NCBI GenBank assembly: GCA_035606695.1 | Contig: DATNEW010000014.1 | Location: forward strand, 1 to 64,000 | DNA length: 64,000 nucleotides | DNA from: Gemmatimonadaceae bacterium | GTDB lineage: Bacteria > Gemmatimonadota > Gemmatimonadetes > Gemmatimonadales > Gemmatimonadaceae | Direction: 5' to 3' | Shown here: one piece after another, positions 1-64,000 of the stretch | How the letters are laid out: each line of letters begins with the position of its first letter | Position numbering within the stretch: the first letter of the stretch is position 1 | Translations under genes and position numbers: made by a program | Notes under the pieces: model-generated | What the model was told of the DNA's origin: nothing | The model's database searches: none | Seen by the model: the letters and a program-made list of their open reading frames with translations, nothing else

Positions 1-3000
1 CAGCAGCCGGCGGCGGCAGCGAGCATCACGGGGCGAGTGACGGTACGCGGGAGCCCGGAGCCGCTTCCGGATACGCGCGTGATCGTGTTAGGGACGTCCA
101 TCTTCACGCTCACGAATGCGGACGGCCGATACACCCTCCGGGGTGTCCCTGCCGGCAACGTCGAAGTGCGCGTGCTTCGCGTCGGCTACGTGGAGCAGAA
201 GCGCCCCGTTACCGTGACGGTAGGACAGGCAGCCACGCTCGACTTCGAGCTCGACCGCACCCTCGTGGTCCTGCAGGAGGTCGTCACAACGGCGACGGGT
301 CAGCAGCGACGCAGCGAGCTCGGGAACTCGATCGCGACGATCGACGTGACGAAGAAGGTGCAGGAGTCGCCGATCAAGAACATGGGCGACCTTCTCGTGG
401 CGAAGGCGCCGGGCGTGCAGGTGATGCCCTCGAACATGACCGGTGGTGGCAGCCGCGTCCGCGTCCGCGGGACGAGCTCACTGTCGCTCACGAACGACCC
501 GATCTACGTGATCGACGGCGTGCGCCTAACGAGCCAGGCCGGGAACGCCGCCATCGCGATCGGCGTCGGCGGCACGGCACCGAGCCGCGTAAATGACATC
601 TCGCCCGAAGACATCGAGAATATCGAGATCGTGAAGGGTCCGTCGGCCGCGACGCTGTACGGTACCGATGCGGCGAACGGCGTCATCGTCATCACCACCA
701 AGAAGGGCCGCTCTGGTTCGGCGCGCTGGAACTGGTTCGTCGAAGGCGCTGCCGTGCAGGATCGCAACACGTATCCGTCGACGTACGCGCTCTGGGGCCA
801 CACGGCCGCCAAGCCCACGGTCAACACGCGCTGCCAGCTCGCCACGATGTTCACGTCGGCGAACACCGCCGGCACGTGCATCGCGGACAGCCTCACGTCG
901 ATCAACGTCGCGATGGACCCGAGCATTCGTCCGTTCCAGACGGGTCACAACACCAATTATGGTTTGCAGGTCAGCGGCGGCAGCGACGCCGTTCGCTACT
1001 TCGTGAGCGGCGAGCTGTTCGACGAAGTCGGCACGTACCACATGCCGAACTTCGCGCGGACGTTCCTCGAAGATACGCTGCACACGGCGGCCAAGGACGA
1101 GTGGATCAATCCCGAAGCGATGCAGCGCCAGAACATCCGGGCGAACCTGAACGCGTCGGTGACCCCGAAGCTCGACCTCTCGATCAACGCCGGTTTCGGA
1201 AAGAGCGATCAGCGCGCGCCGAACGTCGATAACAACATCACCGGCATCGGCGGCTTGATCTATCTCGGCAGCGGCACGGCGTCGTGCAACTTCGACTACA
1301 ACTGCACGAGCCCCGAGGGCCAGAACCTTCGCGGCTATGCGCGCTTCTCGCCGGCGCAGGTGTTCGAGCAGATCACCGAGGAAGGCATTCAGCGCCTGAC
1401 CGGAAGCGCCGACGCGCAGTGGCGTCCGCTGACCTGGATGCAGAACCAGGCGACGGTCGGCATCGACTACTCCGGTACGCAGTACATCAACCTCTGCCAG
1501 TTCTCGAACTGCCCGGCGTTCAGCACCGACCAGCTCGGATTCATCGAGGACGATCACAATCAGCATCGCGACTTCACCGCGAAGATCGTCAGCAACTCGT
1601 CGTGGAACCCGAAGTCGTACCTGAACCTCAAGACGTCGGTCGGCGCGGACTACGTGAACATCGAGTCCGACAATACCCAGGGCAGCGGCCAGACCCTTCC
1701 GCCGGGCGCGACGCGCACGCAGGACTCCGCCATCCAGGGTTCCTCGGACCAGCAGGCCACCGCAACCAAGACGTTGGGCGTGTACGTGCAGGAGCAGGGC
1801 GGCATTCGCGATCGGCTCTTCCTGACCCTGGCGGTGCGCTCGGACCAGAACAGCGCGTTCGGCACGAACTTCCAGCGCGTCTTCTACCCGAAGGCCAGCC
1901 TGTCGTGGATCATGTCCGACGAGAGCTTCTTCCCGAAGTACGATTGGCTGAACATGTTCCGCCTCCGCGGCGCGTACGGCCAGTCGGGCGTGCAGCCGGG
2001 CTCCACGGACGCGTTGCGGACCTTCCGCGCCGTGACGGTGAACCTGGCCGACGCGCCGACGACCGGCTTGCAGGAGAGCGCTCTCGGAAACCCGAACCTC
2101 AAGCCTGAGCGGTCGGGCGAGCTCGAGACGGGCTTCGAGACCCGCCTCTTCGGCAACCGCGTCAATCTCGACGTGACGTACTACAACAAGAAGACGAAGG
2201 ATGCGCTCGTCAGCCTTCCGATCGCCACGTCGGCGGCGCCCTCGGCGACGACCGTTCGCTCGAACATCGCCTCCGTCCAGAACAGCGGATGGGAAACGGC
2301 GATCAACACGCAGATCGTCGATCGCTCGCAGTTTGGCTGGGACCTGACGATCTCGGGCTCGCACAACTCGAACAAGATCGGAACACTCGGTTTTGATGCG
2401 AACGGAAAGCCGAACAAGACGATCGGCACGGGTGCTGCCCGCGACTCCGTCGGCTTCCCGGTGAACGGCCTGTTCCTGCGTCCGTTCACGTTCGCCGACA
2501 AGAATGGCGACGGCATCATTCAGTCGAGCGAAGTGACCGTCGATACCGGCGTCGTCTTCGCCGGGTATTCGGCGCCGCGCGATCTGCTCTCGTTGCAGAA
2601 CGGGTTCGACCTCCTGCGCCGCCGCCTTCGCATCAACGTGCTGCTCGACTACAAGGGCGGCTACGTGAACGAGAACGCCACGGCACAGTTTGTCTGCCAG
2701 CAGCTGCCACGGTCCTGTCAGGAAGATCAGGACAAGACGGTGTCGCTCTACCGTCAGGCCCGCGCCGTGGCGAACAGCACCGGCACGATCGTGAACGGCA
2801 CGCGCATCACGACGAGCCGCGGCTACTGGGAGAACGGCCAGTTCTGGCGCCTGCGTGAAGTGTCGGCGGTGGTGCAGATGCCGAACACGCTGGCGGCACG
2901 GCTCCGCGCGAGGGACGCGAACATCACGCTCGGCGCGCGCAACCTGCACGTGTGGACGAAGTACGACGGCGTGGACCCGGAATCGAACTACACGTCCGGC

Positions 3001-3087
3001 GCCACCGGCACCGCTGACATCCCGGACGACTTCATCACGCAGCCGCCGAAGACGTACTTCACGGTGCGCCTCAACCTCCACTACTAA
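1..3087 (+). CDS. SusC/RagA-type TonB-linked outer-membrane receptor (5' end outside window)
   Basis: The frame is open from base 1 (QQPAAAASITGRVTV...), so the signal peptide and true start lie upstream; the GTG at 37 is not a convincing start. The visible part begins with a carboxypeptidase-regulatory-like beta-sandwich (ITGRV...DGRYTLRGVPAGNVEVRVLRVGY), about 85 residues. A TonB plug follows (VQESPIKNMGDLLVAKAPGVQV, then IYVIDGVRL, IENIEIVKGPSAATLYGTDAANGVI) and then a long 22-strand-type barrel ending in an aromatic/hydrophobic strand (TYFTVRLNLHY). Family knowledge: SusC proteins take up oligosaccharides or peptides across the outer membrane using TonB energy, with a SusD lid. The SusD gene starts 23 bases downstream, so the two form an operon. 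The substrate cannot be told from sequence. Confidence 0.93.
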   Translation, partial: QQPAAAASITGRVTVRGSPEPLPDTRVIVLGTSIFTLTNADGRYTLRGVPAGNVEVRVLRVGYVEQKRPVTVTVGQAATLDFELDRTLVVLQEVVTTATGQQRRSELGNSIATIDVTKKVQESPIKNMGDLLVAKAPGVQVMPSNMTGGGSRVRVRGTSSLSLTNDPIYVIDGVRLTSQAGNAAIAIGVGGTAPSRVNDISPEDIENIEIVKGPSAATLYGTDAANGVIVITTKKGRSGSARWNWFVEGAAVQDRNTYPSTYALWGHTAAKPTVNTRCQLATMFTSANTAGTCIADSLTSINVAMDPSIRPFQTGHNTNYGLQVSGGSDAVRYFVSGELFDEVGTYHMPNFARTFLEDTLHTAAKDEWINPEAMQRQNIRANLNASVTPKLDLSINAGFGKSDQRAPNVDNNITGIGGLIYLGSGTASCNFDYNCTSPEGQNLRGYARFSPAQVFEQITEEGIQRLTGSADAQWRPLTWMQNQATVGIDYSGTQYINLCQFSNCPAFSTDQLGFIEDDHNQHRDFTAKIVSNSSWNPKSYLNLKTSVGADYVNIESDNTQGSGQTLPPGATRTQDSAIQGSSDQQATATKTLGVYVQEQGGIRDRLFLTLAVRSDQNSAFGTNFQRVFYPKASLSWIMSDESFFPKYDWLNMFRLRGAYGQSGVQPGSTDALRTFRAVTVNLADAPTTGLQESALGNPNLKPERSGELETGFETRLFGNRVNLDVTYYNKKTKDALVSLPIATSAAPSATTVRSNIASVQNSGWETAINTQIVDRSQFGWDLTISGSHNSNKIGTLGFDANGKPNKTIGTGAARDSVGFPVNGLFLRPFTFADKNGDGIIQSSEVTVDTGVVFAGYSAPRDLLSLQNGFDLLRRRLRINVLLDYKGGYVNENATAQFVCQQLPRSCQEDQDKTVSLYRQARAVANSTGTIVNGTRITTSRGYWENGQFWRLREVSAVVQMPNTLAARLRARDANITLGARNLHVWTKYDGVDPESNYTSGATGTADIPDDFITQPPKTYFTVRLNLHY

Positions 3088-3110
3088 GACTCCCTCGAGG
3101 ACGATCATAG

Positions 3111-4499
3111 ATGCTGAATACTTTGAAGCGCGCTCGATGGACGCTGTTGAGCGCCACGTTGACCGTCGCACCCCTGCTTTCGGGGTGCGACGTGAAACAG
3201 GAGCTGCTCGCTCCTCAGAATCCGGGTATCATCGACCCGTCGCAGGTGAGCACGCCCGCGGCGGCGACCGCGCTGCGGGTGTCGGCGCTGGGCCAGCTGA
3301 AGAGTCGCGCGGCCGGAACGGAAAGCATGTGGATGTACGGCGGGCTGCTCGCCGACGAATGGAAGTCGAGCGACACGTTCTCGCAGCGCAACGAGATCGA
3401 CCAGCGCAGCATCCAGACGAACAACGCCAACCTCCAGACGGCGTACAACGGCTTGCAGCAAGCGCGCGGCTTCACGCGAACGGCCATCGACAAGTCGTTC
3501 CAGTTGACGCCTGATTCCTCGGCGGCGATCGGTGAGATGTACTTCACCCTCGGATTCCTCGAGATGGAGCTCGCCGAGAACTTCTGCAACGGCATTCCGC
3601 TCACCTACACGGTGAACGGTGTGCCGCAGTATGGCCCGTCGCTGACGGACGATTCGATCTTCAAGCAGGCATCCGTGCACTTCGACAGCGCGCTGACGCT
3701 GGCAGGGAAGGAGCAAAACGACGCGGCTCTCGCGGCGAAGGTCAAGCAGGCCGCGTCGATCGGCAAGGCCCGGGCGCTGATGAATCTCGGCCAGCAGGCA
3801 GCGGCCGCCCCGTTCGTCACCTCGGCAGTCGTGCCGACGTCGTTCGAGTACGACCAGACGTTCGACCCGACGACGCAGGATCAGCAGTTGTGGGCGTTGA
3901 ACATCAGCGCCGGCCGCTACACGGTCAGCGACAGCGTCGACAACGTCACCGGCCGCATTCAGAACGCCACGCCGTTCGTGTCGGCGCACGATCCACGGGT
4001 GCCGACCGCCGCGTCGCCAAAGTCCGTCAAGCCGTTCGATGGTGTGACACCGCTGTTTGACCAGCAGGTCTATCCGGGACGCAGCGATCCGGTGCCGCTC
4101 GTGAGCGGCATCGACGCGCGTCTTCTCGAGGCCGAGACGCACATGGCTTCGGGCGATTTCGCCGGCATGATGACCATCCTGAACGCGCTGCGTACGTCGA
4201 AGCAACAGATTGGTCCGCTGTCCGTGCCGGCGTTGCCGGCGCTCACGACCACGCCGACGACGAAGAGCGATGCGGTCGCGATCCTCTTCCGCGAGGCGGC
4301 GTTCTGGCAGTTTGGCCGCGGCGAGCGTGTGCCCAATCTGCGTCGCGAGATCCGACTCTACGGCAAGACGCAGGATCAAGTCTTCCCGACGGGGCAGTTC
4401 CACAAGCCGGGTAACTTCGGCACCGACGTCAACTTCCCGGTGCCGGACGGCGAGAAGGCGAACCCGAACTTCAAGGGCTGCATCGACCGCAAGGCGTAA
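3111..4499 (+). CDS. SusD/RagB-family nutrient-binding outer-membrane lipoprotein
   Basis: 462 residues. The N-terminus has a basic, hydrophobic leader ending in a lipobox (PLLSGC), followed by KQELLAPQNPGIIDPSQV, the typical SusD opening. The helical body carries TPR-like segments (LQTAYNGLQQARGF, AAIGEMYFTLGFLEMELAENFCNGIPL). The gene directly follows the SusC gene and is followed by a strong terminator, so the SusC/SusD pair is the end of its operon. Family knowledge: SusD caps the SusC barrel and binds the ligand. In Gemmatimonadota such pairs often have no linked glycosidase, and none is next to this one; a GH43 enzyme lies 31 kb away. Confidence 0.92.
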   Translation: MLNTLKRARWTLLSATLTVAPLLSGCDVKQELLAPQNPGIIDPSQVSTPAAATALRVSALGQLKSRAAGTESMWMYGGLLADEWKSSDTFSQRNEIDQRSIQTNNANLQTAYNGLQQARGFTRTAIDKSFQLTPDSSAAIGEMYFTLGFLEMELAENFCNGIPLTYTVNGVPQYGPSLTDDSIFKQASVHFDSALTLAGKEQNDAALAAKVKQAASIGKARALMNLGQQAAAAPFVTSAVVPTSFEYDQTFDPTTQDQQLWALNISAGRYTVSDSVDNVTGRIQNATPFVSAHDPRVPTAASPKSVKPFDGVTPLFDQQVYPGRSDPVPLVSGIDARLLEAETHMASGDFAGMMTILNALRTSKQQIGPLSVPALPALTTTPTTKSDAVAILFREAAFWQFGRGERVPNLRREIRLYGKTQDQVFPTGQFHKPGNFGTDVNFPVPDGEKANPNFKGCIDRKA

Positions 4500-4550
4500 G
4501 ATCGCCGAACCGGCCATGTAAGACCTGCTACAACCTGTACTGAGTGAACG

Positions 4551-4586
4551 AAAGCGGTGGAAGGGGCCAACCCTTCCACCGCTTTT
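4551..4586 (+). terminator. Rho-independent terminator after the SusCD operon
   Basis: Perfect 15-bp stem (arms 4551-4565 and 4572-4586 in effect, loop around GCCAA) followed by a T-rich stretch (TTTTCGTTGTTTT). It lies 52 bases after the SusD stop. Confidence 0.9.
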
Positions 4587-4661
4587 CGTTGTTTTCCCGG
4601 GACATGAGTGGGGCTTGCGTCCGCGCTTTCCGCGTTCGAGTCTTTACACGACCCTCACCCG

Positions 4662-5081
4662 ATGAACCCCATGCGACGCTTTCTCATTGGATCGCTGATC
4701 GTTGCCGCAGTCGCCTGTTGCGGCGGCGGAGCCGGCTCCGCGTCGAGCGCCACGCCGGAGCCGCGACAACAAGCGCGCAACCCGAACCTGATCACCGCCG
4801 CGGAGTTCGCGATGAGCGCCGGCGATCTCTACTCCGCGATCGAGCGCGCGCGCCCGGCATTCTTTCAAACGCGCGGCAATGCCAGCTTCGGCAACGGCGC
4901 CGGCCCCGAGCAGATCGAGGTGTACGTCGAAGGCGTGCATCGCGGCGGCGTGGAGTCGCTGCGCGAGATCAACGTCGCCGACGTCGCGGAGGTGCGGCGT
5001 CTGTCCGCCGCCGAGGCGACGCAGCGGTTCGGGACCGGGCACACGATGGGCGCGGTCATGGTCACGCTGAAAAAGAGCTAG
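4662..5081 (+). CDS. Small secreted protein resembling an isolated TonB plug domain
   Basis: 139 residues from ATG 4662 (MNPMRRFLIGSLIVAAVACC); a second ATG at 4671 is equally possible. A short hydrophobic leader ends in Cys-Cys, so it may be a lipoprotein although the lipobox (AVAC) is weak. The C-terminal half, IEVYVEGVHRGGVESLREINVADVAEVRRLSAAEATQRFGTGHTMGAVMVTLK, copies the last strands of a TonB plug (compare IYVIDGVRL...IENIEIVKGPSAATLYGTDAANGVIVI in the SusC gene upstream), but no barrel follows. The gene is separated from SusCD by a terminator, and its stop overlaps the stop of the convergent kinase by 4 bases. Function unknown; it could decorate or regulate a receptor. Confidence 0.75.
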   Translation: MNPMRRFLIGSLIVAAVACCGGGAGSASSATPEPRQQARNPNLITAAEFAMSAGDLYSAIERARPAFFQTRGNASFGNGAGPEQIEVYVEGVHRGGVESLREINVADVAEVRRLSAAEATQRFGTGHTMGAVMVTLKKS

Positions 5082-6958
5082 CTGCTGAGACTCGCCTTCG
5101 CCGTCTCGCCGGTGTGGACCTGCATCGCACCGGCGGCGCGCGCGCGGGGCAACGTCAGCGTGAAGCACGCGCCGCCGCCCGGCCGGTCGCTGACGCGCAG
5201 ATCGCCGCCCATGCCGCGCGCCAGGTCGCGGCTGATGGCGAGGCCAAGCCCGATGCCTTCCGTCGTATTCGTCAGCGACCGGTCGAGCTGCACGAACGGC
5301 TCGAACACCGCATCGTGCTTTTCGGCGGGAATGCCCGGGCCGGTATCACAAACGCGAATGCTGATTCTCGAATTCTCGAGCGGCGAGGCATCGAGCGAGA
5401 TCGTTCCACCGGTGGGCGTGAAGCGAATGGCGTTCGAGAGGAGGTTGAGCAGAATCTGCCGCAGCTTCTCGGCGTCGGCTCTCACCGCGAGCGCGGCGTC
5501 GGACGAGACGTAGTGCATCTCGAGCGACTTCGACGTGGCTTGCGGCGCCACCAATTCGCCGATGTTCGTCAGGAAGGGCGCCACGGCCAGTGACTCGATG
5601 TCGTACGACACGCGTCCGGATTCGATCCGGCTCAAGTCGAGCATCGAACTGATCAAGCCCAGCAGGTGCCCTTGCGCCGCGCGAATGCGCGAGAGATCGC
5701 GGCGCTGCGCGTCCGTGATCGGACCGCGCAGCTCCATCTCGATGAGCTCCACGTATCCGCCGATTGCATTGAGCGGCGTGCGCAGCTCGTGGCTCATCGT
5801 GGCGAGAAACTCCGACTTCGCGCGATTGGCCTCCTGCGCCTCGCTCGTTCGCTGCTCCAGCTCCGAGCGACTCGCCGAGATCTCCTGGGTCATGTGGTTG
5901 AACGCGCTTGCCAGGCGCGCCACCTCGTCATAGTCGCGGGGCTCGGTGCGCGGAGCGTAATCGCCGCGCGCGATCGCTTCGGTGCTCGCCGTGAGCTCGT
6001 GCAGCGGCCGCGCCACGCGCCGCGCGACGAGCCACACGAGCAGACTGCCCGTCAACAGCAGAATGATGCTGAGAAGAATGAGCCGGCGAACGACCGCGCG
6101 CGGACCGCTCAACACCGCGGCTTCGGGCAGCTCCATGCCGACGATGAGCGGCGTGGCTGCGACGCGCTCCTCTTCGTGCACCGACGGGCCGTCCGGCCGC
6201 TCGCCGATCAAGCCGCGAGCCGTCGAATCGAGCCGTGCCGCGGCCAACGGCGCCCCGTCGATGCGCGTCCAGGCCGTGCCGTCGGCGTTGCGGTAGTACG
6301 TCGTGACGTCGTTGCCGGCGAGGGCACGCACCGTTTCGTCGATTTGCCGATTCGCCGCGATCCGCCCCTGCCGTGCGATATAGCCGATCGCCCGCGATTG
6401 TTCGAGAATTGGTATGAGCGTCCACACATAGCTTCGCGTCCCGACGAGATACAGGCGGCCGATCTGCGCCGAGTCCACCGCGCGGACCGAGTCGACGCCG
6501 TCGAAGTGGAGGCTCGGTTTGGTGACGCCGCGGTCGTCGCGCGAGGGCGCGGGCGCCGTCAACCGATCCTGCCCGACGAACGCGATGCGCTTGCCGGTGG
6601 CCGTCCACAGCTCGATCGGCAGGCCCGAGTCGGACGGCACACGGAGACGGGTGATCGCCGCCAATGCCGCGGAATCGCTCGCGCCGCGCCGCAGGGCGCG
6701 ATGCACGGCGGAGTCGTGCGCGACGCCGGCGTACCGCAAGCGCTGCAGCGCGATCGACGTGTCGGCGAGGATAGCCAGCTGGTGCGTCGCGCGCCGTAGG
6801 GACGCGCGCGCGTTGTCCCGCGCGGCATGCGCCAGCGTTTCGTAGGTCGCGACCAGCGCGGCCACGAGAATCACCGCCAGAATGGCGGTAATGGTCAGGG
6901 GAAGTCGTCGCTCGAGCGAGGCCCGCGTCGGCTGCTCGGGGGGAACGTTCATGGACAT
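5078..6958 (-). CDS. Membrane sensor histidine kinase (HAMP, HisKA, HATPase)
   Basis: 626 residues from ATG 6958 (MSMNVPPEQ; ATG at 6952 is an alternative). Visible order: TM1 about 20-42, extracytoplasmic sensor region about 45-290 without a family I recognise, TM2 about 293-313 (LILLSIILLLTGSLLVWLVA), HAMP, short coiled coil, then HisKA with the phospho-acceptor in SEFLATMSHELRTPLNAIGG. The HATPase follows with N box LLNLLSNAIRFTPTGG, G1 DTGPGIP and G2 GIGLGLAIS. No response regulator is next to it, so the partner is unknown. It is convergent with the plug-like gene and separated from the DUF4142 gene upstream by a terminator, so it is probably monocistronic. Confidence 0.9.
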   Translation of the reverse strand: MSMNVPPEQPTRASLERRLPLTITAILAVILVAALVATYETLAHAARDNARASLRRATHQLAILADTSIALQRLRYAGVAHDSAVHRALRRGASDSAALAAITRLRVPSDSGLPIELWTATGKRIAFVGQDRLTAPAPSRDDRGVTKPSLHFDGVDSVRAVDSAQIGRLYLVGTRSYVWTLIPILEQSRAIGYIARQGRIAANRQIDETVRALAGNDVTTYYRNADGTAWTRIDGAPLAAARLDSTARGLIGERPDGPSVHEEERVAATPLIVGMELPEAAVLSGPRAVVRRLILLSIILLLTGSLLVWLVARRVARPLHELTASTEAIARGDYAPRTEPRDYDEVARLASAFNHMTQEISASRSELEQRTSEAQEANRAKSEFLATMSHELRTPLNAIGGYVELIEMELRGPITDAQRRDLSRIRAAQGHLLGLISSMLDLSRIESGRVSYDIESLAVAPFLTNIGELVAPQATSKSLEMHYVSSDAALAVRADAEKLRQILLNLLSNAIRFTPTGGTISLDASPLENSRISIRVCDTGPGIPAEKHDAVFEPFVQLDRSLTNTTEGIGLGLAISRDLARGMGGDLRVSDRPGGGACFTLTLPRARAAGAMQVHTGETAKASLSS

Positions 6959-7002
6959 ATCGTAGATCGACGAGGGAGCGAGCACCAGAGCAAAAAAGGC
7001 AA

Positions 7003-7034
7003 ACGGCCGGCAACCCTGTGGGGTCGCCGGCCGT
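7003..7034 (-). terminator. Terminator of the DUF4142 gene
   Basis: Stem ACGGCCGGC/GCCGGCCGT with an inner GGGT/ACCC extension and one mismatch. Read on the minus strand it is followed by a six-T run, and it sits 78 bases past the stop of the minus-strand DUF4142 gene. T residues also follow on the plus strand, but no plus-strand gene needs it. Confidence 0.75.
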
Positions 7035-7080
7035 GCTCTTTTCGTGCCTCCGCGCCTGATTGTACGGTCGCCGAGTTACG

Positions 7081-7116
7081 GCACCAACCGCACTAACGGC
7101 ACTAAAGGCACTTATG
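7081..7116 (+). repeat. Four 9-bp tandem units across a stop codon
   Basis: Units GCACCAACC, GCACTAACG, GCACTAAAG, GCACTTATG follow each other without gaps. The last unit contains the stop codon of the minus-strand DUF4142 gene (7112-7114). Seen directly; no function is known to me. Confidence 0.7.
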
Positions 7117-7792
7117 GCATCTTCGCCTGGATGTCCTGCGCCTTCGTCAGATGCGTCTGCACCTTCCCGACCGCCCCCTCGAGCGCCTTCTTCGCGTCGG
7201 GATCGGTGGTGTTCTTGGCGGCGTCCTGCAGCTTGTCCAGAACGTCCTTGTGGTCGGACACCATCTTGTCCATGTAATTCTTGTCCCAGTCCGCGCCCGC
7301 GGCCTTGTCGGTGAGCTCCTTGAGCTCGTCGCGCGAGTGACCCATCAGGTCGTGCACGTCGCCCATGGTGGTATCGGGCATCGCCTTGATCTTGGTGCCG
7401 AGCTTCTTCGTCTCGGCGAGCATGGCCGAGTGATCCGTGACCATCTGCCGCGCGAACGCTTTCACAGCCGCGCTGGTCGCCTTCTTCTCGCCAAGCCGGC
7501 CGAGTTGGACTTCGCCTTCGTTCGCGGCGGTGGCGTAGGCGACGATCGCGTTGTTCGACCACTTGTTGGCGGTGTTCGCCGTGTTGGCCGCGGCGGTCGA
7601 GTCGGTGGCGGGTGTCGCGGCGGCCGCCGACGGATTACCCGGCGTGCCGGCGGTGTCGAGCCGTCCGGCGGCGCTGTTGGCCGCGGTCGAGTCGTTGTAC
7701 GCCGTCTGGTTGTGACCCTTGCACGCGGCCAACGTGCCGCCTGTGAGCGCGAGCAACAAACCGAGAGCGGCGGTGCGCTTGATATCTGACAT
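7112..7792 (-). CDS. DUF4142 ferritin-like lipoprotein
   Basis: 226 residues. ATG 7792 is chosen because GGGAG precedes it and the protein then opens with a lipoprotein leader (MSDIKRTAALGLLLALTGGTLAAC). A low-complexity Ala/Thr/Asn/Ser linker runs to about residue 80. The DUF4142 four-helix region follows (NAIVAYATAANEGEVQLGRLGEKKATSAAVKAFARQMVTDHSAMLAETKKL ... NYMDKMVSDHKDVLDKL) with the family's conserved His residues in MVTDHS and MVSDHK. Family knowledge: these are periplasmic or outer-membrane helical bundles of unknown function, often induced by stress. Single gene with its own terminator. Confidence 0.88.
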   Translation of the reverse strand: MSDIKRTAALGLLLALTGGTLAACKGHNQTAYNDSTAANSAAGRLDTAGTPGNPSAAAATPATDSTAAANTANTANKWSNNAIVAYATAANEGEVQLGRLGEKKATSAAVKAFARQMVTDHSAMLAETKKLGTKIKAMPDTTMGDVHDLMGHSRDELKELTDKAAGADWDKNYMDKMVSDHKDVLDKLQDAAKNTTDPDAKKALEGAVGKVQTHLTKAQDIQAKMP

Positions 7793-7995
7793 GAGCTCCC
7801 TCCCTGGGGTACCGGTTACGGCCGCCGTGAGGGCGCACGTGCCGGGCCGTGGTATTCGGCGGATCACGATTTTCCGGGGAAGACCCAATGCCTCGCTGAA
7901 CCCTTGGCGAGCTCGGCCGTAAATCAACGTGGGTAAAGCTCAGGCGTAGCACGCCTCGTGCAGCGCGACGAGACCAACTCCTTGGAGAAACTCAC

Positions 7996-8772
7996 GTGCA
8001 CCTGATTCGCTTTCCCCGCGCCTGCGTGGTGGTTGGTTTTTCGACTGGTCTCATGGCCGTTGCCGCCACGTCGCCGCTGGCGGCGCAGGTTTCATCGTCG
8101 GACATCAACAACGCCGCCGCGTACGGTGCGCTGCTGCTCACGCCACCGGGAGCAGTGGCGCCCATCGCGACGAGCACCATTCTCGATCAACGACAGCAGG
8201 GCGTGGTGTTCGCGATTCGCTATGGCTACGTCCCGACGAATGGCGCGGTGGGTTTCAACAACCTTGGCGCCACCGCGGTGCTGCCCGTGACACCCGAGGC
8301 GACGGTATCGCTCACCGGCGGCACCACGATTCCCACGTGCAGCAGCAACACGGTCGGATGCTCGCCGGGGCTGATGCTTGGGGTAGGCGGCGACATGCGG
8401 CTGGCGGCGCTCGGGACCGCACCCGCGACGCGCATCACCGTGTCGGTGAACGGCGAGCTAGGATACGGCAAGCCGCGCAACGTCGATCACGAGTTCAGCG
8501 GCATGGTGGGCTTGCCGATCGCGCTGCTGTTCAACGGCGATCCGACGCAGGGGTTGCGGATCGTGCCGTGGATTACGCCGGCCTTCGGCTTCGGGAACGA
8601 GCAAATCAGCAGCGGCGCGCCGAGTGCGAGCGGCCAGCGTGCGATGATCGGCGGCGGCATCGCGCTGACCAACGGTCTGAGCAACATCGGCGCGAGCCTT
8701 GGAGTGCAACGCATCATCATCACCAACGGGAAGACGATGGTCGGATTGTCGATTACTCTCGGGGGGCGGTGA
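7996..8772 (+). CDS. Secreted hypothetical protein, probably a small beta-barrel
   Basis: 258 residues from GTG 7996, with GGAG eight bases upstream. A signal peptide is evident (RACVVVGFSTGLMAVAATSPLAAQ, cleavage after AAQ). The rest alternates short hydrophobic strands and Gly/Asn turns (VVFAIRYGYVPTNGAVGFNNLG, GLMLGVGGDMRLAAL, ITVSVNGELGYG, RIVPWITPAFGFGNEQ) and ends in a strand (GKTMVGLSITLGGR). This is what an outer-membrane barrel of 8-10 strands looks like. Two cysteines (PTCSSNTVGC) could form a loop disulphide. I recognise no family. It is transcribed away from the DUF4142 gene. Confidence 0.7.
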   Translation: MHLIRFPRACVVVGFSTGLMAVAATSPLAAQVSSSDINNAAAYGALLLTPPGAVAPIATSTILDQRQQGVVFAIRYGYVPTNGAVGFNNLGATAVLPVTPEATVSLTGGTTIPTCSSNTVGCSPGLMLGVGGDMRLAALGTAPATRITVSVNGELGYGKPRNVDHEFSGMVGLPIALLFNGDPTQGLRIVPWITPAFGFGNEQISSGAPSASGQRAMIGGGIALTNGLSNIGASLGVQRIIITNGKTMVGLSITLGGR

Positions 8773-8807
8773 AGAGCGTTCTCTAACGGAGCGTTCGCAG
8801 CACCTTG

Positions 8808-9800
8808 TTAGCGTCTCGCCTTGCCGCCCGTCGCCACCCCGCCTCCGCCTTTCTCCACAAACGGCGGCCCCAGAGACAACAGATCCGCCGGATCGATTGT
8901 CAAAGCTCCAAAGCGCGCGCTCCAGTGCAGATGCGGTCCCGTCACGCGACCCGTCGCGCCGACGAGACCAATCTCCTGGCCGCGCTCCACCGTATCTCCC
9001 ACGGCGACCTCAGGCTGGCTCATGTGAAAGTACGCGGTCATCAATCCGTCGCCGTGATCGATGTACACCACGTTGCCCGCGAGAAAGAATTCGGCCACGA
9101 GCGCGACCACCCCGCGATTGGCGGCGTAGATCGGCTCGCCCACTTTGCCACGATAGTCGATGCCGAGATGGCTGCTGGAGAGACGTCCATTGAAGACGCG
9201 GCCGCTGCCGAAGCGACTCGTCACTTTCGACGGCCGTGGTCTCAGAAAGGGCTGCGTCCACATCGCCGGCGTGTCCTGCGCCTTGTGGCCGATCTCGCGC
9301 GCCAGCTCGTTCTCGCGCTCGACGCGCGCGTCGTTCTCGGCGTCGCGTTTCGTGAATCTCGCATCGACGCGCAGGCGTCGCGCGCCCGCGGCGCGTTTCG
9401 CCACGCTCGCCGGCGCCGGCGCCGGCTGATGCGGATACTTCACGAACAGCCGCGCGGAATCGGTGCTTCCCGACGCACGCTCGACCTGCACATGTGCCAC
9501 GAGCGAATCCGAAATGCCGATCGGGACGGCGCCGAGTGCTTCGAGTTTGCCGCCCGGCGCGGCGCGGAAATGGAGCGGCTCGCCCGCCATGGTGCCCGTT
9601 GCGCCCACGATCGAGTCGCCCAGGTTCCGCGGAGCTCGCTCGATCGTCAATCGAACAAGGGTACCGCCGGCGGCTTGGCCGGGCTCCATCGTCAGGCGTG
9701 GGGGCGAGGGCCTTTGCTGCGCGGCGCCGCTCGACGGCGTGATGAGCAGGGCGAACATGGCATATGTTGCCAGTCCCCAGCTCAGCTCGTGAATTTGCAT
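8808..9800 (-). CDS. M23-family (LytM-like) metallopeptidase, secreted
   Basis: 330 residues from ATG 9800; the longer reading upstream has no leader. The N-terminus MQIHELSWGLATYAMFALLITPSSGAAQ is a signal peptide. A beta-rich region (about 30-200) precedes the catalytic domain. The M23 zinc site is complete: H211-x3-D215 (HLGIDY) and H290-x-H292 (GPHLHW), with GNVVYIDHGDGLMTAYFHM between. Family knowledge: these enzymes cut peptidoglycan cross-bridges, or act as activators of amidases when residues are missing; none is missing here. A poly-Gly, basic tail follows the domain. Confidence 0.9.
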   Translation of the reverse strand: MQIHELSWGLATYAMFALLITPSSGAAQQRPSPPRLTMEPGQAAGGTLVRLTIERAPRNLGDSIVGATGTMAGEPLHFRAAPGGKLEALGAVPIGISDSLVAHVQVERASGSTDSARLFVKYPHQPAPAPASVAKRAAGARRLRVDARFTKRDAENDARVERENELAREIGHKAQDTPAMWTQPFLRPRPSKVTSRFGSGRVFNGRLSSSHLGIDYRGKVGEPIYAANRGVVALVAEFFLAGNVVYIDHGDGLMTAYFHMSQPEVAVGDTVERGQEIGLVGATGRVTGPHLHWSARFGALTIDPADLLSLGPPFVEKGGGGVATGGKARR

Positions 9801-9880
9801 CGCACCAAAATACACCGGAGGCGCCTCCGGGAGCCCGTACGTGGCGCAACTCCTTCGGTGACGCAGTGTATGATTGACTG

Positions 9881-12028
9881 ATGGACGTCGTGCGTCGGTA
9901 CTCGCTGCTGGCGACCGCGAGCCTGTTAGGCGTTGCGGTGATGATCGGTGCGGTGAACGACCGCCCATCGATGAGCGCGAGCGCGGCCACGCGTCTCGCC
10001 CGCGGCACGCGGTACTTCGATTCCACCGTCGTGCTCGCGCGCAACGCCGCGCCGCGTGGCGCGCGCGGCGACGCCCTCACCGTGGGTCTCGGCTACATCG
10101 AGCGGCTGCGCATTGGCGCGGGCGACCCATTTCGCCTGGCCGACGAAGCGCTGCACGATCCGCGGATCGATCCGTGGCTCGGCGAGCGGGTCACGTGGGC
10201 GCTCCTCGGTAGAACGCTGCGACGCGACGCCTATGTCGTCGATCCGTCCGTGCTCGACGGCATCGGTCCCTGGTCCGCGAGTGGCGTCGGCGCGATCGGC
10301 GAGGCGCATCTCGCACTGATCGATCGGGCCGTTCGCTCGGCAAGCGATCCGCGTGCCGGCGAGTTGTCGGTGCGGCTCGCGTATCTGATCGCGGCCGGGA
10401 AGGGCACAGTGAGCTCGGCGAGCGTGCCAATTGCGACGCAGGTCGCGGCTCTGGTGCGCGATCGCGAGCTTGCGCTCCGCGATACCCGCGCGCTGCTCGC
10501 CGATGCAAGCGAACGCCACGAAGACGTGATGACGATGTTGGTCGATCGGCGCGCATCGCGCTCGTTCGACGTCGAACAACCCACGCTCGCGCCGATGACG
10601 TCGTCGTTGCGCGTCGAAGCCATGAACGCGGTCCCCGCGCTCGTGAACGCGCTCGATACGCTCGAGCGCGTGACCGTGACACCGACCACCGGGGCGCGCG
10701 TGTCGGTATTGAGCGCGCGATTCGCCGCGCGGCTTGCCACGCTCGGTCGCGAGCAGCCGCCAAAGGCCCAGATCATCGTCACCGAGCGCAGTCAGGGCGT
10801 GCAGGCGACCGCCGCGACGAATGATGAAACGCTCGCGGCGACATACGCGCGCGCGCAGGCGGACGACGATTCGATTTCGCGCACCGAACGCCTGGCCCAG
10901 CTGGCATCGACGGTCGCGTTGCGCAGCTATTCGCAGAGCGCGCCGTGGTTCGTCGGCGACGCCGGTCCCGACGAGAGCGACCTCGTGTCCGAGTTCGGAC
11001 TCTCGGGAGTCACGTTCGGCCGATCGGTTCCCTCCTCGTGGCGGCCCTATTTCCGTCGTGAGCTGCAGCTCGCGCTGCGCGACATGGCGTCGGTCTTTCC
11101 CTATGCGTCGTTCGCCGGATTACGCGTCGCGTTCGGCACCGCTGACCTGCCCGACTCCGCGCTCGCGATGCACGATCCGCGGACGCGGTCGCTGCAACTG
11201 GACGTGTTCACGTCGAGCGGCACGCTGGCGCACGAGCTCTCACACGATCTCGATTGGCAAACGTCGCGCGCGCTGTTCGCGGGAGGCGGGGGCTACAGCA
11301 CCGACCGCGCGATGTCGTCGCAGCGCGGCGCGCTCGCCGCATCGATGCGTGGTTTGGCGAATGCGCGACTGATGCGGCCCGTCGGTGCGTCGTCAGGAAA
11401 AATGTCGGATCGCCCGGCCGAGTTGTTCGCGCGAGGCTCCGATTGGTTCGTGGCGTCGATGCTCGCGCGACAGGGACGCAGCGACGCGTTCCTCACCGCC
11501 GTGCAGGACGCCAACATTGCCGGCTATGCGGCGGGGCTGCCGTCGGCCGTCGGGTTGGCCGGGTCCGCATCGTTACTCTCGGCGATCGATCAGATGACGT
11601 CGGTGCCGGATTCGCTGCGCGCCGCGTTCGCGTCGCAGTGGGCGGATCCGATGCAAGTCGATCCGACGCTGCTCGTGCGCCGCGTGCTCGAGACGCCTGT
11701 CTCCTGGCGGACGATCTGGCAAACCCGCGTGACGCGCGACCGGTTGCCGCTTCCGCCGGTTGCGTCGTGCATCGACGGCGGCAGCGATGAAGCGCATGCG
11801 CGCGCGCGATTGTTCATGCTCGCGGTGGACGCACGCGCCGACGGTGCGCTCTTGCGTCGAACGCGCTATCGCCCGATGGGTGTCATCGCCGCGACGGACC
11901 TGCGCGATGCGGCGCGCGTCGCGATCATCAGCGAAGTGCGCGCGTCGCTCGCGAATCAGGGCGTGGTGCCGTCCGCGCCCGCCAGCTTCCGCTCGACCGC
12001 CTCGAGCTGCTCGGCCATCGCGCGCTGA
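9881..12028 (+). CDS. Large protein with a HELSH zinc-peptidase motif
   Basis: 715 residues from ATG 9881, with one N-terminal hydrophobic segment (LLATASLLGVAVMIGAV) acting as signal or anchor. The only motif I recognise is GTLAHELSHDLDW, an HExxH zincin motif with H451, E452 and H455. The Asp three residues after the second His and the later NARLM...SDRPAELFARGSDWFV may supply further ligands (E in PAELFAR). The remainder is helical. The last 73 bases overlap the end of the convergent YetF-type gene. The motif suggests a metallopeptidase; substrate and family are unknown. Confidence 0.7.
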   Translation: MDVVRRYSLLATASLLGVAVMIGAVNDRPSMSASAATRLARGTRYFDSTVVLARNAAPRGARGDALTVGLGYIERLRIGAGDPFRLADEALHDPRIDPWLGERVTWALLGRTLRRDAYVVDPSVLDGIGPWSASGVGAIGEAHLALIDRAVRSASDPRAGELSVRLAYLIAAGKGTVSSASVPIATQVAALVRDRELALRDTRALLADASERHEDVMTMLVDRRASRSFDVEQPTLAPMTSSLRVEAMNAVPALVNALDTLERVTVTPTTGARVSVLSARFAARLATLGREQPPKAQIIVTERSQGVQATAATNDETLAATYARAQADDDSISRTERLAQLASTVALRSYSQSAPWFVGDAGPDESDLVSEFGLSGVTFGRSVPSSWRPYFRRELQLALRDMASVFPYASFAGLRVAFGTADLPDSALAMHDPRTRSLQLDVFTSSGTLAHELSHDLDWQTSRALFAGGGGYSTDRAMSSQRGALAASMRGLANARLMRPVGASSGKMSDRPAELFARGSDWFVASMLARQGRSDAFLTAVQDANIAGYAAGLPSAVGLAGSASLLSAIDQMTSVPDSLRAAFASQWADPMQVDPTLLVRRVLETPVSWRTIWQTRVTRDRLPLPPVASCIDGGSDEAHARARLFMLAVDARADGALLRRTRYRPMGVIAATDLRDAARVAIISEVRASLANQGVVPSAPASFRSTASSCSAIAR

Positions 12029-12561
12029 CGCGCATCGATCTGGCCCAGTAGCCCGAGCATTTCGTGATGCCGCTGCTCGTCGTCGGTGGGGTGGCGCTGG
12101 ATGAAGCTCAGCGCGCCGCCGGTCTCGAGCCGGCACTCCGACACGTGAGCCAGCGAATCGATTCCCTGGCGCCGCGCGGCGGATTCGAGCTCGGACACTG
12201 TGATCAACTCCCGCTCCAGGTGGCGCCGAAGCAGGCGGCCGTTGCGAATGAGCACGTCGGGGCGCCCTTCCAGCTTGTCGAGCTTCCCGTAGTGGTACAG
12301 CGTGCGCACCAGCACGCTGTTGACGATGAGCAGCACCGCGGCGCCGAACAACCCGCCTGTTAGAGAATTATCATTGCCGATGATGGCGTTCTGCACGGTG
12401 TTCGACAGCAGCAGCAGCACGACGAGGTCGAAGGAGTTGAGCTGCGACATCTCTCGCTTGCCGGCCAGTCGCAGTCCCACGAGCAGGAAGACGTAGACGA
12501 GCAGGCTGCGGACGATCTTTTCGGTGATCGGAATGCCGGGAGTCAGCAGGTCGTGCCACAT
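11956..12561 (-). CDS. YetF/DUF421-type membrane protein
   Basis: 201 residues. Three N-terminal membrane segments (VRSLLVYVFLLVGLRLAG, SFDLVVLLLLSNTVQNAIIG, GGLFGAAVLLIVNSVLV) include the family signature GKREMSQLNSFDLVVLLLLSNTVQNAI. A cytoplasmic domain follows, starting GRPDVLIRNGRLLRRHLERELITVSELESAARRQGI. The C-terminus is a coiled coil (QIDARQRAMAEQLEAVERKLAG). Role unknown; Bacillus relatives sit in the membrane with a small mixed domain inside. It overlaps the HELSH gene tail-to-tail by 73 bases. Confidence 0.9.
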   Translation of the reverse strand: MWHDLLTPGIPITEKIVRSLLVYVFLLVGLRLAGKREMSQLNSFDLVVLLLLSNTVQNAIIGNDNSLTGGLFGAAVLLIVNSVLVRTLYHYGKLDKLEGRPDVLIRNGRLLRRHLERELITVSELESAARRQGIDSLAHVSECRLETGGALSFIQRHPTDDEQRHHEMLGLLGQIDARQRAMAEQLEAVERKLAGADGTTP

Positions 12562-12671
12562 GGGGGATGGGTGGGAGCGGGAAGAGGAGACCGTCGGCGT
12601 CGTCAGTATGCTACGGGTGGCCGGAGGCAGGGCAAGGATGATTTACTGAACTTTGTTGCACCTCAGCGCGT

Positions 12672-12794
12672 GTCATCCCGAGCGGAGGCGCGTAGCGCCG
12701 CAGTCGAGGGACCCCCGTCCCGACGGAGGGGCCCTCCGCAGGGAAGGGGGTCCCTCGACTCGCCTTCGCTACGCTCAGGGTCGCTCGGGATGAC
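12672..12794. repeat. Palindromic REP-like intergenic element
   Basis: The ends are a perfect 12-bp inverted repeat (GTCATCCCGAGC at 12672, GCTCGGGATGAC at 12783). Inside are further complementary blocks (GTCGAGGGACCCCC versus GGGGGTCCCTCGAC), so the whole 123 bases can fold into one long hairpin. It lies between two minus-strand genes. Similar ends are common in dispersed palindromic repeats of high-GC genomes, but I see only one copy in this window. Confidence 0.75.
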
Positions 12795-12837
12795 AAAAGA
12801 ACGCTGCGATACGCTCCCTCGCGCCGACGATGGGGCG

Positions 12838-14115
12838 CTACTGCCGCCGATCGAGTCTCTCTCGCAAGCTCCGCCGAATCCGCTGCGCCGCGCGCGGACC
12901 GACCTCCCACGTGTCGAGATGCCGGAGCAGATAGTCGAGCGAGAACACATGCCGCGTCTCGTCCCGGTCGCGGAGAAACACGACATGCGACCACCCTTTC
13001 ATTCCCGTCGGCGTGAACCAGTCGCGGCCAATCTGCAGCTTGCGTCCCGAGATCGCGCGAATGAACACCTGCTCGTACCGGCTGCGCGCCAGCGCGCGCA
13101 CGGGAAAGAGATTCGTCCACGTGCAGAGGCGTCCCACGCTCTCGTACGACGCGGGGCGATCGTCCAGCTCCAGCAGCGACGGTGTGCGACCCTGCATCAC
13201 GTGCTCGATGAGCCGCAGCGAGCGCCGATCGGCCAGCTTCGCGATCGACGGACGGAAGTAGTTCGTGACGCGCGTTGCCATCTCGCGCAGCGTGAGAAGC
13301 TCGCCGCGGCGCGTCTTCCACAGCGGCTCGTTCACGTCGGCGCAGAAGGGGTTCTCGCCGAACGAGGAATAGCGAGCGACCCAGCCTTTGCGCGAGCTGT
13401 GCGGCTCCGGCTTGAAGTCGCGCACCACCGGAATGTCGTGCCGGTCGAGCGCCGACAGATCGAACGTCGGCCAGGTCATCACCTCGCGCGCGACTCCGAT
13501 CACGAACGTCGCCGCGGCGATCATCAGCGCCGCATCCGGCGTGAAGTCGGCCGTGATCTCGATGCGATTGCGCCGCGGACGCACCCCAATGCCCGTCGAG
13601 CGACGATTCGCCGAGAGGAGCATCATCGGGAACGGCACGATGTGCGTGAGCAGCAGCGCCAGCTTTTCGACCGTGCGGTTGTCGCCGCGCTCGTGCTCCG
13701 GCAGCTCGAAGGACACGTTGTAGTGCGTGCTGAATCCCGCGAGATGCACGGTGTGGCCTTCGCGCTTCTCCCACGCGTCGAGCTCGCGGCGGAGATAGCG
13801 AATGTTCTCCCACAGCGAACGGCCGGCACGCGCGGCGCATCCCGGCTCGATCTCGATGACCGGCGTCGCGATCTCGATCACGCCGGTATCGAAATACACG
13901 GCGCCTCCGGTCGGCAAATGATACGACCGCCCCGTGCGATGCATCATCGGCACGCGAACGATGCGCGTCGGACTGCCGAACACCTTCTCGGGCTTCGACG
14001 GCTTGCCATCGATCACCACAGAGAATTCCGCTTCGAGCCCCACCGCCGCCAGCGCGACCGAGCGTTCGACGCGCTCCTCGCCTTTGTTCGGCTTCACGGC
14101 GTCCCGCGTGCTCAC
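12838..14115 (-). CDS. Amidoligase/GCS2-like COOH-NH2 ligase-fold protein
   Basis: 425 residues; GTG start at 14115 overlaps the upstream stop (GTGA). Residues about 24-36 read AAVGLEAEFSVVI, the G-x-E-x-E/F strand of glutamate-cysteine-ligase and amidoligase folds. EIATPVIEIEPG and NRIEITADFTPDAALMIAAATFVIGV fit the substrate- and metal-binding strands, and SFGENPFCADVNEPLW may be the ligand loop. Family knowledge: this superfamily makes amide bonds with ATP, and amidoligase members are thought to modify peptides or peptidoglycan. It is the last gene of an operon with an M15-like and a beta-lactamase-like protein, which points to cell-wall peptides. The family assignment is tentative. Confidence 0.55.
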   Translation of the reverse strand: MSTRDAVKPNKGEERVERSVALAAVGLEAEFSVVIDGKPSKPEKVFGSPTRIVRVPMMHRTGRSYHLPTGGAVYFDTGVIEIATPVIEIEPGCAARAGRSLWENIRYLRRELDAWEKREGHTVHLAGFSTHYNVSFELPEHERGDNRTVEKLALLLTHIVPFPMMLLSANRRSTGIGVRPRRNRIEITADFTPDAALMIAAATFVIGVAREVMTWPTFDLSALDRHDIPVVRDFKPEPHSSRKGWVARYSSFGENPFCADVNEPLWKTRRGELLTLREMATRVTNYFRPSIAKLADRRSLRLIEHVMQGRTPSLLELDDRPASYESVGRLCTWTNLFPVRALARSRYEQVFIRAISGRKLQIGRDWFTPTGMKGWSHVVFLRDRDETRHVFSLDYLLRHLDTWEVGPRAAQRIRRSLRERLDRRQ

Positions 14116-14744
14116 GACACTCTCCGCTCGGCGTCGAAGCCGAGGAATTGCTCGGGAGCGTCGTGCGGCATCGACACGACGTAGCCGAAATCAATATGGA
14201 GCTGATCATCGGTCTGACCGTGCGCCGCGCCGAAGGGCCGCGTCCATGCGCCGGGCAGCGCCTGTCGCGCGAGCGCCGCGTAGCGCTCGATCGACTCGCG
14301 GTCATCGAGAAACACGTCGCCAACCCGGTAGATGTTGACAGCCGTGCCCCAGCTGTGCGGGGTCGCGTTCGTGTTGAGCGAATGCCGCGGCGAGCGATAG
14401 CCGCCGTTCGCCGCGATGTGAACGAAGGTGCCGGCTGACTGCCGAAGCTGCTCGAGGCACAGTGCGGTGAGCGTGATCGCGCACGGCACGTAGCGCGGAA
14501 ACGCGCGAAGCGGCGCCGCCTCGCGCACGTCCGTCTGAATGAACTCCCAGAGCGCGAAATTCGGCGAGAGTTGAACTTTCATCGCGGCTTCCCACGACGG
14601 AATCTCGTAGAAATAGCGCGGCAGCCGGCGCGGTTTCCCGCTGTCGTCGTGGATGAGCCGCCCCGGCAGCAGCGCGTCGCGCAACGGCTTTTCCAAACGC
14701 AGGCCATCGACGACAGCAAGCGGAAAGCGATGCGCCTCACCCAT
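14112..14744 (-). CDS. M15/DD-peptidase-like protein
   Basis: 210 residues. The core NGGYRSPRHSLNTNATPHSWGTAVNIYRVG ... DQLHIDFGYV follows the M15 (VanY/zinc D-Ala-D-Ala peptidase) plan: YRSP, then S/P-H-x2-G-x-A-x-D, then the second His pair. Two differences are visible. The usual Asp zinc ligand is Asn (AVNI), and the final motif is QLHIDF rather than xWHIEF. Binding or catalysis may therefore differ from standard members. There is no signal peptide. The start overlaps the beta-lactamase-like stop by 8 bases, and its own stop overlaps the next start (GTGA), so the three genes are translationally coupled. Confidence 0.6.
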   Translation of the reverse strand: MGEAHRFPLAVVDGLRLEKPLRDALLPGRLIHDDSGKPRRLPRYFYEIPSWEAAMKVQLSPNFALWEFIQTDVREAAPLRAFPRYVPCAITLTALCLEQLRQSAGTFVHIAANGGYRSPRHSLNTNATPHSWGTAVNIYRVGDVFLDDRESIERYAALARQALPGAWTRPFGAAHGQTDDQLHIDFGYVVSMPHDAPEQFLGFDAERRVS

Positions 14745-15678
14745 TCGTCTTGGCCTCCGCGAGCAGCTCGAAGACGGCCCGCGACACCTCCGCGATCGTC
14801 TGCTTGCGACCCGTTGCTTCGGGCGACCACTCGGTGAGCACCGCGATCACGTACGGCTTCCGATTCGGCGCGTACACCACGCCGGCGTCGTGCGCGATCG
14901 TCGAGATCTCCCCGGTCTTGTGCGCCACGCGCACGGCCGACGGCAGGCGCGCCGGGATTCCGTTGCGGAATTCCTGCGCGTGCAGAATCGTGAGCATCTC
15001 GCGCGACAGCTCGGGCGAGTACGCGCGCTCCTCGGCGACGAGTCGCAGCAGCTGCACGAGGCCGTCGGCGGTGACGCGATTGTTGATCGCGCGCTCGAAG
15101 GCGCGCTCGTCCTCGACGCCGCGGCGGATGTCGATGCCGTCGATCGACAGCTCGTCGAGCGCGCGCTGCACCGTGTCGAGCCCGACGAGATCGAGCAGCA
15201 GATTCGTCGCGAGGTTGCTGCTCGTCGCGATCATGTGCAGCGCCAGCTCCGAGACGCGCATCATCTTGCCGATCGAGTCGTGGACCTCGGAGTTCGCGTC
15301 GCGGTCGGCGGCCACGCGAAAAGGATGGCCGTCCACCGCGCTCATGAAGCGGTTGCGAACGTGCAGCCGCGAGTGGGGCAGCAGCCAGCCGTGATGAATG
15401 GAGGCGTAGACGCCGAGCAGGATCGCGACCTTGATCGTGCTGGCGGCATGGAACCAGCGGTCGGCGTGGCGCCGGAAACTGGCTTGAGTCTCGGTATCGT
15501 AGACGGCGACCGCGAGCGCGCGCGCACCGGATTGACGCTCGAGCGTGTCGAGCCTCAGGTGCAACGCGTCGAGCGCCTCGGGACCGGGTCCGGGGCGCGG
15601 CGTGAACGTCGTACTATGCGTCGTTGGGGCGGGCATGGGCGCCCACGAAGAAGGCAAGGGCAATGCCGAGCAGAACAA
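14737..15678 (-). CDS. Class A beta-lactamase-like serine hydrolase
   Basis: 313 residues; a shorter start at ATG 15636 (MPAPTTHST) is as likely. Motifs in order: S80-TI-K83 (FHAASTIKVAILL), SSN at 153-155 in the SDN position, an acidic stretch GVEDERAFERAINNRVTADGLVQLL in the omega-loop region, and K254-T-G (VAHKTGEISTIAHDAGVV). This is a complete penicillin-recognising fold. No clear signal peptide is present in either start version, which is odd for a beta-lactamase. First gene of the operon with the M15-like and amidoligase-like proteins; divergent from the CYTH gene. It may be a peptidase or esterase on muropeptides rather than a resistance enzyme. Confidence 0.85.
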   Translation of the reverse strand: MFCSALPLPSSWAPMPAPTTHSTTFTPRPGPGPEALDALHLRLDTLERQSGARALAVAVYDTETQASFRRHADRWFHAASTIKVAILLGVYASIHHGWLLPHSRLHVRNRFMSAVDGHPFRVAADRDANSEVHDSIGKMMRVSELALHMIATSSNLATNLLLDLVGLDTVQRALDELSIDGIDIRRGVEDERAFERAINNRVTADGLVQLLRLVAEERAYSPELSREMLTILHAQEFRNGIPARLPSAVRVAHKTGEISTIAHDAGVVYAPNRKPYVIAVLTEWSPEATGRKQTIAEVSRAVFELLAEAKTNG

Positions 15679-15719
15679 TTGCGGTTGAGGCTGCCAGGGT
15701 ACTTGAATAGAATCCGCAA

Positions 15720-16202
15720 ATGCCGGCCCACCACTCCCAGGATCGCGAAATCGAGCGAAAGTATTTGCTCACTGGCCGCCCGACACGGCTCGACGATGCG
15801 AATTCCGTGGAGATCGATCAGGGATATTTGCCCGGCGCGCGCATCAACGAGCGCGTGCGGCGCATAAAGGACGCGCGCGGTGCCATGACGTACTTTCGCA
15901 CGGTCAAGGCCGGCTCCGGACTCGAGCGCTTCGAGGCGGAAGAGGAAACAACCATCCAGTTCTTCGAGGCGGTGTGGCCGCTCACGCGGGGCGCACGCGT
16001 CCGCAAACGGCGCTACTACGTTCGGGACGGCGACCTGAGGTGGGAGATCGACGAATTCCTCGATCGCCCGGATCTGTGGCTGGCCGAGGTCGAGCTGGAG
16101 CATGTGGATCACGCGGTTGCCGTGCCCTCGTGGTTGGCGCCGTGTGTAGTGCGCGAGGTCACGTTGGAGAAAGCGTTCACCAACCACGCGCTGGCGAAGT
16201 GA
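15720..16202 (+). CDS. CYTH-domain (triphosphate tunnel) protein
   Basis: 160 residues from ATG 15720. The CYTH signature E10-I-E12-R-K14-YL is at the N-terminus, followed by the alternating charged strands of the tunnel fold (YLPGARINERVRRIKDARG, AMTYFRTVKAGSG, RFEAEEETTIQFFEAVWPLT, RVRKRRYYVRDGDLRWEIDEFLD, LAEVELE). Family knowledge: short CYTH proteins hydrolyse inorganic tripolyphosphate or other triphosphates with Mg or Mn. All the usual charged positions appear present. Next on the same strand is crcB, 50 bases on. Confidence 0.9.
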   Translation: MPAHHSQDREIERKYLLTGRPTRLDDANSVEIDQGYLPGARINERVRRIKDARGAMTYFRTVKAGSGLERFEAEEETTIQFFEAVWPLTRGARVRKRRYYVRDGDLRWEIDEFLDRPDLWLAEVELEHVDHAVAVPSWLAPCVVREVTLEKAFTNHALAK

Positions 16203-16252
16203 CGACGGGTTGACGTCTGGCCCAACCGTCTTGACGGCGTTTCCTTATCGGC

Positions 16253-16648
16253 ATGCGAAACTTGTGGGCAGTCGCGATCGGCGCCGCGACGGGCGGCGTG
16301 GCGCGCTACTTCCTGGGCGGAATGATCCAGCAACGCGCCGGCGCTGATTTTCCGTTCGGCACCTTTGTCATCAACGTGACGGGGAGCCTGCTCCTGGGCT
16401 TCCTGCTTCGCTATTCGCTGCAGTCCGGTGCGGTGAGCGAGGAGCTGCGGCTCTTTCTCACGACGGGATTCTGCGGCGGCTACACCACATTTTCGACGTT
16501 CAGCTACGACACGTTGATGTTGGTGCAGGATCGCGAGTATGGCCGCGCCGGTTTGTATGTCGCGGGCAGCGTGCTGCTGAGTCTCATTGCGGTGGCCATT
16601 GGCTTCGCCGCCGCCAACTATGTCGTGACCATGCGCGCCGAGGGCTGA
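16253..16648 (+). CDS. crcB: CrcB/Fluc fluoride channel
   Basis: 131 residues with four membrane segments. Family hallmarks: GAATGGVARYFLG, GTFVINVTGSLLLGFLL (the conserved Asn and the GxxxxN pattern), FLTTGFCGGYTTFSTFSYDT (the TTFSTF phenylalanine box). Family knowledge: dual-topology dimeric fluoride exporter. A single crcB is enough here since no second copy is adjacent. There is no fluoride-riboswitch-like sequence in the 50 bases upstream and no clear ribosome site. A DUF190 gene follows at 18 bases. Confidence 0.95.
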   Translation: MRNLWAVAIGAATGGVARYFLGGMIQQRAGADFPFGTFVINVTGSLLLGFLLRYSLQSGAVSEELRLFLTTGFCGGYTTFSTFSYDTLMLVQDREYGRAGLYVAGSVLLSLIAVAIGFAAANYVVTMRAEG

Positions 16649-16666
16649 CGCGGGGAGCGGTGAATC

Positions 16667-17056
16667 GTGCACGGTTTCAAGGGCGAGCGCGTCTTGATGC
16701 GCGTTCACATCGGCGAGTCGGACCGCTTCGAGGGCAAGCCGACGTATCGGCAGATCGTCGAGCTGCTGCGGTCGCGGCACTACGCCGGCGCCACCGTGTT
16801 TCGCGGCATCATGGGCTTTGGCGCCAGCTCGACGCTGCACACCGATCGTTTCGCCGATCTTTCGTCGGACATGCCGATCGTCATCGAGTGCGTCGAGACC
16901 GACGAGAAGATTCAGGCCATTCTCCCGGAGCTGGACAAGATGCTCGGCGGCGGGCTGATCACCCTCGAGAAGGCCAACGTGATCATGTATCGCGCCGGTA
17001 CGCCGGAAAGCGAACGGACCGGCAGCTGGGAAATCGACAAGGGACCCGGCGTGTAA
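16667..17056 (+). CDS. DUF190 (PII-like) protein
   Basis: 129 residues from GTG 16667, preceded by GGGGAG. Sequence GERVLMRVHIGESDRFEGKPTYRQIVELLRSRHYAGATVFRGIMGFGASSTLHTDRF...IVIECVETDEKIQAILPELDKML is the full DUF190 domain with its GIMGFG loop. Family knowledge: trimeric, PII-like; very often encoded beside crcB, where a role in fluoride response is suspected but not shown. The 18-base spacing supports one transcript with crcB. Confidence 0.9.
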   Translation: MHGFKGERVLMRVHIGESDRFEGKPTYRQIVELLRSRHYAGATVFRGIMGFGASSTLHTDRFADLSSDMPIVIECVETDEKIQAILPELDKMLGGGLITLEKANVIMYRAGTPESERTGSWEIDKGPGV

Positions 17057-17090
17057 GCGTTTCGACCCCCGGCACCGTCCAACAGTTCGA

Positions 17091-17648
17091 ATGCAGACCT
17101 TACTTCATGTTGGGCGGAATGAGTTGACGCACGACGAGCGCGAGGTGGTGAAGCGTGCGCAGCGCGGGGACGTTGCGGCGTTCGAGTCGCTGTACCACGC
17201 GCACGCGAGTATGGTGCTCGCGCTGTGCCGGCGCATGACCGGCGACAACCAGGCGGCGCGCGAGCTCGTGCAGGACGTGTTCGTGCGCGCCTGGGAACGA
17301 CTCGCGTCGTTTCGCGGACAGAGCGCGTTCGGCACGTGGCTGCATCGGCTGGCGGTGAACGTGGTGCTCGAGCGGTTGCGAAGCGACAAGCGGCGACCGC
17401 TGGCGACGATCGACGAGGTGTCGCTCATCCCGACACGGCACGAGGCGGGCGCGTCGAGCGACGCGCGCATGGATATCGAAACGGCGCTGTCGCGGTTGCC
17501 GCACGGCTCGCGACAAATCTATCTGCTCTATGACGTGTACGGTTACAGCCATGATGAAATCGCGGCGATGCTCGGAATTTCCGCGGCGACGGCGCGCGTG
17601 CAGCTGTGGCGTGCTCGGCGTGCCATGCTGAAGGTGCTTGGATCATGA
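17091..17648 (+). CDS. ECF-type RNA polymerase sigma factor
   Basis: 185 residues. Region 2 (FESLYHAHASMVLALCRRMTGDNQAARELVQDVFVRAWERLASFRGQSAFGTWLHRLAVNVVLERLRSDKRR) and region 4 (ALSRLPHGSRQIYLLYDVYGYSHDEIAAMLGISAATARVQLWRARRAMLKVL) are complete; region 3 is absent, as in ECF factors. The stop overlaps the start of the anti-sigma gene (ATGA). Probable target: its own operon, including the DUF4097-like gene. Confidence 0.93.
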   Translation: MQTLLHVGRNELTHDEREVVKRAQRGDVAAFESLYHAHASMVLALCRRMTGDNQAARELVQDVFVRAWERLASFRGQSAFGTWLHRLAVNVVLERLRSDKRRPLATIDEVSLIPTRHEAGASSDARMDIETALSRLPHGSRQIYLLYDVYGYSHDEIAAMLGISAATARVQLWRARRAMLKVLGS

Positions 17649-18301
17649 CACACGACACTCGGCATCTGACGGAAGCAGAGCGGCAAATGGTTGCCGAAGG
17701 TTTGGCCGGCGACGCGTCGGCCGATGTCGCCGCGCATCTGGCGGCCTGCGCGGCGTGCGCCGACGACGTCGCGCGACTCAAGCGACTGGTGACGGAGGCT
17801 CGGGCGTTGAAGACGATGGACGAAGGCGAGGTGGCCTCATTGTGGCCGGAGATTCGGACGCGTATCGACACGGCGAAGGTAGCGTCGATCGCGGTTGGCG
17901 AGGCCGAACGCCCGCGCCGGGTGGGATGGCCCGTCGCTGCCGCCGCGATGCTTCTCGTAGGCGTTGGAGTCGCGGGTTTCGCGCTTCGCCGCCACACCGC
18001 GCAGCAGCCTGTGGTGTCCGCCTCGACGAATGACGTACAACTCACGGCCGCATCGGATTCCGTTCGCCTGTACCAGGACGAAGCGCAGGCGCTCCTGGCG
18101 CAGCTCGAGCTGCAGCGCGCGATGCTGCGCCCCGACGCCGTGCGCGCCATCGACCACGACCTCGCGGTCGTCGACTCGGCCATCGCCGAGCTGCAGGATG
18201 CGGTCGCGCGCGATCCGCGGAATTCTGCGCTGCGGCAATTGCTCGCGCAGTCGTATCGGCGGAAGGTGGACGTACTTCAGAGAGTTGGTAATGCGGGGTA
18301 G
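17645..18301 (+). CDS. Membrane anti-sigma factor with a zinc-finger-like N-terminus
   Basis: 218 residues from ATG 17645, which overlaps the sigma stop. The N-terminus has H-x3-C-x2-C (AAHLAACAACADDVARL), the ZAS/zf-HC2 pattern that holds ECF sigma factors. One membrane helix follows (VGWPVAAAAMLLVGVGVAGFAL, about 98-119), then an outside segment with a coiled coil (SVRLYQDEAQALLAQLELQRAM). Arrangement and topology fit a signal-responsive anti-sigma. The 3' end overlaps the next gene by 11 bases. Confidence 0.85.
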   Translation: MTHDTRHLTEAERQMVAEGLAGDASADVAAHLAACAACADDVARLKRLVTEARALKTMDEGEVASLWPEIRTRIDTAKVASIAVGEAERPRRVGWPVAAAAMLLVGVGVAGFALRRHTAQQPVVSASTNDVQLTAASDSVRLYQDEAQALLAQLELQRAMLRPDAVRAIDHDLAVVDSAIAELQDAVARDPRNSALRQLLAQSYRRKVDVLQRVGNAG

Positions 18302-19166
18302 CGCGCGCATCGCGACCGCGCTCGCGCTGGCATTGCTCGTGCCGGCCGCCGGCCGTGCGCAACAAGGCGACGGTCCGGTGGTGCGCGCGCGCCGCGTCCG
18401 GGCGGACGCCCAGCTCAAGGTCTTTTACGACGCCGGTTCGGTGCGGTTCGTCGGCTGGGACAAAGACTCGCTCGTGATTCGCGGCCGCGTGCGCGCCGGA
18501 CAGTTCTATCTCGGCGGCGATTCCAGTTCTCTAAAGTTCGGGGTCGAGGACCACAACGGAGGGACCGCGGTCACGTCGGCGGACCTGACGGTCTACCTGC
18601 CGCGCGGCGCCCGCGTCGCCGCGCGCACGGTGAGTGCATCCATCTCGGCACGTGACGTATCGGGATGGTTTTACACCGTGTCGGGCGACATCGCGCTCGC
18701 CGGCACCGCGACCTCGTTGGATGCGCTCTCGATGAGCGGCGCGATCGAGTTGAGCGCGGTGACGCCGTGGGTGCGTGCGCGGACGGGTGATGGACGTCTC
18801 GTCGTTGCCGGCGCACCGGAAGACGTCGATGCATCGACCATCACAGGCCCGCTCGTGATCGCGACCTCGTCGGTGAAGCGTGGACAGTTGGCGACGGTCC
18901 GCGGCGACATTCGCTACACGGCGTCGCCGGCACGCGGCGCGGTGCTCGACATGTCGACGCACTCGGGTGCGATCGAGCTGAACCTGCCGCGCACCGCGTC
19001 GGCGCGAATGACACTGTCGAGCATCGAGGGGCACATCGAGGCGGGCGGGGTGACGTCGATGCCCACCGCGGCCGGCAATCGGCCGATGACATTCGACGTC
19101 GGCGACGGTGCGTCGCGTGTGACGGCGCGAACGTACAAGGGTGTCATTCGCGTCGTGGCGAGATGA
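18291..19166 (+). CDS. Secreted DUF4097-like beta-helix protein
   Basis: 291 residues from ATG 18291, inside the end of the anti-sigma gene. Signal peptide MRGSARIATALALALLVPAAGRAQ. The body repeats short beta rungs with S/T-x-S/G patterns (VSASISARDVSGWFYTVSGDIALAGTATSLDALSMSGAIELSAV..., VRGDIRYTA, MSTHSGAIELNLP, LSSIEGHIEAGG), typical of DUF4097/DUF4098 adhesin-like right-handed helices. Third gene of the sigma/anti-sigma operon, so likely an envelope protein made when the sigma factor is released. Confidence 0.8.
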   Translation: MRGSARIATALALALLVPAAGRAQQGDGPVVRARRVRADAQLKVFYDAGSVRFVGWDKDSLVIRGRVRAGQFYLGGDSSSLKFGVEDHNGGTAVTSADLTVYLPRGARVAARTVSASISARDVSGWFYTVSGDIALAGTATSLDALSMSGAIELSAVTPWVRARTGDGRLVVAGAPEDVDASTITGPLVIATSSVKRGQLATVRGDIRYTASPARGAVLDMSTHSGAIELNLPRTASARMTLSSIEGHIEAGGVTSMPTAAGNRPMTFDVGDGASRVTARTYKGVIRVVAR

Positions 19167-19170
19167 CGGA

Positions 19171-19581
19171 CTAGCGTTTCTTCGCCGCTTTCTTCTTCGG
19201 CGACTTCGCAGCTTTCGCCGGCAGCGTCCCGACGTAACGGGCCGCGCGACCAAACCAGTTCGCGAGCGCCCCGGGATCGTCGATCACCGCGCGCGGAAAA
19301 TCCACGTACTCCTTCATCGCGCGACCGGGCGACGGCTCGAATGGCTTCGCGCCGGGAATTTTCATCGCCGCCGCGCGATCGGCCTCGGACAAACGCACCA
19401 TGATGCGGTCCTGAAACACGCACGCCATCATGTTGCCGCCGAGGAAGAGCGACGGATAGCCGAACATCGTTCGGCGCTCGGCACGCTCGACGCTTCCCGT
19501 GGCGCGCTCGAATGCGTCGAGCGTGGCGGCGGCGGGCTTGCTGAAGACCGGCATCTTGCGTGGGGCTTTCTTGGGCGGCAT
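19171..19581 (-). CDS. TfoX N-terminal-domain protein
   Basis: 136 residues from ATG 19581. The domain runs RRTMFGYPSLFLGGNMMACVFQDRIMVRLSEADRAAAMKIPGAKPFEPSPGRAMKEYVDFP and matches TfoX-N (MFGG.., ..R). Lys/Ala-rich extensions at both ends (MPPKKAPRK; KAAKSPKKKAAKKR) suggest nucleic-acid contact. Family knowledge: TfoX/Sxy regulates competence in gammaproteobacteria; stand-alone N-domain proteins elsewhere have no settled role. Convergent with the DUF4097-like gene with 4 bases between stops. Confidence 0.85.
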   Translation of the reverse strand: MPPKKAPRKMPVFSKPAAATLDAFERATGSVERAERRTMFGYPSLFLGGNMMACVFQDRIMVRLSEADRAAAMKIPGAKPFEPSPGRAMKEYVDFPRAVIDDPGALANWFGRAARYVGTLPAKAAKSPKKKAAKKR

Positions 19582-19652
19582 GGGGCGGGCCGAAGAGGAA
19601 GAGAGGATGGCTTCAATATGCACACCGAAGTGCCCACCATTCAATTCTCCAC

Positions 19653-19704
19653 TTGACGTTCTAGTGGACGGATCACAGATTGGTTCCACCACTAGACGGT
19701 CTAG
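19653..19704 (+). promoter_or_regulatory. Candidate promoter and PadR operator
   Basis: A TTGACG box at 19653 has a weak -10 (CAGATT) 17 bases later. The same region holds CTAGTGG (19661) facing CCACTAG (19688), followed by GACGGTCTAG. PadR-family repressors usually bind such inverted repeats over their own promoter, and the padR ATG is at 19711. Suggestive only. Confidence 0.4.
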
Positions 19705-19710
19705 CGAAAA

Positions 19711-20043
19711 ATGCCTCCCGCCCATGCCTCGCTTCTGCAAGGCACTCTCGATCTCATCGTCCTCCAGATGCTCCGCGCCGAGCCGACCAACGGCTACGAC
19801 CTGAGTTTGCGCATTCAGGCGGTTTCGAGTGACGTGCTGCAAGTGAATGCCGGCTCGCTCTATCCCGCGCTCTATCGTCTCGAGGAGCGTGGTTTGATCA
19901 AGGCCGAGTGGTGCGCAACGCCCAAGGGGCGCCGCGCCAAGGTGTACTCGCTCACGGCCGCCGGCCGCAGACACCTCGCCGATCAGCGCGAGCAGTGGGC
20001 GCGATTCTCCGGCGCGCTGGGCGCCATTCTCAAGACTACCTGA
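19711..20043 (+). CDS. PadR-family transcriptional regulator
   Basis: 110 residues. Winged-helix PadR core: LLQGTLDLIVLQMLRAEPTNGYDLSLRIQ...VNAGSLYPALYRLEERGLIKAEWCATPKGRRAKVYSLTAAGRRHL. The ADOP permease starts 19 bases after the stop, so both are one transcript. Pairing of a short PadR with an ADOP permease is a recurrent arrangement in Acidobacteriota and Gemmatimonadota. Probably autorepresses and controls the permease; the inducer is unknown. Confidence 0.93.
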   Translation: MPPAHASLLQGTLDLIVLQMLRAEPTNGYDLSLRIQAVSSDVLQVNAGSLYPALYRLEERGLIKAEWCATPKGRRAKVYSLTAAGRRHLADQREQWARFSGALGAILKTT

Positions 20044-20062
20044 CCGTCGCGCCGAGGTTTCA

Positions 20063-22783
20063 GTGAATCCGATTGGATGGGCAATGCGGCGCATTCGCGC
20101 GCTCGTCGCGCGCCGCGCGCTCGAGCGTGACATGCAGAGCGAGATGGCGGAGCATCTCGAGCGCGCCACCGAGCGCTTCGCCGCCCGCGGCATGTCGCAG
20201 GAAGACGCGCGGCGCGCCGCGGAACGCGAATTCGGCAACGTCGGCGTGCTTCAGGAACAGGCGCGCGATGTACGCGGCGGGCGCTGGGCTCACGATGTGC
20301 TCGCCGACGCGCGGTTCGCGCACCGCTACTTCGCGCGTCACAAGGCCACGACCGCGATCATCGTTACCGTCCTCGCGCTCGGCACCGGCGCCAACGCGCT
20401 GATTTTCTCGCTGATTCAATCGCAGTTCTTCCGGCCCGCGCCGGGCGTCTCGCCGAACGCGGATCAAGTCCGGGTGTGGTCGCAGGAGCGCGCAACGCCC
20501 ACCGCGCAGTGGCAGCCGCGGCTCTTCACGTACGCGGAGATCACCGCGCTTGCCGAACGTCGAGACATCTTCCATGACGTCGCCGCGTGGACGGAAGACG
20601 AAGTCGTGCTGGGCGCCGACAGCACGATCGCATCCGCCGCTCGCAGCATGCAGATGCAGTTCGTGACACCGAACTATTTCCACGCGCTGGGCGTCACGAT
20701 CGTCGCCGGACCGGGACTCGCGCAACGCACTGATGTGCGCGATACGCCGGACTTGACCGCCGTGATGTCGTATGCCATGGCGGATACGCTGTACGGCAGC
20801 GCTGCCGCCGCGGTGGGGCGGCGGATCATCGTGAACGAAATTCCGGTGTACGTCGCCGGCGTCGCGCCGCCGCGATTTCAGGGCGCGCTGCGCAACATGA
20901 ACGAACCCGAGCTGTGGATTCCGGTGAGTGCTCGGGCGAGCATCGCGCATGCGCCGGTTCGATGGCTGACCGACGACGCGGTGCTCTCGGCTGTCGCGCA
21001 ACTCGCACCGCAAGTGTCGCGCGACCGCGCCGCCGCGTTTACGCGCCAGGTGATCACGGCATCGCTTCCCGATTCCGCGACACGCGTTGGAATGGCGCGC
21101 ACGGCCTCGGTCTTCGGCATGCAGGAGGTGGCGCCCGGGAAAGATCATAACGAGATGGTGATGGCGACCACGATGATCATCACGGTGGGCGTCCTCATCC
21201 TGCTCATCGCGTGCACGAACATCAGCTCGTTGATGGTCGCCGCCGCCGTCGGACGGCGGCACGAGATCGCCGTGCGCCTCTCGCTCGGCGCATCGCGTGC
21301 GCGGGTCTTGCGGCAGCTGATCACCGAATCGACGATTCTCGCGCTCGCCGGAGGCGCGATCGGGCTGACATTCGCCTGGATCGCGCTGCTCTACAATCAG
21401 AAAACTGAAATCAACGGCGTGGACGTCACACCCGACGCTGTCACGTTCGCGTTCGTGCTCGTGCTGGCGGTTGCCACCGGCGTGCTGTTCGGTCTGTCGC
21501 CCGCGCTGCACGCGACCCGCGGCGACGTCGCGAACGCGCTGCGCGACTCGGGCACCGCGGTGAGTGGACGCGGCCGGCTGCAGCGCGGCTTCGTCGTCGC
21601 GCAGATCGCGCTCTCGCAGCCGCTGCTCGTGTTCCTCGGCACGATGCTTTCGCTGGTGATCGCCGAGTATCAGCCGCTGGCGCCGGAGATGAGCCGGCGT
21701 GTCGTCGCGATCAATTTTCATCCGCTGGCGTCCGGCGCGCCGGGCCAGCGCGCGGAAGCGGTCGACTCGCTCGTGCCGCGCATTGCCGAACGGCCTGAGG
21801 TTGTGAATGCAGTTCCCGAAGTCACCGGCTTCGCCATTCGCGGCGTGTTCGCGCCCGATCGTCGCGTGCGTCATGCACAAACTGATACGGTGCCAACGGT
21901 CGTGACGCTCGAGGGCTCGGCGCCGGGATGGTTTTCGGCGGTCGACGTACCGATCGTCTTTGGCCGCGACGTCTCGTTCGCGGATACGCTCCCGATGTCG
22001 CTGGCCTATCCCGTCGTGATCGGAAGCGATCTCGCGCGGAAGTTGTGGACGGAGTCGAATCCGGTTGGACGCACGCTGGTCTCGCCGCCGCTGCCCGGGT
22101 GGAAGCAGGACTCCATCACGATGACCGTGGTCGGCGTGTATGACGCAACGAGCAGCGCGCCGGGCATGACGTGGAACGGCGGCGCCGCACGTGGCGACAA
22201 GCCGGTGCGCGTGTACACGGCGCGCGGCAAGCAGTGGCGGCACGATCGCGTGCTCGTGCGCACGCGCGGTCCCGCGGCGCCCTTCGAGCCTGAGCTGCAA
22301 CGCTTCGTGCGTGCTCGCGCGCCGTCGCTGCCCGTGACGTCGATGATGACGCTGGCGCAATCGGATGAGCGCGACTACCGGGACATGCTGCAGCAGACGG
22401 GGCTGGCCGGCGCCGGCGGTGTGCTCGCGATGCTGCTGGCGTCGCTCGGTCTTTACGGAATCGTTTCACTCGCCGTGCGCCAGCGGACGCGCGAGATCGG
22501 CATTCGGATCGCGCTCGGTGCGCAGCCCATGCAGGTGGCGCGCATGTTTCTCGCCTCGGGCGTCCGCGTGAGTGTCGCGGCGCTGGCACTCGGGCTGCCA
22601 CTCAGCGTCGTGGCGCTCGAGATCGGGCTCAATCAGGGAATTGTGATAGCGCCCGAGGTGAATCCATACCTGATCGGCATCGCGATCGCGTTGCTGCTGC
22701 TCGCGGTCGCCGCGGCGGCAACGTGGATTCCGGCGCGCCGGGCGGCGCGCGTCGAGCCGGCGACGACGCTTCGGGTGGAATAG
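20063..22783 (+). CDS. ADOP-type MacB/FtsX permease
   Basis: 906 residues from GTG 20063, with GAGG upstream. N-terminal cytoplasmic prefix (RRALERDMQSEMAEHLERATERFAARGMSQEDARRAAEREFGN), then membrane helix 1 (TTAIIVTVLALGTGANALIFSLI), a MacB-like periplasmic domain, helices 2-4 around 370-480, a second periplasmic domain, and a last FtsX block (GVLAMLLASLGLYGIVSLAVRQRTREIGIRIALGAQP...). The two halves are duplicated, as in ADOP proteins. No ATPase is linked, so it either borrows one or works without transport. Second gene after padR. Confidence 0.92.
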   Translation: MNPIGWAMRRIRALVARRALERDMQSEMAEHLERATERFAARGMSQEDARRAAEREFGNVGVLQEQARDVRGGRWAHDVLADARFAHRYFARHKATTAIIVTVLALGTGANALIFSLIQSQFFRPAPGVSPNADQVRVWSQERATPTAQWQPRLFTYAEITALAERRDIFHDVAAWTEDEVVLGADSTIASAARSMQMQFVTPNYFHALGVTIVAGPGLAQRTDVRDTPDLTAVMSYAMADTLYGSAAAAVGRRIIVNEIPVYVAGVAPPRFQGALRNMNEPELWIPVSARASIAHAPVRWLTDDAVLSAVAQLAPQVSRDRAAAFTRQVITASLPDSATRVGMARTASVFGMQEVAPGKDHNEMVMATTMIITVGVLILLIACTNISSLMVAAAVGRRHEIAVRLSLGASRARVLRQLITESTILALAGGAIGLTFAWIALLYNQKTEINGVDVTPDAVTFAFVLVLAVATGVLFGLSPALHATRGDVANALRDSGTAVSGRGRLQRGFVVAQIALSQPLLVFLGTMLSLVIAEYQPLAPEMSRRVVAINFHPLASGAPGQRAEAVDSLVPRIAERPEVVNAVPEVTGFAIRGVFAPDRRVRHAQTDTVPTVVTLEGSAPGWFSAVDVPIVFGRDVSFADTLPMSLAYPVVIGSDLARKLWTESNPVGRTLVSPPLPGWKQDSITMTVVGVYDATSSAPGMTWNGGAARGDKPVRVYTARGKQWRHDRVLVRTRGPAAPFEPELQRFVRARAPSLPVTSMMTLAQSDERDYRDMLQQTGLAGAGGVLAMLLASLGLYGIVSLAVRQRTREIGIRIALGAQPMQVARMFLASGVRVSVAALALGLPLSVVALEIGLNQGIVIAPEVNPYLIGIAIALLLLAVAAAATWIPARRAARVEPATTLRVE

Positions 22784-22915
22784 GGCGGTGTAGGCACGCT
22801 CGATTGACAGGCGTTGGATCTGGCGATCGCCGGTACCCGGTCGCATACTCAACCCAACTCGTGCCCACTCGGGGTGCCGTCAACGACTCGAACTTCGGAA
22901 CGCGGGAAGGGTCAC

Positions 22916-25237
22916 GTGCACGCGCGGACGCACAGCCATGCGGCTGATCGTGCGTTGGCGAACGCGTTGCCACAAATCATCTGGACGTGCGATGCGCACG
23001 GCCAGTTGGAGTGGGTGAACGACCGCTGGTTCGAGCTGACGGGCCTTACTGAAGACGAGACGCTCAACGGCAAGGGCGCGCTCATCGTTGTCCATCCCGA
23101 CGATCGCGACGAGCTGGCGCGACGCTGGGACCACGCGCTGGCAACGGCCGAGCCGACCGAGATCGAGTACCGCATTCGAACCGCGGACGGCGAATACCGC
23201 TGGCACGTCGGGCGCATCGCGCCGGTCCGAGACGGTAACGGCACGGTAACGCGCTGGCTCGCGGCGGCCTTCGACATGCACGACCGCCGCGCGGCTGAAG
23301 ATGCGTTGCGCGCGTCCGAGCGAAAATTCGAGACGGTCTTTCATTTGAGTCCGCAACCGCTGGCGATCACGCGCCAGAGCGACGGCGTGTTCTTCGACGT
23401 CAACGACGCATTTCTTCGGCTCACGGGGTTTCAGCGCGACGACGTCGTCGGGAGATCCTCGATCGATCTAGGCATCTGGAGCGCCGCGGATCGAGCGGCG
23501 TTCATCGCGTCTCCGGGTGCGACGACCCAGCACAGCGTCGAGACGACGCTTCACACGAAGCAGGGAAGAGTCATCAAGGTGCTGCTGTCCAGCGCTCGCA
23601 TCGAGATCGACGGCGAGCCGTGTTTCGTGAAGGCGTCCACCGACGTTACCGATCAGCGCGCGGGCGAGGATGCGCTGCGCAAGAGCGAACGGCGTGCGCT
23701 CGCCCGCGCCGACGAGATCGCGGCCTTGATGGACGCGGTACCCGCGGCCGTGTGGATCGCGCGCGATCCGGACTGCCGGGAGATTCACGGTAATCGCGCC
23801 GGCCATGAAACACTCCGCATGCCGATGGGAGAGAATCTGTCGAGGAGCGCGGCCGACGCCGTGCCCGCATGGCCTTTCTCCGTCTGGGCGAATGGTGCCG
23901 AGCTTTCTCCCGACGAACTGCCGTTGCAGCGCGCCGCTCGTGGGCGCGATTAGAGAGATTACGAAGAGGAGCTGCGCTTCGACGACGGCCAGGTCACGCA
24001 TCTCTACGGGAACGCGATCGCGCTGCGCGATCCTGACGGCACTCCGCGCGGCGCCATCGGCGCGTTCGTCGACGTCACGCGCCTGAAGAACGCCGAGGCG
24101 GCGCTGCGGCGCGCGGATCGCAGCAAGGATGAATTCCTGGCGCTGCTCTCGCACGAGCTGCGCAATCCGCTCACGCCGATTCTGACTTCGGCACGCCTGC
24201 TCGAGCATCGGGTCGACGCCGAGGCGCGTCACGATCTCGACGTGATCGTCCGCCAGGTGAAGCACCTCGTTCGCCTCGTCGACGACCTGCTCGACGTGTC
24301 GCGCGTGGCGCGAGGCCGGGTGACGCTGGCGATGACTCGCCTGGAGCTCTCGACCGTCATCGCGCGCGCGGTCGCGGCGACCGCGCCACTCGTCGAGGAG
24401 CGCCACCACGATCTCGAGATCTCGGTCCCAGCCGACGGACTCGCGATCGAGGGTGACGAAGTGCGGCTCACGCAGGTCTTCGACAATCTGCTCTCGAACG
24501 CCGCGCGCTACACGCCGTTCGCCGGAAAGATCTCCATCGCCGGCGTGCGCGAGGGTGATTCCGTCGTCGTGCGCGTTCGCGACACGGGTGCCGGCATCGA
24601 TCGGGAGCTGTTGCCCGAATTGTTCGAGACGTTCGTGCAGGGCGCGCGCAGTTCGGATCGCTCACAAGGTGGGCTCGGCATCGGGCTGTCGCTCGTGCGC
24701 AGGCTCACCGAGTTGCACGGCGGCACGGTGACCGCGCACAGCGACGGACCCGGCCGCGGCAGCGAGTTCGTCGTGCGATTGCCCGCGGCGACGCAGGAAC
24801 CCAAGCCCATGGCAGAACCGCCGCTGGCACATGTTCACGCCAAACGTCCGACCACGGCGCGCATACTGCTCGTCGACGATCATCGCGACGTCGCGAACGG
24901 ACTCTCGAGGTTGCTCGGCTCGATGGGGTTCGAGGTGCGCGCCGCGCTCGACCCGATCAACGCGCTCGCGGTGGCGGAAGTCTTCCGTCCGCAGATTGCG
25001 ATTCTCGACATCGGACTCCCGGGCATGGACGGCTACGCCCTCGCGCGCGAGCTGCGATCGCGTCTCGGCGATTCATCGCCCGTGCTGATTGCGCTGAGTG
25101 GGTACAGCCAGGCGCAGGATCGAGCGCGCAGCGAGGCGTCGGGATTCGCACTGCATCTCGCGAAGCCGATCGACCCGGACGAGCTGGTCGAGGTCCTTGG
25201 CAGGTTCGCGGTCGATGAACGCTCACTCGGCCCGTAA
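22916..25237 (+). pseudogene. Hybrid PAS sensor kinase-response regulator interrupted by an in-frame TAG
   Basis: Start at GTG 22916 (GGGAAGGG upstream). Three PAS domains run from HAADRALANALPQIIWTC to LPLQRAARGRD, then TAG at 23951-23953, and the same frame continues as RDYEEELRFDDGQVTHLYGNAI...FVDVTRLKNAEAAL. HisKA (KDEFLALLSHELRNPLTPI), HATPase (QVFDNLLSNAARYTP, DTGAGID, GLGIGLSLV) and a REC domain (VDDHRD, DIGLPGMDGY, AKPID) follow. No ATG or GTG occurs in frame between the TAG and 24242, beyond the phospho-His, so an active kinase cannot be restarted. Either a real nonsense mutation or a sequencing error. The 3' end overlaps the convergent permease gene by 15 bases. Confidence 0.85.
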
Positions 25238-27709
25238 GGCTCTCGCCGGGTCGATCGTCGTTGCACGTCGCGCCGGGATGTAGGCCGCCACCGCCGCGAT
25301 CGCGAGCAGGAGCAGCGATACACCGGCGAGCGTCGGCGGATCGAACGGCGTGACGCCGAACAACATCGACGTCAACAGGCGTGAGCCAACCAACGCGCCG
25401 GCAAGGCCGACAATCGTTCCGGCGCCCGCGACCGTGAATGCTTGCCGCAACACCATGTTGCGCACGCCGTTCGACGTCGCGCCGAGTGCCATGCGGATGC
25501 CGAGCTCGCGCTGCTGCTGCGCGACGGCGGACGCCATGATTCCATAGAGGCCGACTGCCGCGAGCACGACGGCCGCGAGCGCGAAGATCGAGAGCAGCAG
25601 TGCGTCGAACTTCGGCGTCGCGAGCTGCGGCGCGATGAGATCGTCCATCGACTCCGCGCGGATGAAGGTCGCGCCGCCGCCGGCGTCTTCCACCGCGCGG
25701 CGCATCGCGCTGGCGGACACACCGGAGCCGTGCGTGCGCACGACGAGATAGCCCTGCGCGAGCACCTGCCGATATGGTCTGAACACCGTCGGCGTGCTCT
25801 CTCGATGCTGGCGGTAGTGAAAGTCGCGCGCGACGCCGACGACGGTGATGAGCGAATCCGGCGTTTGATCTTCGCTCTCACGAAGGCGTTTGCCGACGAC
25901 CGACTGGTACGACTGATTCGGCCAGAGCTGCTTGGCGACTCGCTCGGTGATCACGGCGACGCGCGGCGCATCCTCGTTATCGGCGTCCGTGAACGCTCGG
26001 CCGGCGACGATCGGGGCGCCCAGCGCGCGGAAGAACTCCGGCCCCACCGCGTCAAAACCAAACCACGGGTTCGCCTTCGACTCCGCGGTGGTCTGCTCCT
26101 GCGCGGCGAAGCGGCCCTCCCAGACATTGGTTCCGAGGAAGGGAGGCACCGCCTCCGGCGAGACGGCCTCGACGCCCGGTACGGCGCGCAGATTCGTCAT
26201 CACGCGCTCGTGCGCGGTGTAGTTCGTTGTCGAGTAGCACCGGTTCCATCGCACGCTATCGGCCGCGGTCAGCGTTCCCGCGGGTTTGCAATCGCCGGCG
26301 TACTGTACCCACGGGAGCGAGAAATTGAGCATTGTTACATGAGCAGTCTCATAACCCAGGTCGAGCGCCGTCAGGCGCGCGAGGCTGCGGACGAGCAGCC
26401 CCGCACCGGCGAGCACGATCATCGCGAGCGCGATCTGCGACGCGACGAGCGCCTGCCGTACTCTTCTCAGTCGCCGTCCCTCCGTGCCCGAGCGCGTATC
26501 CGAGCGCAGCGGCGACGAGAGATCGAAGCGTACCGCGACGAATGCCGGAATCGCGCCGAACAGCACGGCTGTAGCAGCCGTGACGACGGCACCGGCGAGC
26601 AGCGGCGTTCCGGCGACCGTAATGAGATCGGTGCGCGGCAGGCCCGTCGGCGCGAGTCGCACGAGCGCGTCGAGCAGCACGCGTGCGAGGAGCACACCGA
26701 GTGTTCCGCCGGCGAGCGCGAGCAGCACGCTCTCGCAGAGCAACTGACGCACGAGGTCCGCCGCCGACGCGCCAAGCGCGCGCCGAACGGCCATCTCTCG
26801 AACTCGGCTCGCGGCCCGCAGCAGCAGGAGGTTGCCGATGTTGGTGCACGCGAGCACGAGGAGCAGCGCGACCGCCGCGCCGAGTGCGAGAAGCGCGGGG
26901 CGTGCGTCGCCAATCACCATCTGCGTGAGCGTATGCACCTGCGCGCCGAGCGCGCTGCCGCCTTCGTACTTTGCGACGTCGGGATCGTGGGCCAGGAACG
27001 CTTGAAATTCCTGCCGCGCGGTTTCCGGCGTGGCATTGGGAGCGAGCCGAGCGACGACGTCCAGACTTCCGTAGTCGGCGGCAACCCAGTACTCGACGCC
27101 GCGCGGATAATCGAGGCCTGGCGGCGCGACGCCGACGATCGTCATCGTCCAGTTCATCTTCGGTGAGCGGATGCTGCGGCCGAGGATCGATGGATCGCCG
27201 CCGAAATACCGCATCCATGCCGCGTGGCTCAGGACGGCCACCGGTGCGCGACCGGTGATGGCTGCGCCCCACTGCACGGCGTCGCCGGTGTGAAAGAGTC
27301 TGCCCGCCGCGGGTCTGGCGCCGAGCACGTTGAAGAACTGGTCGGTGACGACGGCCTCGCGAAGCGAGAGCCGCCGGTCGCCGTCGAGCAACGCGTCGGC
27401 GAAGACGCGCCAGTGCGCCATGCCCGCGGCGGCTTGCAGGGTTCGCGATTGATCGCGCAGGCGGCGAAGCTGCGACGGAAGGATCGGCACCTCGCTCGCG
27501 GCGCCGCCGGCGACGCCCGAGAGCTCGACGATCCGGTCCTGCTGCTGAACCGGCAGGCGTTCGAGGAGCACGGCGCGGAAGACGGTGAACATCGCGCTGG
27601 ACATGCCGATCGCGAGGCCCAGGATGAGCACCACGGTGACGCTGAACGTCGGCGAGCGGCGCAGCGTACGCGCGGTGTATGACAGGTCGCGGCGGACGGT
27701 GTCGAGCAT
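25223..27709 (-). CDS. Second ADOP-type MacB/FtsX permease, without PadR
   Basis: 828 residues from ATG 27709 (MLDTVRRDLSYTARTLRRSPTFSVTVVLILGLAIGMSSAMF), the usual MacB-like opening. The longer upstream reading is not supported. It lacks the charged helical prefix seen in the other two permeases here. Central FtsX block ALGAAVALLLVLACTNIGNLLLLRAASRVREMAVRRALGA and C-terminal block FALAAVVLAAVGLYGIMASAVAQQQRELGIRMALGA are intact, ending IPARRATTIDPARALRAE. No padR-like gene is adjacent; the upstream neighbour is divergent. Confidence 0.9.
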   Translation of the reverse strand: MLDTVRRDLSYTARTLRRSPTFSVTVVLILGLAIGMSSAMFTVFRAVLLERLPVQQQDRIVELSGVAGGAASEVPILPSQLRRLRDQSRTLQAAAGMAHWRVFADALLDGDRRLSLREAVVTDQFFNVLGARPAAGRLFHTGDAVQWGAAITGRAPVAVLSHAAWMRYFGGDPSILGRSIRSPKMNWTMTIVGVAPPGLDYPRGVEYWVAADYGSLDVVARLAPNATPETARQEFQAFLAHDPDVAKYEGGSALGAQVHTLTQMVIGDARPALLALGAAVALLLVLACTNIGNLLLLRAASRVREMAVRRALGASAADLVRQLLCESVLLALAGGTLGVLLARVLLDALVRLAPTGLPRTDLITVAGTPLLAGAVVTAATAVLFGAIPAFVAVRFDLSSPLRSDTRSGTEGRRLRRVRQALVASQIALAMIVLAGAGLLVRSLARLTALDLGYETAHVTMLNFSLPWVQYAGDCKPAGTLTAADSVRWNRCYSTTNYTAHERVMTNLRAVPGVEAVSPEAVPPFLGTNVWEGRFAAQEQTTAESKANPWFGFDAVGPEFFRALGAPIVAGRAFTDADNEDAPRVAVITERVAKQLWPNQSYQSVVGKRLRESEDQTPDSLITVVGVARDFHYRQHRESTPTVFRPYRQVLAQGYLVVRTHGSGVSASAMRRAVEDAGGGATFIRAESMDDLIAPQLATPKFDALLLSIFALAAVVLAAVGLYGIMASAVAQQQRELGIRMALGATSNGVRNMVLRQAFTVAGAGTIVGLAGALVGSRLLTSMLFGVTPFDPPTLAGVSLLLLAIAAVAAYIPARRATTIDPARALRAE

Positions 27710-28008
27710 GCGAAGTCCGGTGGTGAGTCGACTGCGTCGGAAGTTAGAGAGGTGACACCGGACTGGCCCGGTACCCGGGTAGTGAGCCTCCTGCCGCTCA
27801 CGTCGCGACTCTGACGCGTAGCGAACGCTCTCGCGTTTGACACCGGCGCCGGCCGCCGCGATACTCCGTGGCAGCGCGCCTGACAGGGCGCCTCCGACCC
27901 GCGGCCAGGGAAGCATTCCCACCTGTCACAGTTCTGAAATGCGGTGCCGTGCACCTTCTTTCAGCCTGATTCGTCAGCGGGTACAGGCGTTTCGTGAAAG
28001 GAGGCGCT

Positions 28009-29673
28009 ATGTCCCACGCACGAGATCTACCCGCGCGTCCGTCGCTCGACTCGCTGCGCAAACAAGCCAAGCGACTCGCCCGCGACGCCGCCGCCGGGCA
28101 CGGCGAAGCGATCGCCCGCATCCACGCGCAGATGCCGGGAGCCGAGCTCCCACTCTCGAATCGCGACGCGCAGCTCGTCATCGCGCGCGAGTACGGGTTC
28201 GCCGGCTGGCCCGCGCTCTCGGCCGAGGTGCAGAAACGCATTGGCGGTGAGATCGATTGGGCTGTGTCGCAGGCACGGGTGGCGATTCACGACGAGAATC
28301 ACGAGCGCCTGCGGACGCTGTTGGCGGATTACCCGGTGCTCATTTCGTGGCGCGACGAGACGGGTCAGTCGCTGCTCGACGCCACGACCTCCTACGCCAT
28401 GGATTGCTCGGATCCGGAGCGCGAGCGCACGTACACGCGACCGACCGCGGCCGAGATTCTGATCGACGCCGGCGCGGTCGTCGAACGCACGACGTGGGAG
28501 GACGTGATCAAGACGGGCGCGTCGGGCATGCTCCATTTGCTCGCGCGAAGAAACGCGCTGCCGCAAACGCTGCAAGTTCTCGCCGCGCTCGGCGATGATG
28601 CGATGGTGCGCGCGCTGCTCGAGGAGTCGCGCGGACCGAGTCGCGCAGAGGAAGTCGCCAATGAGCAAACTCGCATTCATCAGGCGCTCATGACGGCGTG
28701 CCGTTTCAGGCATACAGGCGTCGCGCGGCGGCTGCTCGAACGCGCGATCGCGCTCGATCCGGAGCTTGGTCGTCGCATCGACCGCTGGCATTCAGGCGAC
28801 GGCCGGCAGGCCTTCGTCGATTTTCTGGAGCGGCAGCCGAGCCTCCTGTGGCAGGATCCGCAGATGGTGCCGTGGGAGACATTCGTCGTTCTACAATTGG
28901 CGCGCGCACGCGATCGCGGCGATCTGTCCACGTTTCGCCGCTGGCTGGACGATGAATCGTGGGTGCTCCAACCGTCGTTCATTCATGTCCAGGCGGAATT
29001 GATGCTGCCCGCCTGCTACGAGAAGGACCGCGAGACGTTCATCGCGGCGCTGCTCGAGCGCGATCCGGCGATCCTGCGCGCCGATCCACCACCGCGCTCG
29101 ACGCACATCATACAAGCACTCTCATATGGAAATGCGCATATCGTTCCTCTGCTGACGCGCATCTGGCCGCTGCCGAATGACTTGCCGCACGCCGCCGGCC
29201 TCGGCGATGCCGCGGCGGTGGCGGGCTGGTTCGACGCGGGCGGCCACCCCGCTCTTGGAGCGCTCGCGCACCACTACCCGGCCAGCGATCCGCAATTCCC
29301 CCGCGCCGATCTTCACTGGGGACCGCCGACGACGCAGCAGGTCCTGGACGTCGCGCTTGCGTGGGCGGTGTTGAATCGGCACTTCGACATCGCGACGTTC
29401 CTCCTGGAGCGCGGCGCCGACGTCAACACGGATTGGGCGACGCACGAGCCGGCGAGCATCCTGCACGAAGCGGCGATTCAGGGGAACGATGCCGCGGTCA
29501 GATTTCTCATCGATCGCGGCGCCGATCTGACGATGACCGATTATCGCTATGAGTCGACTGCCGAAGGGTGGGCGCGGTATGGCTCGCGGGACGAGCCGAT
29601 GGCGAATTTGTTGGCGGCGGCTGCGGCGAATGGTTCAGCTCAGCGGACGCAACCCCGTCACGGAACGGCATAG
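28009..29673 (+). CDS. Ankyrin-repeat-like protein
   Basis: 554 residues from ATG 28009, preceded at good spacing by AAAGGAGG. The N-terminus (RPSLDSLRKQAKRLARDAAAGHGEAIARIHAQMP...LVIAREYGFAGWPALSAEV) is a signature found before ankyrin repeats in many bacteria. Degenerate ankyrin-type helices follow, clearest at GQSLLDATTSYAM, AAEILIDAGAVV, FDIATFLLERGADVNTDWATHEPASILHEAAIQGNDAAVRFLIDRGADLTMTD. Cytoplasmic, likely protein-binding; partner unknown. Divergent from the second ADOP gene across about 300 bases in which I see no other gene. Confidence 0.85.
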   Translation: MSHARDLPARPSLDSLRKQAKRLARDAAAGHGEAIARIHAQMPGAELPLSNRDAQLVIAREYGFAGWPALSAEVQKRIGGEIDWAVSQARVAIHDENHERLRTLLADYPVLISWRDETGQSLLDATTSYAMDCSDPERERTYTRPTAAEILIDAGAVVERTTWEDVIKTGASGMLHLLARRNALPQTLQVLAALGDDAMVRALLEESRGPSRAEEVANEQTRIHQALMTACRFRHTGVARRLLERAIALDPELGRRIDRWHSGDGRQAFVDFLERQPSLLWQDPQMVPWETFVVLQLARARDRGDLSTFRRWLDDESWVLQPSFIHVQAELMLPACYEKDRETFIAALLERDPAILRADPPPRSTHIIQALSYGNAHIVPLLTRIWPLPNDLPHAAGLGDAAAVAGWFDAGGHPALGALAHHYPASDPQFPRADLHWGPPTTQQVLDVALAWAVLNRHFDIATFLLERGADVNTDWATHEPASILHEAAIQGNDAAVRFLIDRGADLTMTDYRYESTAEGWARYGSRDEPMANLLAAAAANGSAQRTQPRHGTA

Positions 29674-29717
29674 GCGGCGCGGGAGAAGTGAGGCTTCGAG
29701 GCGCCGTCGTGCGACGA

Positions 29718-29903
29718 TCATTTCTGAATGGCACTCAGCGCGACAAGTTTCTTCGCGACGAGCTCCTGACACAGATACCCGATCACGTACGCCGGCGCGG
29801 TGTTTACTGCGACTTCGCGCGACGCCACCAATTCGGTCAGCGTGGCCTCGACCGCCGCCCACAGCGGCGTGTCGCGGTACTCGTCGAATTCGTGTACGGT
29901 CAT
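29718..29903 (-). CDS. Small hypothetical protein
   Basis: 61 residues from ATG 29903 (MTVHEFDEYRDTPLWAAVEATLTELVASREVAVNTAPAYVIGYLCQELVAKKLVALSAIQK), with AGGA eight bases upstream. Balanced composition and a plausible helix-helix fold argue for a real gene. It lies 23 bases after another small gene on the same strand, so the two may be co-transcribed. Family not recognised. Confidence 0.55.
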   Translation of the reverse strand: MTVHEFDEYRDTPLWAAVEATLTELVASREVAVNTAPAYVIGYLCQELVAKKLVALSAIQK

Positions 29904-29926
29904 GATCGGTCCTGGTTGGGGATCTG

Positions 29927-30148
29927 CTACTCGTCCGCGGGGTGCACCCATGTCAGCGGTTCCCAACGGCTGTCGCTGCGCCGTGACAGATTGCGGCCCA
30001 ACCGCTGCCGCCAATCGGGAAACAATGTTTCGATCGGGTTCGCCGGTGTCTTCACGGGAAACGGCGCGGCCTCGCACGCCACCTGCGCCGGCGTCGCCGT
30101 TGGCGAGCGCACGGTCGAGTGCGAGCCGAACGGTTGGGTATTGCTCAT
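29927..30148 (-). CDS. Small hypothetical protein upstream of the 61-residue gene
   Basis: 73 residues from ATG 30148 (MSNTQPFGSHSTVRSPTATPAQVACEAAPFP...). The C-terminal half (NPIETLFPDWRQRLGRNLSRRSDSRWEPLTWVHPADE) looks protein-like, with Trp and charged residues spaced as in a folded domain. No clear ribosome site. Family not recognised; might be a toxin-antitoxin-like pair with the next gene, but nothing proves that. Confidence 0.4.
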   Translation of the reverse strand: MSNTQPFGSHSTVRSPTATPAQVACEAAPFPVKTPANPIETLFPDWRQRLGRNLSRRSDSRWEPLTWVHPADE

Positions 30149-30380
30149 GCGCGGAGCGACGAGGTCGCGTTTCGTGCGTCGTTCATGGGGCCTCCGGCTT
30201 GTCCACGAGCAGGCTGACCAAGGGGCTCGGGGATCCGGCGCGACGACGCGGCGCACGAAGGCCAAAGGGAGCGAGCGACGCCGCTCACCAGCTATTGTCG
30301 TAATATAGCCGCTGCACGCGCAACAGCACAGACCGCTGGTTCCACAGACGCGCCCGACGGCGCATTGTTCCAGTATTAGA

Positions 30381-31517
30381 ATGCCAAACCTATCAAGTTT
30401 CATCCGTCAGCACAGCAGCCGCATCCTCACGGAATGGGAAACATTTGCCCGCGCGCTGCCGCTCGGCGAGTCGATGAGCGTCGTCGGGCTCCGCGATCAC
30501 GCGCGAGCGATGCTCGACGTAATCGCGGCCGATCTGGAAACTCCGCAGACGGCACGCGAGCAGACCGAGAAGTCCAAGGGGCTGGCACCGGCCGAACGAC
30601 GAGCAACGCTTTCTGCCGCCGCCGAGCACGGGTATGGGCGCGCGGCAAGCGGGTTTACCGTCGGACAGATGGTCGCCGAGTTTCGCGCGTTACGGGCGAG
30701 CGTCACGCGACTCTGGACGGCGCAGCAGGACGGATTCGGTCAGGCGGAGCTCGACGATCTCGTTCGCTTCAACGAAGCGATCGATCAAGCGATCGCCGAG
30801 TCCCTCGCGCGCTATTCGAAGGCGAGCGACGAAACGAGAGAGCGTTTCCTGGCCGTGCTCGGACACGACCTCCGAAATCCGCTTGGCGCCATTGCGACGT
30901 CGGCAGCCTTTCTGCTCGAGTCCAGCGTTCTCGACGCCGAACAAACAACGCTCGTTCGAGCCGTTGAAAGCGCCGAACGCCGAATGAGCCGGCTCGTTGA
31001 AGACTTGCTCGATCTAGCCTTGAGCCGGCTCGGCGATGGAATGCCAATCACACCCGCCGCTATGGACCTGGGCGATGTGGTCGGCGAAGTTGCCGATGAA
31101 ATCCGAGCGTCCTACCCCAATGCGCGAATCGAGACACAGCGGAGCGGAGTGTTGACGGGTTCGTGGGATCGAGCGCGACTCGCGCAGGCGCTCACGAACC
31201 TGGTCGCGAACGCCGTGCAGCACGGCGATGCCAATGCCCCAATCTGTGTTGCCGCGCGCGGCGACGAACGTGAAGCAGTCATTTCGGTACACAACGGGGG
31301 CCCGCCGATTCCGGCTGAGAAGGTGAGCCGATTGTTCGCGGGCATCGGCCGCGGTGTCACCGGAACTCGCGACCGGCGGCATCTGGGGCTCGGGCTGTTC
31401 ATCGTCGACAAAATTGTCGAGGGACACCACGGCACGCTCGACATGGAATCCACCGCGGAAGCCGGTACGACGTTCACGATCCGGATTCCGAAATCAGCGG
31501 CTGAGAGGAGCGGCTGA
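30381..31517 (+). CDS. Cytoplasmic sensor histidine kinase with RsbRD-like N-terminus
   Basis: 378 residues. Residues about 5-150 form an all-helical RsbRD/globin-like sensor region (IRQHSSRILTEWETFARAL...LRDHARAMLDVIAADLETPQ...GFTVGQMVAEFRALRASVTRLW). HisKA has FLAVLGHDLRNPLGAIATSA. The HATPase includes LTNLVANAVQHGD, HNGGPPIP and HLGLGLFIVDKIVEGHHG. No membrane helix and no linked regulator. Family knowledge: such kinases are common, soluble and often of unknown input. Divergent from the small minus-strand genes. Confidence 0.9.
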   Translation: MPNLSSFIRQHSSRILTEWETFARALPLGESMSVVGLRDHARAMLDVIAADLETPQTAREQTEKSKGLAPAERRATLSAAAEHGYGRAASGFTVGQMVAEFRALRASVTRLWTAQQDGFGQAELDDLVRFNEAIDQAIAESLARYSKASDETRERFLAVLGHDLRNPLGAIATSAAFLLESSVLDAEQTTLVRAVESAERRMSRLVEDLLDLALSRLGDGMPITPAAMDLGDVVGEVADEIRASYPNARIETQRSGVLTGSWDRARLAQALTNLVANAVQHGDANAPICVAARGDEREAVISVHNGGPPIPAEKVSRLFAGIGRGVTGTRDRRHLGLGLFIVDKIVEGHHGTLDMESTAEAGTTFTIRIPKSAAERSG

Positions 31518-31572
31518 GGGGCACGAATCACATGCGCCACCAGGGCCAGCAAGGGTGGAGTAGGCGACGCGC

Positions 31573-33381
31573 TCAGGCGGGCAGCACGCTCGCCACTCGT
31601 TCGACGCCGGGCGCTACGTCCGGCAGGCTCGGCTCGAATGTCTCCACCGTCTGCTGCTCGACGTCCGGCGACTCGTCCATCGGCGCCAACGCCTGATCCA
31701 TGTAGTCGAACATCCGCGGGTGGAGCATGATGCGCCGGCCCATCCACGCCATGTGAAGAAACCGGAGTCCGAAGCGCAAGCTCACGGCGAGCTGTCTGGG
31801 CCAACGCTTCGCGTGGAACAGGATGGGGTTCTCGATCGGCAAGCCGGGCCGTCGATCCTTGCGGACTTTCCGCCGGAGAATGCCGCCCTCGAGTGGATGA
31901 ATCCCCTCGAACATCACCGCGTGATAGAACGACGTGAGCGGCAGAAACACGCGATTGGGATGCACGCCCCTCGCCGCGGCGCGCCGCATGATCGTCCGGC
32001 AGTGCTCCTTCGTGTAGTAGCTGCGCCACGCCGCCCGATACGTCTCTTCCCATTCGGCTTTCGACATCTTGGGATGATCCGTCAGCGCATGATTGAGATC
32101 GTACTTGTTCAGGTCCTCGTCCATGCGCACGCCGGCCTTCGCCAGTCGCTGGTGATCGGCCGAACCCGGCAGCGGCGTCAGGAAGAAGAATTCCAGCAGA
32201 TCGATCGGCAATTCGCGCTTGATCGTCTCGACGTCGCGCAGTACGGACTCCTTCGTGTCGCCCGGGAAACCAATGATGTAACCGCCCCACGTCACCAACC
32301 CGTTGCGCTTGCAGTCGAGCATCATCGTCCGGTAGTCGGCAATCTTGTTCTGTCGCTTGTTCGCGGCCTTGAGGTTGTCCGGATTGATGTTCTCCAGACC
32401 GATGAACATGTTGATGACGTGCGCCTGACCGGCTTTGTAGAGGAAGCGCGGCAGCTTGTAGCACTGCGTGTCGACCTGGACCCAGTACGTGATCTCGCGA
32501 TTGCCCGGCTCATTGCGGATCTTGATCAGCCGGTCGAGAATCGGCTCCCAGTCCTTGTTGCGCGCGAAGTCGTCGTCCGTGATGAAGAACCGGTCGTTGC
32601 CCTCCGCGAGATTCCGCCGCACCACCTGTTCGATGTCGTCGGGCGTGCGCCGGCGTGATTTCCGGCCCTGCACGTTGATGATCGTGCAGAACGAGCACTG
32701 GAACGGACAGCCGCGGCCGGCGTCGAAGCTCATCGTCGCGCCGATCGTTCGCTTCGCCGTGCCGACGGGCAGATGTGGAATCGTGGCGCCGTTGATGCCC
32801 GGCAGATCGTTGAGATAATTGTAAACCGGTTCGAGCGTGCCCTTCGCGGCGGCGATGATGATGTCATCGATGCGCCCGTCGGCTTCGCCGGCGTAGAGCG
32901 TGATGCCCATCGCGCGCGCGCGTTGCAAACTCTCGTCGACGCCCATCGCCATGCTGCCCGACACGTGAAAACCGCCGAGGATGACGGGGATTCCCGCGTC
33001 GCGAAAAGGGCGGGCGATGTCGAGCGCGCGTGGATACTGGTTGGATTGCACGCCGACCAGGCCGACGAATCCGCCGGCGCCCGCGGACTTGATGCGGCGG
33101 ATCAATGCGTCCGGTCTGATGCGCGTGTTGGCTTCGTCCATCGGCATGACATGGATGTCGACGTCCGGACCAAGCACGTGACGCTCGGCGGCGTCGACGA
33201 GCAGCCCATTCATCACGGCCAGGCTGTTGGACGGCATCAACGACCGGAACCACTGGATGACATAACCGTCGTCATCGTAGTGCGACGGCCGGATCAGGAT
33301 GATCTCGAACCGGCGCCGTGCTGTGGCCCGTGAGGGAGTCGCCTGCCGCGTATCGTCCGCGGAGTTCGTGGGCCGGATCAT
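31573..33381 (-). CDS. B12-binding-domain radical SAM protein
   Basis: 602 residues from ATG 33381, with GGAG seven bases upstream. N-terminal cobalamin-binding-like Rossmann domain (FEIILIRPSHYDDDGYVIQW...GFVGLVGVQSNQYPRALDIARPFRDAGIPVILGGFHVSG; the usual DxHxxG is not present). Then the radical SAM core with the iron-sulphur triad C225-x3-C229-x2-C232 (GCPFQCSFC), followed by FITDDDFARN, MFIGLENI and GGYIIGFPGDT. The C-terminal part is unassigned. Family knowledge: class of methylases and ring-forming enzymes acting on lipids, antibiotics or chlorin-like substrates; no pathway neighbour helps. Divergent from the ammonium transporter. Confidence 0.88.
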   Translation of the reverse strand: MIRPTNSADDTRQATPSRATARRRFEIILIRPSHYDDDGYVIQWFRSLMPSNSLAVMNGLLVDAAERHVLGPDVDIHVMPMDEANTRIRPDALIRRIKSAGAGGFVGLVGVQSNQYPRALDIARPFRDAGIPVILGGFHVSGSMAMGVDESLQRARAMGITLYAGEADGRIDDIIIAAAKGTLEPVYNYLNDLPGINGATIPHLPVGTAKRTIGATMSFDAGRGCPFQCSFCTIINVQGRKSRRRTPDDIEQVVRRNLAEGNDRFFITDDDFARNKDWEPILDRLIKIRNEPGNREITYWVQVDTQCYKLPRFLYKAGQAHVINMFIGLENINPDNLKAANKRQNKIADYRTMMLDCKRNGLVTWGGYIIGFPGDTKESVLRDVETIKRELPIDLLEFFFLTPLPGSADHQRLAKAGVRMDEDLNKYDLNHALTDHPKMSKAEWEETYRAAWRSYYTKEHCRTIMRRAAARGVHPNRVFLPLTSFYHAVMFEGIHPLEGGILRRKVRKDRRPGLPIENPILFHAKRWPRQLAVSLRFGLRFLHMAWMGRRIMLHPRMFDYMDQALAPMDESPDVEQQTVETFEPSLPDVAPGVERVASVLPA

Positions 33382-33604
33382 TTGGATCTCCAGGGGAAGA
33401 CCGTTCGCGTCACGCCGCGAGGAATATAGGAACTCGATCCATGTCGCCGCGAGTGCGCCCGCCCGCCCCGGGCCGCCGGCTTTGTGCGGGCCTGGGCTGC
33501 GGACAGAGCAATAGCCAGGTAGTTTCGGCGGAGCAGTGGAGTCGAAGTTCGTCGCATCGGTAGTCGCCGCAGACCCCTCCCTCCTCGTCCACCGGAGACA
33601 AGCG

Positions 33605-34843
33605 ATGCATTGGGACACGGGAAACACCGCGTTCATGCTCCTCTCGACCAGTCTCGTCATGCTGATGACGCCTGGCCTCGCCTTTTTCTACGGCGGTCTC
33701 GTTGGGCGCAAGAACGTCCTGACGATCATGATACAGAGTTTCGTGTCGATGGGCGTGACGACCGTGCTGTGGGTTGTCTGCGGCTACACGATGGCCTTCA
33801 GCGGCAGTCACGGAAGCGCGACGAATCCCGACATTGGCGGCGTGATCGGCAACTTCAACCTCGCGTTCTTTCGCGGCGTCGATCCGATGATGCCGTTCCC
33901 CGGCTCACCGACGATTCCGCTGATCGTGTTCATCGCGTATCAAATGATGTTCGCCCAGATCACGCCGGCGCTGATCACCGGAGCGTTCGCCAATCGTGTG
34001 ACGTTCAAGGCGTATCTGTTGTTCCTCGTGGCGTGGCTGCTCCTGGTCTACTTTCCCGTCGCGCACATGGTGTGGGGAGGCGGCATCCTGCAGCAGAACG
34101 GTGTGCTCGATTTCGCCGGCGGGATCGTCGTCCATGCGACCGCCGGTTTCGCGGCGTTGGCCGCCGTGTTCTACGTGGGCAAACGGCGTGTCGCCGATAC
34201 GGGACTGCACAGCATTCCGCTCGTCGCACTCGGCACGGGGCTGCTCTGGTTCGGGTGGTACGGGTTCAATGCGGGCAGCGAGCTCAAAGTCGACAGCGTG
34301 ACGTCGCTCGCGTTTCTCAACACCGACGTCGCCGCGTCTTTCGCCGCGATCACCTGGTTGACGCTCGCATGGATCTACGAGCGAAAGCCGAAATTCGTCG
34401 GGCTGCTCACCGGCTCCATCGCCGGCCTCGCGGCGGTGACGCCCGCCGCCGGATACGTGAGCACCGCGACGGCGATTCTGATCGGCATCGTCGCCAGCAT
34501 CGTGTGCTACTATGCGATTTTCCTCAAGAACAAGATGCAATGGGATGACGCCCTCGACGTGTGGGGCGTGCACGGCGTCGGCGGCGTGGTCGGCGTGCTC
34601 TGCCTCGGCGCGTTCGCGTTCAACGCGATGAATCCGGATGGCGGCGCGAATGGGCTCGTCCACGGCGACGCGACGTTCTTCCTGAAGGAAGCGGGGGCGG
34701 TGATCGGCTCGGCGGTCTACGCCTTTGTCTTCACGTACGTCATGCTCGCGATCATCAACAAGATCACGCCGGTGATGGTCACCACCGCCGACGAGGAGTT
34801 GGGGCTCGATGAATCACTCCATGGTGAGCAGGCGTATCTGTAG
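33605..34843 (+). CDS. amt: Ammonium transporter (Amt family)
   Basis: 412 residues from ATG 33605 (GGAG upstream). It opens MHWDTGNTAFMLLSTSLVMLMTPGLAFFYGGLVGRKNVL, the classic Amt start. Further signatures: GGILQQNGVLDFAGGIVVHATAGFAALAAVFYVG, including the pore His in VVHATAG, and DDALDVWGVHGVGGVVGVLCLG with the second pore His. About eleven membrane helices. No glnK/PII gene is next to it, which is unusual. The next gene overlaps its end by 35 bases. Confidence 0.95.
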   Translation: MHWDTGNTAFMLLSTSLVMLMTPGLAFFYGGLVGRKNVLTIMIQSFVSMGVTTVLWVVCGYTMAFSGSHGSATNPDIGGVIGNFNLAFFRGVDPMMPFPGSPTIPLIVFIAYQMMFAQITPALITGAFANRVTFKAYLLFLVAWLLLVYFPVAHMVWGGGILQQNGVLDFAGGIVVHATAGFAALAAVFYVGKRRVADTGLHSIPLVALGTGLLWFGWYGFNAGSELKVDSVTSLAFLNTDVAASFAAITWLTLAWIYERKPKFVGLLTGSIAGLAAVTPAAGYVSTATAILIGIVASIVCYYAIFLKNKMQWDDALDVWGVHGVGGVVGVLCLGAFAFNAMNPDGGANGLVHGDATFFLKEAGAVIGSAVYAFVFTYVMLAIINKITPVMVTTADEELGLDESLHGEQAYL

Positions 34844-35654
34844 ACAGGCGATATCGCGCGGCTGGCTCGCGTGCGGGCTGTCCGCGTGGGCGTTCACGGC
34901 GTGCGCCACGTTCGGCGCGCCCGGGCCGGTGGTTGCCGATCGTCCGGGGTACACGGACACGCCGACGGCGATGCCGGCGCGCGCGGTACAGCTCGAGGCG
35001 GGCGTCACCGACGATCGCGTCGGCGCCGCCCTTGGCGCTCCGGCGACGGAGTACCGGACGTTCGGTGAGACGCTCATTCGATTCGGCGTCGGAGCGCGCA
35101 CCGAGCTGCGTCTATTCGGGAACTCTTATGCCGCGCGATCGACCGACGACGCGCCGAGTGTTCGCGGCATCGAGGACGCGAAGATCGGCGCGAAGGTCAA
35201 TCTCCGCGCGGTGCCCGACAGCGTGCATGCGTGGATCCCGAACACGGCGCTTCTCGGCGCGACGACGATCGCCACCGGCGCCACCGGCATCAGCGCGGGC
35301 GCGGCGCAGCCGGAGGCGAAGGTCGCCGTCAGCTGGACGACGCCGAGCCCATTTTCGTTGTTCGCGGACGTGGGCTACGGGGCGATCGAGACCGGCACCG
35401 GCCGGGCGACCCGCGCGTGGACGAGCGTGGCGGGCTGGTGGGCCGTGAGTCCGCGCGTGTCAGTCTTCGCCGAGGGGTTGACCATCGGCCGCGTGCATGG
35501 CAGCGGGCCGGGTACGTCCGGCAACGACGTCGACGGCGGCTTCACAGTTCTCATAACGGACCGCTTTCAGGTCGACGTTCGAGCCGGTCATGGTCTTGGC
35601 AGCGAGACCTCGCACGAGCAGTTCATCGGCGCGGGGCTAGCGCGGCGCTGGTGA
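34809..35654 (+). CDS. Outer-membrane transporter-like protein (phenol MetA-pathway type)
   Basis: 281 residues from ATG 34809, inside the end of amt; ATG 34821 is an alternative. A leader (LACGLSAWAFTAC) suggests a lipoprotein or signal peptide. VVADRPGYTDTPTAMPARAVQLEAGVT is the typical opening of PF13557-type barrels, followed by alternating strands (FGVGARTELRLFGNSY, IGAKVNLRAV, SLFADVGYGAIETG, VSVFAEGLTIGRVHG) and a terminal strand (EQFIGAGLARRW). Possibly a small channel co-expressed with amt. Its end overlaps the convergent GH43 gene by 18 bases. Confidence 0.7.
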   Translation: MNHSMVSRRICRQAISRGWLACGLSAWAFTACATFGAPGPVVADRPGYTDTPTAMPARAVQLEAGVTDDRVGAALGAPATEYRTFGETLIRFGVGARTELRLFGNSYAARSTDDAPSVRGIEDAKIGAKVNLRAVPDSVHAWIPNTALLGATTIATGATGISAGAAQPEAKVAVSWTTPSPFSLFADVGYGAIETGTGRATRAWTSVAGWWAVSPRVSVFAEGLTIGRVHGSGPGTSGNDVDGGFTVLITDRFQVDVRAGHGLGSETSHEQFIGAGLARRW

Positions 35655-36698
35655 GCGCCGCGGCGCTGACGAAGAATCGGAGTGCTCGGTCCGTCCGAGT
35701 GGGTCAGCCGGTACGCCCTCGCGCGTGATCTTGACCGGCAGAATGAAGCCGCGGTCGTCGAAGCGCATCTCGTCGATGCTCACGGCGCGATGGTTGGGGT
35801 CCGTCTCGCCGAGTGGGCGGCGGTGGTACACGATGTACCATTTCCGCGATGCGGGCGATTGTATGACTGAATGGTGGCCCGCGCCGGTCGCCACCGACGA
35901 GTCCTGCTGAAGGATCTTGGCCGTTCGCTCGAACGGGCCGAACGGCGACGAGCCGATGGCGTAGGCCACCGCGTAGTTCGGTCCCGTCCACCCGCCCTCG
36001 GACCACATGAAGTAGTACTTGCCGTCCTTGCGCAGCATGAACGAGCCTTCGACGTAGCCCGCGGGCGTGATCTCCTTGAACATCGTTCCGTCGGGCAGCG
36101 GCACGACGCTCGTGAGATCGTCGCTCAGCCGGGCGATGTTGCAATGCCGCCAGCCGCCATAGACGATGTAATATGTCGAATCAGCATCCTTGAATACGAA
36201 CGGATCGATCGGCTGCGCCCCATTGTGGAACGCGTCGATCAGCGGATGGCCGATGTAGTCGACGAAGGGCCCGGCCGGAGACCGTGCGCGCGCCACGCCG
36301 ATGCCGCCGACTTGTTGGTCATTCTGAATGTCGTTCGCGCCGAAGAAGAGATAGTACCACCCGTCCTTCTCGATCACCGACGGCGCCCACACGGCGCGGT
36401 GCGCCCATTTGACGTTGGCCGTGTCGAGCACGTGCGGGTGCTTCACCCACGTGATCAGGTCCTTCGACGAGAAGGCGTCCATGAACGTCTGCTGGCCGTA
36501 GGGCGCGGAGTACGTCGGGTAGATCCAGTACGCGCCGTCGAACACGTGCGCCTCCGGATCCGCGTACCAGCCGGGAATGATCGGATTTCCCGAACGCGCG
36601 ACGGGGCTTCGCTGCGCGTCAGTCACGCGTGGAACTGCCGCAACCACGAAGGTGGCGGCGAAACACAACGTGCGTGCCGCACACGCAAGGGATGTCAT
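35637..36698 (-). CDS. Glycoside hydrolase family 43 enzyme, secreted
   Basis: 353 residues; signal peptide to about residue 28 (LCFAATFVVAAVPRVTDAQ). Catalytic residues of the five-bladed propeller are visible: general base Asp in PGWYADPEAHVFDG, pKa-modulating Asp in QPIDPFVFKD, general acid Glu in AGYVEGSFMLRKDGKYYFMWSEGGW. Family knowledge: GH43 enzymes cleave arabinose- or xylose-containing polysaccharides; here probably periplasmic. The 152-residue gene lies 9 bases upstream in the same operon. Confidence 0.92.
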   Translation of the reverse strand: MTSLACAARTLCFAATFVVAAVPRVTDAQRSPVARSGNPIIPGWYADPEAHVFDGAYWIYPTYSAPYGQQTFMDAFSSKDLITWVKHPHVLDTANVKWAHRAVWAPSVIEKDGWYYLFFGANDIQNDQQVGGIGVARARSPAGPFVDYIGHPLIDAFHNGAQPIDPFVFKDADSTYYIVYGGWRHCNIARLSDDLTSVVPLPDGTMFKEITPAGYVEGSFMLRKDGKYYFMWSEGGWTGPNYAVAYAIGSSPFGPFERTAKILQQDSSVATGAGHHSVIQSPASRKWYIVYHRRPLGETDPNHRAVSIDEMRFDDRGFILPVKITREGVPADPLGRTEHSDSSSAPRRSPAPR

Positions 36699-36707
36699 GC
36701 CTCGATC

Positions 36708-37166
36708 CTAGTCGCCTTTGTTCAACTGCGCCTCGAGGAGCATTACGCAGTGCGCGATCAGTCCGGTCGTGTCGTAGCCGGTTCCGTCATCGGAGCGCCA
36801 AATGCACTCGTCGGTGGGACGCTCGACGGGATTCACCACTTCCTGCCGGACCACTTCCGCCGGCTCCGGTGTCTTGCCGGAACCCCGGCGCGAGACGATC
36901 CCGCGCCACAGCACGATCTGAAGCTCGCCAACCCTGCCGCGCTCCGCGGCGTCGACGTACCACGTCACGCTGAGCGCCGCATTTGCTCCTTGAAGGATGC
37001 AGCCGGTCGGCGTGCGGTGTCTCTGGATCGCCTCCATCGAACGGCCCGCGTGCGCGGAGGTCCTCTCGGGAGCGAGCTCGTCGAGCAATCGGCCGACCTC
37101 GCGCTGCACCGCGTTTTTTTCCTTCGACGTGGGCGGGGGATTGCCGGGTGATGTCACGTGGTCCAT
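36708..37166 (-). CDS. Hypothetical protein upstream of GH43
   Basis: 152 residues. A charged N-terminus (SKEKNAVQREVGRLLDELAPERT) is followed by an alpha/beta-like stretch (GCILQGANAALSVTWYVDAAERGRVGELQIVLWRGIVSRRGS) and EVVRQEVVNPVERPTDECIWRSDDGTGYDTTGLIAHCVMLLEAQLNKGD. No signal peptide or membrane helix. Co-transcribed with GH43 judging by the 9-base gap, but no functional link is apparent. Confidence 0.65.
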   Translation of the reverse strand: MDHVTSPGNPPPTSKEKNAVQREVGRLLDELAPERTSAHAGRSMEAIQRHRTPTGCILQGANAALSVTWYVDAAERGRVGELQIVLWRGIVSRRGSGKTPEPAEVVRQEVVNPVERPTDECIWRSDDGTGYDTTGLIAHCVMLLEAQLNKGD

Positions 37167-37266
37167 TCCGAAACTTACTCATGGTTTTCGGGCCGTGCTC
37201 GACGCGGCGAGCGCGTCGAGCACGGTGTCCGCGGTCCGTCGCACGCGGCGACGATCGGGGCGCCTC

Positions 37267-39303
37267 CTACGGCCGGTAAAAGTTGATGTTTCCGGCCCCG
37301 CCCGCGACCCGGTTGCTCGTGTTGATGTAGATCAAGACGTAGCTCCCGGGCGTCAACTTCATCTCGCACTCGATCTCCAGGTCGATTCCTCCCTGCTGGC
37401 CCCCGCAGGCGAAGATCGCGTCGAAGCCGCCGCCCGTGTAGCCGTTCGCGTACTTCGCCTGATAGGTCTGGAATTGCGCGGCCGTCATCACCGCGAACAC
37501 CCCGTCCGACCCTTCCGTCTCGATCTCGGCGCGGTAGTCGCTGGTCCCCACCGTGAACCCCTGGCTCTTCCACGCTCCGGGATTCGCGCCCGACAGCGCG
37601 AGCGGGACGTTGCTGCTGAACGTCCACTTCGGGAACGTGCCCCATGATACTTCCATAAAGATAGTATTACTATAGCCCGAGAACACGGTCTGGTTCGGCT
37701 GCGCAGCGAGAAAATACGTGCCGGCCGGGAGCGTCACGAAGTTCAATCCGGCCTGGCCGAGCGGGGCCAGTTGAAAGCCGTTGAACGCGCTCCCGTTGAC
37801 GAACGCCTGCGCATTGTTGCGATCGAGCACCCAGAACTGCGACGTGAACTGCTGCGCGGTGAACGCGATCACCGTCGTCGTCTGCGTCAGGGTGAACGGC
37901 GTGTTGTCGAGGAAGCGCGGGTTGGATGCCGTGAGCGTAGCGACCGGCTCATCGCTCTCACCGCCGTCCCACGACGTGGTGTGATCGCCCGTCGGTCCGG
38001 TTTGCACGGCCCCGGTGGTGAACGTCTTGAATGCCCCGCGCGTGATTCCGCCGGCGTTCTGCGCCACGATGCGGTACGTGTACGTCGTCGACGGCTGCAA
38101 GTTGGTGAGATTTTCCGTCCAATTGGTGACGGTGGTCGCCGGATTCGTTCCCGTGCCCGTGGCGGTGAGGGACGTCGTGCTCGTGCCCCACTCGAACCAC
38201 ACCGTCGACGTGCTTCCGTTCGGGTTCACGGTGCCTTGCAGCGTCGCCGAGGTCGTCGACACGCTCGTGGCGTCGTTCGTCGTCGCGGTCGGCGCCACCG
38301 CGGGCGCGTTCACTGTGATTGTTGCGCTTCCGGTAATGCCTTCGCTCGTCGCCGTGATCGTGGCCGAGCCGACGCCGGCGGCCGTCACCAATCCACTGGT
38401 CGCGTCGACGCGCGCCACGTTCGTGTTCGACGAGCTCCATGTGATCGCGCGCCCCGTGAGCACCGTCCCCGACGCATCGCGGAGCGTCGCCGTGGCCTGC
38501 GTCGTCTGGCCGACCGTGATCGTCGTGCTCGCGAGCGACACGGTGACGGTCGCCACCTTGACGACAACGGCCGCCACGGTCAACGACGCGCTGCCGGTGA
38601 CGCCGCCGATCGTCGCCGTGATCTGCACAGTCCCGGCGGCCACGCCTCGCGCGACGCCGTTCGCGTCCACTGTCGCCACCGCCGCGTTGCTCGACGCCCA
38701 CGTGATCGGGCGGCCGGTCACGACGCTGCCGGATGCGTCTGTCGCCGTCGCCGTGAACGTTGCCGTCGAGCCCACGTTCACCGATGTCGTCGCCGGTGAC
38801 ACGCTCACGTGCGTCACCGTCGGCGTGGCCGCGGAGCACCCGGCGGCTGCGCACGTCGTGAACGTCTTGAAGGCGCCGCGAGTGGTGCCCCCCGAATTCT
38901 GACCCACGATACGGAACGAGTACGTCGTCGACGGCAGCAGGCCGGTCAGCGTCGCCGCCCAGTCGTTCACCACGCCGACCGGATTCGTGGTCGTCGACGT
39001 GACATTCAGAGAATTGGTATTCGTCCCCCACTCGAACCACACCGTCGTCTCGGCGCCGCTTGGATCGACCGTTCCGTGGACCGTTCCCGCCGTGCTGCCG
39101 ACATTCGCCGCGTCGGCCGTGGTTACCACCGGCGGCTTGCTCGGCGTCGAGGGTGTTGACGGCGTCGCGGGCGACGATGGGGTCGAGGGCGTGTCCGTGG
39201 TCGGCGACGTGGTCGTGTCGCCCCCGCACGACGTCACCGTCCACGAGAGTGTGACGCACACGAGGGCGGCGACAATGCGCCGTGCGGCGATGGTCGACAA
39301 CAT
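37267..39303 (-). CDS. Ig-like repeat lipoprotein
   Basis: 678 residues from ATG 39303 with GGAG at good spacing. Lipoprotein leader LVCVTLSWTVTSC, then a TPS-rich linker. Order of domains: FN3-like A (about 60-150, VWFEWGTNTNSL...YSFRIVGQNSGGTTRGAFKTF), two Big-2 domains (VTHVSVSPATTSVNVGSTATFTATATDASG...; VATVTVSLASTTITVGQTTQATATLRDASG...), FN3-like B nearly copying A, and a unique C-terminal 240 residues with jelly-roll-like strands and two possible disulphide pairs. Surface exposed; probably adhesive or binding. The repeats give the DNA here internal homology of about 80%. Confidence 0.8.
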   Translation of the reverse strand: MLSTIAARRIVAALVCVTLSWTVTSCGGDTTTSPTTDTPSTPSSPATPSTPSTPSKPPVVTTADAANVGSTAGTVHGTVDPSGAETTVWFEWGTNTNSLNVTSTTTNPVGVVNDWAATLTGLLPSTTYSFRIVGQNSGGTTRGAFKTFTTCAAAGCSAATPTVTHVSVSPATTSVNVGSTATFTATATDASGSVVTGRPITWASSNAAVATVDANGVARGVAAGTVQITATIGGVTGSASLTVAAVVVKVATVTVSLASTTITVGQTTQATATLRDASGTVLTGRAITWSSSNTNVARVDATSGLVTAAGVGSATITATSEGITGSATITVNAPAVAPTATTNDATSVSTTSATLQGTVNPNGSTSTVWFEWGTSTTSLTATGTGTNPATTVTNWTENLTNLQPSTTYTYRIVAQNAGGITRGAFKTFTTGAVQTGPTGDHTTSWDGGESDEPVATLTASNPRFLDNTPFTLTQTTTVIAFTAQQFTSQFWVLDRNNAQAFVNGSAFNGFQLAPLGQAGLNFVTLPAGTYFLAAQPNQTVFSGYSNTIFMEVSWGTFPKWTFSSNVPLALSGANPGAWKSQGFTVGTSDYRAEIETEGSDGVFAVMTAAQFQTYQAKYANGYTGGGFDAIFACGGQQGGIDLEIECEMKLTPGSYVLIYINTSNRVAGGAGNINFYRP

Positions 39304-39676
39304 GATCAACTCCGGGGCGGTCGCGGTGATAGCGCGTGGGAGGCGGGAAACTACGTTCAGGTTCGCGTCTCCGCAGCGGGTCATTCGACCCCCGGGAATT
39401 ACTGTACGATCGGCACTGCGTCACGTTCGCGTCGCCGAGCTTCGATCGCACGTTGTCCTCGGCGGGCATGGCCTTTGGCTCCTCCGTAAACTGACGATGA
39501 AGGACGGAGCTCCGCGCGCGCATCGAGGGCCTCCGCTTGGCGGTCAAGCATCGGTAAGGATTTGCGAACAGCGTTGAGTTTTGGGTTTTTCCGACGTTCT
39601 GTAGAGCGCGCGTCAGTTTCGGGCGCATGTGTGCCGCGACCGACAAACATGGCCACGACCGCCACGACGGATACCG
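39304..39676. other. Non-coding gap between divergent genes
   Basis: 373 bases separating the Ig-like lipoprotein gene (minus) and the phosphatase gene (plus). I see no convincing gene, tRNA or strong hairpin; promoters for both directions must lie here. Confidence 0.6.
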
Positions 39677-40861
39677 ATGAGCCGATTCGTTTTTGTTTTT
39701 CTCTCCCTGATGGTGCCCGCGATAGTCGCTGCTCAGGGGACACTGAGCGTGACCGTATTCGACGACCACAATGGCAATGGCGTGCGCGACGCCGGTGAAC
39801 GCGCGATTCCGGGCGTCGTCATCTCCAATCAGCGCGACGTCGCAACAACGGATGCGTCGGGCGTCGCGCGAATCGAGCGAGGTCCGACGGGGATCATCTT
39901 CGTTTCGATTCCGAATGGCTATCGAAGCGTCGGCCGCTTCTGGCGCGCGCCGGCTCCCGCGGATTCTCAGCTGATGTTCCCGCTACAGCCTGCGCCGGCG
40001 CCGCGCACCTTCAGTTTCATTCACGCGTCCGATCCGCACATCGAGCCGAACAACGTCGGCCGCACGCGGCGCTTCCGCCAACTCGTCGATTCGCTTCGAC
40101 CTGATTTCACCATCGTCACCGGTGATCTGATCCGCGACGCGATGAGCCAGCAGGAGCCCCAAGCCCGGGCGTACTTCGAGCTCTTCGATGCAGAGACCCG
40201 CGGGTTCGCGAAGCCGCTGTGGACGGTGCCGGGGAATCACGATCATTTCGGCATCATCCCCAGCCGCTCGCACGTGCCCGCGACGCATCCACTGTACGAT
40301 CGTGGGATGTATCGGCTGTATCGCGGTCCGGATTACTACTCGTTCACCTACGGCGGCGTGCACTTCGTGGGACTCAACACGCTGATGGCCGACGATTCGG
40401 CGTATTACGGCCGCGTCGACAGCCTGCAGCTCGCGTGGCTGCGGCGCGATCTGGCGACGGTCGCGCCGAGTGTGCCGATCGTGACGTTCAATCACATTCC
40501 GATGGCGTCCGCGTGGGAGATGCTGGCGGGATTCGCGGACACGCCGTCGTTCGTCGCGTCGCTCAGGCGGATCGACGGAACGACCACGGATCGTCACACC
40601 GTGGCGAACGTCCTGGACGTCATGAGAGCGATGCGCGGACACCGCTGGGTACTCGCGCTCGGCGGACATATGCACGCCGCGGAGAAGCTGGTCTTCGAGA
40701 CCGAAGGAGGACGCACGCGCTTCGAGCAAGCGGCGGCGGTCGTTGGCCCAAACGGCGGCGGTGATTTGGTCGCGCCGTCGGGCATCACGGTCTACACGGT
40801 GCGGAACGGTGTGATCGACGCGGGGCGATTTGTGCGGCTCGATCCGCCGCTCGAGCGCTAG
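39677..40861 (+). CDS. Secreted calcineurin-like metallophosphatase with SdrD-B-like domain
   Basis: 394 residues from ATG 39677. Signal peptide MSRFVFVFLSLMVPAIVAAQ. Residues about 22-80 form an SdrD-B/Cna-B-like beta domain (LSVTVFDDHNGNGVRDAGERAIPGVVISNQRDVATTDASGVARIE). The phosphoesterase domain carries the full metal set: DPHIE, VTGDLIRD, PGNHDHF, FNHIPMA, GGHMHA. Family knowledge: this two-domain layout occurs in secreted phosphatases and nucleotidases of soil bacteria. Monocistronic. Confidence 0.9.
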   Translation: MSRFVFVFLSLMVPAIVAAQGTLSVTVFDDHNGNGVRDAGERAIPGVVISNQRDVATTDASGVARIERGPTGIIFVSIPNGYRSVGRFWRAPAPADSQLMFPLQPAPAPRTFSFIHASDPHIEPNNVGRTRRFRQLVDSLRPDFTIVTGDLIRDAMSQQEPQARAYFELFDAETRGFAKPLWTVPGNHDHFGIIPSRSHVPATHPLYDRGMYRLYRGPDYYSFTYGGVHFVGLNTLMADDSAYYGRVDSLQLAWLRRDLATVAPSVPIVTFNHIPMASAWEMLAGFADTPSFVASLRRIDGTTTDRHTVANVLDVMRAMRGHRWVLALGGHMHAAEKLVFETEGGRTRFEQAAAVVGPNGGGDLVAPSGITVYTVRNGVIDAGRFVRLDPPLER

Positions 40862-41039
40862 CGGACCTCGCTGCGGCAAGCCGCCGGCGTCTCATTGTTC
40901 GCGGTCGACTTGGCTGTAAGGTAATGACTGATCAGGAGATGCCTGATTGTGCGCAGATACTTAACACGTAAATTGTTCTTGCGTTCATCAAGCGGTGGCG
41001 CGACGCTCCCACGACTCATCTCCTCCACGAGAAACTCCA

Positions 41040-41549
41040 ATGTTCGCCAAGACCACACTGTCACTCGGTGCACTCGCCACCGCGCTTTTGCTCGGTGCTT
41101 GCATGGATTCCACGAGCCCGATTCCCACTTCCAGCCGGGCGGTGCCGGCGGGGGCCCGGATGTCGGGCGGTGGCGGCGGCGGCGGCGGCGGTGGAGTACA
41201 GATAATCCCGCAGGTGGCTGGCGTGTGGACCGGCTCGCAGACGTTTCTGCCGGCCATAACCGGCGCCGTGGCGATTACGGTACAAGCGTCGCTGACGATC
41301 AACGAGGACGCCGCGGGCAATCTCACCGGAATCGACAACATGAGGCGCATCCCGTTCACCGGGAAGGCATCGACCAACGGAACGATCTCGCTGGTGGACG
41401 TCGGGGGATACGGCTCGCGGAGGACGAATCTGACCATCACCGGTTCGGTCGCGTGCTCCGACGGCAGCACCGCAACAGTCCTCGGCGGCACGTTCCAGCA
41501 GAAGGAAGGAGGCGGTCCGATCGCGGTGAATAGCTGCCCTGGTGCTTGA
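41040..41549 (+). CDS. Small glycine-rich lipoprotein
   Basis: 169 residues from ATG 41040. Lipobox LLLGAC at residue 22 or so, followed by a Ser/Pro linker and ten glycines in a row. The rest is beta-rich (VAGVWTGSQTFLPAITGAVAITVQASLTINEDAAGNLTGIDNMRRIPFTGKASTNGTISL) like small lipocalin- or META-type envelope proteins. Function unknown. Followed by a strong terminator, which also marks the left border of the island region. Confidence 0.75.
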   Translation: MFAKTTLSLGALATALLLGACMDSTSPIPTSSRAVPAGARMSGGGGGGGGGGVQIIPQVAGVWTGSQTFLPAITGAVAITVQASLTINEDAAGNLTGIDNMRRIPFTGKASTNGTISLVDVGGYGSRRTNLTITGSVACSDGSTATVLGGTFQQKEGGGPIAVNSCPGA

Positions 41550-41574
41550 GCAGGTGTCGCGGGCGGCGAATGGT

Positions 41575-41615
41575 GCACGGCGTGAGGTTGGCGACTCACG
41601 CCGTGCGCTGTTTTT
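41575..41615 (+). terminator. Rho-independent terminator
   Basis: 12-bp perfect stem (41575-41586 with 41595-41606), 8-base loop, then GCTG and five T residues. Confidence 0.9.
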
Positions 41616-41720
41616 ATGTGTTCGACGTTGCGCGGAGGATGCGCGTAAGCTTCTGCTCCGAAGGACCCGGAAGAGGCGCTAAGCCGCCGTCGTGGAGCGA
41701 TGGCGATAGAGCTTTGGAAA

Positions 41721-41762
41721 TGACCCGGGCGGGTCTCGAACCCGCGACCTACGGATCAAAAG
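41721..41762 (-). repeat. Attachment-site copy A: tRNA-Lys 3' fragment
   Basis: 42 bases matching the T arm, variable region and 3' half of the anticodon arm of tRNA-Lys (minus orientation), with one mismatch to copy B and three to the intact gene. The 5' half of the tRNA is missing, so it is not a functional tRNA. Confidence 0.85.
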
Positions 41763-42047
41763 AGCGGGTCGTCATTGACGGTCCAGCATCGATGAGTATC
41801 GGTAAGTCGCATGCCCGGGGTGGTTTCCGCCTCAGGCGATGATCGCTGAACATTGGAGAGGATCGTCCAGCTTCGAGGAGTTTGGGGTTTTTCTGGGGTT
41901 CTGGGAAACGGGGGGGCGCGGCCGTGTTTCCGTGGGTAGAAACGTCCTCGCCTCGCCCGCGTAGTACATAAAGGGACTGGAACATAAAGGGGTTGCCGCC
42001 AGTCTGGCTGGCCGGCATTATTCGATGATCCGAATACTCGAGGTGCG

Positions 42048-42500
42048 ATGCTGTCGGAACCCATCGGCGGTTTGCTCAAGACGGCCCGGAAGCAACTCAA
42101 CGTCAGTCGGGAGGAGTTGGCCCGTCGTGGCGGAGTCAGCACGCGGCTCGTGGCCGAGCTCGAGCGCGGCCAACGTCCCAACGTGAGCCTCGAATCCGCT
42201 CTCAAGCTGTTGAACGCAGTCGGGGTGTCGGTGATTGCCAGGGCGCCGGACGGCACAGCGGCCGAAATTCGGAGCGCCTCTGGTCCGACATTGGAACGAG
42301 CCGCCCGGGCTGCTCGGCGCCGGCAGACATGGACGGGTCGCCAGATCCACCTTCACGACGAGGACGATGGGCCGGCAGCAGGCCGCTTGCGATCGGATCG
42401 ACTCTCGTCTGTCGCGCAGGTGTCGAAACAGGCATACCTGATTGCGTCGGCCGGTCGGCGTCCCAGCAAGCGCCGGACACGGAAACCGTCCGCCCGGTGA
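42048..42500 (+). CDS. XRE-family HTH regulator/antitoxin-like protein
   Basis: 150 residues. N-terminal helix-turn-helix: IGGLLKTARKQLNVSREELARRGGVSTRLVAELERGQRPNVSLESALKLLNAVGVSVIAR. The rest is basic and disordered-looking. The stop overlaps the GTG of the nucleotidyltransferase gene by 4 bases, so the pair is coupled. Such HTH plus nucleotidyltransferase pairs are often toxin-antitoxin-like, with the HTH protein also repressing the operon; inferred here. Confidence 0.8.
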   Translation: MLSEPIGGLLKTARKQLNVSREELARRGGVSTRLVAELERGQRPNVSLESALKLLNAVGVSVIARAPDGTAAEIRSASGPTLERAARAARRRQTWTGRQIHLHDEDDGPAAGRLRSDRLSSVAQVSKQAYLIASAGRRPSKRRTRKPSAR

Positions 42501-42991
42501 GCAAACGCGCTGGCGGCAACGACAACGACGTTCTGTCGCCGGACTTCCTCGACTTTATCACCTGTCTCAACGAGCACGCCGTCGACGTCGTGCTCGTTGG
42601 AGGGTATGCGCTCGCAATCCACGGAGTCGTTCGGGCGACAGGCGATATCGACTTCCTGTACCGCCGGACAAAGGCGGCCGTGCGTCGTCTCTGCGCGGCG
42701 ATGGAGGAGTTCGGCGCGCCTCCCGACGTTATCGACGAGGACGCGCTCATGACGCCGGCGATGGTGACGCAGTTCGGCATGCCTCCGCATAGAATCGATC
42801 TGTTGAGCGCGATCGACGGCGTCACCTTCGAAAAAGTTTGGGCTGGTGCGACGGCGGTCACCATTCAAGGCCAGATGATTCGCGTCATTGGTCTCGCCGA
42901 ACTTCGGACAAACAAGGCTTCGACGGGGCGATCCAAAGATGCCGAAGACGTACGCCGGTTGGCGAAGCGCCCACGCCGAAAGAAGCGCTGA
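42497..42991 (+). CDS. Nucleotidyltransferase-fold protein (AbiEii/DUF6036-like)
   Basis: 164 residues from GTG 42497. Polymerase-beta-type nucleotidyltransferase motif: VLVGG35-36YALAIHGVVRATGDIDFLYR with metal-binding D50-x-D52, then MEEFGAP and PHRIDLLSAIDGVTFEKVW (third acidic residue in RIDLL), and VIGLAELRTNKASTGRSKDAEDVRRL. Family knowledge: toxins that nucleotidylate tRNA or proteins share this fold. Its partner is the upstream XRE gene. Confidence 0.85.
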   Translation: MSKRAGGNDNDVLSPDFLDFITCLNEHAVDVVLVGGYALAIHGVVRATGDIDFLYRRTKAAVRRLCAAMEEFGAPPDVIDEDALMTPAMVTQFGMPPHRIDLLSAIDGVTFEKVWAGATAVTIQGQMIRVIGLAELRTNKASTGRSKDAEDVRRLAKRPRRKKR

Positions 42992-43000
42992 GTTCGCGTT

Positions 43001-43078
43001 TTCCGTTGGTCAGTCCTACCACCGACTTACCCCTCATGACCCGGGCGGGTCTCGAACCCGCGACCTACGGATTAAAAG
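43001..43078 (-). repeat. Attachment-site copy B: tRNA-Lys 3' fragment with right-end arm
   Basis: Bases 43037-43078 match the tRNA-Lys 3' part with two mismatches. The 36 bases before it (43001-43036) also match 58291-58326, next to the intact tRNA, with five mismatches and no gaps. So this is the junction between two tandem elements. Confidence 0.85.
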
Positions 43079-43309
43079 TTAATATACTCATTAAAGTTCT
43101 AGCATCATTGAACATCGTTAAGTTATGTCGGCGCCGATGCTTCGCGTGCGCCGGTGGATCGGTGAGATTCGTTGAGATTCGCTCAGATTCGTTGAGTTTG
43201 GGCCGTTTTTGGGGTTGAAGAAAGCTCCCATGCGCATTCAGCGTCGGTCGATTCCTCTCCCTCCCGGTCGTAGGCGTAGCCCGAGTAGCCCGAACTCACA
43301 GAACGCCTG

Positions 43310-44703
43310 TCAGTTCGTTCCAGAGTCGTTCGCCACGGCCGGCAAGGCGGGCAGGCGTGGACGTTTGACGGATCTACCCGCGCTCAGCTTCGCCCAGTAT
43401 CCGCGCGGCGGCACCGGCACCAAGAGACGTTTACAGACCTTCTTCAGAGCGGTACCAGAAATGCCGCATTCCTTAGCGACGGTCGCGACTGGCTTCGACC
43501 AAACACGGTCAAAAAGCTCATCACGATTAAGTTCGATCTCATTTCCAGTGTAACGTCCAACCCTGACGGAGCGAGGCACTGGTCGTTTCGGCGTGGCAGG
43601 TTGAATCCCCAACCTCTTTAGAACCTCACGCGAGTGAACAGGGCGGAGTTGGTGCCATCGTTCACGCTCGCCACTCGATTCGATGAAGCCGACCTTCTTC
43701 ATCCGAGCGAGCATCGAAGGTGTCCGTGCGAGCTCGCGGAGGATTTCGGGCGAACAGTGATCCCCTAGAGCGAGCATTCGGACTAATTCTACGAATGTGC
43801 TATCGGACGCCTTTAGCAACGATCTCCGAAAGCGACCGATTTCCTCTGGATTGCTCTCATCCCATCGAACACCTAATTCGAAGAGGTGGTTGAGGGTGTC
43901 GCGCCGGTGCCATCCTTCGCTGAAGGTTGCCCACCAAAGGTGGTGCTGGATTACCGCGCCGGCATCCGTCGGGAGGCGATGTTTGGCGAGGATGTCCATG
44001 ACCGCAGAGCTTGACGCAGCACGCCAGAGTTCTTCAAAGTCGTCATGATCGGGATCGGGACGGAGACGTTTGAGAATGTCACCGCGGCCCGTCTGGCACG
44101 CCTCGTGGATTGCACTGGACAGGAGCGGTTGATCGTCGGCTTCGGAGTCGCTTTCGTTTGATGTTGCTGTCGTTCCTCCATAGCGCAGGCTCGGTACTGG
44201 ACGATGGGGATTGGCTCCGGCCCACAAACAAAGTTGCACACCCTTTTCATTTCCCTCGGCGGCATGATGCGCAAGCGCGATATCAAGTTCCTTCTGAAAC
44301 CGCGGGCTCGTCGCCGCGTGTCGCTTGGCGAAACCCAGCAGTGGGTTGCGCCCCAGTCTAAGAGCAGCGCGAGAAGGTCAAATCGTCGCGCGCTCAAAAC
44401 GAGATCTAGTGGACTGTAAGCGTCGTTGTTCGCGTCGTACCCATTCGCAAGGAGCAGCAGAGCGAGCGCGTGGTTTCCTGCCTCAAGGGCAATGTTGAGG
44501 GCCGACGTTCCACGTCCGTTCGTCACTTCCTGCGCAGCCTGCAAAGGGCGGCCGCTCGCTATCCAGCGCTCGATGTCGTAGAGACGGCCGTTCCGGCATA
44601 GTGCGTGAAGTTCTGTCAGCTCGCGCATGTCCAATGTCGTTCGTGGCAGCGGCTTTTCGGCTGTCACGAGCGACTCGACGCGGGGATCAATGAAGATGTG
44701 CAT
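43310..44703 (-). pseudogene. Ankyrin-repeat/HTH protein gene with a frameshift
   Basis: Starts at ATG 44703 (MHIFIDPRVESLVTAEKPLPRTTLDM). Ankyrin repeats run to FDLLALLLDWGATH at about 44341; here one base (an A in GCAACCCACTG) seems missing, and the frame shifts to LLGFAKRHAATSPRFQKELDIALAHHAAEGNEKG... which continues to the stop at 43310. The C-terminal domain RDELFDRVWSKPVATVAKECGISGTALKKVCKRLLVPVPPRGYWAKLSAG is a recurring HTH-like module in large bacterial proteins. Either a decayed gene or a sequencing error; together about 464 residues. Confidence 0.75.
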
Positions 44704-44901
44704 CGACTATCCTTGCGTATTGAGTTGACGCCGCGACTGGACTCGCGGACCAACCGAGTGATCGTTTATCAGCGTCGAACAGCGTTCGCGCGGTCACCGC
44801 TTGTCGATCAGGATTCCTCCCAGCCCCATTATCTTGCCACGGCCTCAGAGCGAACCGAAGATCGGACACGTCGGCTGGGCAACCTTGCGTATGTTACAGG
44901 T

Positions 44902-45687
44902 ATGAAGCGGCATCGCGTTCTTATCTGGCGCGATCCGGCGACGTGGTTTCCGATCGTTCGCCGGGCGTTGCTAGGCGAAAAGCGGCGCCGTAACCTAGAG
45001 CGGCTGCCCCGCGCGTACGCTGTCGATGCGATCGCAGATGCGCTCTCGCGATCAATAGGCGCCGTCCGGCTTTTTCACGGGTGTCGGCCCGAGGATGTGA
45101 GTCAGTATTACAGCCTCGGTTTTATTCGCCACGCCGACCACATCGTGGACAGAGCCCGACACGTCCTTGGCGTCCGGCTCGGACTCAGTGGTGAGATCCT
45201 CGAGCGGGCCATCGCGGACACGCAGCTCGACTTAGATCGTGATCGGATTTTCTTCGTCTTGGATGATCGAGCGCTGCTCCGGTACGCCGGGCACTATCTC
45301 ATCTACGGCAGCGAATCGATCATGGCTATCGCCGCAACTGCGATTCGTTTAGGCGGACCGAACCTTCAACCGAGGTTAAGGAACATCGGGATACCCACCT
45401 TGTTCACCTGCGACGTTCCTTGGACTCTCTTGGATAACGCGCGGCAGTCGGAGATTGCGGACACGCTGTACGACGAGCATCGAGTTACTCGGGGTCGGCA
45501 GAAATCGGAATCTGGGCTGCGCGATCACACCGTGATCCTGCGGTGCGACGTTCCTGCGTCCGTGATCGTTTCACATCACCATCCTCCGAGCATTGCGGAT
45601 TGGCACGAAAGCGGTCGGCCGTATGTTTTTTCAGGGAAAAGTGACCTCACATTTCGCAGATGGCGAGATTCGGGCATGACCGAATGA
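44902..45687 (+). CDS. Uncharacterised protein with ADP-ribosyltransferase-like features
   Basis: 261 residues from ATG 44902. Not recognised by name. Features that recall ART folds: VRLFH59GCRPEDVSQYYSLGF (a strand with conserved His then a turn), RIFFVLDDRALLRYAGHYLIYGSESIMAIAATA (Tyr-rich strand and helix), and a late acidic region. The protein is soluble. The stop overlaps the next start (ATGA), so the two genes form a coupled pair inside a defence island. Could be a sensor or toxin for the nuclease-like partner; ART assignment is only a suggestion. Confidence 0.55.
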   Translation: MKRHRVLIWRDPATWFPIVRRALLGEKRRRNLERLPRAYAVDAIADALSRSIGAVRLFHGCRPEDVSQYYSLGFIRHADHIVDRARHVLGVRLGLSGEILERAIADTQLDLDRDRIFFVLDDRALLRYAGHYLIYGSESIMAIAATAIRLGGPNLQPRLRNIGIPTLFTCDVPWTLLDNARQSEIADTLYDEHRVTRGRQKSESGLRDHTVILRCDVPASVIVSHHHPPSIADWHESGRPYVFSGKSDLTFRRWRDSGMTE

Positions 45688-46778
45688 CGTCTGACGCGCC
45701 TATCGTAGGGACGCATGACGTTTTCGAGGGCAAGTATCGAGAACGATTTCGCCGCATTTGCTCTGAGCATGGCGAATTCATTGCGTACGAGCGTGACCGG
45801 TCGGGGATCGACATCGGCCTTCACCTGACACGGCCCGCCGCTGGCGGCGCCCGCGAAGTCACCACGACTCGGGTATGGTTCCAACTAAAGGGCTTTCATG
45901 CGTCGACATTGAGCCGCAGCGCCTTCGAGGCGAAGCCACACGTCGCAGTTCGCGTATCGCTTGCGCTGCTCAGATTCTGGTACGCATCAGCCGAGCCGGT
46001 ATTTCTCGGCGTTTACGTTGAAAGCGCAGACACGTTTCTCGCAGAATCAGTTCGAGAGATTGTGGAGCGTGAGTGGGGTGACAGCTTCTTCTCGGAAGGC
46101 ACGTTCCGAGCCGATCAAGAACACGTGTCGGTGCATATTGATCTCACTTCTCTGCTCGATGAGGAGCTTTTCGAACGAATGCACACTCTTGCCGCGATCC
46201 CGCTGCAGGGACCGACATTCAGGGGACGCCACCTTGGTCATAGGATCGATCCTCTCCGATCCGTTATCGCGTCACCCCCTTCCGGGCTCTTCCAGGCCAT
46301 CTGCAAACACATTCTCGAACTACATGGGTACCGGCAAGCGGAACGAATCAACGCAGGAGATTCGGAAACCAATGTCGAGATCTCGGTCGGCAGGTTGTAT
46401 TCGTCCTTCGAATGGGTATACCAGCTAACGACGCAATTCGGGCTCGATCGTGACGATGACTTCAGGACGGAGGGATCGAGTCAGACCTACCAAGGCGACT
46501 GCATCGTATGCATCTGTTCGGAGCAGGCGCCGTTGGCGCGTGATACGTGTCGTCGTATTGCGAGTCTCGCGAGTGACCGACGAATACCACGGGTGCTCGC
46601 TTTTCAGAACGGCACCGACTATTCAGCGATCGGAACGTGGTTGGCAGCCGGGCGGGAGTTCAGCGTTGATTGCGCTCCGCTACTTGTGCCGGAGATCACC
46701 TACTGCTTGTTGACGTCGACGGCGGCATATGGCCGCTTCCGCGACCAGGTTACGTGGAGTGTTATGAACTACCTGTGA
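45684..46778 (+). CDS. DUF4365-like protein with PD-(D/E)xK nuclease-type motif
   Basis: 364 residues from ATG 45684. The N-terminal domain GTHDVFEGKYRERFRRICSEHGEFIAYERDRSGID43IGLHL...RVWFQ67LK69G follows the DUF4365 pattern in which Asp, Gln and Lys form a PD-(D/E)xK-like site. The C-terminal half (SGLFQAICKHILELHGYRQAERINAGDSETNVEISVGRLYSSFEWVYQLTTQFG... onward) is not recognised. Second gene of a coupled pair. Family knowledge: DUF4365 proteins occur with defence genes, but few have been tested. Confidence 0.65.
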   Translation: MTSDAPIVGTHDVFEGKYRERFRRICSEHGEFIAYERDRSGIDIGLHLTRPAAGGAREVTTTRVWFQLKGFHASTLSRSAFEAKPHVAVRVSLALLRFWYASAEPVFLGVYVESADTFLAESVREIVEREWGDSFFSEGTFRADQEHVSVHIDLTSLLDEELFERMHTLAAIPLQGPTFRGRHLGHRIDPLRSVIASPPSGLFQAICKHILELHGYRQAERINAGDSETNVEISVGRLYSSFEWVYQLTTQFGLDRDDDFRTEGSSQTYQGDCIVCICSEQAPLARDTCRRIASLASDRRIPRVLAFQNGTDYSAIGTWLAAGREFSVDCAPLLVPEITYCLLTSTAAYGRFRDQVTWSVMNYL

Positions 46779-46978
46779 AGCCCCTCGGAGGGCTATCTTG
46801 TGAACGTTGATCGGTACCAACGATGGCGATCGGTGGCGCGCTGCTATGCCTTTGGTTTATCGCACGACGCTTCGGGCCGAGGCTTGGAGGCGGCGCTGAT
46901 TAAGGCTACGGAGCGGCCATAGCCGCAAGCCGCGTCCGTTGACCGTCAAAGGCGAAAAAGGCGACTGCAAAGATAGAT

Positions 46979-48220
46979 ATGACCCAACCGCCCCCGACCG
47001 AGAGTCCGCAGCCGGGCGATGACTCGCGCCTCGGCGAACGCGACGCGGAGTTGCACCGAATACTCGAAGCGGAGGACCCAGCCCTCGCGGGACTTTTTGT
47101 ATTTCTGCTGCGGGCGATTCGAGAGATCGAACGTCCTGGGGGCGTCCACATGCTCGGCCACGCGGGACGAGAGCTGAGTTTGGGCGTCCTCAGATGGCTC
47201 GCGGAGGATGGGCGCGAGCTGAACGACGAAGAAATGCAAACGATCGGCGACGACGAGAAACATCGGAGCACGATTGCGCGTGCCCTCCGTCTCCAGCCCA
47301 ATCACCCATCGGTAACAGCCTGGCTCAAGGCGCACAACGAACTTGTCAGATGTGCGCATTACCCGAAGAATTCGGAGAAGGCCGCCCCTGCATCGGTCGC
47401 TCTTGCGGCCGCGAACACCCTGCTTGCTCTTCTTTGGGGCCGCACCGGTCCATTCTTCAGTGCCCGACAGGACATCGACGGTTTACTCCGAACAGAGATC
47501 CCATCGGTAGACGACACTACGCGCCTCCGTGCCGCGATAAGTCGGCCAGCAGCGCGATGGGACTTCTTCAAGCGGTTAGATCACCCCGGCTGGGTGCGTC
47601 CGCTTCTCGATGGCGGCTTCTTTCGGCATCCGCCCGACCTACCGCCGATCGATAAGAATGGCCAGCGAAAGTGGGAAGGTTGGTCCGAAGGCGAGTACCT
47701 CAGACGCATGGCATCCAAGGCGCCGGAGGAGGTGCGCGATGCGCTCGCATCGATACCGGAAACGCTTTCCAACCCGTACGTGTGGGACGCAGCGGCCGAA
47801 GCGGCGAAAGCGATGCCGGCCGGCGTGGCCGCCGTCCTGGTTCCGCTATTCCGAAAGGCGCTGGCGAACAGTCCGCCGTTCCTGATTCAGGAAACGCTGT
47901 GTCAACTTGCCATCAGCCTTGCGGAAGCTGGCCATTCCGAAGCGTTTGGGTTGGCGCGCGACGCACTTCGGGTCGTTGAAGGCGCCACGTCAATCTCCGC
48001 GCTACTCGGAGGAGGCGACAGGAAAGACGCGGAATTGTATGGACTCGACGACTACGAAGCGGAACAGATCATTCCGCATCTCGCGTCGGCCCTGCGGGTT
48101 GTTGATGCGGACAAGGCTCTCAAGTTCCTCACATACCGCCTCGACGAAGCGCTTCGCATCGAGTGGGCGGCGCCTGAACAAGAACCGGCGTGGGACCCGT
48201 CCAAGCATTGGTCATCGTGA
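46979..48220 (+). CDS. Probably truncated large accessory protein
   Basis: 413 residues from ATG 46979. Helical, with the stretch LDHPGWVRPLLDGGFFRHPPDLPPIDKNGQRKWEGWSEGEYLRRMASKAPEEVRDAL, which I associate with the middle of larger (about 1000-residue or more) bacterial proteins. The reading frame stops at WDPSKHWSS, and no other frame continues the similarity, so the C-terminal part may have been lost. Followed by a 219-base gap with an 11-T run (48406-48416). Confidence 0.5.
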   Translation: MTQPPPTESPQPGDDSRLGERDAELHRILEAEDPALAGLFVFLLRAIREIERPGGVHMLGHAGRELSLGVLRWLAEDGRELNDEEMQTIGDDEKHRSTIARALRLQPNHPSVTAWLKAHNELVRCAHYPKNSEKAAPASVALAAANTLLALLWGRTGPFFSARQDIDGLLRTEIPSVDDTTRLRAAISRPAARWDFFKRLDHPGWVRPLLDGGFFRHPPDLPPIDKNGQRKWEGWSEGEYLRRMASKAPEEVRDALASIPETLSNPYVWDAAAEAAKAMPAGVAAVLVPLFRKALANSPPFLIQETLCQLAISLAEAGHSEAFGLARDALRVVEGATSISALLGGGDRKDAELYGLDDYEAEQIIPHLASALRVVDADKALKFLTYRLDEALRIEWAAPEQEPAWDPSKHWSS

Positions 48221-48439
48221 ATGTTCTCGACGTTCTACCCAGCAATACGCTTGGCGGGCCGATGGTTGACGGGCGATCGCCTTTCGCGTAGCCTACAAAA
48301 ACCGCATGGCACGACGCCGTATACAACTGAAGGGCAACACCCAGACTTGGAGACTTCGGCAGGATATCGCTCCGGCGCATGCCACGAGCGAATCGAGTCT
48401 TCAAGTTTTTTTTTTTGGCCGCAAGCGGAGAAGGGACAC

Positions 48440-48751
48440 ATGCTGATCACAGAAGAGATGCAGGAGCAAGCTCGCGAGCGTGCGGAGAAGGCGTTGGCAT
48501 TTCGGCGTGAAGATGATCGCTGGACGGTGCTCGAGGAGCTGATGGTCCGCGATACCGAGAGACTCCGTGAGGAAGCGATAGAGATGATGACGCTTGAGAT
48601 CATCCGTGACACGCTCTATCCCGATATCACGCGCGAGCGATGGAAAAAGCTCGGTTGGAGCGCCGCGCGGGAGAGTCACGATGCCGCGCGGAGGTTCATA
48701 CATAAGCTTCGACTAGCGAAGGCAGTCGGATCGCAAACGGGACGTTTATAG
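48440..48751 (+). CDS. Small helical hypothetical protein
   Basis: 103 residues from ATG 48440, preceded by GGAGAAGGG. Very charged and helical: EEMQEQARERAEKALAFRREDDRWTVLEELMVRDTERLREEAIEMMTLEIIRDTLYPDITRERWKKLGWSAARESHDAARRFIHKLRLAK. No motif. Its position just before the restriction gene may be coincidental. Confidence 0.6.
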   Translation: MLITEEMQEQARERAEKALAFRREDDRWTVLEELMVRDTERLREEAIEMMTLEIIRDTLYPDITRERWKKLGWSAARESHDAARRFIHKLRLAKAVGSQTGRL

Positions 48752-48916
48752 CTGCTCCACGAGGGCGGTCGGCGTAGATGAGGCGTATACCTACACGGCG
48801 CAGTTTCGGAGCCGGCCAAGAAGATCGTGGATCACCTCGGAAAGGGTGTTCCATCTTGGGCGGCATACATATCTTGTTATTGCACCGCCTTATCGAGTTC
48901 GCTACCGCCCCGGCCA

Positions 48917-50131
48917 ATGCCGCGACACGACTTCACACAGCCGTTCGAGACGTTTCGTGTCAACAGTCGCGACCGCGAACCGTTGCGCGAGTTCATGGAA
49001 GCAGCGCTCCGAAAGAGTGGCTGTTCGATGATCCACACCTCGCCTGCAAATGAGGCACCGTTCAGGTTGTCGTTCCTGACGCCGTGGGGAGAGCGGATTG
49101 GCATCGTTGCGTATGCCTTCCTGGCCAACTCACGTGCGACGAAGAACCGGCCCCTCGACGAGCACCGCTTTCAAGTGAAGTACGGTTCAAAGGACGGCCA
49201 GCTTCACACCTTTTGGCAAGACCCATTTGGACTTTACGTCACGCTTTTTCTCGGCATCAATCCTGAGATGGAGTTTTTCGTCGGTGCAGATCCAGTGCTC
49301 AACAGCCCGACGCGTTTTTTCATCTCGAAAGAGTTCAAGCAGTCTGAGGTCGATAGTATCACGCGTGATGGCTGGCATGCTTGGGAGCGTGACCAGCGTC
49401 GAGCCGTGAGTGCCGATCCGGTCGAGATTCTCGTCGGAGGAACGGCCGAACACTTCCTACGCTACGTCTTGTTTGAGCGCGAAGCCCGCGGCGAGGAGCA
49501 AGGGCATAGACAGCTAGTCGCCGAGCAGATTGCCAAAGCGTCGCTGGGCGCCGGGTTGGTCACCGAGCCCAGCGTTATTTCAACGGCCGCGCCTCTCACA
49601 ATCTCCAAGAAGCGGCTTCACGCGCTTGAGCGTGAGTTTGATCTCGGTTCGACCGACATCTTGGAGTTGATCGCTCGTGCACCGCGGCTCAAGATGGCCG
49701 TGCGCGGATGGGTGGCCGAACGTCACTTGCAGCAGCGCCTCGAAGCGCTTGACGACGTGCGATCTGTTGAAAGCATTGAGGCGGACGGAAAGCCTGACTT
49801 CCGTGTCGAGATGCGGCGTGGGAACCGTCCGGTGCTTGTTGAGTGCAAGAACGTGCTCAGAGAGAAGGATCGCCTTGGCCATCCACGACTCGATTTCATG
49901 CGAACGCGTGCTGCGATGGGCGATCCTTGCAGCCGGTATTACAGTCCGCGTGAGTTCGACGTGCTCGCGGCATGCTTGCATGCCAACACCGGCAATTGGG
50001 ACTTTGCAGCTCGCAAGACCAGCGAGATGGCAGCGCACCCGACCTGTGCCGGAAAGCTCTTACATCGGGTAGTCATTGATGACGTCTGGGAGCACGACCT
50101 GAGTGCCGTGCTCATGGCAGCATCGATGTGA
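48917..50131 (+). CDS. Restriction-endonuclease-like protein (PD-(D/E)xK)
   Basis: 404 residues; ATG 48917 is the most likely start. The first 180 residues may bind DNA. The catalytic core is near the C-terminus: EADGKPD294FRVEMRRGNRPVLVE309CK311NVLREKDRLGHPRLDFMRTRAAMGDPCSRYYSPREFDVLAACL, i.e. PD...ExK with a central strand. Its convergent neighbour is a cytosine methylase followed by a divergent vsr, so it is probably the cutting half of a type II restriction-modification system. The recognition site is unknown. Confidence 0.8.
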   Translation: MPRHDFTQPFETFRVNSRDREPLREFMEAALRKSGCSMIHTSPANEAPFRLSFLTPWGERIGIVAYAFLANSRATKNRPLDEHRFQVKYGSKDGQLHTFWQDPFGLYVTLFLGINPEMEFFVGADPVLNSPTRFFISKEFKQSEVDSITRDGWHAWERDQRRAVSADPVEILVGGTAEHFLRYVLFEREARGEEQGHRQLVAEQIAKASLGAGLVTEPSVISTAAPLTISKKRLHALEREFDLGSTDILELIARAPRLKMAVRGWVAERHLQQRLEALDDVRSVESIEADGKPDFRVEMRRGNRPVLVECKNVLREKDRLGHPRLDFMRTRAAMGDPCSRYYSPREFDVLAACLHANTGNWDFAARKTSEMAAHPTCAGKLLHRVVIDDVWEHDLSAVLMAASM

Positions 50132-50149
50132 CGAGCGTTCTTAGATCGT

Positions 50150-51478
50150 CTATCGGCGCGGTGCGATACTGCCTGCGCTAACGCGACGAAGCGCCCCGTA
50201 GCCCAAACCCGTGCCAGGGTGAGCCTCGTAATCCCCAACGAGCTTCAGGTATTTCCGGGGAACTTTGGCGATAGGCTCGACCGGAGGCGTGTCGGCTCGA
50301 CGTTTCGGCAGTAATGACGCGGATACTCCCTTGAACGGTTCTCCGAGAAGTTGGTGCCGAATCTCAAGCGCCAAGGCTCCCGCGAGCGCTGAGGGAACGG
50401 CGTTGCCCAACTGCCGCTGTGCCGAACGAAACGAGCCAACTATCTCGTAGTTTTCCGGGAACGTTTGCAACCGCATCATCTCTTTGACGGAGAGACGACG
50501 GTTCTTCCAATGGAACGGACCGACGGCCGGTCCTGGCTGCGCCGCAATGGTCCAAGACGGGAGCGGCTTGGCAAGCTTAAGGAGAAAGCTCCAATAGCGA
50601 CGTCGCCAACCAAAAAGCGGGACGCCACCTCCACGGCTCGTGTGAAACAGGTAGTTGTTTCCCTCGGGAATCGTTGGAAGCAGATCAGCCCACTTTCCCG
50701 TCACCGCCAGGGCCGGATCATTGTCTTCTTCGAGATCTCCAATCGCGTCCCAAGCGGACAAGTGTGGTTGACGAGGGCTTGTATCGCTGGCGCTCGGAAA
50801 TAGTTCAAGACTGCTTTGCTTATCGTCAGGTGCACCCACGTCCGAGGACGGTGGGGCGTGCGTCGGGGCTGGAAATCGAAACAGTTCACCGGTTCGCGAG
50901 CCGACAATAAAGACGCGGTGACGATCCTGCGGCACGCCGTACTCTACCGCTCTAAGAAGCGCTACCTCGAACGAATAGTTGGCGCGGGTGTCGCGATTGA
51001 TAGCCTCAATCGATCGCTTGAGGAACGTGAGACCCTCATCCTTCTGACTGAAGGCCAGGCCAGGAACGTTTTCTAGAAGGAACGCGCGCGGCTGGGCATC
51101 GCGCAGGACGCGCAGGTATGCACTGAGGGTCGCCGATCTTGGATCGGCCAAGCGCTTGGCATCGCCGTGCGCCCAATAACCCGATTTACTGAAAGGTTGA
51201 CAGGGTGGTCCGCCAATCAAGACATCTGCCTCGCCTGCTTTGAGCCGAGCGGCACGAAGTATTGCCTTCGATGACGCGGCTTCGGACTGAACATCTTTGT
51301 CTATAACTTCCCAGGACGGCCGATTCTTGCGGAGAGTGGCGATCGCGTCGGGTTCGAGTTCAACGGCGACTCGGGTTTCGAACCCCGCCGCCTCGAAGCC
51401 CAGGTCAAGCCCCCCAGCCCCAGTGTATAAGCTGATAGCCTTAAGCGGTTTCATCGACGTTTTCGTGGGCGCTGCCAT
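50150..51478 (-). CDS. dcm: DNA (cytosine-5) methyltransferase
   Basis: 442 residues from ATG 51478 (ATG 51454 also possible). All key motifs: I (SLYTGAGGLDLGFEAAGF), IV with catalytic C93 (GGPPCQPFSKSG), VI (ENVPG), VIII (VPQDRHRVFIVGS), IX (RLSVKEMMRLQTFPENYEI) and X (QLGNAVPSALA). The target-recognition region lies between VIII and IX (about 190-330). It ends 18 bases from the convergent endonuclease gene and is divergent from vsr, so methylase and nuclease are separately controlled. Confidence 0.93.
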   Translation of the reverse strand: MAAPTKTSMKPLKAISLYTGAGGLDLGFEAAGFETRVAVELEPDAIATLRKNRPSWEVIDKDVQSEAASSKAILRAARLKAGEADVLIGGPPCQPFSKSGYWAHGDAKRLADPRSATLSAYLRVLRDAQPRAFLLENVPGLAFSQKDEGLTFLKRSIEAINRDTRANYSFEVALLRAVEYGVPQDRHRVFIVGSRTGELFRFPAPTHAPPSSDVGAPDDKQSSLELFPSASDTSPRQPHLSAWDAIGDLEEDNDPALAVTGKWADLLPTIPEGNNYLFHTSRGGGVPLFGWRRRYWSFLLKLAKPLPSWTIAAQPGPAVGPFHWKNRRLSVKEMMRLQTFPENYEIVGSFRSAQRQLGNAVPSALAGALALEIRHQLLGEPFKGVSASLLPKRRADTPPVEPIAKVPRKYLKLVGDYEAHPGTGLGYGALRRVSAGSIAPRR

Positions 51479-51534
51479 ATTCCGGAATGTAGGCCGAGGA
51501 AACGCCTAGCGCATCGCTGGCATCTAGAACCTCC

Positions 51535-52101
51535 GTGACTCGAATGTATCGGAAATCCGTCGAATCGGACCAATCAAACCGTCGCAACCCGAAGCCAAAG
51601 AACGCGGTATCCTCCCCGCGAAGCGAACGGACTATCGCACTCGGTAGTGGCGTGCGAGTCGCGTACCCGCGTCCAGTCAGCGATGCCGCCTCGGCGGCGA
51701 TGCGCGGGAACCGGAAGCGAGATACGAAGCCAGAACTCGCGGTTCGTCGGCTATTGCACGCCCGCGGATACCGGTATCGTGTGAATGCGCCTATTGTGCT
51801 GCTAACCGTCCGGGTGCGGCCGGACATCGTATTCCGTGCTGCCAGGGTCGCGATCTTCATCGATGGGTGCTTCTGGCATGGTTGTCCCAAACACGGGACG
51901 CAGCCGAAATCGAACTCGCACTACTGGAGCTCGAAAATCGAGCGGAACATCGCGCGGGACCGGATATACGATCGGGCTTTGCGATCCGCGGGTTGGGCTG
52001 TCGTCCGAATTTGGGAGCACGACGATCCGGAGCGGGCGGCGGACCGAATTTCGGCAAGGCTTGCTAAGGCGCGATCATTGATCTCGAAGACCGCTGTATG
52101 A
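51535..52101 (+). CDS. vsr: Very-short-patch-repair endonuclease Vsr
   Basis: 188 residues; the first 45 or so may not be translated, since Vsr usually begins just before the RDTKPELAVRRLLHARGYRYRV block. Catalytic D97 in VRPDIVF and the zinc/active-site region VAIFIDGCFWHGCPKHGTQPKSNSHYWSSKIERNIARDRIYDRALRSAGWAVVRIWEHD are complete. Family knowledge: nicks T:G mismatches left by deaminated 5-methylcytosine, so it protects the site of the neighbouring cytosine methylase. Confidence 0.93.
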   Translation: MTRMYRKSVESDQSNRRNPKPKNAVSSPRSERTIALGSGVRVAYPRPVSDAASAAMRGNRKRDTKPELAVRRLLHARGYRYRVNAPIVLLTVRVRPDIVFRAARVAIFIDGCFWHGCPKHGTQPKSNSHYWSSKIERNIARDRIYDRALRSAGWAVVRIWEHDDPERAADRISARLAKARSLISKTAV

Positions 52102-52269
52102 TCGCGTGACTTTGGCCCATTAGTGCCAAAGTTCGCATACAAGAGCGTTCGCGCGTGCCAGCGCGATTCGCTGAATGGAGGTGATCGAGCCGGTTAGTGC
52201 CAGGGTTCCGAGCCCAGGCCGATCCCACTACGAACCCTTGTCCTCTAAACCTACCGGAGAACGCTACGA

Positions 52270-52295
52270 CGCCATCGTCAAGATAGTCAGGAGTG
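52270..52295 (+). repeat. 26-bp direct repeat, copy 1
   Basis: Identical over 26 bases to 52517-52542; begins CGCCATCGTCAAG. The copies are 247 bases apart and lie in the leader of the reverse transcriptase gene. In this copy part of the repeat pairs with the bases after it to form a hairpin. Confidence 0.9.
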
Positions 52296-52324
52296 ACTAT
52301 CGCCTCGGGTCGACCGGCAACCCT

Positions 52325-52373
52325 ACGTCGGCTCCGCCCTTCGGCGGCATGGCGGCGAAACCGCCAACGACGT
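52325..52373 (+). other. Three-way-junction fold in the leader
   Basis: Outer stem ACGTCG (52325) with CGACGT (52368); inner hairpins CCGCC-CTTC-GGCGG (52334-52347) and TGGCGG-CGAAA-CCGCCA (52350-52366). Seen directly; compact and GC-rich. Confidence 0.65.
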
Positions 52374-52516
52374 GATGATAATTCGTTCTTGGCCGACGCT
52401 CAAGGACAACGTGCTTGACCATGGCCATCGATACGAGCAGCTTTGTCGAGCGGCGAGCGCACCTCCATCGTGGGGTGCCCGGTTGCTGTCCGACCGCCCC
52501 AGCCAGGGTAGCGTGC

Positions 52517-52542
52517 CGCCATCGTCAAGATAGTCAGGAGTG
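52517..52542 (+). repeat. 26-bp direct repeat, copy 2
   Basis: Second exact copy, 60 bases before the start of the reverse transcriptase gene. The downstream half of the hairpin seen at copy 1 is not kept here. Confidence 0.9.
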
Positions 52543-52601
52543 TTTCTTCGACGGGTTGTTTCCGTCAGTCCCCATCAACCTGCGAGCGCTGGGGAACGGC
52601 A

Positions 52602-54008
52602 ATGTCGCAGGTTACCTCAACTCCCACGTTCGATGCCGCCTTCTCCCGCGAGGCGCTCGGTGAGGTGTGGAATCGGCTGAAGGAAGCGAAGACTGATCTC
52701 CTCGACGACCGGATCAAGATTCCGGCCGGATGGGATGGCTTGACCGTTGCGCGATTTGAGCGTCAACTCCCCCAGCACCTCGCAGCGATCGAGCGGCGTG
52801 TTCGATCCGGACGATATCAATTCCGGCCGTTCCTCTTCCACTTCGTTTCCAAGGTGGACGGTGGAGAACGCAAGATCGCGTATTCGGGAATCCGAGACCG
52901 GATTGTTCAGGCGGCCCTTCACGACGTTCTGGCGCCCGTCATCAACGCTCGCTTAACCGACAGCGCCTTCGCGTATCGTACCGGGGTGAGCACCTACGAC
53001 GCAATTCGTCGGATCTACTCTGCGGCGACTTCCGGCCAGCCCTTTTTCGTCAAATCGGATTTCGTCAAGTTTTTCGATCGACTGGACCACGCGCGTCTCA
53101 AAACTCTTGTGGATGGCCTCGATGTCGATGCTCGCGCACAGCGGCTTGCGTGGCGTTTCGTGCGGGCAGGGGACATTGCCCGCGCTGTCAATCGGGCGTC
53201 GATAACCTTTCCTGCTGGCCGGAGGATCGGCGTGCCGCAGGGCGGGGTGATCTCGGGTCTGCTCGCGAATCTCTATCTGTGTGCCTTCGACGAGGCAGTT
53301 CAAGGTGTGTCGGGGACCACACTCGTCCGATACGCGGACGACTTCGTCGTACTCTGTAGAGACGAAAGCACGTGCCAAGTCGCGTTTGACGCCGTGGCGA
53401 CGGCTGCTCGCGAAGTCCTTCTCGAGCTGCATGAAGGCGAGAAGACCGTCCGGTGCGGCCACATCAACGACGGAATCACATTTGTCGGCTTCCGTCTTCG
53501 TGGAACAAAGGTCGCCGTCAAGCCAACGAACGTCGCGAAGTTCAAGCGCCGCATTCAGGCTGTGCTAGCGCTGCACGAAACTCGGCTACGCGACGGTGAG
53601 TATGCGAGTCCACGGGAATGCGTTCGGCAAGCGCTCCGACACGTCAACCTGAAGATCATGGGAGTGGAGGTCGATGGCGGGCGCCGAAGTTGGATTGCCT
53701 GCTTCCGCATCATCAACGACGTAGATCAGGTTCGGCAGCTTGATCGGTGGGTGTGGAGAAAATTGTCGCTAATGACACGCCGCCTGGGTCTGCCGCATCG
53801 AACACGATCGGAAATCTTCGGACTCGGCTACAGAGGGTTACTGCGTGAGTACTGGCGCACTCGACGCCAAATGAGATCGCTAACGCTTCCCTTCCAGGGA
53901 ATGATACGGACATCCGTCGAGCGGACTGGCGTAGTCGTCGCGGGGCCGGGCGCGTATTCGGTCTTGAAGTCCGTGGCCGACGCGCCCGCTGACGAGATGG
54001 TCACCTAA
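52602..54008 (+). CDS. Free-standing reverse transcriptase (group-II-like)
   Basis: 468 residues from ATG 52602, with GGGGA upstream. Reverse transcriptase motifs: [54 protein letters not shown], first catalytic Asp in FFVKSD153[25 protein letters not shown] (210-226), Y244-ADD-247 ([11 protein letters not shown]), TFVGFRL. The C-terminal 170 residues resemble a thumb/X region; no HNH or maturase DNA-binding motif. No group II intron domain V follows, since the convergent gene ends 24 bases downstream. DGR-type SQ motif and retron NAxxH/VTG motifs are absent. Within a defence island this suggests an antiviral reverse transcriptase. Confidence 0.88.
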
Positions 54009-54032
54009 CGTTCGTGCGAAGCACGCACCCCT

Positions 54033-56201
54033 CTACTTGTAGACCGTCGTCAACGCAATCCGGTGCGCCCCCGGAAGGTCCTCGAATGCACGACCGGCAA
54101 CAATCAGCTGTGTTCGTACGGGCAGCAATGCCGACAAGAGCTGAATGAACGGTACGATGAGATAGTTCTCCTCGTCGGTTAGTTCGCGATCATCCGCCAG
54201 AGTAGGAGGGAAGTCAATAATCGCCAGTCCCGGATAATTGCAACCCGCTCGCCCCGAGAGCGACAAGAGGGCGTAGTGGTATGCGTTCAGAAAGAAGCAC
54301 GCGAGTGTTGCTCCAAGCTTCGTTCGCCAATTCGAGTTAGTTACGGTAATCCAAAAATCGCGCTTACGTAGACGGATCGACACAGGCCCTTCAGGCCAAC
54401 GCTCCAGTCCATCCTGGTTGAGGGCATTGAAGTAGGAATTGAATCCCTCTTCGAGCATCGTGGCAGCCCCTTCGAAGTTTACATCTCTTGTCTGTGACTC
54501 GACCTGAGCTTCCAAGGCCGTCGCTTCAACTTCGATACGATCGATCTCACCATTTAGCGTGTCGCGCTGCGCCAGCGCCTTTGCGATGGCATCGAGCGTA
54601 CGTAGCCGCTCGTCGATTCCACCAGCCTCTTGATCGAGCAGGCTGAGATCAGGTGGAAGTACGGCCGCTGCTGCGACCTGAGTCGGCCGGATGAGGCCTT
54701 CGAGAGATCCGATCGTCTCCTCTATCGACGAGACTCTGTCGGCTATCGCCCTTCTACTGGCCTCGTGCCGATCAATCACTTCGCTGAGTTCCTTACGTTC
54801 GACACTCAACTGATCAGCCTCGAAAGCGAGACGTCGTGATCCTAGGACTGGATCGGCAGCGGTGTGGTCGTGCGGCTGTAGACAGAGGTAGCAGCTATGG
54901 GCTGACCCTCGTGACTGAGTGACGGCCTGATCACAGACTGGACAGTGCGTCACTTTCAACTCGGCCAGCACCACTCCTGCCTCTTGCGCCCGCTGTAATC
55001 GTTCATGCTCGCGCGAGATGGACTCGCGATACTCTTCCAATTCCTTGACGCGAGTGTTGGTCCGTGCGAGTTCATCTTGGAGGCTCTGCCGCCGGGCGCG
55101 CGCATCCGCGAGCGCTTGACCATGTTCTTCGAGGAGACTTTGGACTCGAAGACGCTGCTCGCTCTGCGCGTTACTCGCTACGTCCGCCAGTTGCCGAAGA
55201 GTCGCCAATCGCCGTTCGCTGACCGTCTGACGCTCTTGCAGAAGCCTCGTCCTGGCCGAGTTCACGGAATCCGCGGTGACGGCTACGGAGAACTCGGCAA
55301 ATCGCCCGATTTCATTCGTAACTTGGTGAAGCAGTTCCATGTACGATTCCTTGCGGGCGCGCAGCATCTGAACGCTCTTGCGCTTCGCCACGAGGTCGCC
55401 GTACTCAACCGAGAACAGCGCTTCGGCGAGTCCAAGGAACTGCATTAAGGCCGCATGCTGCTCACCTTCGAACTGCTTGTCAGCAAGATCGCTCCAGAAG
55501 CGTTCCTCGCGGTATGCATGCCGAAACAGCGATCGCCACGATAGTACTGGCCATGCCCGTGGCGCGAATGGGTCGCCCCTTGGGTAGTGAACGACTGGAA
55601 TGCCGAGGAGCTGTAGGAGGTGGGCGCCGAATTGGTCCGTGGTCATCGCTTCGCCGTCGACAAACACCTTTCCCTTCATGCCCACCTCTTTCCAACGCCG
55701 TTCCACAATCAGCACCTGATCGGCCGGCCCAACATCTGTGCCCGGCGGCGCGTCGGCGTCGTCAGGCGGCGCCTCGAGTGAACTGGCTTGGGGTGCGGTC
55801 CCGTCAGGGGCCGATGCACCGGTCCTGGTGGCTTCCGGCGTAGGTGGCACGCCGCAGATTCTGATAGTGACGCGTGCGCTCCGGTACTTCTCGGCGAGTT
55901 CGGAACTCAAGGTGATTTCGGGAGGATCGCCATCACCGAGGACGAAATCGATGAAGCGAATCCACTTGGACTTGCCAGCATTTGGAGGGCCCGCGAGCAA
56001 ATTGACGCCGACTTGAAAGGCTAGTTCCTCTGGGTCGCCCTGTTCGGGAACTCGCTGAACACTCTCGATGATGAGGGTGCGCGAAGGCTTCGGTGTGGCT
56101 GATGTTGGCTTGTGCCCAGCCGATGGCTCGGTGGCGATGGGAACGTGAACATCGCCGAGGTCTAGCGGCATCTGCCGAGGCGTATCGTCGCGAGGGGTCA
56201 T
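54033..56201 (-). CDS. Zinc-hook SMC-like ATPase (Lamassu LmuB / ABC-3C ATPase)
   Basis: 722 residues from ATG 56201, overlapping the upstream stop (ATGA). Walker A GPPNAGKSKW (71-80), then a Pro/Ala-rich insert (118-160). Coiled coils from about 270 lead to a Rad50-like zinc hook C420PVC423...C437YLC440, with returning coils to about 600. The C-terminal ATPase half has the Walker B-like LAIIDFPPTL (Asp 663, without the usual following Glu). Family knowledge: in Lamassu systems this protein senses DNA ends and holds the nuclease inactive until infection. Last gene of the three-gene cassette. Confidence 0.85.
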   Translation of the reverse strand: MTPRDDTPRQMPLDLGDVHVPIATEPSAGHKPTSATPKPSRTLIIESVQRVPEQGDPEELAFQVGVNLLAGPPNAGKSKWIRFIDFVLGDGDPPEITLSSELAEKYRSARVTIRICGVPPTPEATRTGASAPDGTAPQASSLEAPPDDADAPPGTDVGPADQVLIVERRWKEVGMKGKVFVDGEAMTTDQFGAHLLQLLGIPVVHYPRGDPFAPRAWPVLSWRSLFRHAYREERFWSDLADKQFEGEQHAALMQFLGLAEALFSVEYGDLVAKRKSVQMLRARKESYMELLHQVTNEIGRFAEFSVAVTADSVNSARTRLLQERQTVSERRLATLRQLADVASNAQSEQRLRVQSLLEEHGQALADARARRQSLQDELARTNTRVKELEEYRESISREHERLQRAQEAGVVLAELKVTHCPVCDQAVTQSRGSAHSCYLCLQPHDHTAADPVLGSRRLAFEADQLSVERKELSEVIDRHEASRRAIADRVSSIEETIGSLEGLIRPTQVAAAAVLPPDLSLLDQEAGGIDERLRTLDAIAKALAQRDTLNGEIDRIEVEATALEAQVESQTRDVNFEGAATMLEEGFNSYFNALNQDGLERWPEGPVSIRLRKRDFWITVTNSNWRTKLGATLACFFLNAYHYALLSLSGRAGCNYPGLAIIDFPPTLADDRELTDEENYLIVPFIQLLSALLPVRTQLIVAGRAFEDLPGAHRIALTTVYK

Positions 56202-56749
56202 CGGATCGTCTCACCCAGTAGACGCTGGGCCACTTCGCGATCGAACTGCTCGTAGATGAAACGCTTGATCGCATCGCCGGATTTGTTGCCGAACACCCTC
56301 TTGATATGAGTCATCTGCTCAACGACGCCCGAATGGGCCGGACTCTTTCGCAGTGCGTCGGCACGATCAACGCCCGCCTCTGTTAGCGTGAACTGGTAGC
56401 TCCCGTTGGGCTGCGGTTTGACATCAAGAAGCTCAGCTCCCTCGAGAAGGGCGAGCACATGGTAGTACCGCTTATCCCACGGACCGTAGTGATGGCGCAC
56501 CATTGGGGCTTCGATGCCGACCGTAATCGGCGGAACGGGTTGGCCTCGGGCTCGGCACGCCTCCGCAAAGAACGCCGGATAGCGCGCGAAAAAATCGAGC
56601 TTCGCAAGTTTCGTCAGGCCATCGATTCGGTTCTTGATGCCGCAGACTCGATGTAGTAGCAGGATGCGAGCAGCGTGGAATTCGATAAGATCGTCCGCGA
56701 GAAGCGCGCGGCTGGCTGGCAATTGCCGAAGGTTACGGATGGATCTCAC
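56198..56749 (-). CDS. ABC-three-component middle component (LmuC-like)
   Basis: 183 residues; GTG start at 56749 overlaps the nuclease stop (GTGA), and its stop overlaps the ATPase start. NRIDGLTKLAKLDFFARYPAFFAEACRARG ... VRHHYGPWDKRYYHVLALLEGAELLDVKPQPNGSYQFTLTEAGVDRADAL is a winged-helix-type region typical of middle-component family 2 proteins. Family knowledge: bridges the SMC ATPase and the effector. The order nuclease, middle component, ATPase with coupled starts is the usual one. Confidence 0.8.
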   Translation of the reverse strand: MRSIRNLRQLPASRALLADDLIEFHAARILLLHRVCGIKNRIDGLTKLAKLDFFARYPAFFAEACRARGQPVPPITVGIEAPMVRHHYGPWDKRYYHVLALLEGAELLDVKPQPNGSYQFTLTEAGVDRADALRKSPAHSGVVEQMTHIKRVFGNKSGDAIKRFIYEQFDREVAQRLLGETIR

Positions 56750-58074
56750 GCAGCCGCTCCCGGCCCACCGGCCTCCGCTGGATGCCCGGAGGAGGGGCGA
56801 TCATTGCTCGTCAATCGCGTGAACTGATGTCGGCATCGAGCCGTGATGTCGTACATCATACCCAACAGAATCGACATTTGTGGCTGTACCGGCAGCCCAT
56901 CACGAAGTTCTCGCAGTGCTTGAATGCACCGGTCATGGAAGGCCGCTGACGTGTCATCGAAGCGGTTCGCATGAAGCGATGCAAGCAGCTCGTGGAGGCG
57001 AGCTTGTACCTCGGCCTCGACGAGTTCCCGTTCATCGAGGGTGAGGAACTTCGAGTCAAGCATCGCCTTCCGGTACGCACGTCGAAGTTCCCACGCGCTT
57101 TCGATCTGAGCATCCGGCAGGGCAGCCGCTTCCATTTTCTCGCGGAGACGTTCAGCACCCGCCGCTTGGGACGGATGCTCGGCTTTTCGGATTTCGGCTC
57201 GCATGAAATCGAGCAGAGCGGCGCGCGCCAACTTCTTGCGCAGCGGGTCGGGGTCCCATGGTGCGTCGGCGGCCTCCTTCGCCTGTGCCAGCAGCTTGAG
57301 GTAAAGGTCGTCGCGTTGGTCGATCATTAAGAACCCGCCTTCATTCTCAACGAACTTGTCGAGCGCCCGATAGTTCGAATTCACGACCGCGGTTTGTGAT
57401 TCCCGCACGTCCCAAACCACGCGCCGTACCCATGAGCGAACATCGTTACCCTTGCTGGACAAGAATCGTCGACCGCCCCTTTCAGCGGATGTTGCGACGG
57501 TCGTGACGACATCCTCGATTGCCGAGTGCCCGTCTACACGGTGGTCATGGCGTAGGTGGTATGTGAGAACAACGAGGTCGGGATGCAGTGGCGTGGATGT
57601 GACGACGCGAAAGGTGCACGGCTCGGCGCACCTCTCGTGGGCTAGCGACTTTTCAAGCAAGGATTCCGGGACCAGCTCATGCGCCGCGGCGGTGGCGATA
57701 GCCTCCGCGTCGGCCGAAGGCTGTGCGCTTTCGCCTTCGTCCCTGCGACTGTCGTCACCATTTCCCGTATCGCCATGACGTTCGCGGCGACAGACGAGAG
57801 CCACCGTCCAGAGTTGCTCCAACTGCTCGTTCTTGACCTGAACGAATTCGACGCTGTCGCTGCCGCTTTGGTGCCAGATGAGGGTGATGTCGTCTTGGGC
57901 TTCGCACCAAACGAACGCCAGGCGGTCATCGGCGAGCATTTCGAGGTAGAACGCGACAGCGACGTGGTCTTGATAGGTAAAGCCACGCCGCGCTGTCGGG
58001 CCACCTTGCTCGCGCGGCCTGAGAACGTGGATTGATGGATGGTTGGACGGCTCAGGGACAACGCCGGAAGTCAT
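56746..58074 (-). CDS. Cap4/DUF4297-type dsDNA nuclease effector (LmuA-like)
   Basis: 442 residues from ATG 58074; a TTG at 58131 would add 19 residues. N-terminal nuclease domain GPTARRGFTYQDHVAVAFYLEMLADDRLAFVWCEAQD61DITLIWHQSGSDSVEFVQ79VK81NEQLEQLW is the Cap4-nuclease/DUF4297 pattern, with D61 and Q79-x-K81 the likely site. The C-terminal half is helical (RKKLARAALLDFMRAEIRKAEHP..., coiled segments to 430). First gene of the cassette and nearest to the tRNA. Family knowledge: degrades DNA on activation, leading to abortive infection. Confidence 0.85.
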   Translation of the reverse strand: MTSGVVPEPSNHPSIHVLRPREQGGPTARRGFTYQDHVAVAFYLEMLADDRLAFVWCEAQDDITLIWHQSGSDSVEFVQVKNEQLEQLWTVALVCRRERHGDTGNGDDSRRDEGESAQPSADAEAIATAAAHELVPESLLEKSLAHERCAEPCTFRVVTSTPLHPDLVVLTYHLRHDHRVDGHSAIEDVVTTVATSAERGGRRFLSSKGNDVRSWVRRVVWDVRESQTAVVNSNYRALDKFVENEGGFLMIDQRDDLYLKLLAQAKEAADAPWDPDPLRKKLARAALLDFMRAEIRKAEHPSQAAGAERLREKMEAAALPDAQIESAWELRRAYRKAMLDSKFLTLDERELVEAEVQARLHELLASLHANRFDDTSAAFHDRCIQALRELRDGLPVQPQMSILLGMMYDITARCRHQFTRLTSNDRPSSGHPAEAGGPGAAA

Positions 58075-58326
58075 TCCTGTCGAGTGAAGGTCCGGGATGG
58101 CAAGCAGGCTCTGCGCCAACGATATCCCCAACTGGCTGGTCGCGCGAGGAGCCGCGAGATCCGAAAATGAGGCTCCTCTAATGCAACCCTTACCGGCGCC
58201 GTCGAGTCGGCGGAGCCGCTGCGTCTCGGAATTGGGGTTTTTTTGGGGTTTTTTTCGCGAACGGCCGCCTCGATGGGCGGCCGTCGCATTTTCCGTCGGT
58301 CAGCTCTACCAACAACTTACCCCTCA

Positions 58327-58399
<73 letters not shown>

Positions 58400-58618
58400 G
58401 AACTACTTGTACGGCCGTAATTTAACACGGAAGCTCCGCCGATTCTGCTAGCGGTCACCGAGCCTTGTGCGGCTTGTTTGCCCCTAGGCGCCTTGTTTGG
58501 GCGTGGTGGGTCCCGCCGAAACTCCCACCACGCTCTGGCCGCGCATCACGAACACACCATCGTGACGCGCGCTTGACAGTCGGACCAGGACACCGCACTA
58601 TACCTCAGCACAAACGGG

Positions 58619-58990
58619 GTGTATGCTGTGGCCACGATACCGGAGAACGTACCGCTCCTCAAGGGCACGCTCGATTTGCTCATCCTCAAGACGCTGAGCT
58701 GGGGCCCGCTCCACGGCTACGCGATCGCCACGTGGCTGGACGAGCGATCCGGCGGCACCGTCGGCGTCGACGATAGCGCGCTCTATCAATCGCTGCAGCG
58801 CATGGAGACGCGCGGCTGGCTCTCGGCGGAATGGGGCGAGACCGATACTGGCCGCCGCGCGCGATTCTACAAACTCACCACGGCGGGGCGGCAGCGGCTG
58901 CGTTCGGACGCGCAGGTGTTCGAGCGATACGCATCGTCCGTGCTGTCGATCCTCGCGCTTCGCAGCCGCACGAGCCGAACGCACGCGTGA
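58619..58990 (+). CDS. PadR-family regulator, second copy
   Basis: 123 residues from GTG 58619 (GTG 58628 also possible). ENVPLLKGTLDLLILKTLSWGPLHGYAIATWLDERSGGTVGVDDSALYQSLQRMETRGWLSAEWGETDTGRRARFYKLTTAGRQRL is a full PadR winged helix. A good -35 (TTGACA, 58573) precedes it; the -10 is weak. The ADOP permease starts 7 bases after its stop. Same layout as 19711-22783, with clearly different sequence. Confidence 0.92.
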   Translation: MYAVATIPENVPLLKGTLDLLILKTLSWGPLHGYAIATWLDERSGGTVGVDDSALYQSLQRMETRGWLSAEWGETDTGRRARFYKLTTAGRQRLRSDAQVFERYASSVLSILALRSRTSRTHA

Positions 58991-58997
58991 CGCACGG

Positions 58998-61655
58998 ATG
59001 ACACACCGATATCGTCGGATCTTCGATCTCGGCCTCGGTGGAGGGCAGCGCGCTCGCGCCGAGATGGACCTCGAGATCGAGGCGCATCTCGCGATGCGCA
59101 CGGCGGATCTCGTGGGAGCGGGATGGCCGCCCGACGCGGCGCGTGCCGAGGCACTGCGCCGGTTCGGCGACTTCGACCAGGCGCGGCGAACGCTGCACGC
59201 CGGCGCGCAACAACGGGAGCGAGCGATGCGACACCGCGATTGGTGGGGAACGCTGCGAACGGACCTCCGGCTCGCGGCCCGGCATGCGCGGCGCTCGCCG
59301 GGCTACACGACGCTCGTCGTCGCGATGTTCGCGATCGGCGTCGGCGCGACGACGGGCATGTTCACGCTCGTCGATGCCGTCGCGCTTCGGCCGTTGCCAT
59401 TTCCATCACCCGACCAGTTGATTCGCATCGACGGGCGCGACTCGTTGCGCCATGCGGCAGGGGTCGTGTCGTCGGCGGATTGGCTCGATTGGAAGAAAGC
59501 GAGCGCGTTGCAGGTGAGCGCGATCTATTCCTTCAGCGCGAGAGAGACGCTCGTCACCGACGACAGCGCGTTTCGCGTCACGGCCGAACGCGTGTCGAGC
59601 GACTTCTTCTCCGTGCTGCGCCCGCGCTTTCTCGTCGGCCGCGGATTCGCCGACGCGGACATCGCGAACGGCTCGCCCGAAGTCGTGATCAGCGAGGGAT
59701 TGTGGCACGACCTGTTCAACAGCGACCCGGCGCTCACGAAACCGCTTCGTACGCCTCGCGCGACCTACCGCGTCGTCGGTGTCGTGCCCGCCGAGCAGGA
59801 GTTTCCGGCGTTTACCGATGCGTGGTTCGCGGTGCCGATCACCGCGCAGACCGATCCGGCTCGCGTCAACGTCAACTGGCAGTTGATCGCCAGGCGTCAA
59901 CCGAATGCGACAGACTCGCTCGTCGCGCGGCAGATCGAGGCGACGATGCGCGGCATTCGCGCCATCGACCCGAGCGCGTCGTACGATTTTGGCGCAAACA
60001 TCCAGCCGCTCGCGCAGTACGTGAACGGGGATACTCCAAAGCAGCTCGAGCTGCTGCTGGGCGTCGTCGCATTCGTGCTGCTCATCGTCTGCGCGAACGT
60101 CGCGGCGTTCGGACTGGCGCGATCGTCCGCCCGCCATCGGGAGATGGCGGTTCGATCGGCACTCGGCGCGGGACGCGGCCGGCTCATGCAACAGCTGCTC
60201 GTCGAGCAGTTGTCGATCGCGGTCGTCGGCGGTGTGATCGGTCTCTTCGTGGCATGGCTGACCGTTCGCGGCGTGCTTGGCGTGTGGAGCGGAGCGGTGA
60301 CGCACGTGGGCGATGTGCGCTTGGGCGTGACGGTGTTCGTGTTCGCGCTCGTCGTCGCCGCCGCGGCCGGGATACTCGCCGGTCTCTTGCCGGCGCTGCG
60401 CGTCAGCGCGCCGGCGTTGAGCTCCACTATCGGCAGCGGCGGCCGTGCGTTCGCGACCGGTGGACGGCGGCTGTCTGGTGCAACGCTCGTCGCGTTCGAG
60501 GTCGCGCTCGCCGTCGCGCTGCTCACCGGCTCCGGTCTCCTCATTCGAAGCTTTCGCGCGGTGTTGGCGCGCAGTCTCGGATTCGACACGAGCGTCGCGA
60601 CCGTCGAAGCCGCGTTGGGCGGTCCCGCGTACGCGCAGGATACCGTCCGTCGGTACGCGTACTGGGACGCGCTCGTTCGCTCGTATCGCGCCATTCCCGG
60701 CGTCCAAGCGGTGGGCTTGGCACAGTGGATTCCACTCGGCCTGACGGGTATCGGATTCATCGACGTGGCCGATCACCCGGTGGCCGACGCTGGCGCGGTC
60801 TATCGCTCGGTCAACGAGGATTTCTTTCGCGCGCTGCAAATTCCGTTGGTCGCGGGCCGCACGTTCAGCGCGGATGACGCGATTGGCGGCGAACGCGTCG
60901 CGCTCGTCAACAACACGATGGCGCAAAAATACTGGCCGGGTCAGAATCCCATCGGCCGCTTGGTGCGCGCGCGAAGCATGGAGAAGGGAAAAGGTCCCGG
61001 CGGCGAGGCGCCGTGGCTGCGCATCATCGGCGTCGTCGGCGACGTCCGGACCTACGGCCACGAGGCAGACGTACGTGCCGAGATGTACGTGTTCTTTCGC
61101 CAGACGCCGTGGCTGTCATCATCGCTCACCGCACTCGTGCGCGCGTCGCAGCCGCCGTCGCGCATCGAGCTCGAGCTGCGACGGCGAGCGCTCGCGGTCG
61201 ATCGACACGTGGCGGTCGATGTCGGCACGCTCGAACAACGCGCGCACGGCACGCTGGCGTCGCGCGAGCTTTCGTTGTCGCTGCTAGTCGCGTTCGCGGC
61301 GGTCGCGCTCCTGCTTGCGGTGCTCGGGATTTACGGCGTGCTGTCGTACTCGGTCACGCAACGGACGCGCGAGCTGGCGATTCGCGCGGCGCTCGGCGCG
61401 TCGCGCGCCGACCTCGTGCGCCTCGTGTTCGGCGACGGCATGCGAATCGTGGTCCTCGGCCTCATATGCGGTGTCGGCGCGGCCATCGCGCTCACGCGTT
61501 TCCTCACGTCCATGCTCGTTGACGTGACGCCGCTCGACGCAGTGTCGTTTAGCGGAGCGGTCGCGGTCCTCACGATCACCGCCGGGCTAGGGATTCTTCT
61601 TCCAGCTCGCCGGGCCGCCGGGCTCGATCCGAGGGATGCGATGCAGACTGAGTAA
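58998..61655 (+). CDS. Third ADOP-type MacB/FtsX permease
   Basis: 885 residues from ATG 58998. Helical prefix (RARAEMDLEIEAHLAMRTADLVGAGWPPDAARAEALRRFGDFDQ), first membrane helix (YTTLVVAMFAIGVGATTGMFTLV), MacB-like periplasmic domain, central FtsX block (LLLGVVAFVLLIVCANVAAFGLARSSARHREMAVRSALGAGRGRLMQQLL), second periplasmic domain, and final block (LLLAVLGIYGVLSYSVTQRTRELAIRAALGASRADLVRLVF) ending LPARRAAGLDPRDAMQTE. Cotranscribed with the PadR gene. Confidence 0.92.
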   Translation: MTHRYRRIFDLGLGGGQRARAEMDLEIEAHLAMRTADLVGAGWPPDAARAEALRRFGDFDQARRTLHAGAQQRERAMRHRDWWGTLRTDLRLAARHARRSPGYTTLVVAMFAIGVGATTGMFTLVDAVALRPLPFPSPDQLIRIDGRDSLRHAAGVVSSADWLDWKKASALQVSAIYSFSARETLVTDDSAFRVTAERVSSDFFSVLRPRFLVGRGFADADIANGSPEVVISEGLWHDLFNSDPALTKPLRTPRATYRVVGVVPAEQEFPAFTDAWFAVPITAQTDPARVNVNWQLIARRQPNATDSLVARQIEATMRGIRAIDPSASYDFGANIQPLAQYVNGDTPKQLELLLGVVAFVLLIVCANVAAFGLARSSARHREMAVRSALGAGRGRLMQQLLVEQLSIAVVGGVIGLFVAWLTVRGVLGVWSGAVTHVGDVRLGVTVFVFALVVAAAAGILAGLLPALRVSAPALSSTIGSGGRAFATGGRRLSGATLVAFEVALAVALLTGSGLLIRSFRAVLARSLGFDTSVATVEAALGGPAYAQDTVRRYAYWDALVRSYRAIPGVQAVGLAQWIPLGLTGIGFIDVADHPVADAGAVYRSVNEDFFRALQIPLVAGRTFSADDAIGGERVALVNNTMAQKYWPGQNPIGRLVRARSMEKGKGPGGEAPWLRIIGVVGDVRTYGHEADVRAEMYVFFRQTPWLSSSLTALVRASQPPSRIELELRRRALAVDRHVAVDVGTLEQRAHGTLASRELSLSLLVAFAAVALLLAVLGIYGVLSYSVTQRTRELAIRAALGASRADLVRLVFGDGMRIVVLGLICGVGAAIALTRFLTSMLVDVTPLDAVSFSGAVAVLTITAGLGILLPARRAAGLDPRDAMQTE

Positions 61656-61848
61656 CGAGCAAGCCGTTCGCAGAGCCGACACTCGGTGGGTTCACCGTTT
61701 CGGAATGAATCTGACCCACCAAACGACACATGGGCCTACGGACTTCTGAGCGAGCGCGCGGGTTCGCAGTCGACCATGCGAGTGACTTCGCCACTCATTT
61801 CGCCGCGGGCCTCGGAGTCCACCGAAATATCCGAACCCGCGCCCGGAA

Positions 61849-62358
61849 TCACGGTGAAGGATGCCACGGCCAATGAGGGTGAAGAATAGTAGCGAGATGT
61901 GACAGGTAACTTGGCGCGAGCATCGCCGTTGCCGCGACGAGGAATGCCGTCGTGCCGATGAACACTGTGATGAAGCTCGCAGCATCACCCCGCGACTTGT
62001 TCGCGAGGCGGCGATACCCGATGGCGCTGCCGATCACCACGGCAAGGTTTGCCCACCAGCCGAGAACTTGAAGGATCAGGTCGGGACGTGCCGGCGTCGC
62101 GACCCAGTCCGAGAACAGCGCTGATCCAAACGTCGCGAGCAGGTCCCAGAAGATTCCAATCGATGCCCCGATGAAGTAGCCCCAGCGGCTCTGTCGCAGA
62201 GCGAGGACAATGGTGGCGACGTAAAGGGCCGCTTGAGCGACGTGCAGCAAGCGAACCTCGGGCACGAAAACGGCCGAAACGGCCAGCGCAAAGATGAAGT
62301 AACACGCGCCGCCGACGATCAGGGTCTTTCCGCGATTTTGCGCTGCGAATGAATGCAT
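61849..62358 (-). CDS. Small integral membrane protein
   Basis: 169 residues, about five membrane segments (LIVGGACYFIFALAVSAVFV, LHVAQAALYVATIVLALR, WGYFIGASIGIFWDLLATFG, LILQVLGWWANLAVVIGSAIGY, FITVFIGTTAFLVAATAML). It ends in the His/Trp/Pro-rich tail HLATILHPHWPWHPSP, which might bind metal. Family not recognised. Flanked by a 190-base gap on the permease side in which I see nothing. Confidence 0.75.
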   Translation of the reverse strand: MHSFAAQNRGKTLIVGGACYFIFALAVSAVFVPEVRLLHVAQAALYVATIVLALRQSRWGYFIGASIGIFWDLLATFGSALFSDWVATPARPDLILQVLGWWANLAVVIGSAIGYRRLANKSRGDAASFITVFIGTTAFLVAATAMLAPSYLSHLATILHPHWPWHPSP

Positions 62359-62437
62359 GACGCCGAAGTCTTGGGACGCCGCGTGTACGAATGTGACACA
62401 CCGAGCTACGCTTCGAAGCCGTTGGAGCGATCGTCCG

Positions 62438-62580
62438 TCATTGGTCGATAATCGCCGTCGCTCCCAGCTCGATCGTCCACGCTGGGCGCGCGAGTCGCCG
62501 GACGACGACCAACGTGCTCGTCGGCGGAGCCGCGGTGTTCATGTATCGGTCACGAATTTCGCGCAATGCGGCAATCTCTG
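62438..62580 (-). pseudogene. RidA/YjgF C-terminal remnant
   Basis: On the minus strand, IAALREIRDRYMNTAAPPTSTLVVVRRLARPAWTIELGATAIIDQ followed by TGA matches the last third of RidA enamine/imine deaminases, including the catalytic Arg region. Upstream the similarity fades quickly (perhaps back to CWIDSE) and there is no start, so this is a decayed gene end. Confidence 0.7.
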
Positions 62581-62713
62581 AATCAATCCAACAGGATGCG
62601 GTGAAGATCGGACAATTGTGCCGCGCCGTAGAATCGATATCCGTTGTGCGGTCTCACCGCTGCGGGTTTCAAGAGGCCTCTCGGGCCGAGTCAACGACGG
62701 CAGTGACCTCGAT

Positions 62714-64000
62714 CTATCGGCCGGAGGCCGCCGATCGCTTCAGAAAGATGAGATGGGCCAGCGCGCGCGTATTCAGCGAATCCGCCGCGACGGCTTGCCG
62801 ATACCAAATATCAGCGCGCGTACCATCGTTCATGCGTTCGTTTGCCCACCCAACGCTGACCATGGCATCAGACGATCGTGGAAGCAGCCGGGCCAACGCG
62901 TGCAACCAGAGAAATCCATCGCGCGTGCGTCCATCATCCAAGAGCGCGAGGCCGACGTCCCGCAGTGCCGGCTCACCGGCGGCGACGCGCACGGAGTCGC
63001 GCGCGTACGCGGCGCGAAGGCTCGCCACCGCCGAGTCGATACCGATGCTGTCGATGCGCGCGACGATCGCTCTGGTGCCCGCGCTCCGGCTTCGCTCATT
63101 GGGCGCCCAGAGGTGAATCTCCAAGGCGATGGCGACGCTGTCCCCCATCGTCGCGCTGCGCAGACGGTCGAACCAGGGGTTGTGCGCGTCGCTTCCAAGA
63201 ATACCGAAATCGCGCCGAGCGACGGTCGTCATCCCGGAGATCACACGGACGATTCCACCATGAGGGTCCGCCGTCGGATCGACGACTGACCGGCAGTGGA
63301 GTTGGACGGAGCGAGAGTGGCCGTGCATCGCGAGCTGGCCGAACACGTCGAATCCGCCGACGGTGCGCTTCGCCGAGTCCGAGAGAAACCTCATCGTCGG
63401 GAAGCGCTGTACGTCGAAGAAGTCCGACGTGCGGAGGTGGTCGTCACGATGCGATGAGCCGGTGTTCACGCTTGCCGTCTGGATGACGGCCGCAATCCCG
63501 GCGGTGCGAATGTCGGTATCGGGTGAGTCAAGCAACACGACGGAGCCGCGGACGTCGTCGAAGCGGCCGCGGACACGCGTGTAGGCGAACGGTATCGCAA
63601 ACTCGACGGTCGAATGTCCCGCATCGATCCGATACTCGCGAGGCGGTACACTGGGCGCGCTCTGCGACGCCGTGCCGGTTCCGAGGTGGCGCGAGCGGAC
63701 GGGCCACTCGCCGCGCAAGAATGAATCGACCGCTCTGAAGAACTCGTTCGGATGTTCAGCATATGGAATGTGTCCGGCATCCTGAATCGTGAGCAGTCTG
63801 CCATCCGCGACACTCGTGGCCCATTCTTTCGACGCCGCCTCAGGGAGCGCGTCGGCGCTGCCGTGGATGACCAGAGTCGGGGCATCAACTGTCGCCAACC
63901 GCGATCGCCAATCGTAATCGCCGAGCGATGCGATCGTGATCGCAGCCCTGCGCAGCATGGTTCGCGTGACGTCGGGCGCTTCGTCACACGGATCCCCGGC
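62714..64000 (-). CDS. Alpha/beta hydrolase fused to YceI domain and repeat-like tail (5' end outside window)
   Basis: The frame stays open to base 64000 (AGDPCDEAPDVTRTMLRRAAITIASLGDYDWRSRL), so the start lies outside. The visible part begins with the C-terminal third of an alpha/beta hydrolase (VDAPTLVIHGSADALPEAASKEWATSVADGRLLTIQDAGHIPYAEHPNEFFRAVDSFL, with the acid and catalytic His). A YceI domain follows (YRIDAGHSTVEFAIPFAYTRVRGRFDDVRGSVVL...VIQTASVNTGSSHRDDHLRTSDFFDVQRFPTMRFLS...FGQLAMHGHSRSVQLHCR). A helical TPR-like C-terminus ends at 62714. Family knowledge: YceI binds isoprenoid-like lipids; the fusion to a hydrolase is unusual. Confidence 0.85.
   Translation of the reverse strand, partial: AGDPCDEAPDVTRTMLRRAAITIASLGDYDWRSRLATVDAPTLVIHGSADALPEAASKEWATSVADGRLLTIQDAGHIPYAEHPNEFFRAVDSFLRGEWPVRSRHLGTGTASQSAPSVPPREYRIDAGHSTVEFAIPFAYTRVRGRFDDVRGSVVLLDSPDTDIRTAGIAAVIQTASVNTGSSHRDDHLRTSDFFDVQRFPTMRFLSDSAKRTVGGFDVFGQLAMHGHSRSVQLHCRSVVDPTADPHGGIVRVISGMTTVARRDFGILGSDAHNPWFDRLRSATMGDSVAIALEIHLWAPNERSRSAGTRAIVARIDSIGIDSAVASLRAAYARDSVRVAAGEPALRDVGLALLDDGRTRDGFLWLHALARLLPRSSDAMVSVGWANERMNDGTRADIWYRQAVAADSLNTRALAHLIFLKRSAASGR

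What the first reader, a model, noticed from the sequence alone, without database searches (positions are those of the whole stretch)
52109..54008. Reverse transcriptase with a repeated, highly structured non-coding leader in a defence island
A 468-residue group-II-like reverse transcriptase lacks a linked intron domain V, the DGR SQ motif and retron motifs. About 500 bases upstream contain five separate stems, a three-way junction and a 26-bp exact repeat 247 bases apart. The last stem encloses the ribosome site and ATG, which could link RNA folding or template use to translation. The repeats could be the borders of a template used for templated or repeated cDNA synthesis, as known for some defence reverse transcriptases. 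The family placement and the template role are inference.
Basis: partly seen in the sequence, partly recalled or inferred. Interest (0 to 1): 0.85.

Follow-up and report, generated by a model that had tools for sequence, protein, structure and literature searches.

The report
Reverse transcriptase with template-RNA leader
This bacterial reverse transcriptase belongs to a rare, previously unlabelled family whose upstream RNA, in most relatives, looks like a template that becomes a promoter and a gene without an end only after it is copied head-to-tail into DNA; this copy is an outlying member in which that template is only tentatively recognised.

Summary
The RT (52602-54008), its ~500-base leader and the 26-base repeat are real. 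The RT is not a group II maturase, CRISPR RT, retron, DRT2 or DRT10. It belongs to a monophyletic family (support 100/99, about 20 members, many phyla, often beside restriction, BREX or Lamassu genes) of stand-alone RTs. Relatives carry an RNA in the leader: a covarying pseudoknot just before the RT gene and, upstream, a 60-90-base module in which a -10 box lies before a -35 box, each beside a short repeat, usually GTTC. Joining one repeat copy to the next puts the boxes in order 17 bases apart in six loci. In nine of nine non-Nostoc loci the unit is a multiple of three and the frame behind a Shine-Dalgarno site is stop-free (shuffle chance about 4e-8). This is the DRT2/neo trick, but on the sense strand and in another RT family. 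Inferred: concatemeric cDNA makes an endless repetitive protein as an anti-phage response. The window sits on a divergent basal branch; its leader has a comparable but ambiguous module (52363-52432), and its pseudoknot is not significant alone. The 26-base repeat is unique to this genome and probably not the template border.

The parts
52602..54008 (+). reverse transcriptase, 468 aa, founding query of the family
   Evidence: family HMM gap: full-length members >=430 bits, all other RTs <=217; AF2 pLDDT 84
52102..52601 (+). non-coding leader between the vsr stop and the RT start; by position the family's RNA
   Evidence: RNA shown by covariation in relatives only
52363..52371 (+). candidate 5' copy of the template-border repeat GCCAACGA(C); starts the 5' arm of a hairpin 52363-52393 with the -10 box in its loop
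   Evidence: p=0.010 vs shuffles; by comparison with relatives; tentative
52377..52382 (+). candidate -10 box GATAAT
   Evidence: tentative
52402..52413 (+). candidate Shine-Dalgarno AAGGA (52402-52406) and start codon GTG (52411-52413) followed by CTT GAC, as start..(I/L)D in relatives
   Evidence: composite pattern in 3 of 600 shuffles; tentative
52415..52420 (+). candidate -35 box TTGACC (17 bases from the -10 box after joining at GCCA)
   Evidence: tentative
52424..52432 (+). candidate 3' copy of the border repeat GCCATCGA (unit 61 nt); alternative border ACGA at 52367/52433 (unit 66 nt, endless ORF but -35/-10 spacing 22)
   Evidence: ambiguous
52270..52295 (+). 26-base exact direct repeat, copy 1
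   Evidence: no counterpart in relatives
52517..52542 (+). 26-base exact direct repeat, copy 2
   Evidence: no counterpart in relatives
52553..52595 (+). candidate H-type pseudoknot GGGTTG 52553-58 / CAACCT 52576-81 crossed by TCCCCA 52569-74 / TGGGGA 52590-95, in the position of the family pseudoknot
   Evidence: by position only; the automated test did not pick it and gives no significance in the window
52577..52613 (+). 9-bp stem AACCTGCGA/TCGCAGGTT around the RT ribosome site and ATG (excludes the pseudoknot above)
51535..52101 (+). Vsr-type endonuclease immediately upstream (context)
   Evidence: TIGR00632 139 bits above its cut-off
54033..58131 (-). Lamassu-like operon LmuB/LmuC/LmuA (Cap4 nuclease) immediately downstream (context)

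Best explanation
The RT and the RNA encoded in its leader form a two-part, stand-alone defence element of a new RT family that most likely works like DRT2. Proposed steps: the RT holds the leader RNA through the 3' pseudoknot. It copies a 60-90 base module and returns from the 5' copy of a short repeat to the 3' copy, so that concatemeric cDNA is made. Once double-stranded, each junction brings a -35 box and a -10 box into order at 17 bases, transcription runs in the SENSE direction of the RNA, and ribosomes entering at the Shine-Dalgarno site read a repetitive protein without stop, presumably growth-arresting on phage infection. Shown here: the family, its covarying RNA, and the sequence logic of the module in nine relatives. 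Inferred: that the cDNA, mRNA, protein and defence exist. For the window itself only family membership and leader position are firm; the module at 52363-52432 is a candidate.
For: Family: HMM scores are bimodal, >=430 bits for full-length members vs <=217; one clade, 100/99. RNA: cyanobacterial leaders are strongly conserved, and the pseudoknot has 95.5% of cells paired (slid controls 32-56%) with 7 of 16 pairs changed on both sides (0 of 500 shuffles reach these). T-run hairpins between pseudoknot and RT start are visible in L137, L144, L199 and L146. Module: chosen by promoter + direct repeat only, six loci (L142, L227, L145, L137, L144, L133) give the same kind of junction, p 0.01-0.06 each vs shuffles, and all six have a period divisible by 3 with a stop-free sense frame; the minus strand gives nothing in relatives. 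With anatomically placed units, 9/9 non-Nostoc loci have periods of 63-90 nt, all multiples of 3, and the frame of the SD-start is stop-free while other frames mostly carry several stops; product of shuffle probabilities 3.7e-8; SD-start gaps 4-10. A model of the module built from eight loci scores best, at the right place, in unseen Nostoc leaders (E 7e-4 to 0.13). Context: type I RM, BREX, Hma helicase, Lamassu-like genes, no constant partner. Window: candidate module p=0.010; composite with SD+start in 3/600 shuffles.
Against: The window's branch (with L130, L032) is divergent (branch length 1.36, grouping only 83/38), and its module is ambiguous: the 17-bp promoter junction gives a 61-nt unit that is out of frame, while the in-frame 66-nt unit gives spacing 22. 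The module model does not find the window leader. L130 shows no convincing module; L141 has a frameshifted RT and an IS66 lies 15 bp upstream of the L032 RT, so the basal branch cannot be tested well. In the Nostoc group units are 59-60 nt and the ORF is endless in only some. L143, L131, L199 have weak -35 boxes at the in-frame junction. The imposed-spacing control favours 17 only moderately (22 scores as high on average). No RNA, cDNA or phage data.
Confidence: 0.55

Rival explanations
1. DRT10/telomerase-like: the leader RNA templates very short tandem repeats (A-B-A' within the loop of the SD hairpin), and the repeat cDNA itself, not a protein, is the effector.
For: UG17 (=DRT10) is the best DRT profile (174 bits in the window, 186 in L032). 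Short internal repeats stand in the loop of several relatives (ATAAACATAAACAT in L133, TAAT..TAAT in L199).
Against: No SLATT gene among the neighbours tested. Generic group II RTs also score 129-168 on the UG17 profile. It does not explain the promoter boxes, the SD-start, or the multiple-of-three stop-free units.
Confidence: 0.15
2. The SD-start ORF is an ordinary leader peptide or attenuator controlling the RT, and the RNA is a cis-regulator.
For: The chromosome encodes a 12-32 codon ORF with a good SD in front of the RT in nine relatives; T-run hairpins follow it in several.
Against: A leader peptide needs no stop-free frame upstream of its start back to the repeat, no period divisible by three and no out-of-order promoter boxes beside direct repeats. 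A pseudoknotted RNA upstream of a stand-alone RT is the DRT2 arrangement (PMC12039810).
Confidence: 0.12
3. In the window itself the leader has decayed or has another role: the RT is a domesticated group II-like enzyme (as G2L4) acting in repair, or a template-free RT, and the leader is a structured GC-rich intergenic stretch.
For: Closest folds are the group II GsI-IIC RT (TM 0.69/0.75) and G2L4 (0.64/0.72). The window leader gives no significant match to the module model and no significant pseudoknot; there is an unexplained 26-base duplication.
Against: The RT is intact and in the family clade, and the 500-base leader is retained and folds better than shuffles. The candidate module is in the expected place.
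Confidence: 0.15

Closest known systems
DRT2 (UG2; KpnDRT2, neo) (PMC12039810, PMC11100668)
   Same: Stand-alone RT preceded by a pseudoknotted RNA; short repeats at the template ends; out-of-order -10 and -35 boxes put in order at 17 bp in concatemers; endless ORF.
   Different: RT scores 80 bits against the Drt2 cut-off of 390. Coding and promoter are on the sense strand of the RNA (DRT2: antisense). Units 60-90 nt, not about 120. Borders GTTC-type, not ACA. Most members carry a CxxC..CxC C-terminal motif (not the window).
DRT10 (UG17) (PMC12632851)
   Same: Best UG profile by score; RNA upstream; A-B-A' logic of template resetting.
   Different: No SLATT partner; UG17 score close to that of group II RTs; template unit far longer; coding signal present.
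DRT9 (UG28) (PMC12483538)
   Same: RT plus upstream RNA; sequence and fold similarity (130 bits; TM 0.57).
   Different: No evident poly-U template; different RNA anatomy.
Group II intron RT / G2L4 (PMC12337344 for G2L4)
   Same: Closest fold and TIGR04416 similarity (176 bits).
   Different: Below the 300-bit cut-off; no intron domain V nearby; separate clade.

Membership tests
DRT2 | Drt2 RT equivalog score (NF041746, cut-off 390) | tested here: not met
   80 bits
DRT2 | pseudoknotted ncRNA upstream of a stand-alone RT | tested here: inconclusive
   met in relatives (no constant partner); window pseudoknot not significant
DRT2 | template joined through short end repeats gives -35/-10 at 17 bp and an endless ORF | tested here: inconclusive
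   met in six relatives for the promoter and nine for the ORF; window ambiguous
DRT2 | neo lies antisense to the ncRNA | tested here: not met
   sense strand in relatives; no signal on the minus strand of relatives
DRT2 | phage-triggered concatemeric cDNA and growth arrest | not testable with these tools
   needs experiment
DRT10 (UG17) | adjacent SLATT-domain gene | tested here: not met
   none among neighbours scanned
DRT10 (UG17) | UG17 RT profile | tested here: inconclusive
   174 bits, best UG profile, but group II RTs reach 129-168; no true UG17 sequence was available as yardstick
group II intron maturase | TIGR04416 cut-off 300 | tested here: not met
   176 bits
group II intron maturase | intron RNA (domain V) around the ORF | tested here: not met
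   also none in nine relatives
CRISPR-associated RT | Cas1/Cas2 neighbour or fusion | tested here: not met
   no Cas protein among neighbours scanned
retron RT | retron RT profile (St85 type tested) | tested here: not met
   53 bits vs cut-off 235
DGR RT | SQ motif in RT domain 4 | tested here: not met
   the protein has QGGVISG

The most novel reading that the evidence does not exclude
A second, separate family of reverse transcriptases that create a gene absent from the genome: a never-ending ORF assembled by head-to-tail reverse transcription of the upstream RNA, with promoter and coding on the sense strand, spread over Cyanobacteria, Chloroflexota, Bacillota, Bacteroidota, Poribacteria and others, with the window as a basal GC-rich member.
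Probability: 0.6. Interest if true: 0.88.

Novelty: new variant of a known kind. Interest (0 to 1): 0.76.

Why it matters
In the open-access papers I could search, DRT2 is the only known case in which reverse transcription builds a promoter and a gene that do not exist in the chromosome. A separate RT clade doing the same on the other strand, with unrelated border repeats and shorter units, would show that gene assembly from non-coding RNA arose or diversified more than once, would reveal hidden proteins in 'non-coding' leaders, and gives exact, testable junctions. It also gives a rare set of RTs between group II and UG enzymes.

Tried and rejected
26-base repeat as template border: rejected (absent in relatives, period 247, short ORFs). 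DRT10-like short-repeat template in the SD loop: noted, later judged weaker than the concatemer reading. Pseudoknot in the window alone by shuffle test: not significant. Antisense (DRT2 orientation) junctions: no signal in relatives. Module covariance model against the window leader: no hit. Related loci in viral contigs: none in the family, and none on phage records. Same-phylum relatives: none of 395 genomes. A tree with real DRT2/9/10 sequences was not made because no reference sequences were at hand; profile scores and PDB similarity were used instead. The second alignment of pseudoknots (A8) was unusable because MAFFT did not align the helices.

Full report
What is there. The window holds an intact 468-residue RT at 52602-54008, 500 bases after the vsr stop codon. 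Upstream are a C5-methylase (50150-51478, minus strand) and Vsr (51535-52101); downstream lies a Lamassu-like LmuB/LmuC/LmuA operon on the other strand. The 26-base exact repeat is real, 247 bases apart, and occurs twice in the genome. The leader folds better than shuffles as a whole (z -2.9) but unevenly. A 9-bp stem around the RT ribosome site exists as described.

Family of the RT. Profiles give generic RT 196 bits, UG17 174, DRT9 130, Drt2 90 (PADLOC) or 80 of a 390 cut-off (NCBIfam), group II TIGR04416 176 of 300. Group II-like RTs used as controls score 244-291 on the generic model and 129-168 on UG17, so the window RT stands between the two. The best plasmid hits were two unnamed RTs, in Thioflavicoccus (34%, next to BREX genes) and Nostoc (31%, inside a type I restriction locus). 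A scan of genome contigs with patterns from these three, followed by whole-genome searches, gave about 22 members in Cyanobacteria, Chloroflexota, Bacillota, Bacteroidota, Planctomycetota, Poribacteria and Pseudomonadota. They are rare: at most two hits in each set of 148-380 genomes, and none in 395 of the window's phylum. A family HMM separates full-length members (>=430 bits) from all other RTs (<=217), and a maximum-likelihood tree puts 19 members in one clade with 100/99 support. Most carry C-terminal CxxC and CxC pairs; the window, L130 and L032 lack them and form the basal branch (83/38). AlphaFold2 gives a group II-like fold (pLDDT 84; best PDB match GsI-IIC RT). No partner gene is constant; defence genes are frequent but not universal neighbours.

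The RNA. Leaders of six Nostocaceae/Rivulariaceae members are conserved over about 250 bases. Their 3' end, just before the RT start, forms a pseudoknot GACAGG/CCTGTC crossed by AGTGCCT/AGGCACT. In Oscillatoria (L143) and L138 the letters differ but pair again. Counted on nine leaders, 95.5% of cells pair (slid versions 32-56%), and 7 of 16 pairs have changes on both sides (0 of 500 shuffles reach this). Similar crossing helices stand in the same place in non-cyanobacterial members; by themselves seven of sixteen leaders reach p about 0.02-0.05 and the others, the window included, do not. Sense-strand T-run hairpins follow in several. Rfam has no match.

The module. Upstream of the pseudoknot, the relatives share GTTCC..GCTATAAT..GGAAC, then AAAGGAGAA..ATG..ATTGACATT..GTTCTC (alignment A10). 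TATAAT precedes TTGACA, i.e. they are out of order. Reading about DRT2 (PMC12039810), where cDNA concatemers put such boxes in order, suggested the test. Joining the unit at the GTTC repeat gives TTGACA-N17-TATAAT (L137, L142), TTGACT-N17-TATAAT (L144, L145), TTTACT-N17-TATAAT (L227), TTGACA-N17-TACCAT (L133). When junctions are chosen by promoter score and repeat alone, these six are picked, and each has a period divisible by three and a stop-free sense frame; the minus strand of relatives shows nothing. With units placed by anatomy in nine non-Nostoc loci, the periods are 69, 69, 75, 84, 87, 78, 81, 90 and 63, all divisible by three; the frame opened by the SD-start has no stop while the other sense frames mostly have several; the product of shuffle probabilities is 3.7e-8, before counting the periods. 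Two pairs are related (L142/L227, L137/L144) and the borders of L199, L131 and L143 were placed by eye, so the number over-states the case, but a strong excess remains on the six loci picked without sight of the ORF. The predicted repeats are (MSLDILFLIGYNAIMSTVKGEIS)n, (MIDLLFQLGYNIIITKLDTNTGADL)n, (MPTIDIKFQMWYNITMILNLHLRIKGEF)n and so on. In the chromosome these frames end soon after the 3' repeat. A model built from eight modules scores best at the right place in Nostoc leaders not used to build it (E 7e-4 to 0.13).

Limits. In Nostoc the units are 59-60 bases and the ORF is endless in only two of seven (L132 and L139); short tandem cistrons are possible. L131, L143 and L199 have weak -35 boxes at the in-frame junction. 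The control with imposed spacings favours 17 only in part.

The window. Its leader is not matched by the module model, and the pseudoknot is not significant on its own. A comparable module exists at 52363-52432: repeat GCCA[A/T]CGA, -10 GATAAT in the loop of the hairpin that begins with the repeat, SD AAGGA, GTG CTT GAC, -35 TTGACC. The promoter junction has p=0.010, and a composite with SD and start is seen in 3 of 600 shuffles. But this unit is 61 bases, giving a 22-codon ORF that ends in the next unit. An alternative border (ACGA, 66 bases) gives an endless (VLDHGHRYDVMIIRSWPTLKDN)n with a poor promoter spacing. I therefore treat the window as a family member whose template is not yet identified. 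The 26-base repeat has no counterpart in relatives, and its 247-base concatemer has no long ORF.

Conclusion. Family placement is new: a distinct RT clade between group II and UG enzymes. The function most likely resembles DRT2 (template-built gene), by sequence logic in relatives; it is not a DRT2 member (RT profile and strand fail). Steps from cDNA to defence are inference. I found no published description among the open-access papers searched; subscription papers and preprint servers were largely out of reach.

Noticed in passing
window 52115-52134 and 52189-52208: A second, imperfect 20-base direct repeat (80%, 74 bases apart), GCC..TTAGTGCC..GTTC; both copies are the weak best matches of the module model's 5' edge.
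   Followed up: partly
window 50150-52101: C5-methylase and Vsr-type endonuclease side by side, and a Methylase-associated X1 (MTaX1) protein at 48827-50131: probably a restriction/modification cluster.
   Followed up: no
window 54033-58131: Lamassu-like operon with a Cap4/HamA-like nuclease LmuA, ending near a tRNA gene (58327-58399, minus strand) that may mark the island border.
   Followed up: no
L130 1083-1104 and about 1325-1346: Planctomycete relative: a 22-base, nearly perfect inverted repeat (CCGAGTGGCTATGATGTTGACG / CGTCAACATTATAGCCACTCGG) encloses about 220 bases of the leader and holds -10/-35-like boxes; possibly an antisense (DRT2-like) arrangement.
   Followed up: partly
L135, L138, L141, L147: RT genes broken by frameshifts in several members (mostly cyanobacterial); in L032 an IS66 element sits 15 bp upstream of the RT, where the leader should be. 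Frequent decay suggests cost or changing selection.
   Followed up: no
L132, L033, L134, L136, L135, L226 leaders: In Nostoc the joined unit puts AGGAG 8-9 bases before ATG/GTG and reads a short conserved peptide such as (M/V)L.YS.GRNNKDPP; possibly tandem short cistrons instead of one endless ORF.
   Followed up: partly
L137 and L144: Nearly the same RT leader in a Clostridia MAG and a contig binned as Rickettsiales: recent transfer or a binning error.
   Followed up: no
L157, L164, L180, L184: A separate RT clade (Poribacteria, Acidobacteria) with an insert of about 120 residues between RT motifs.
   Followed up: no
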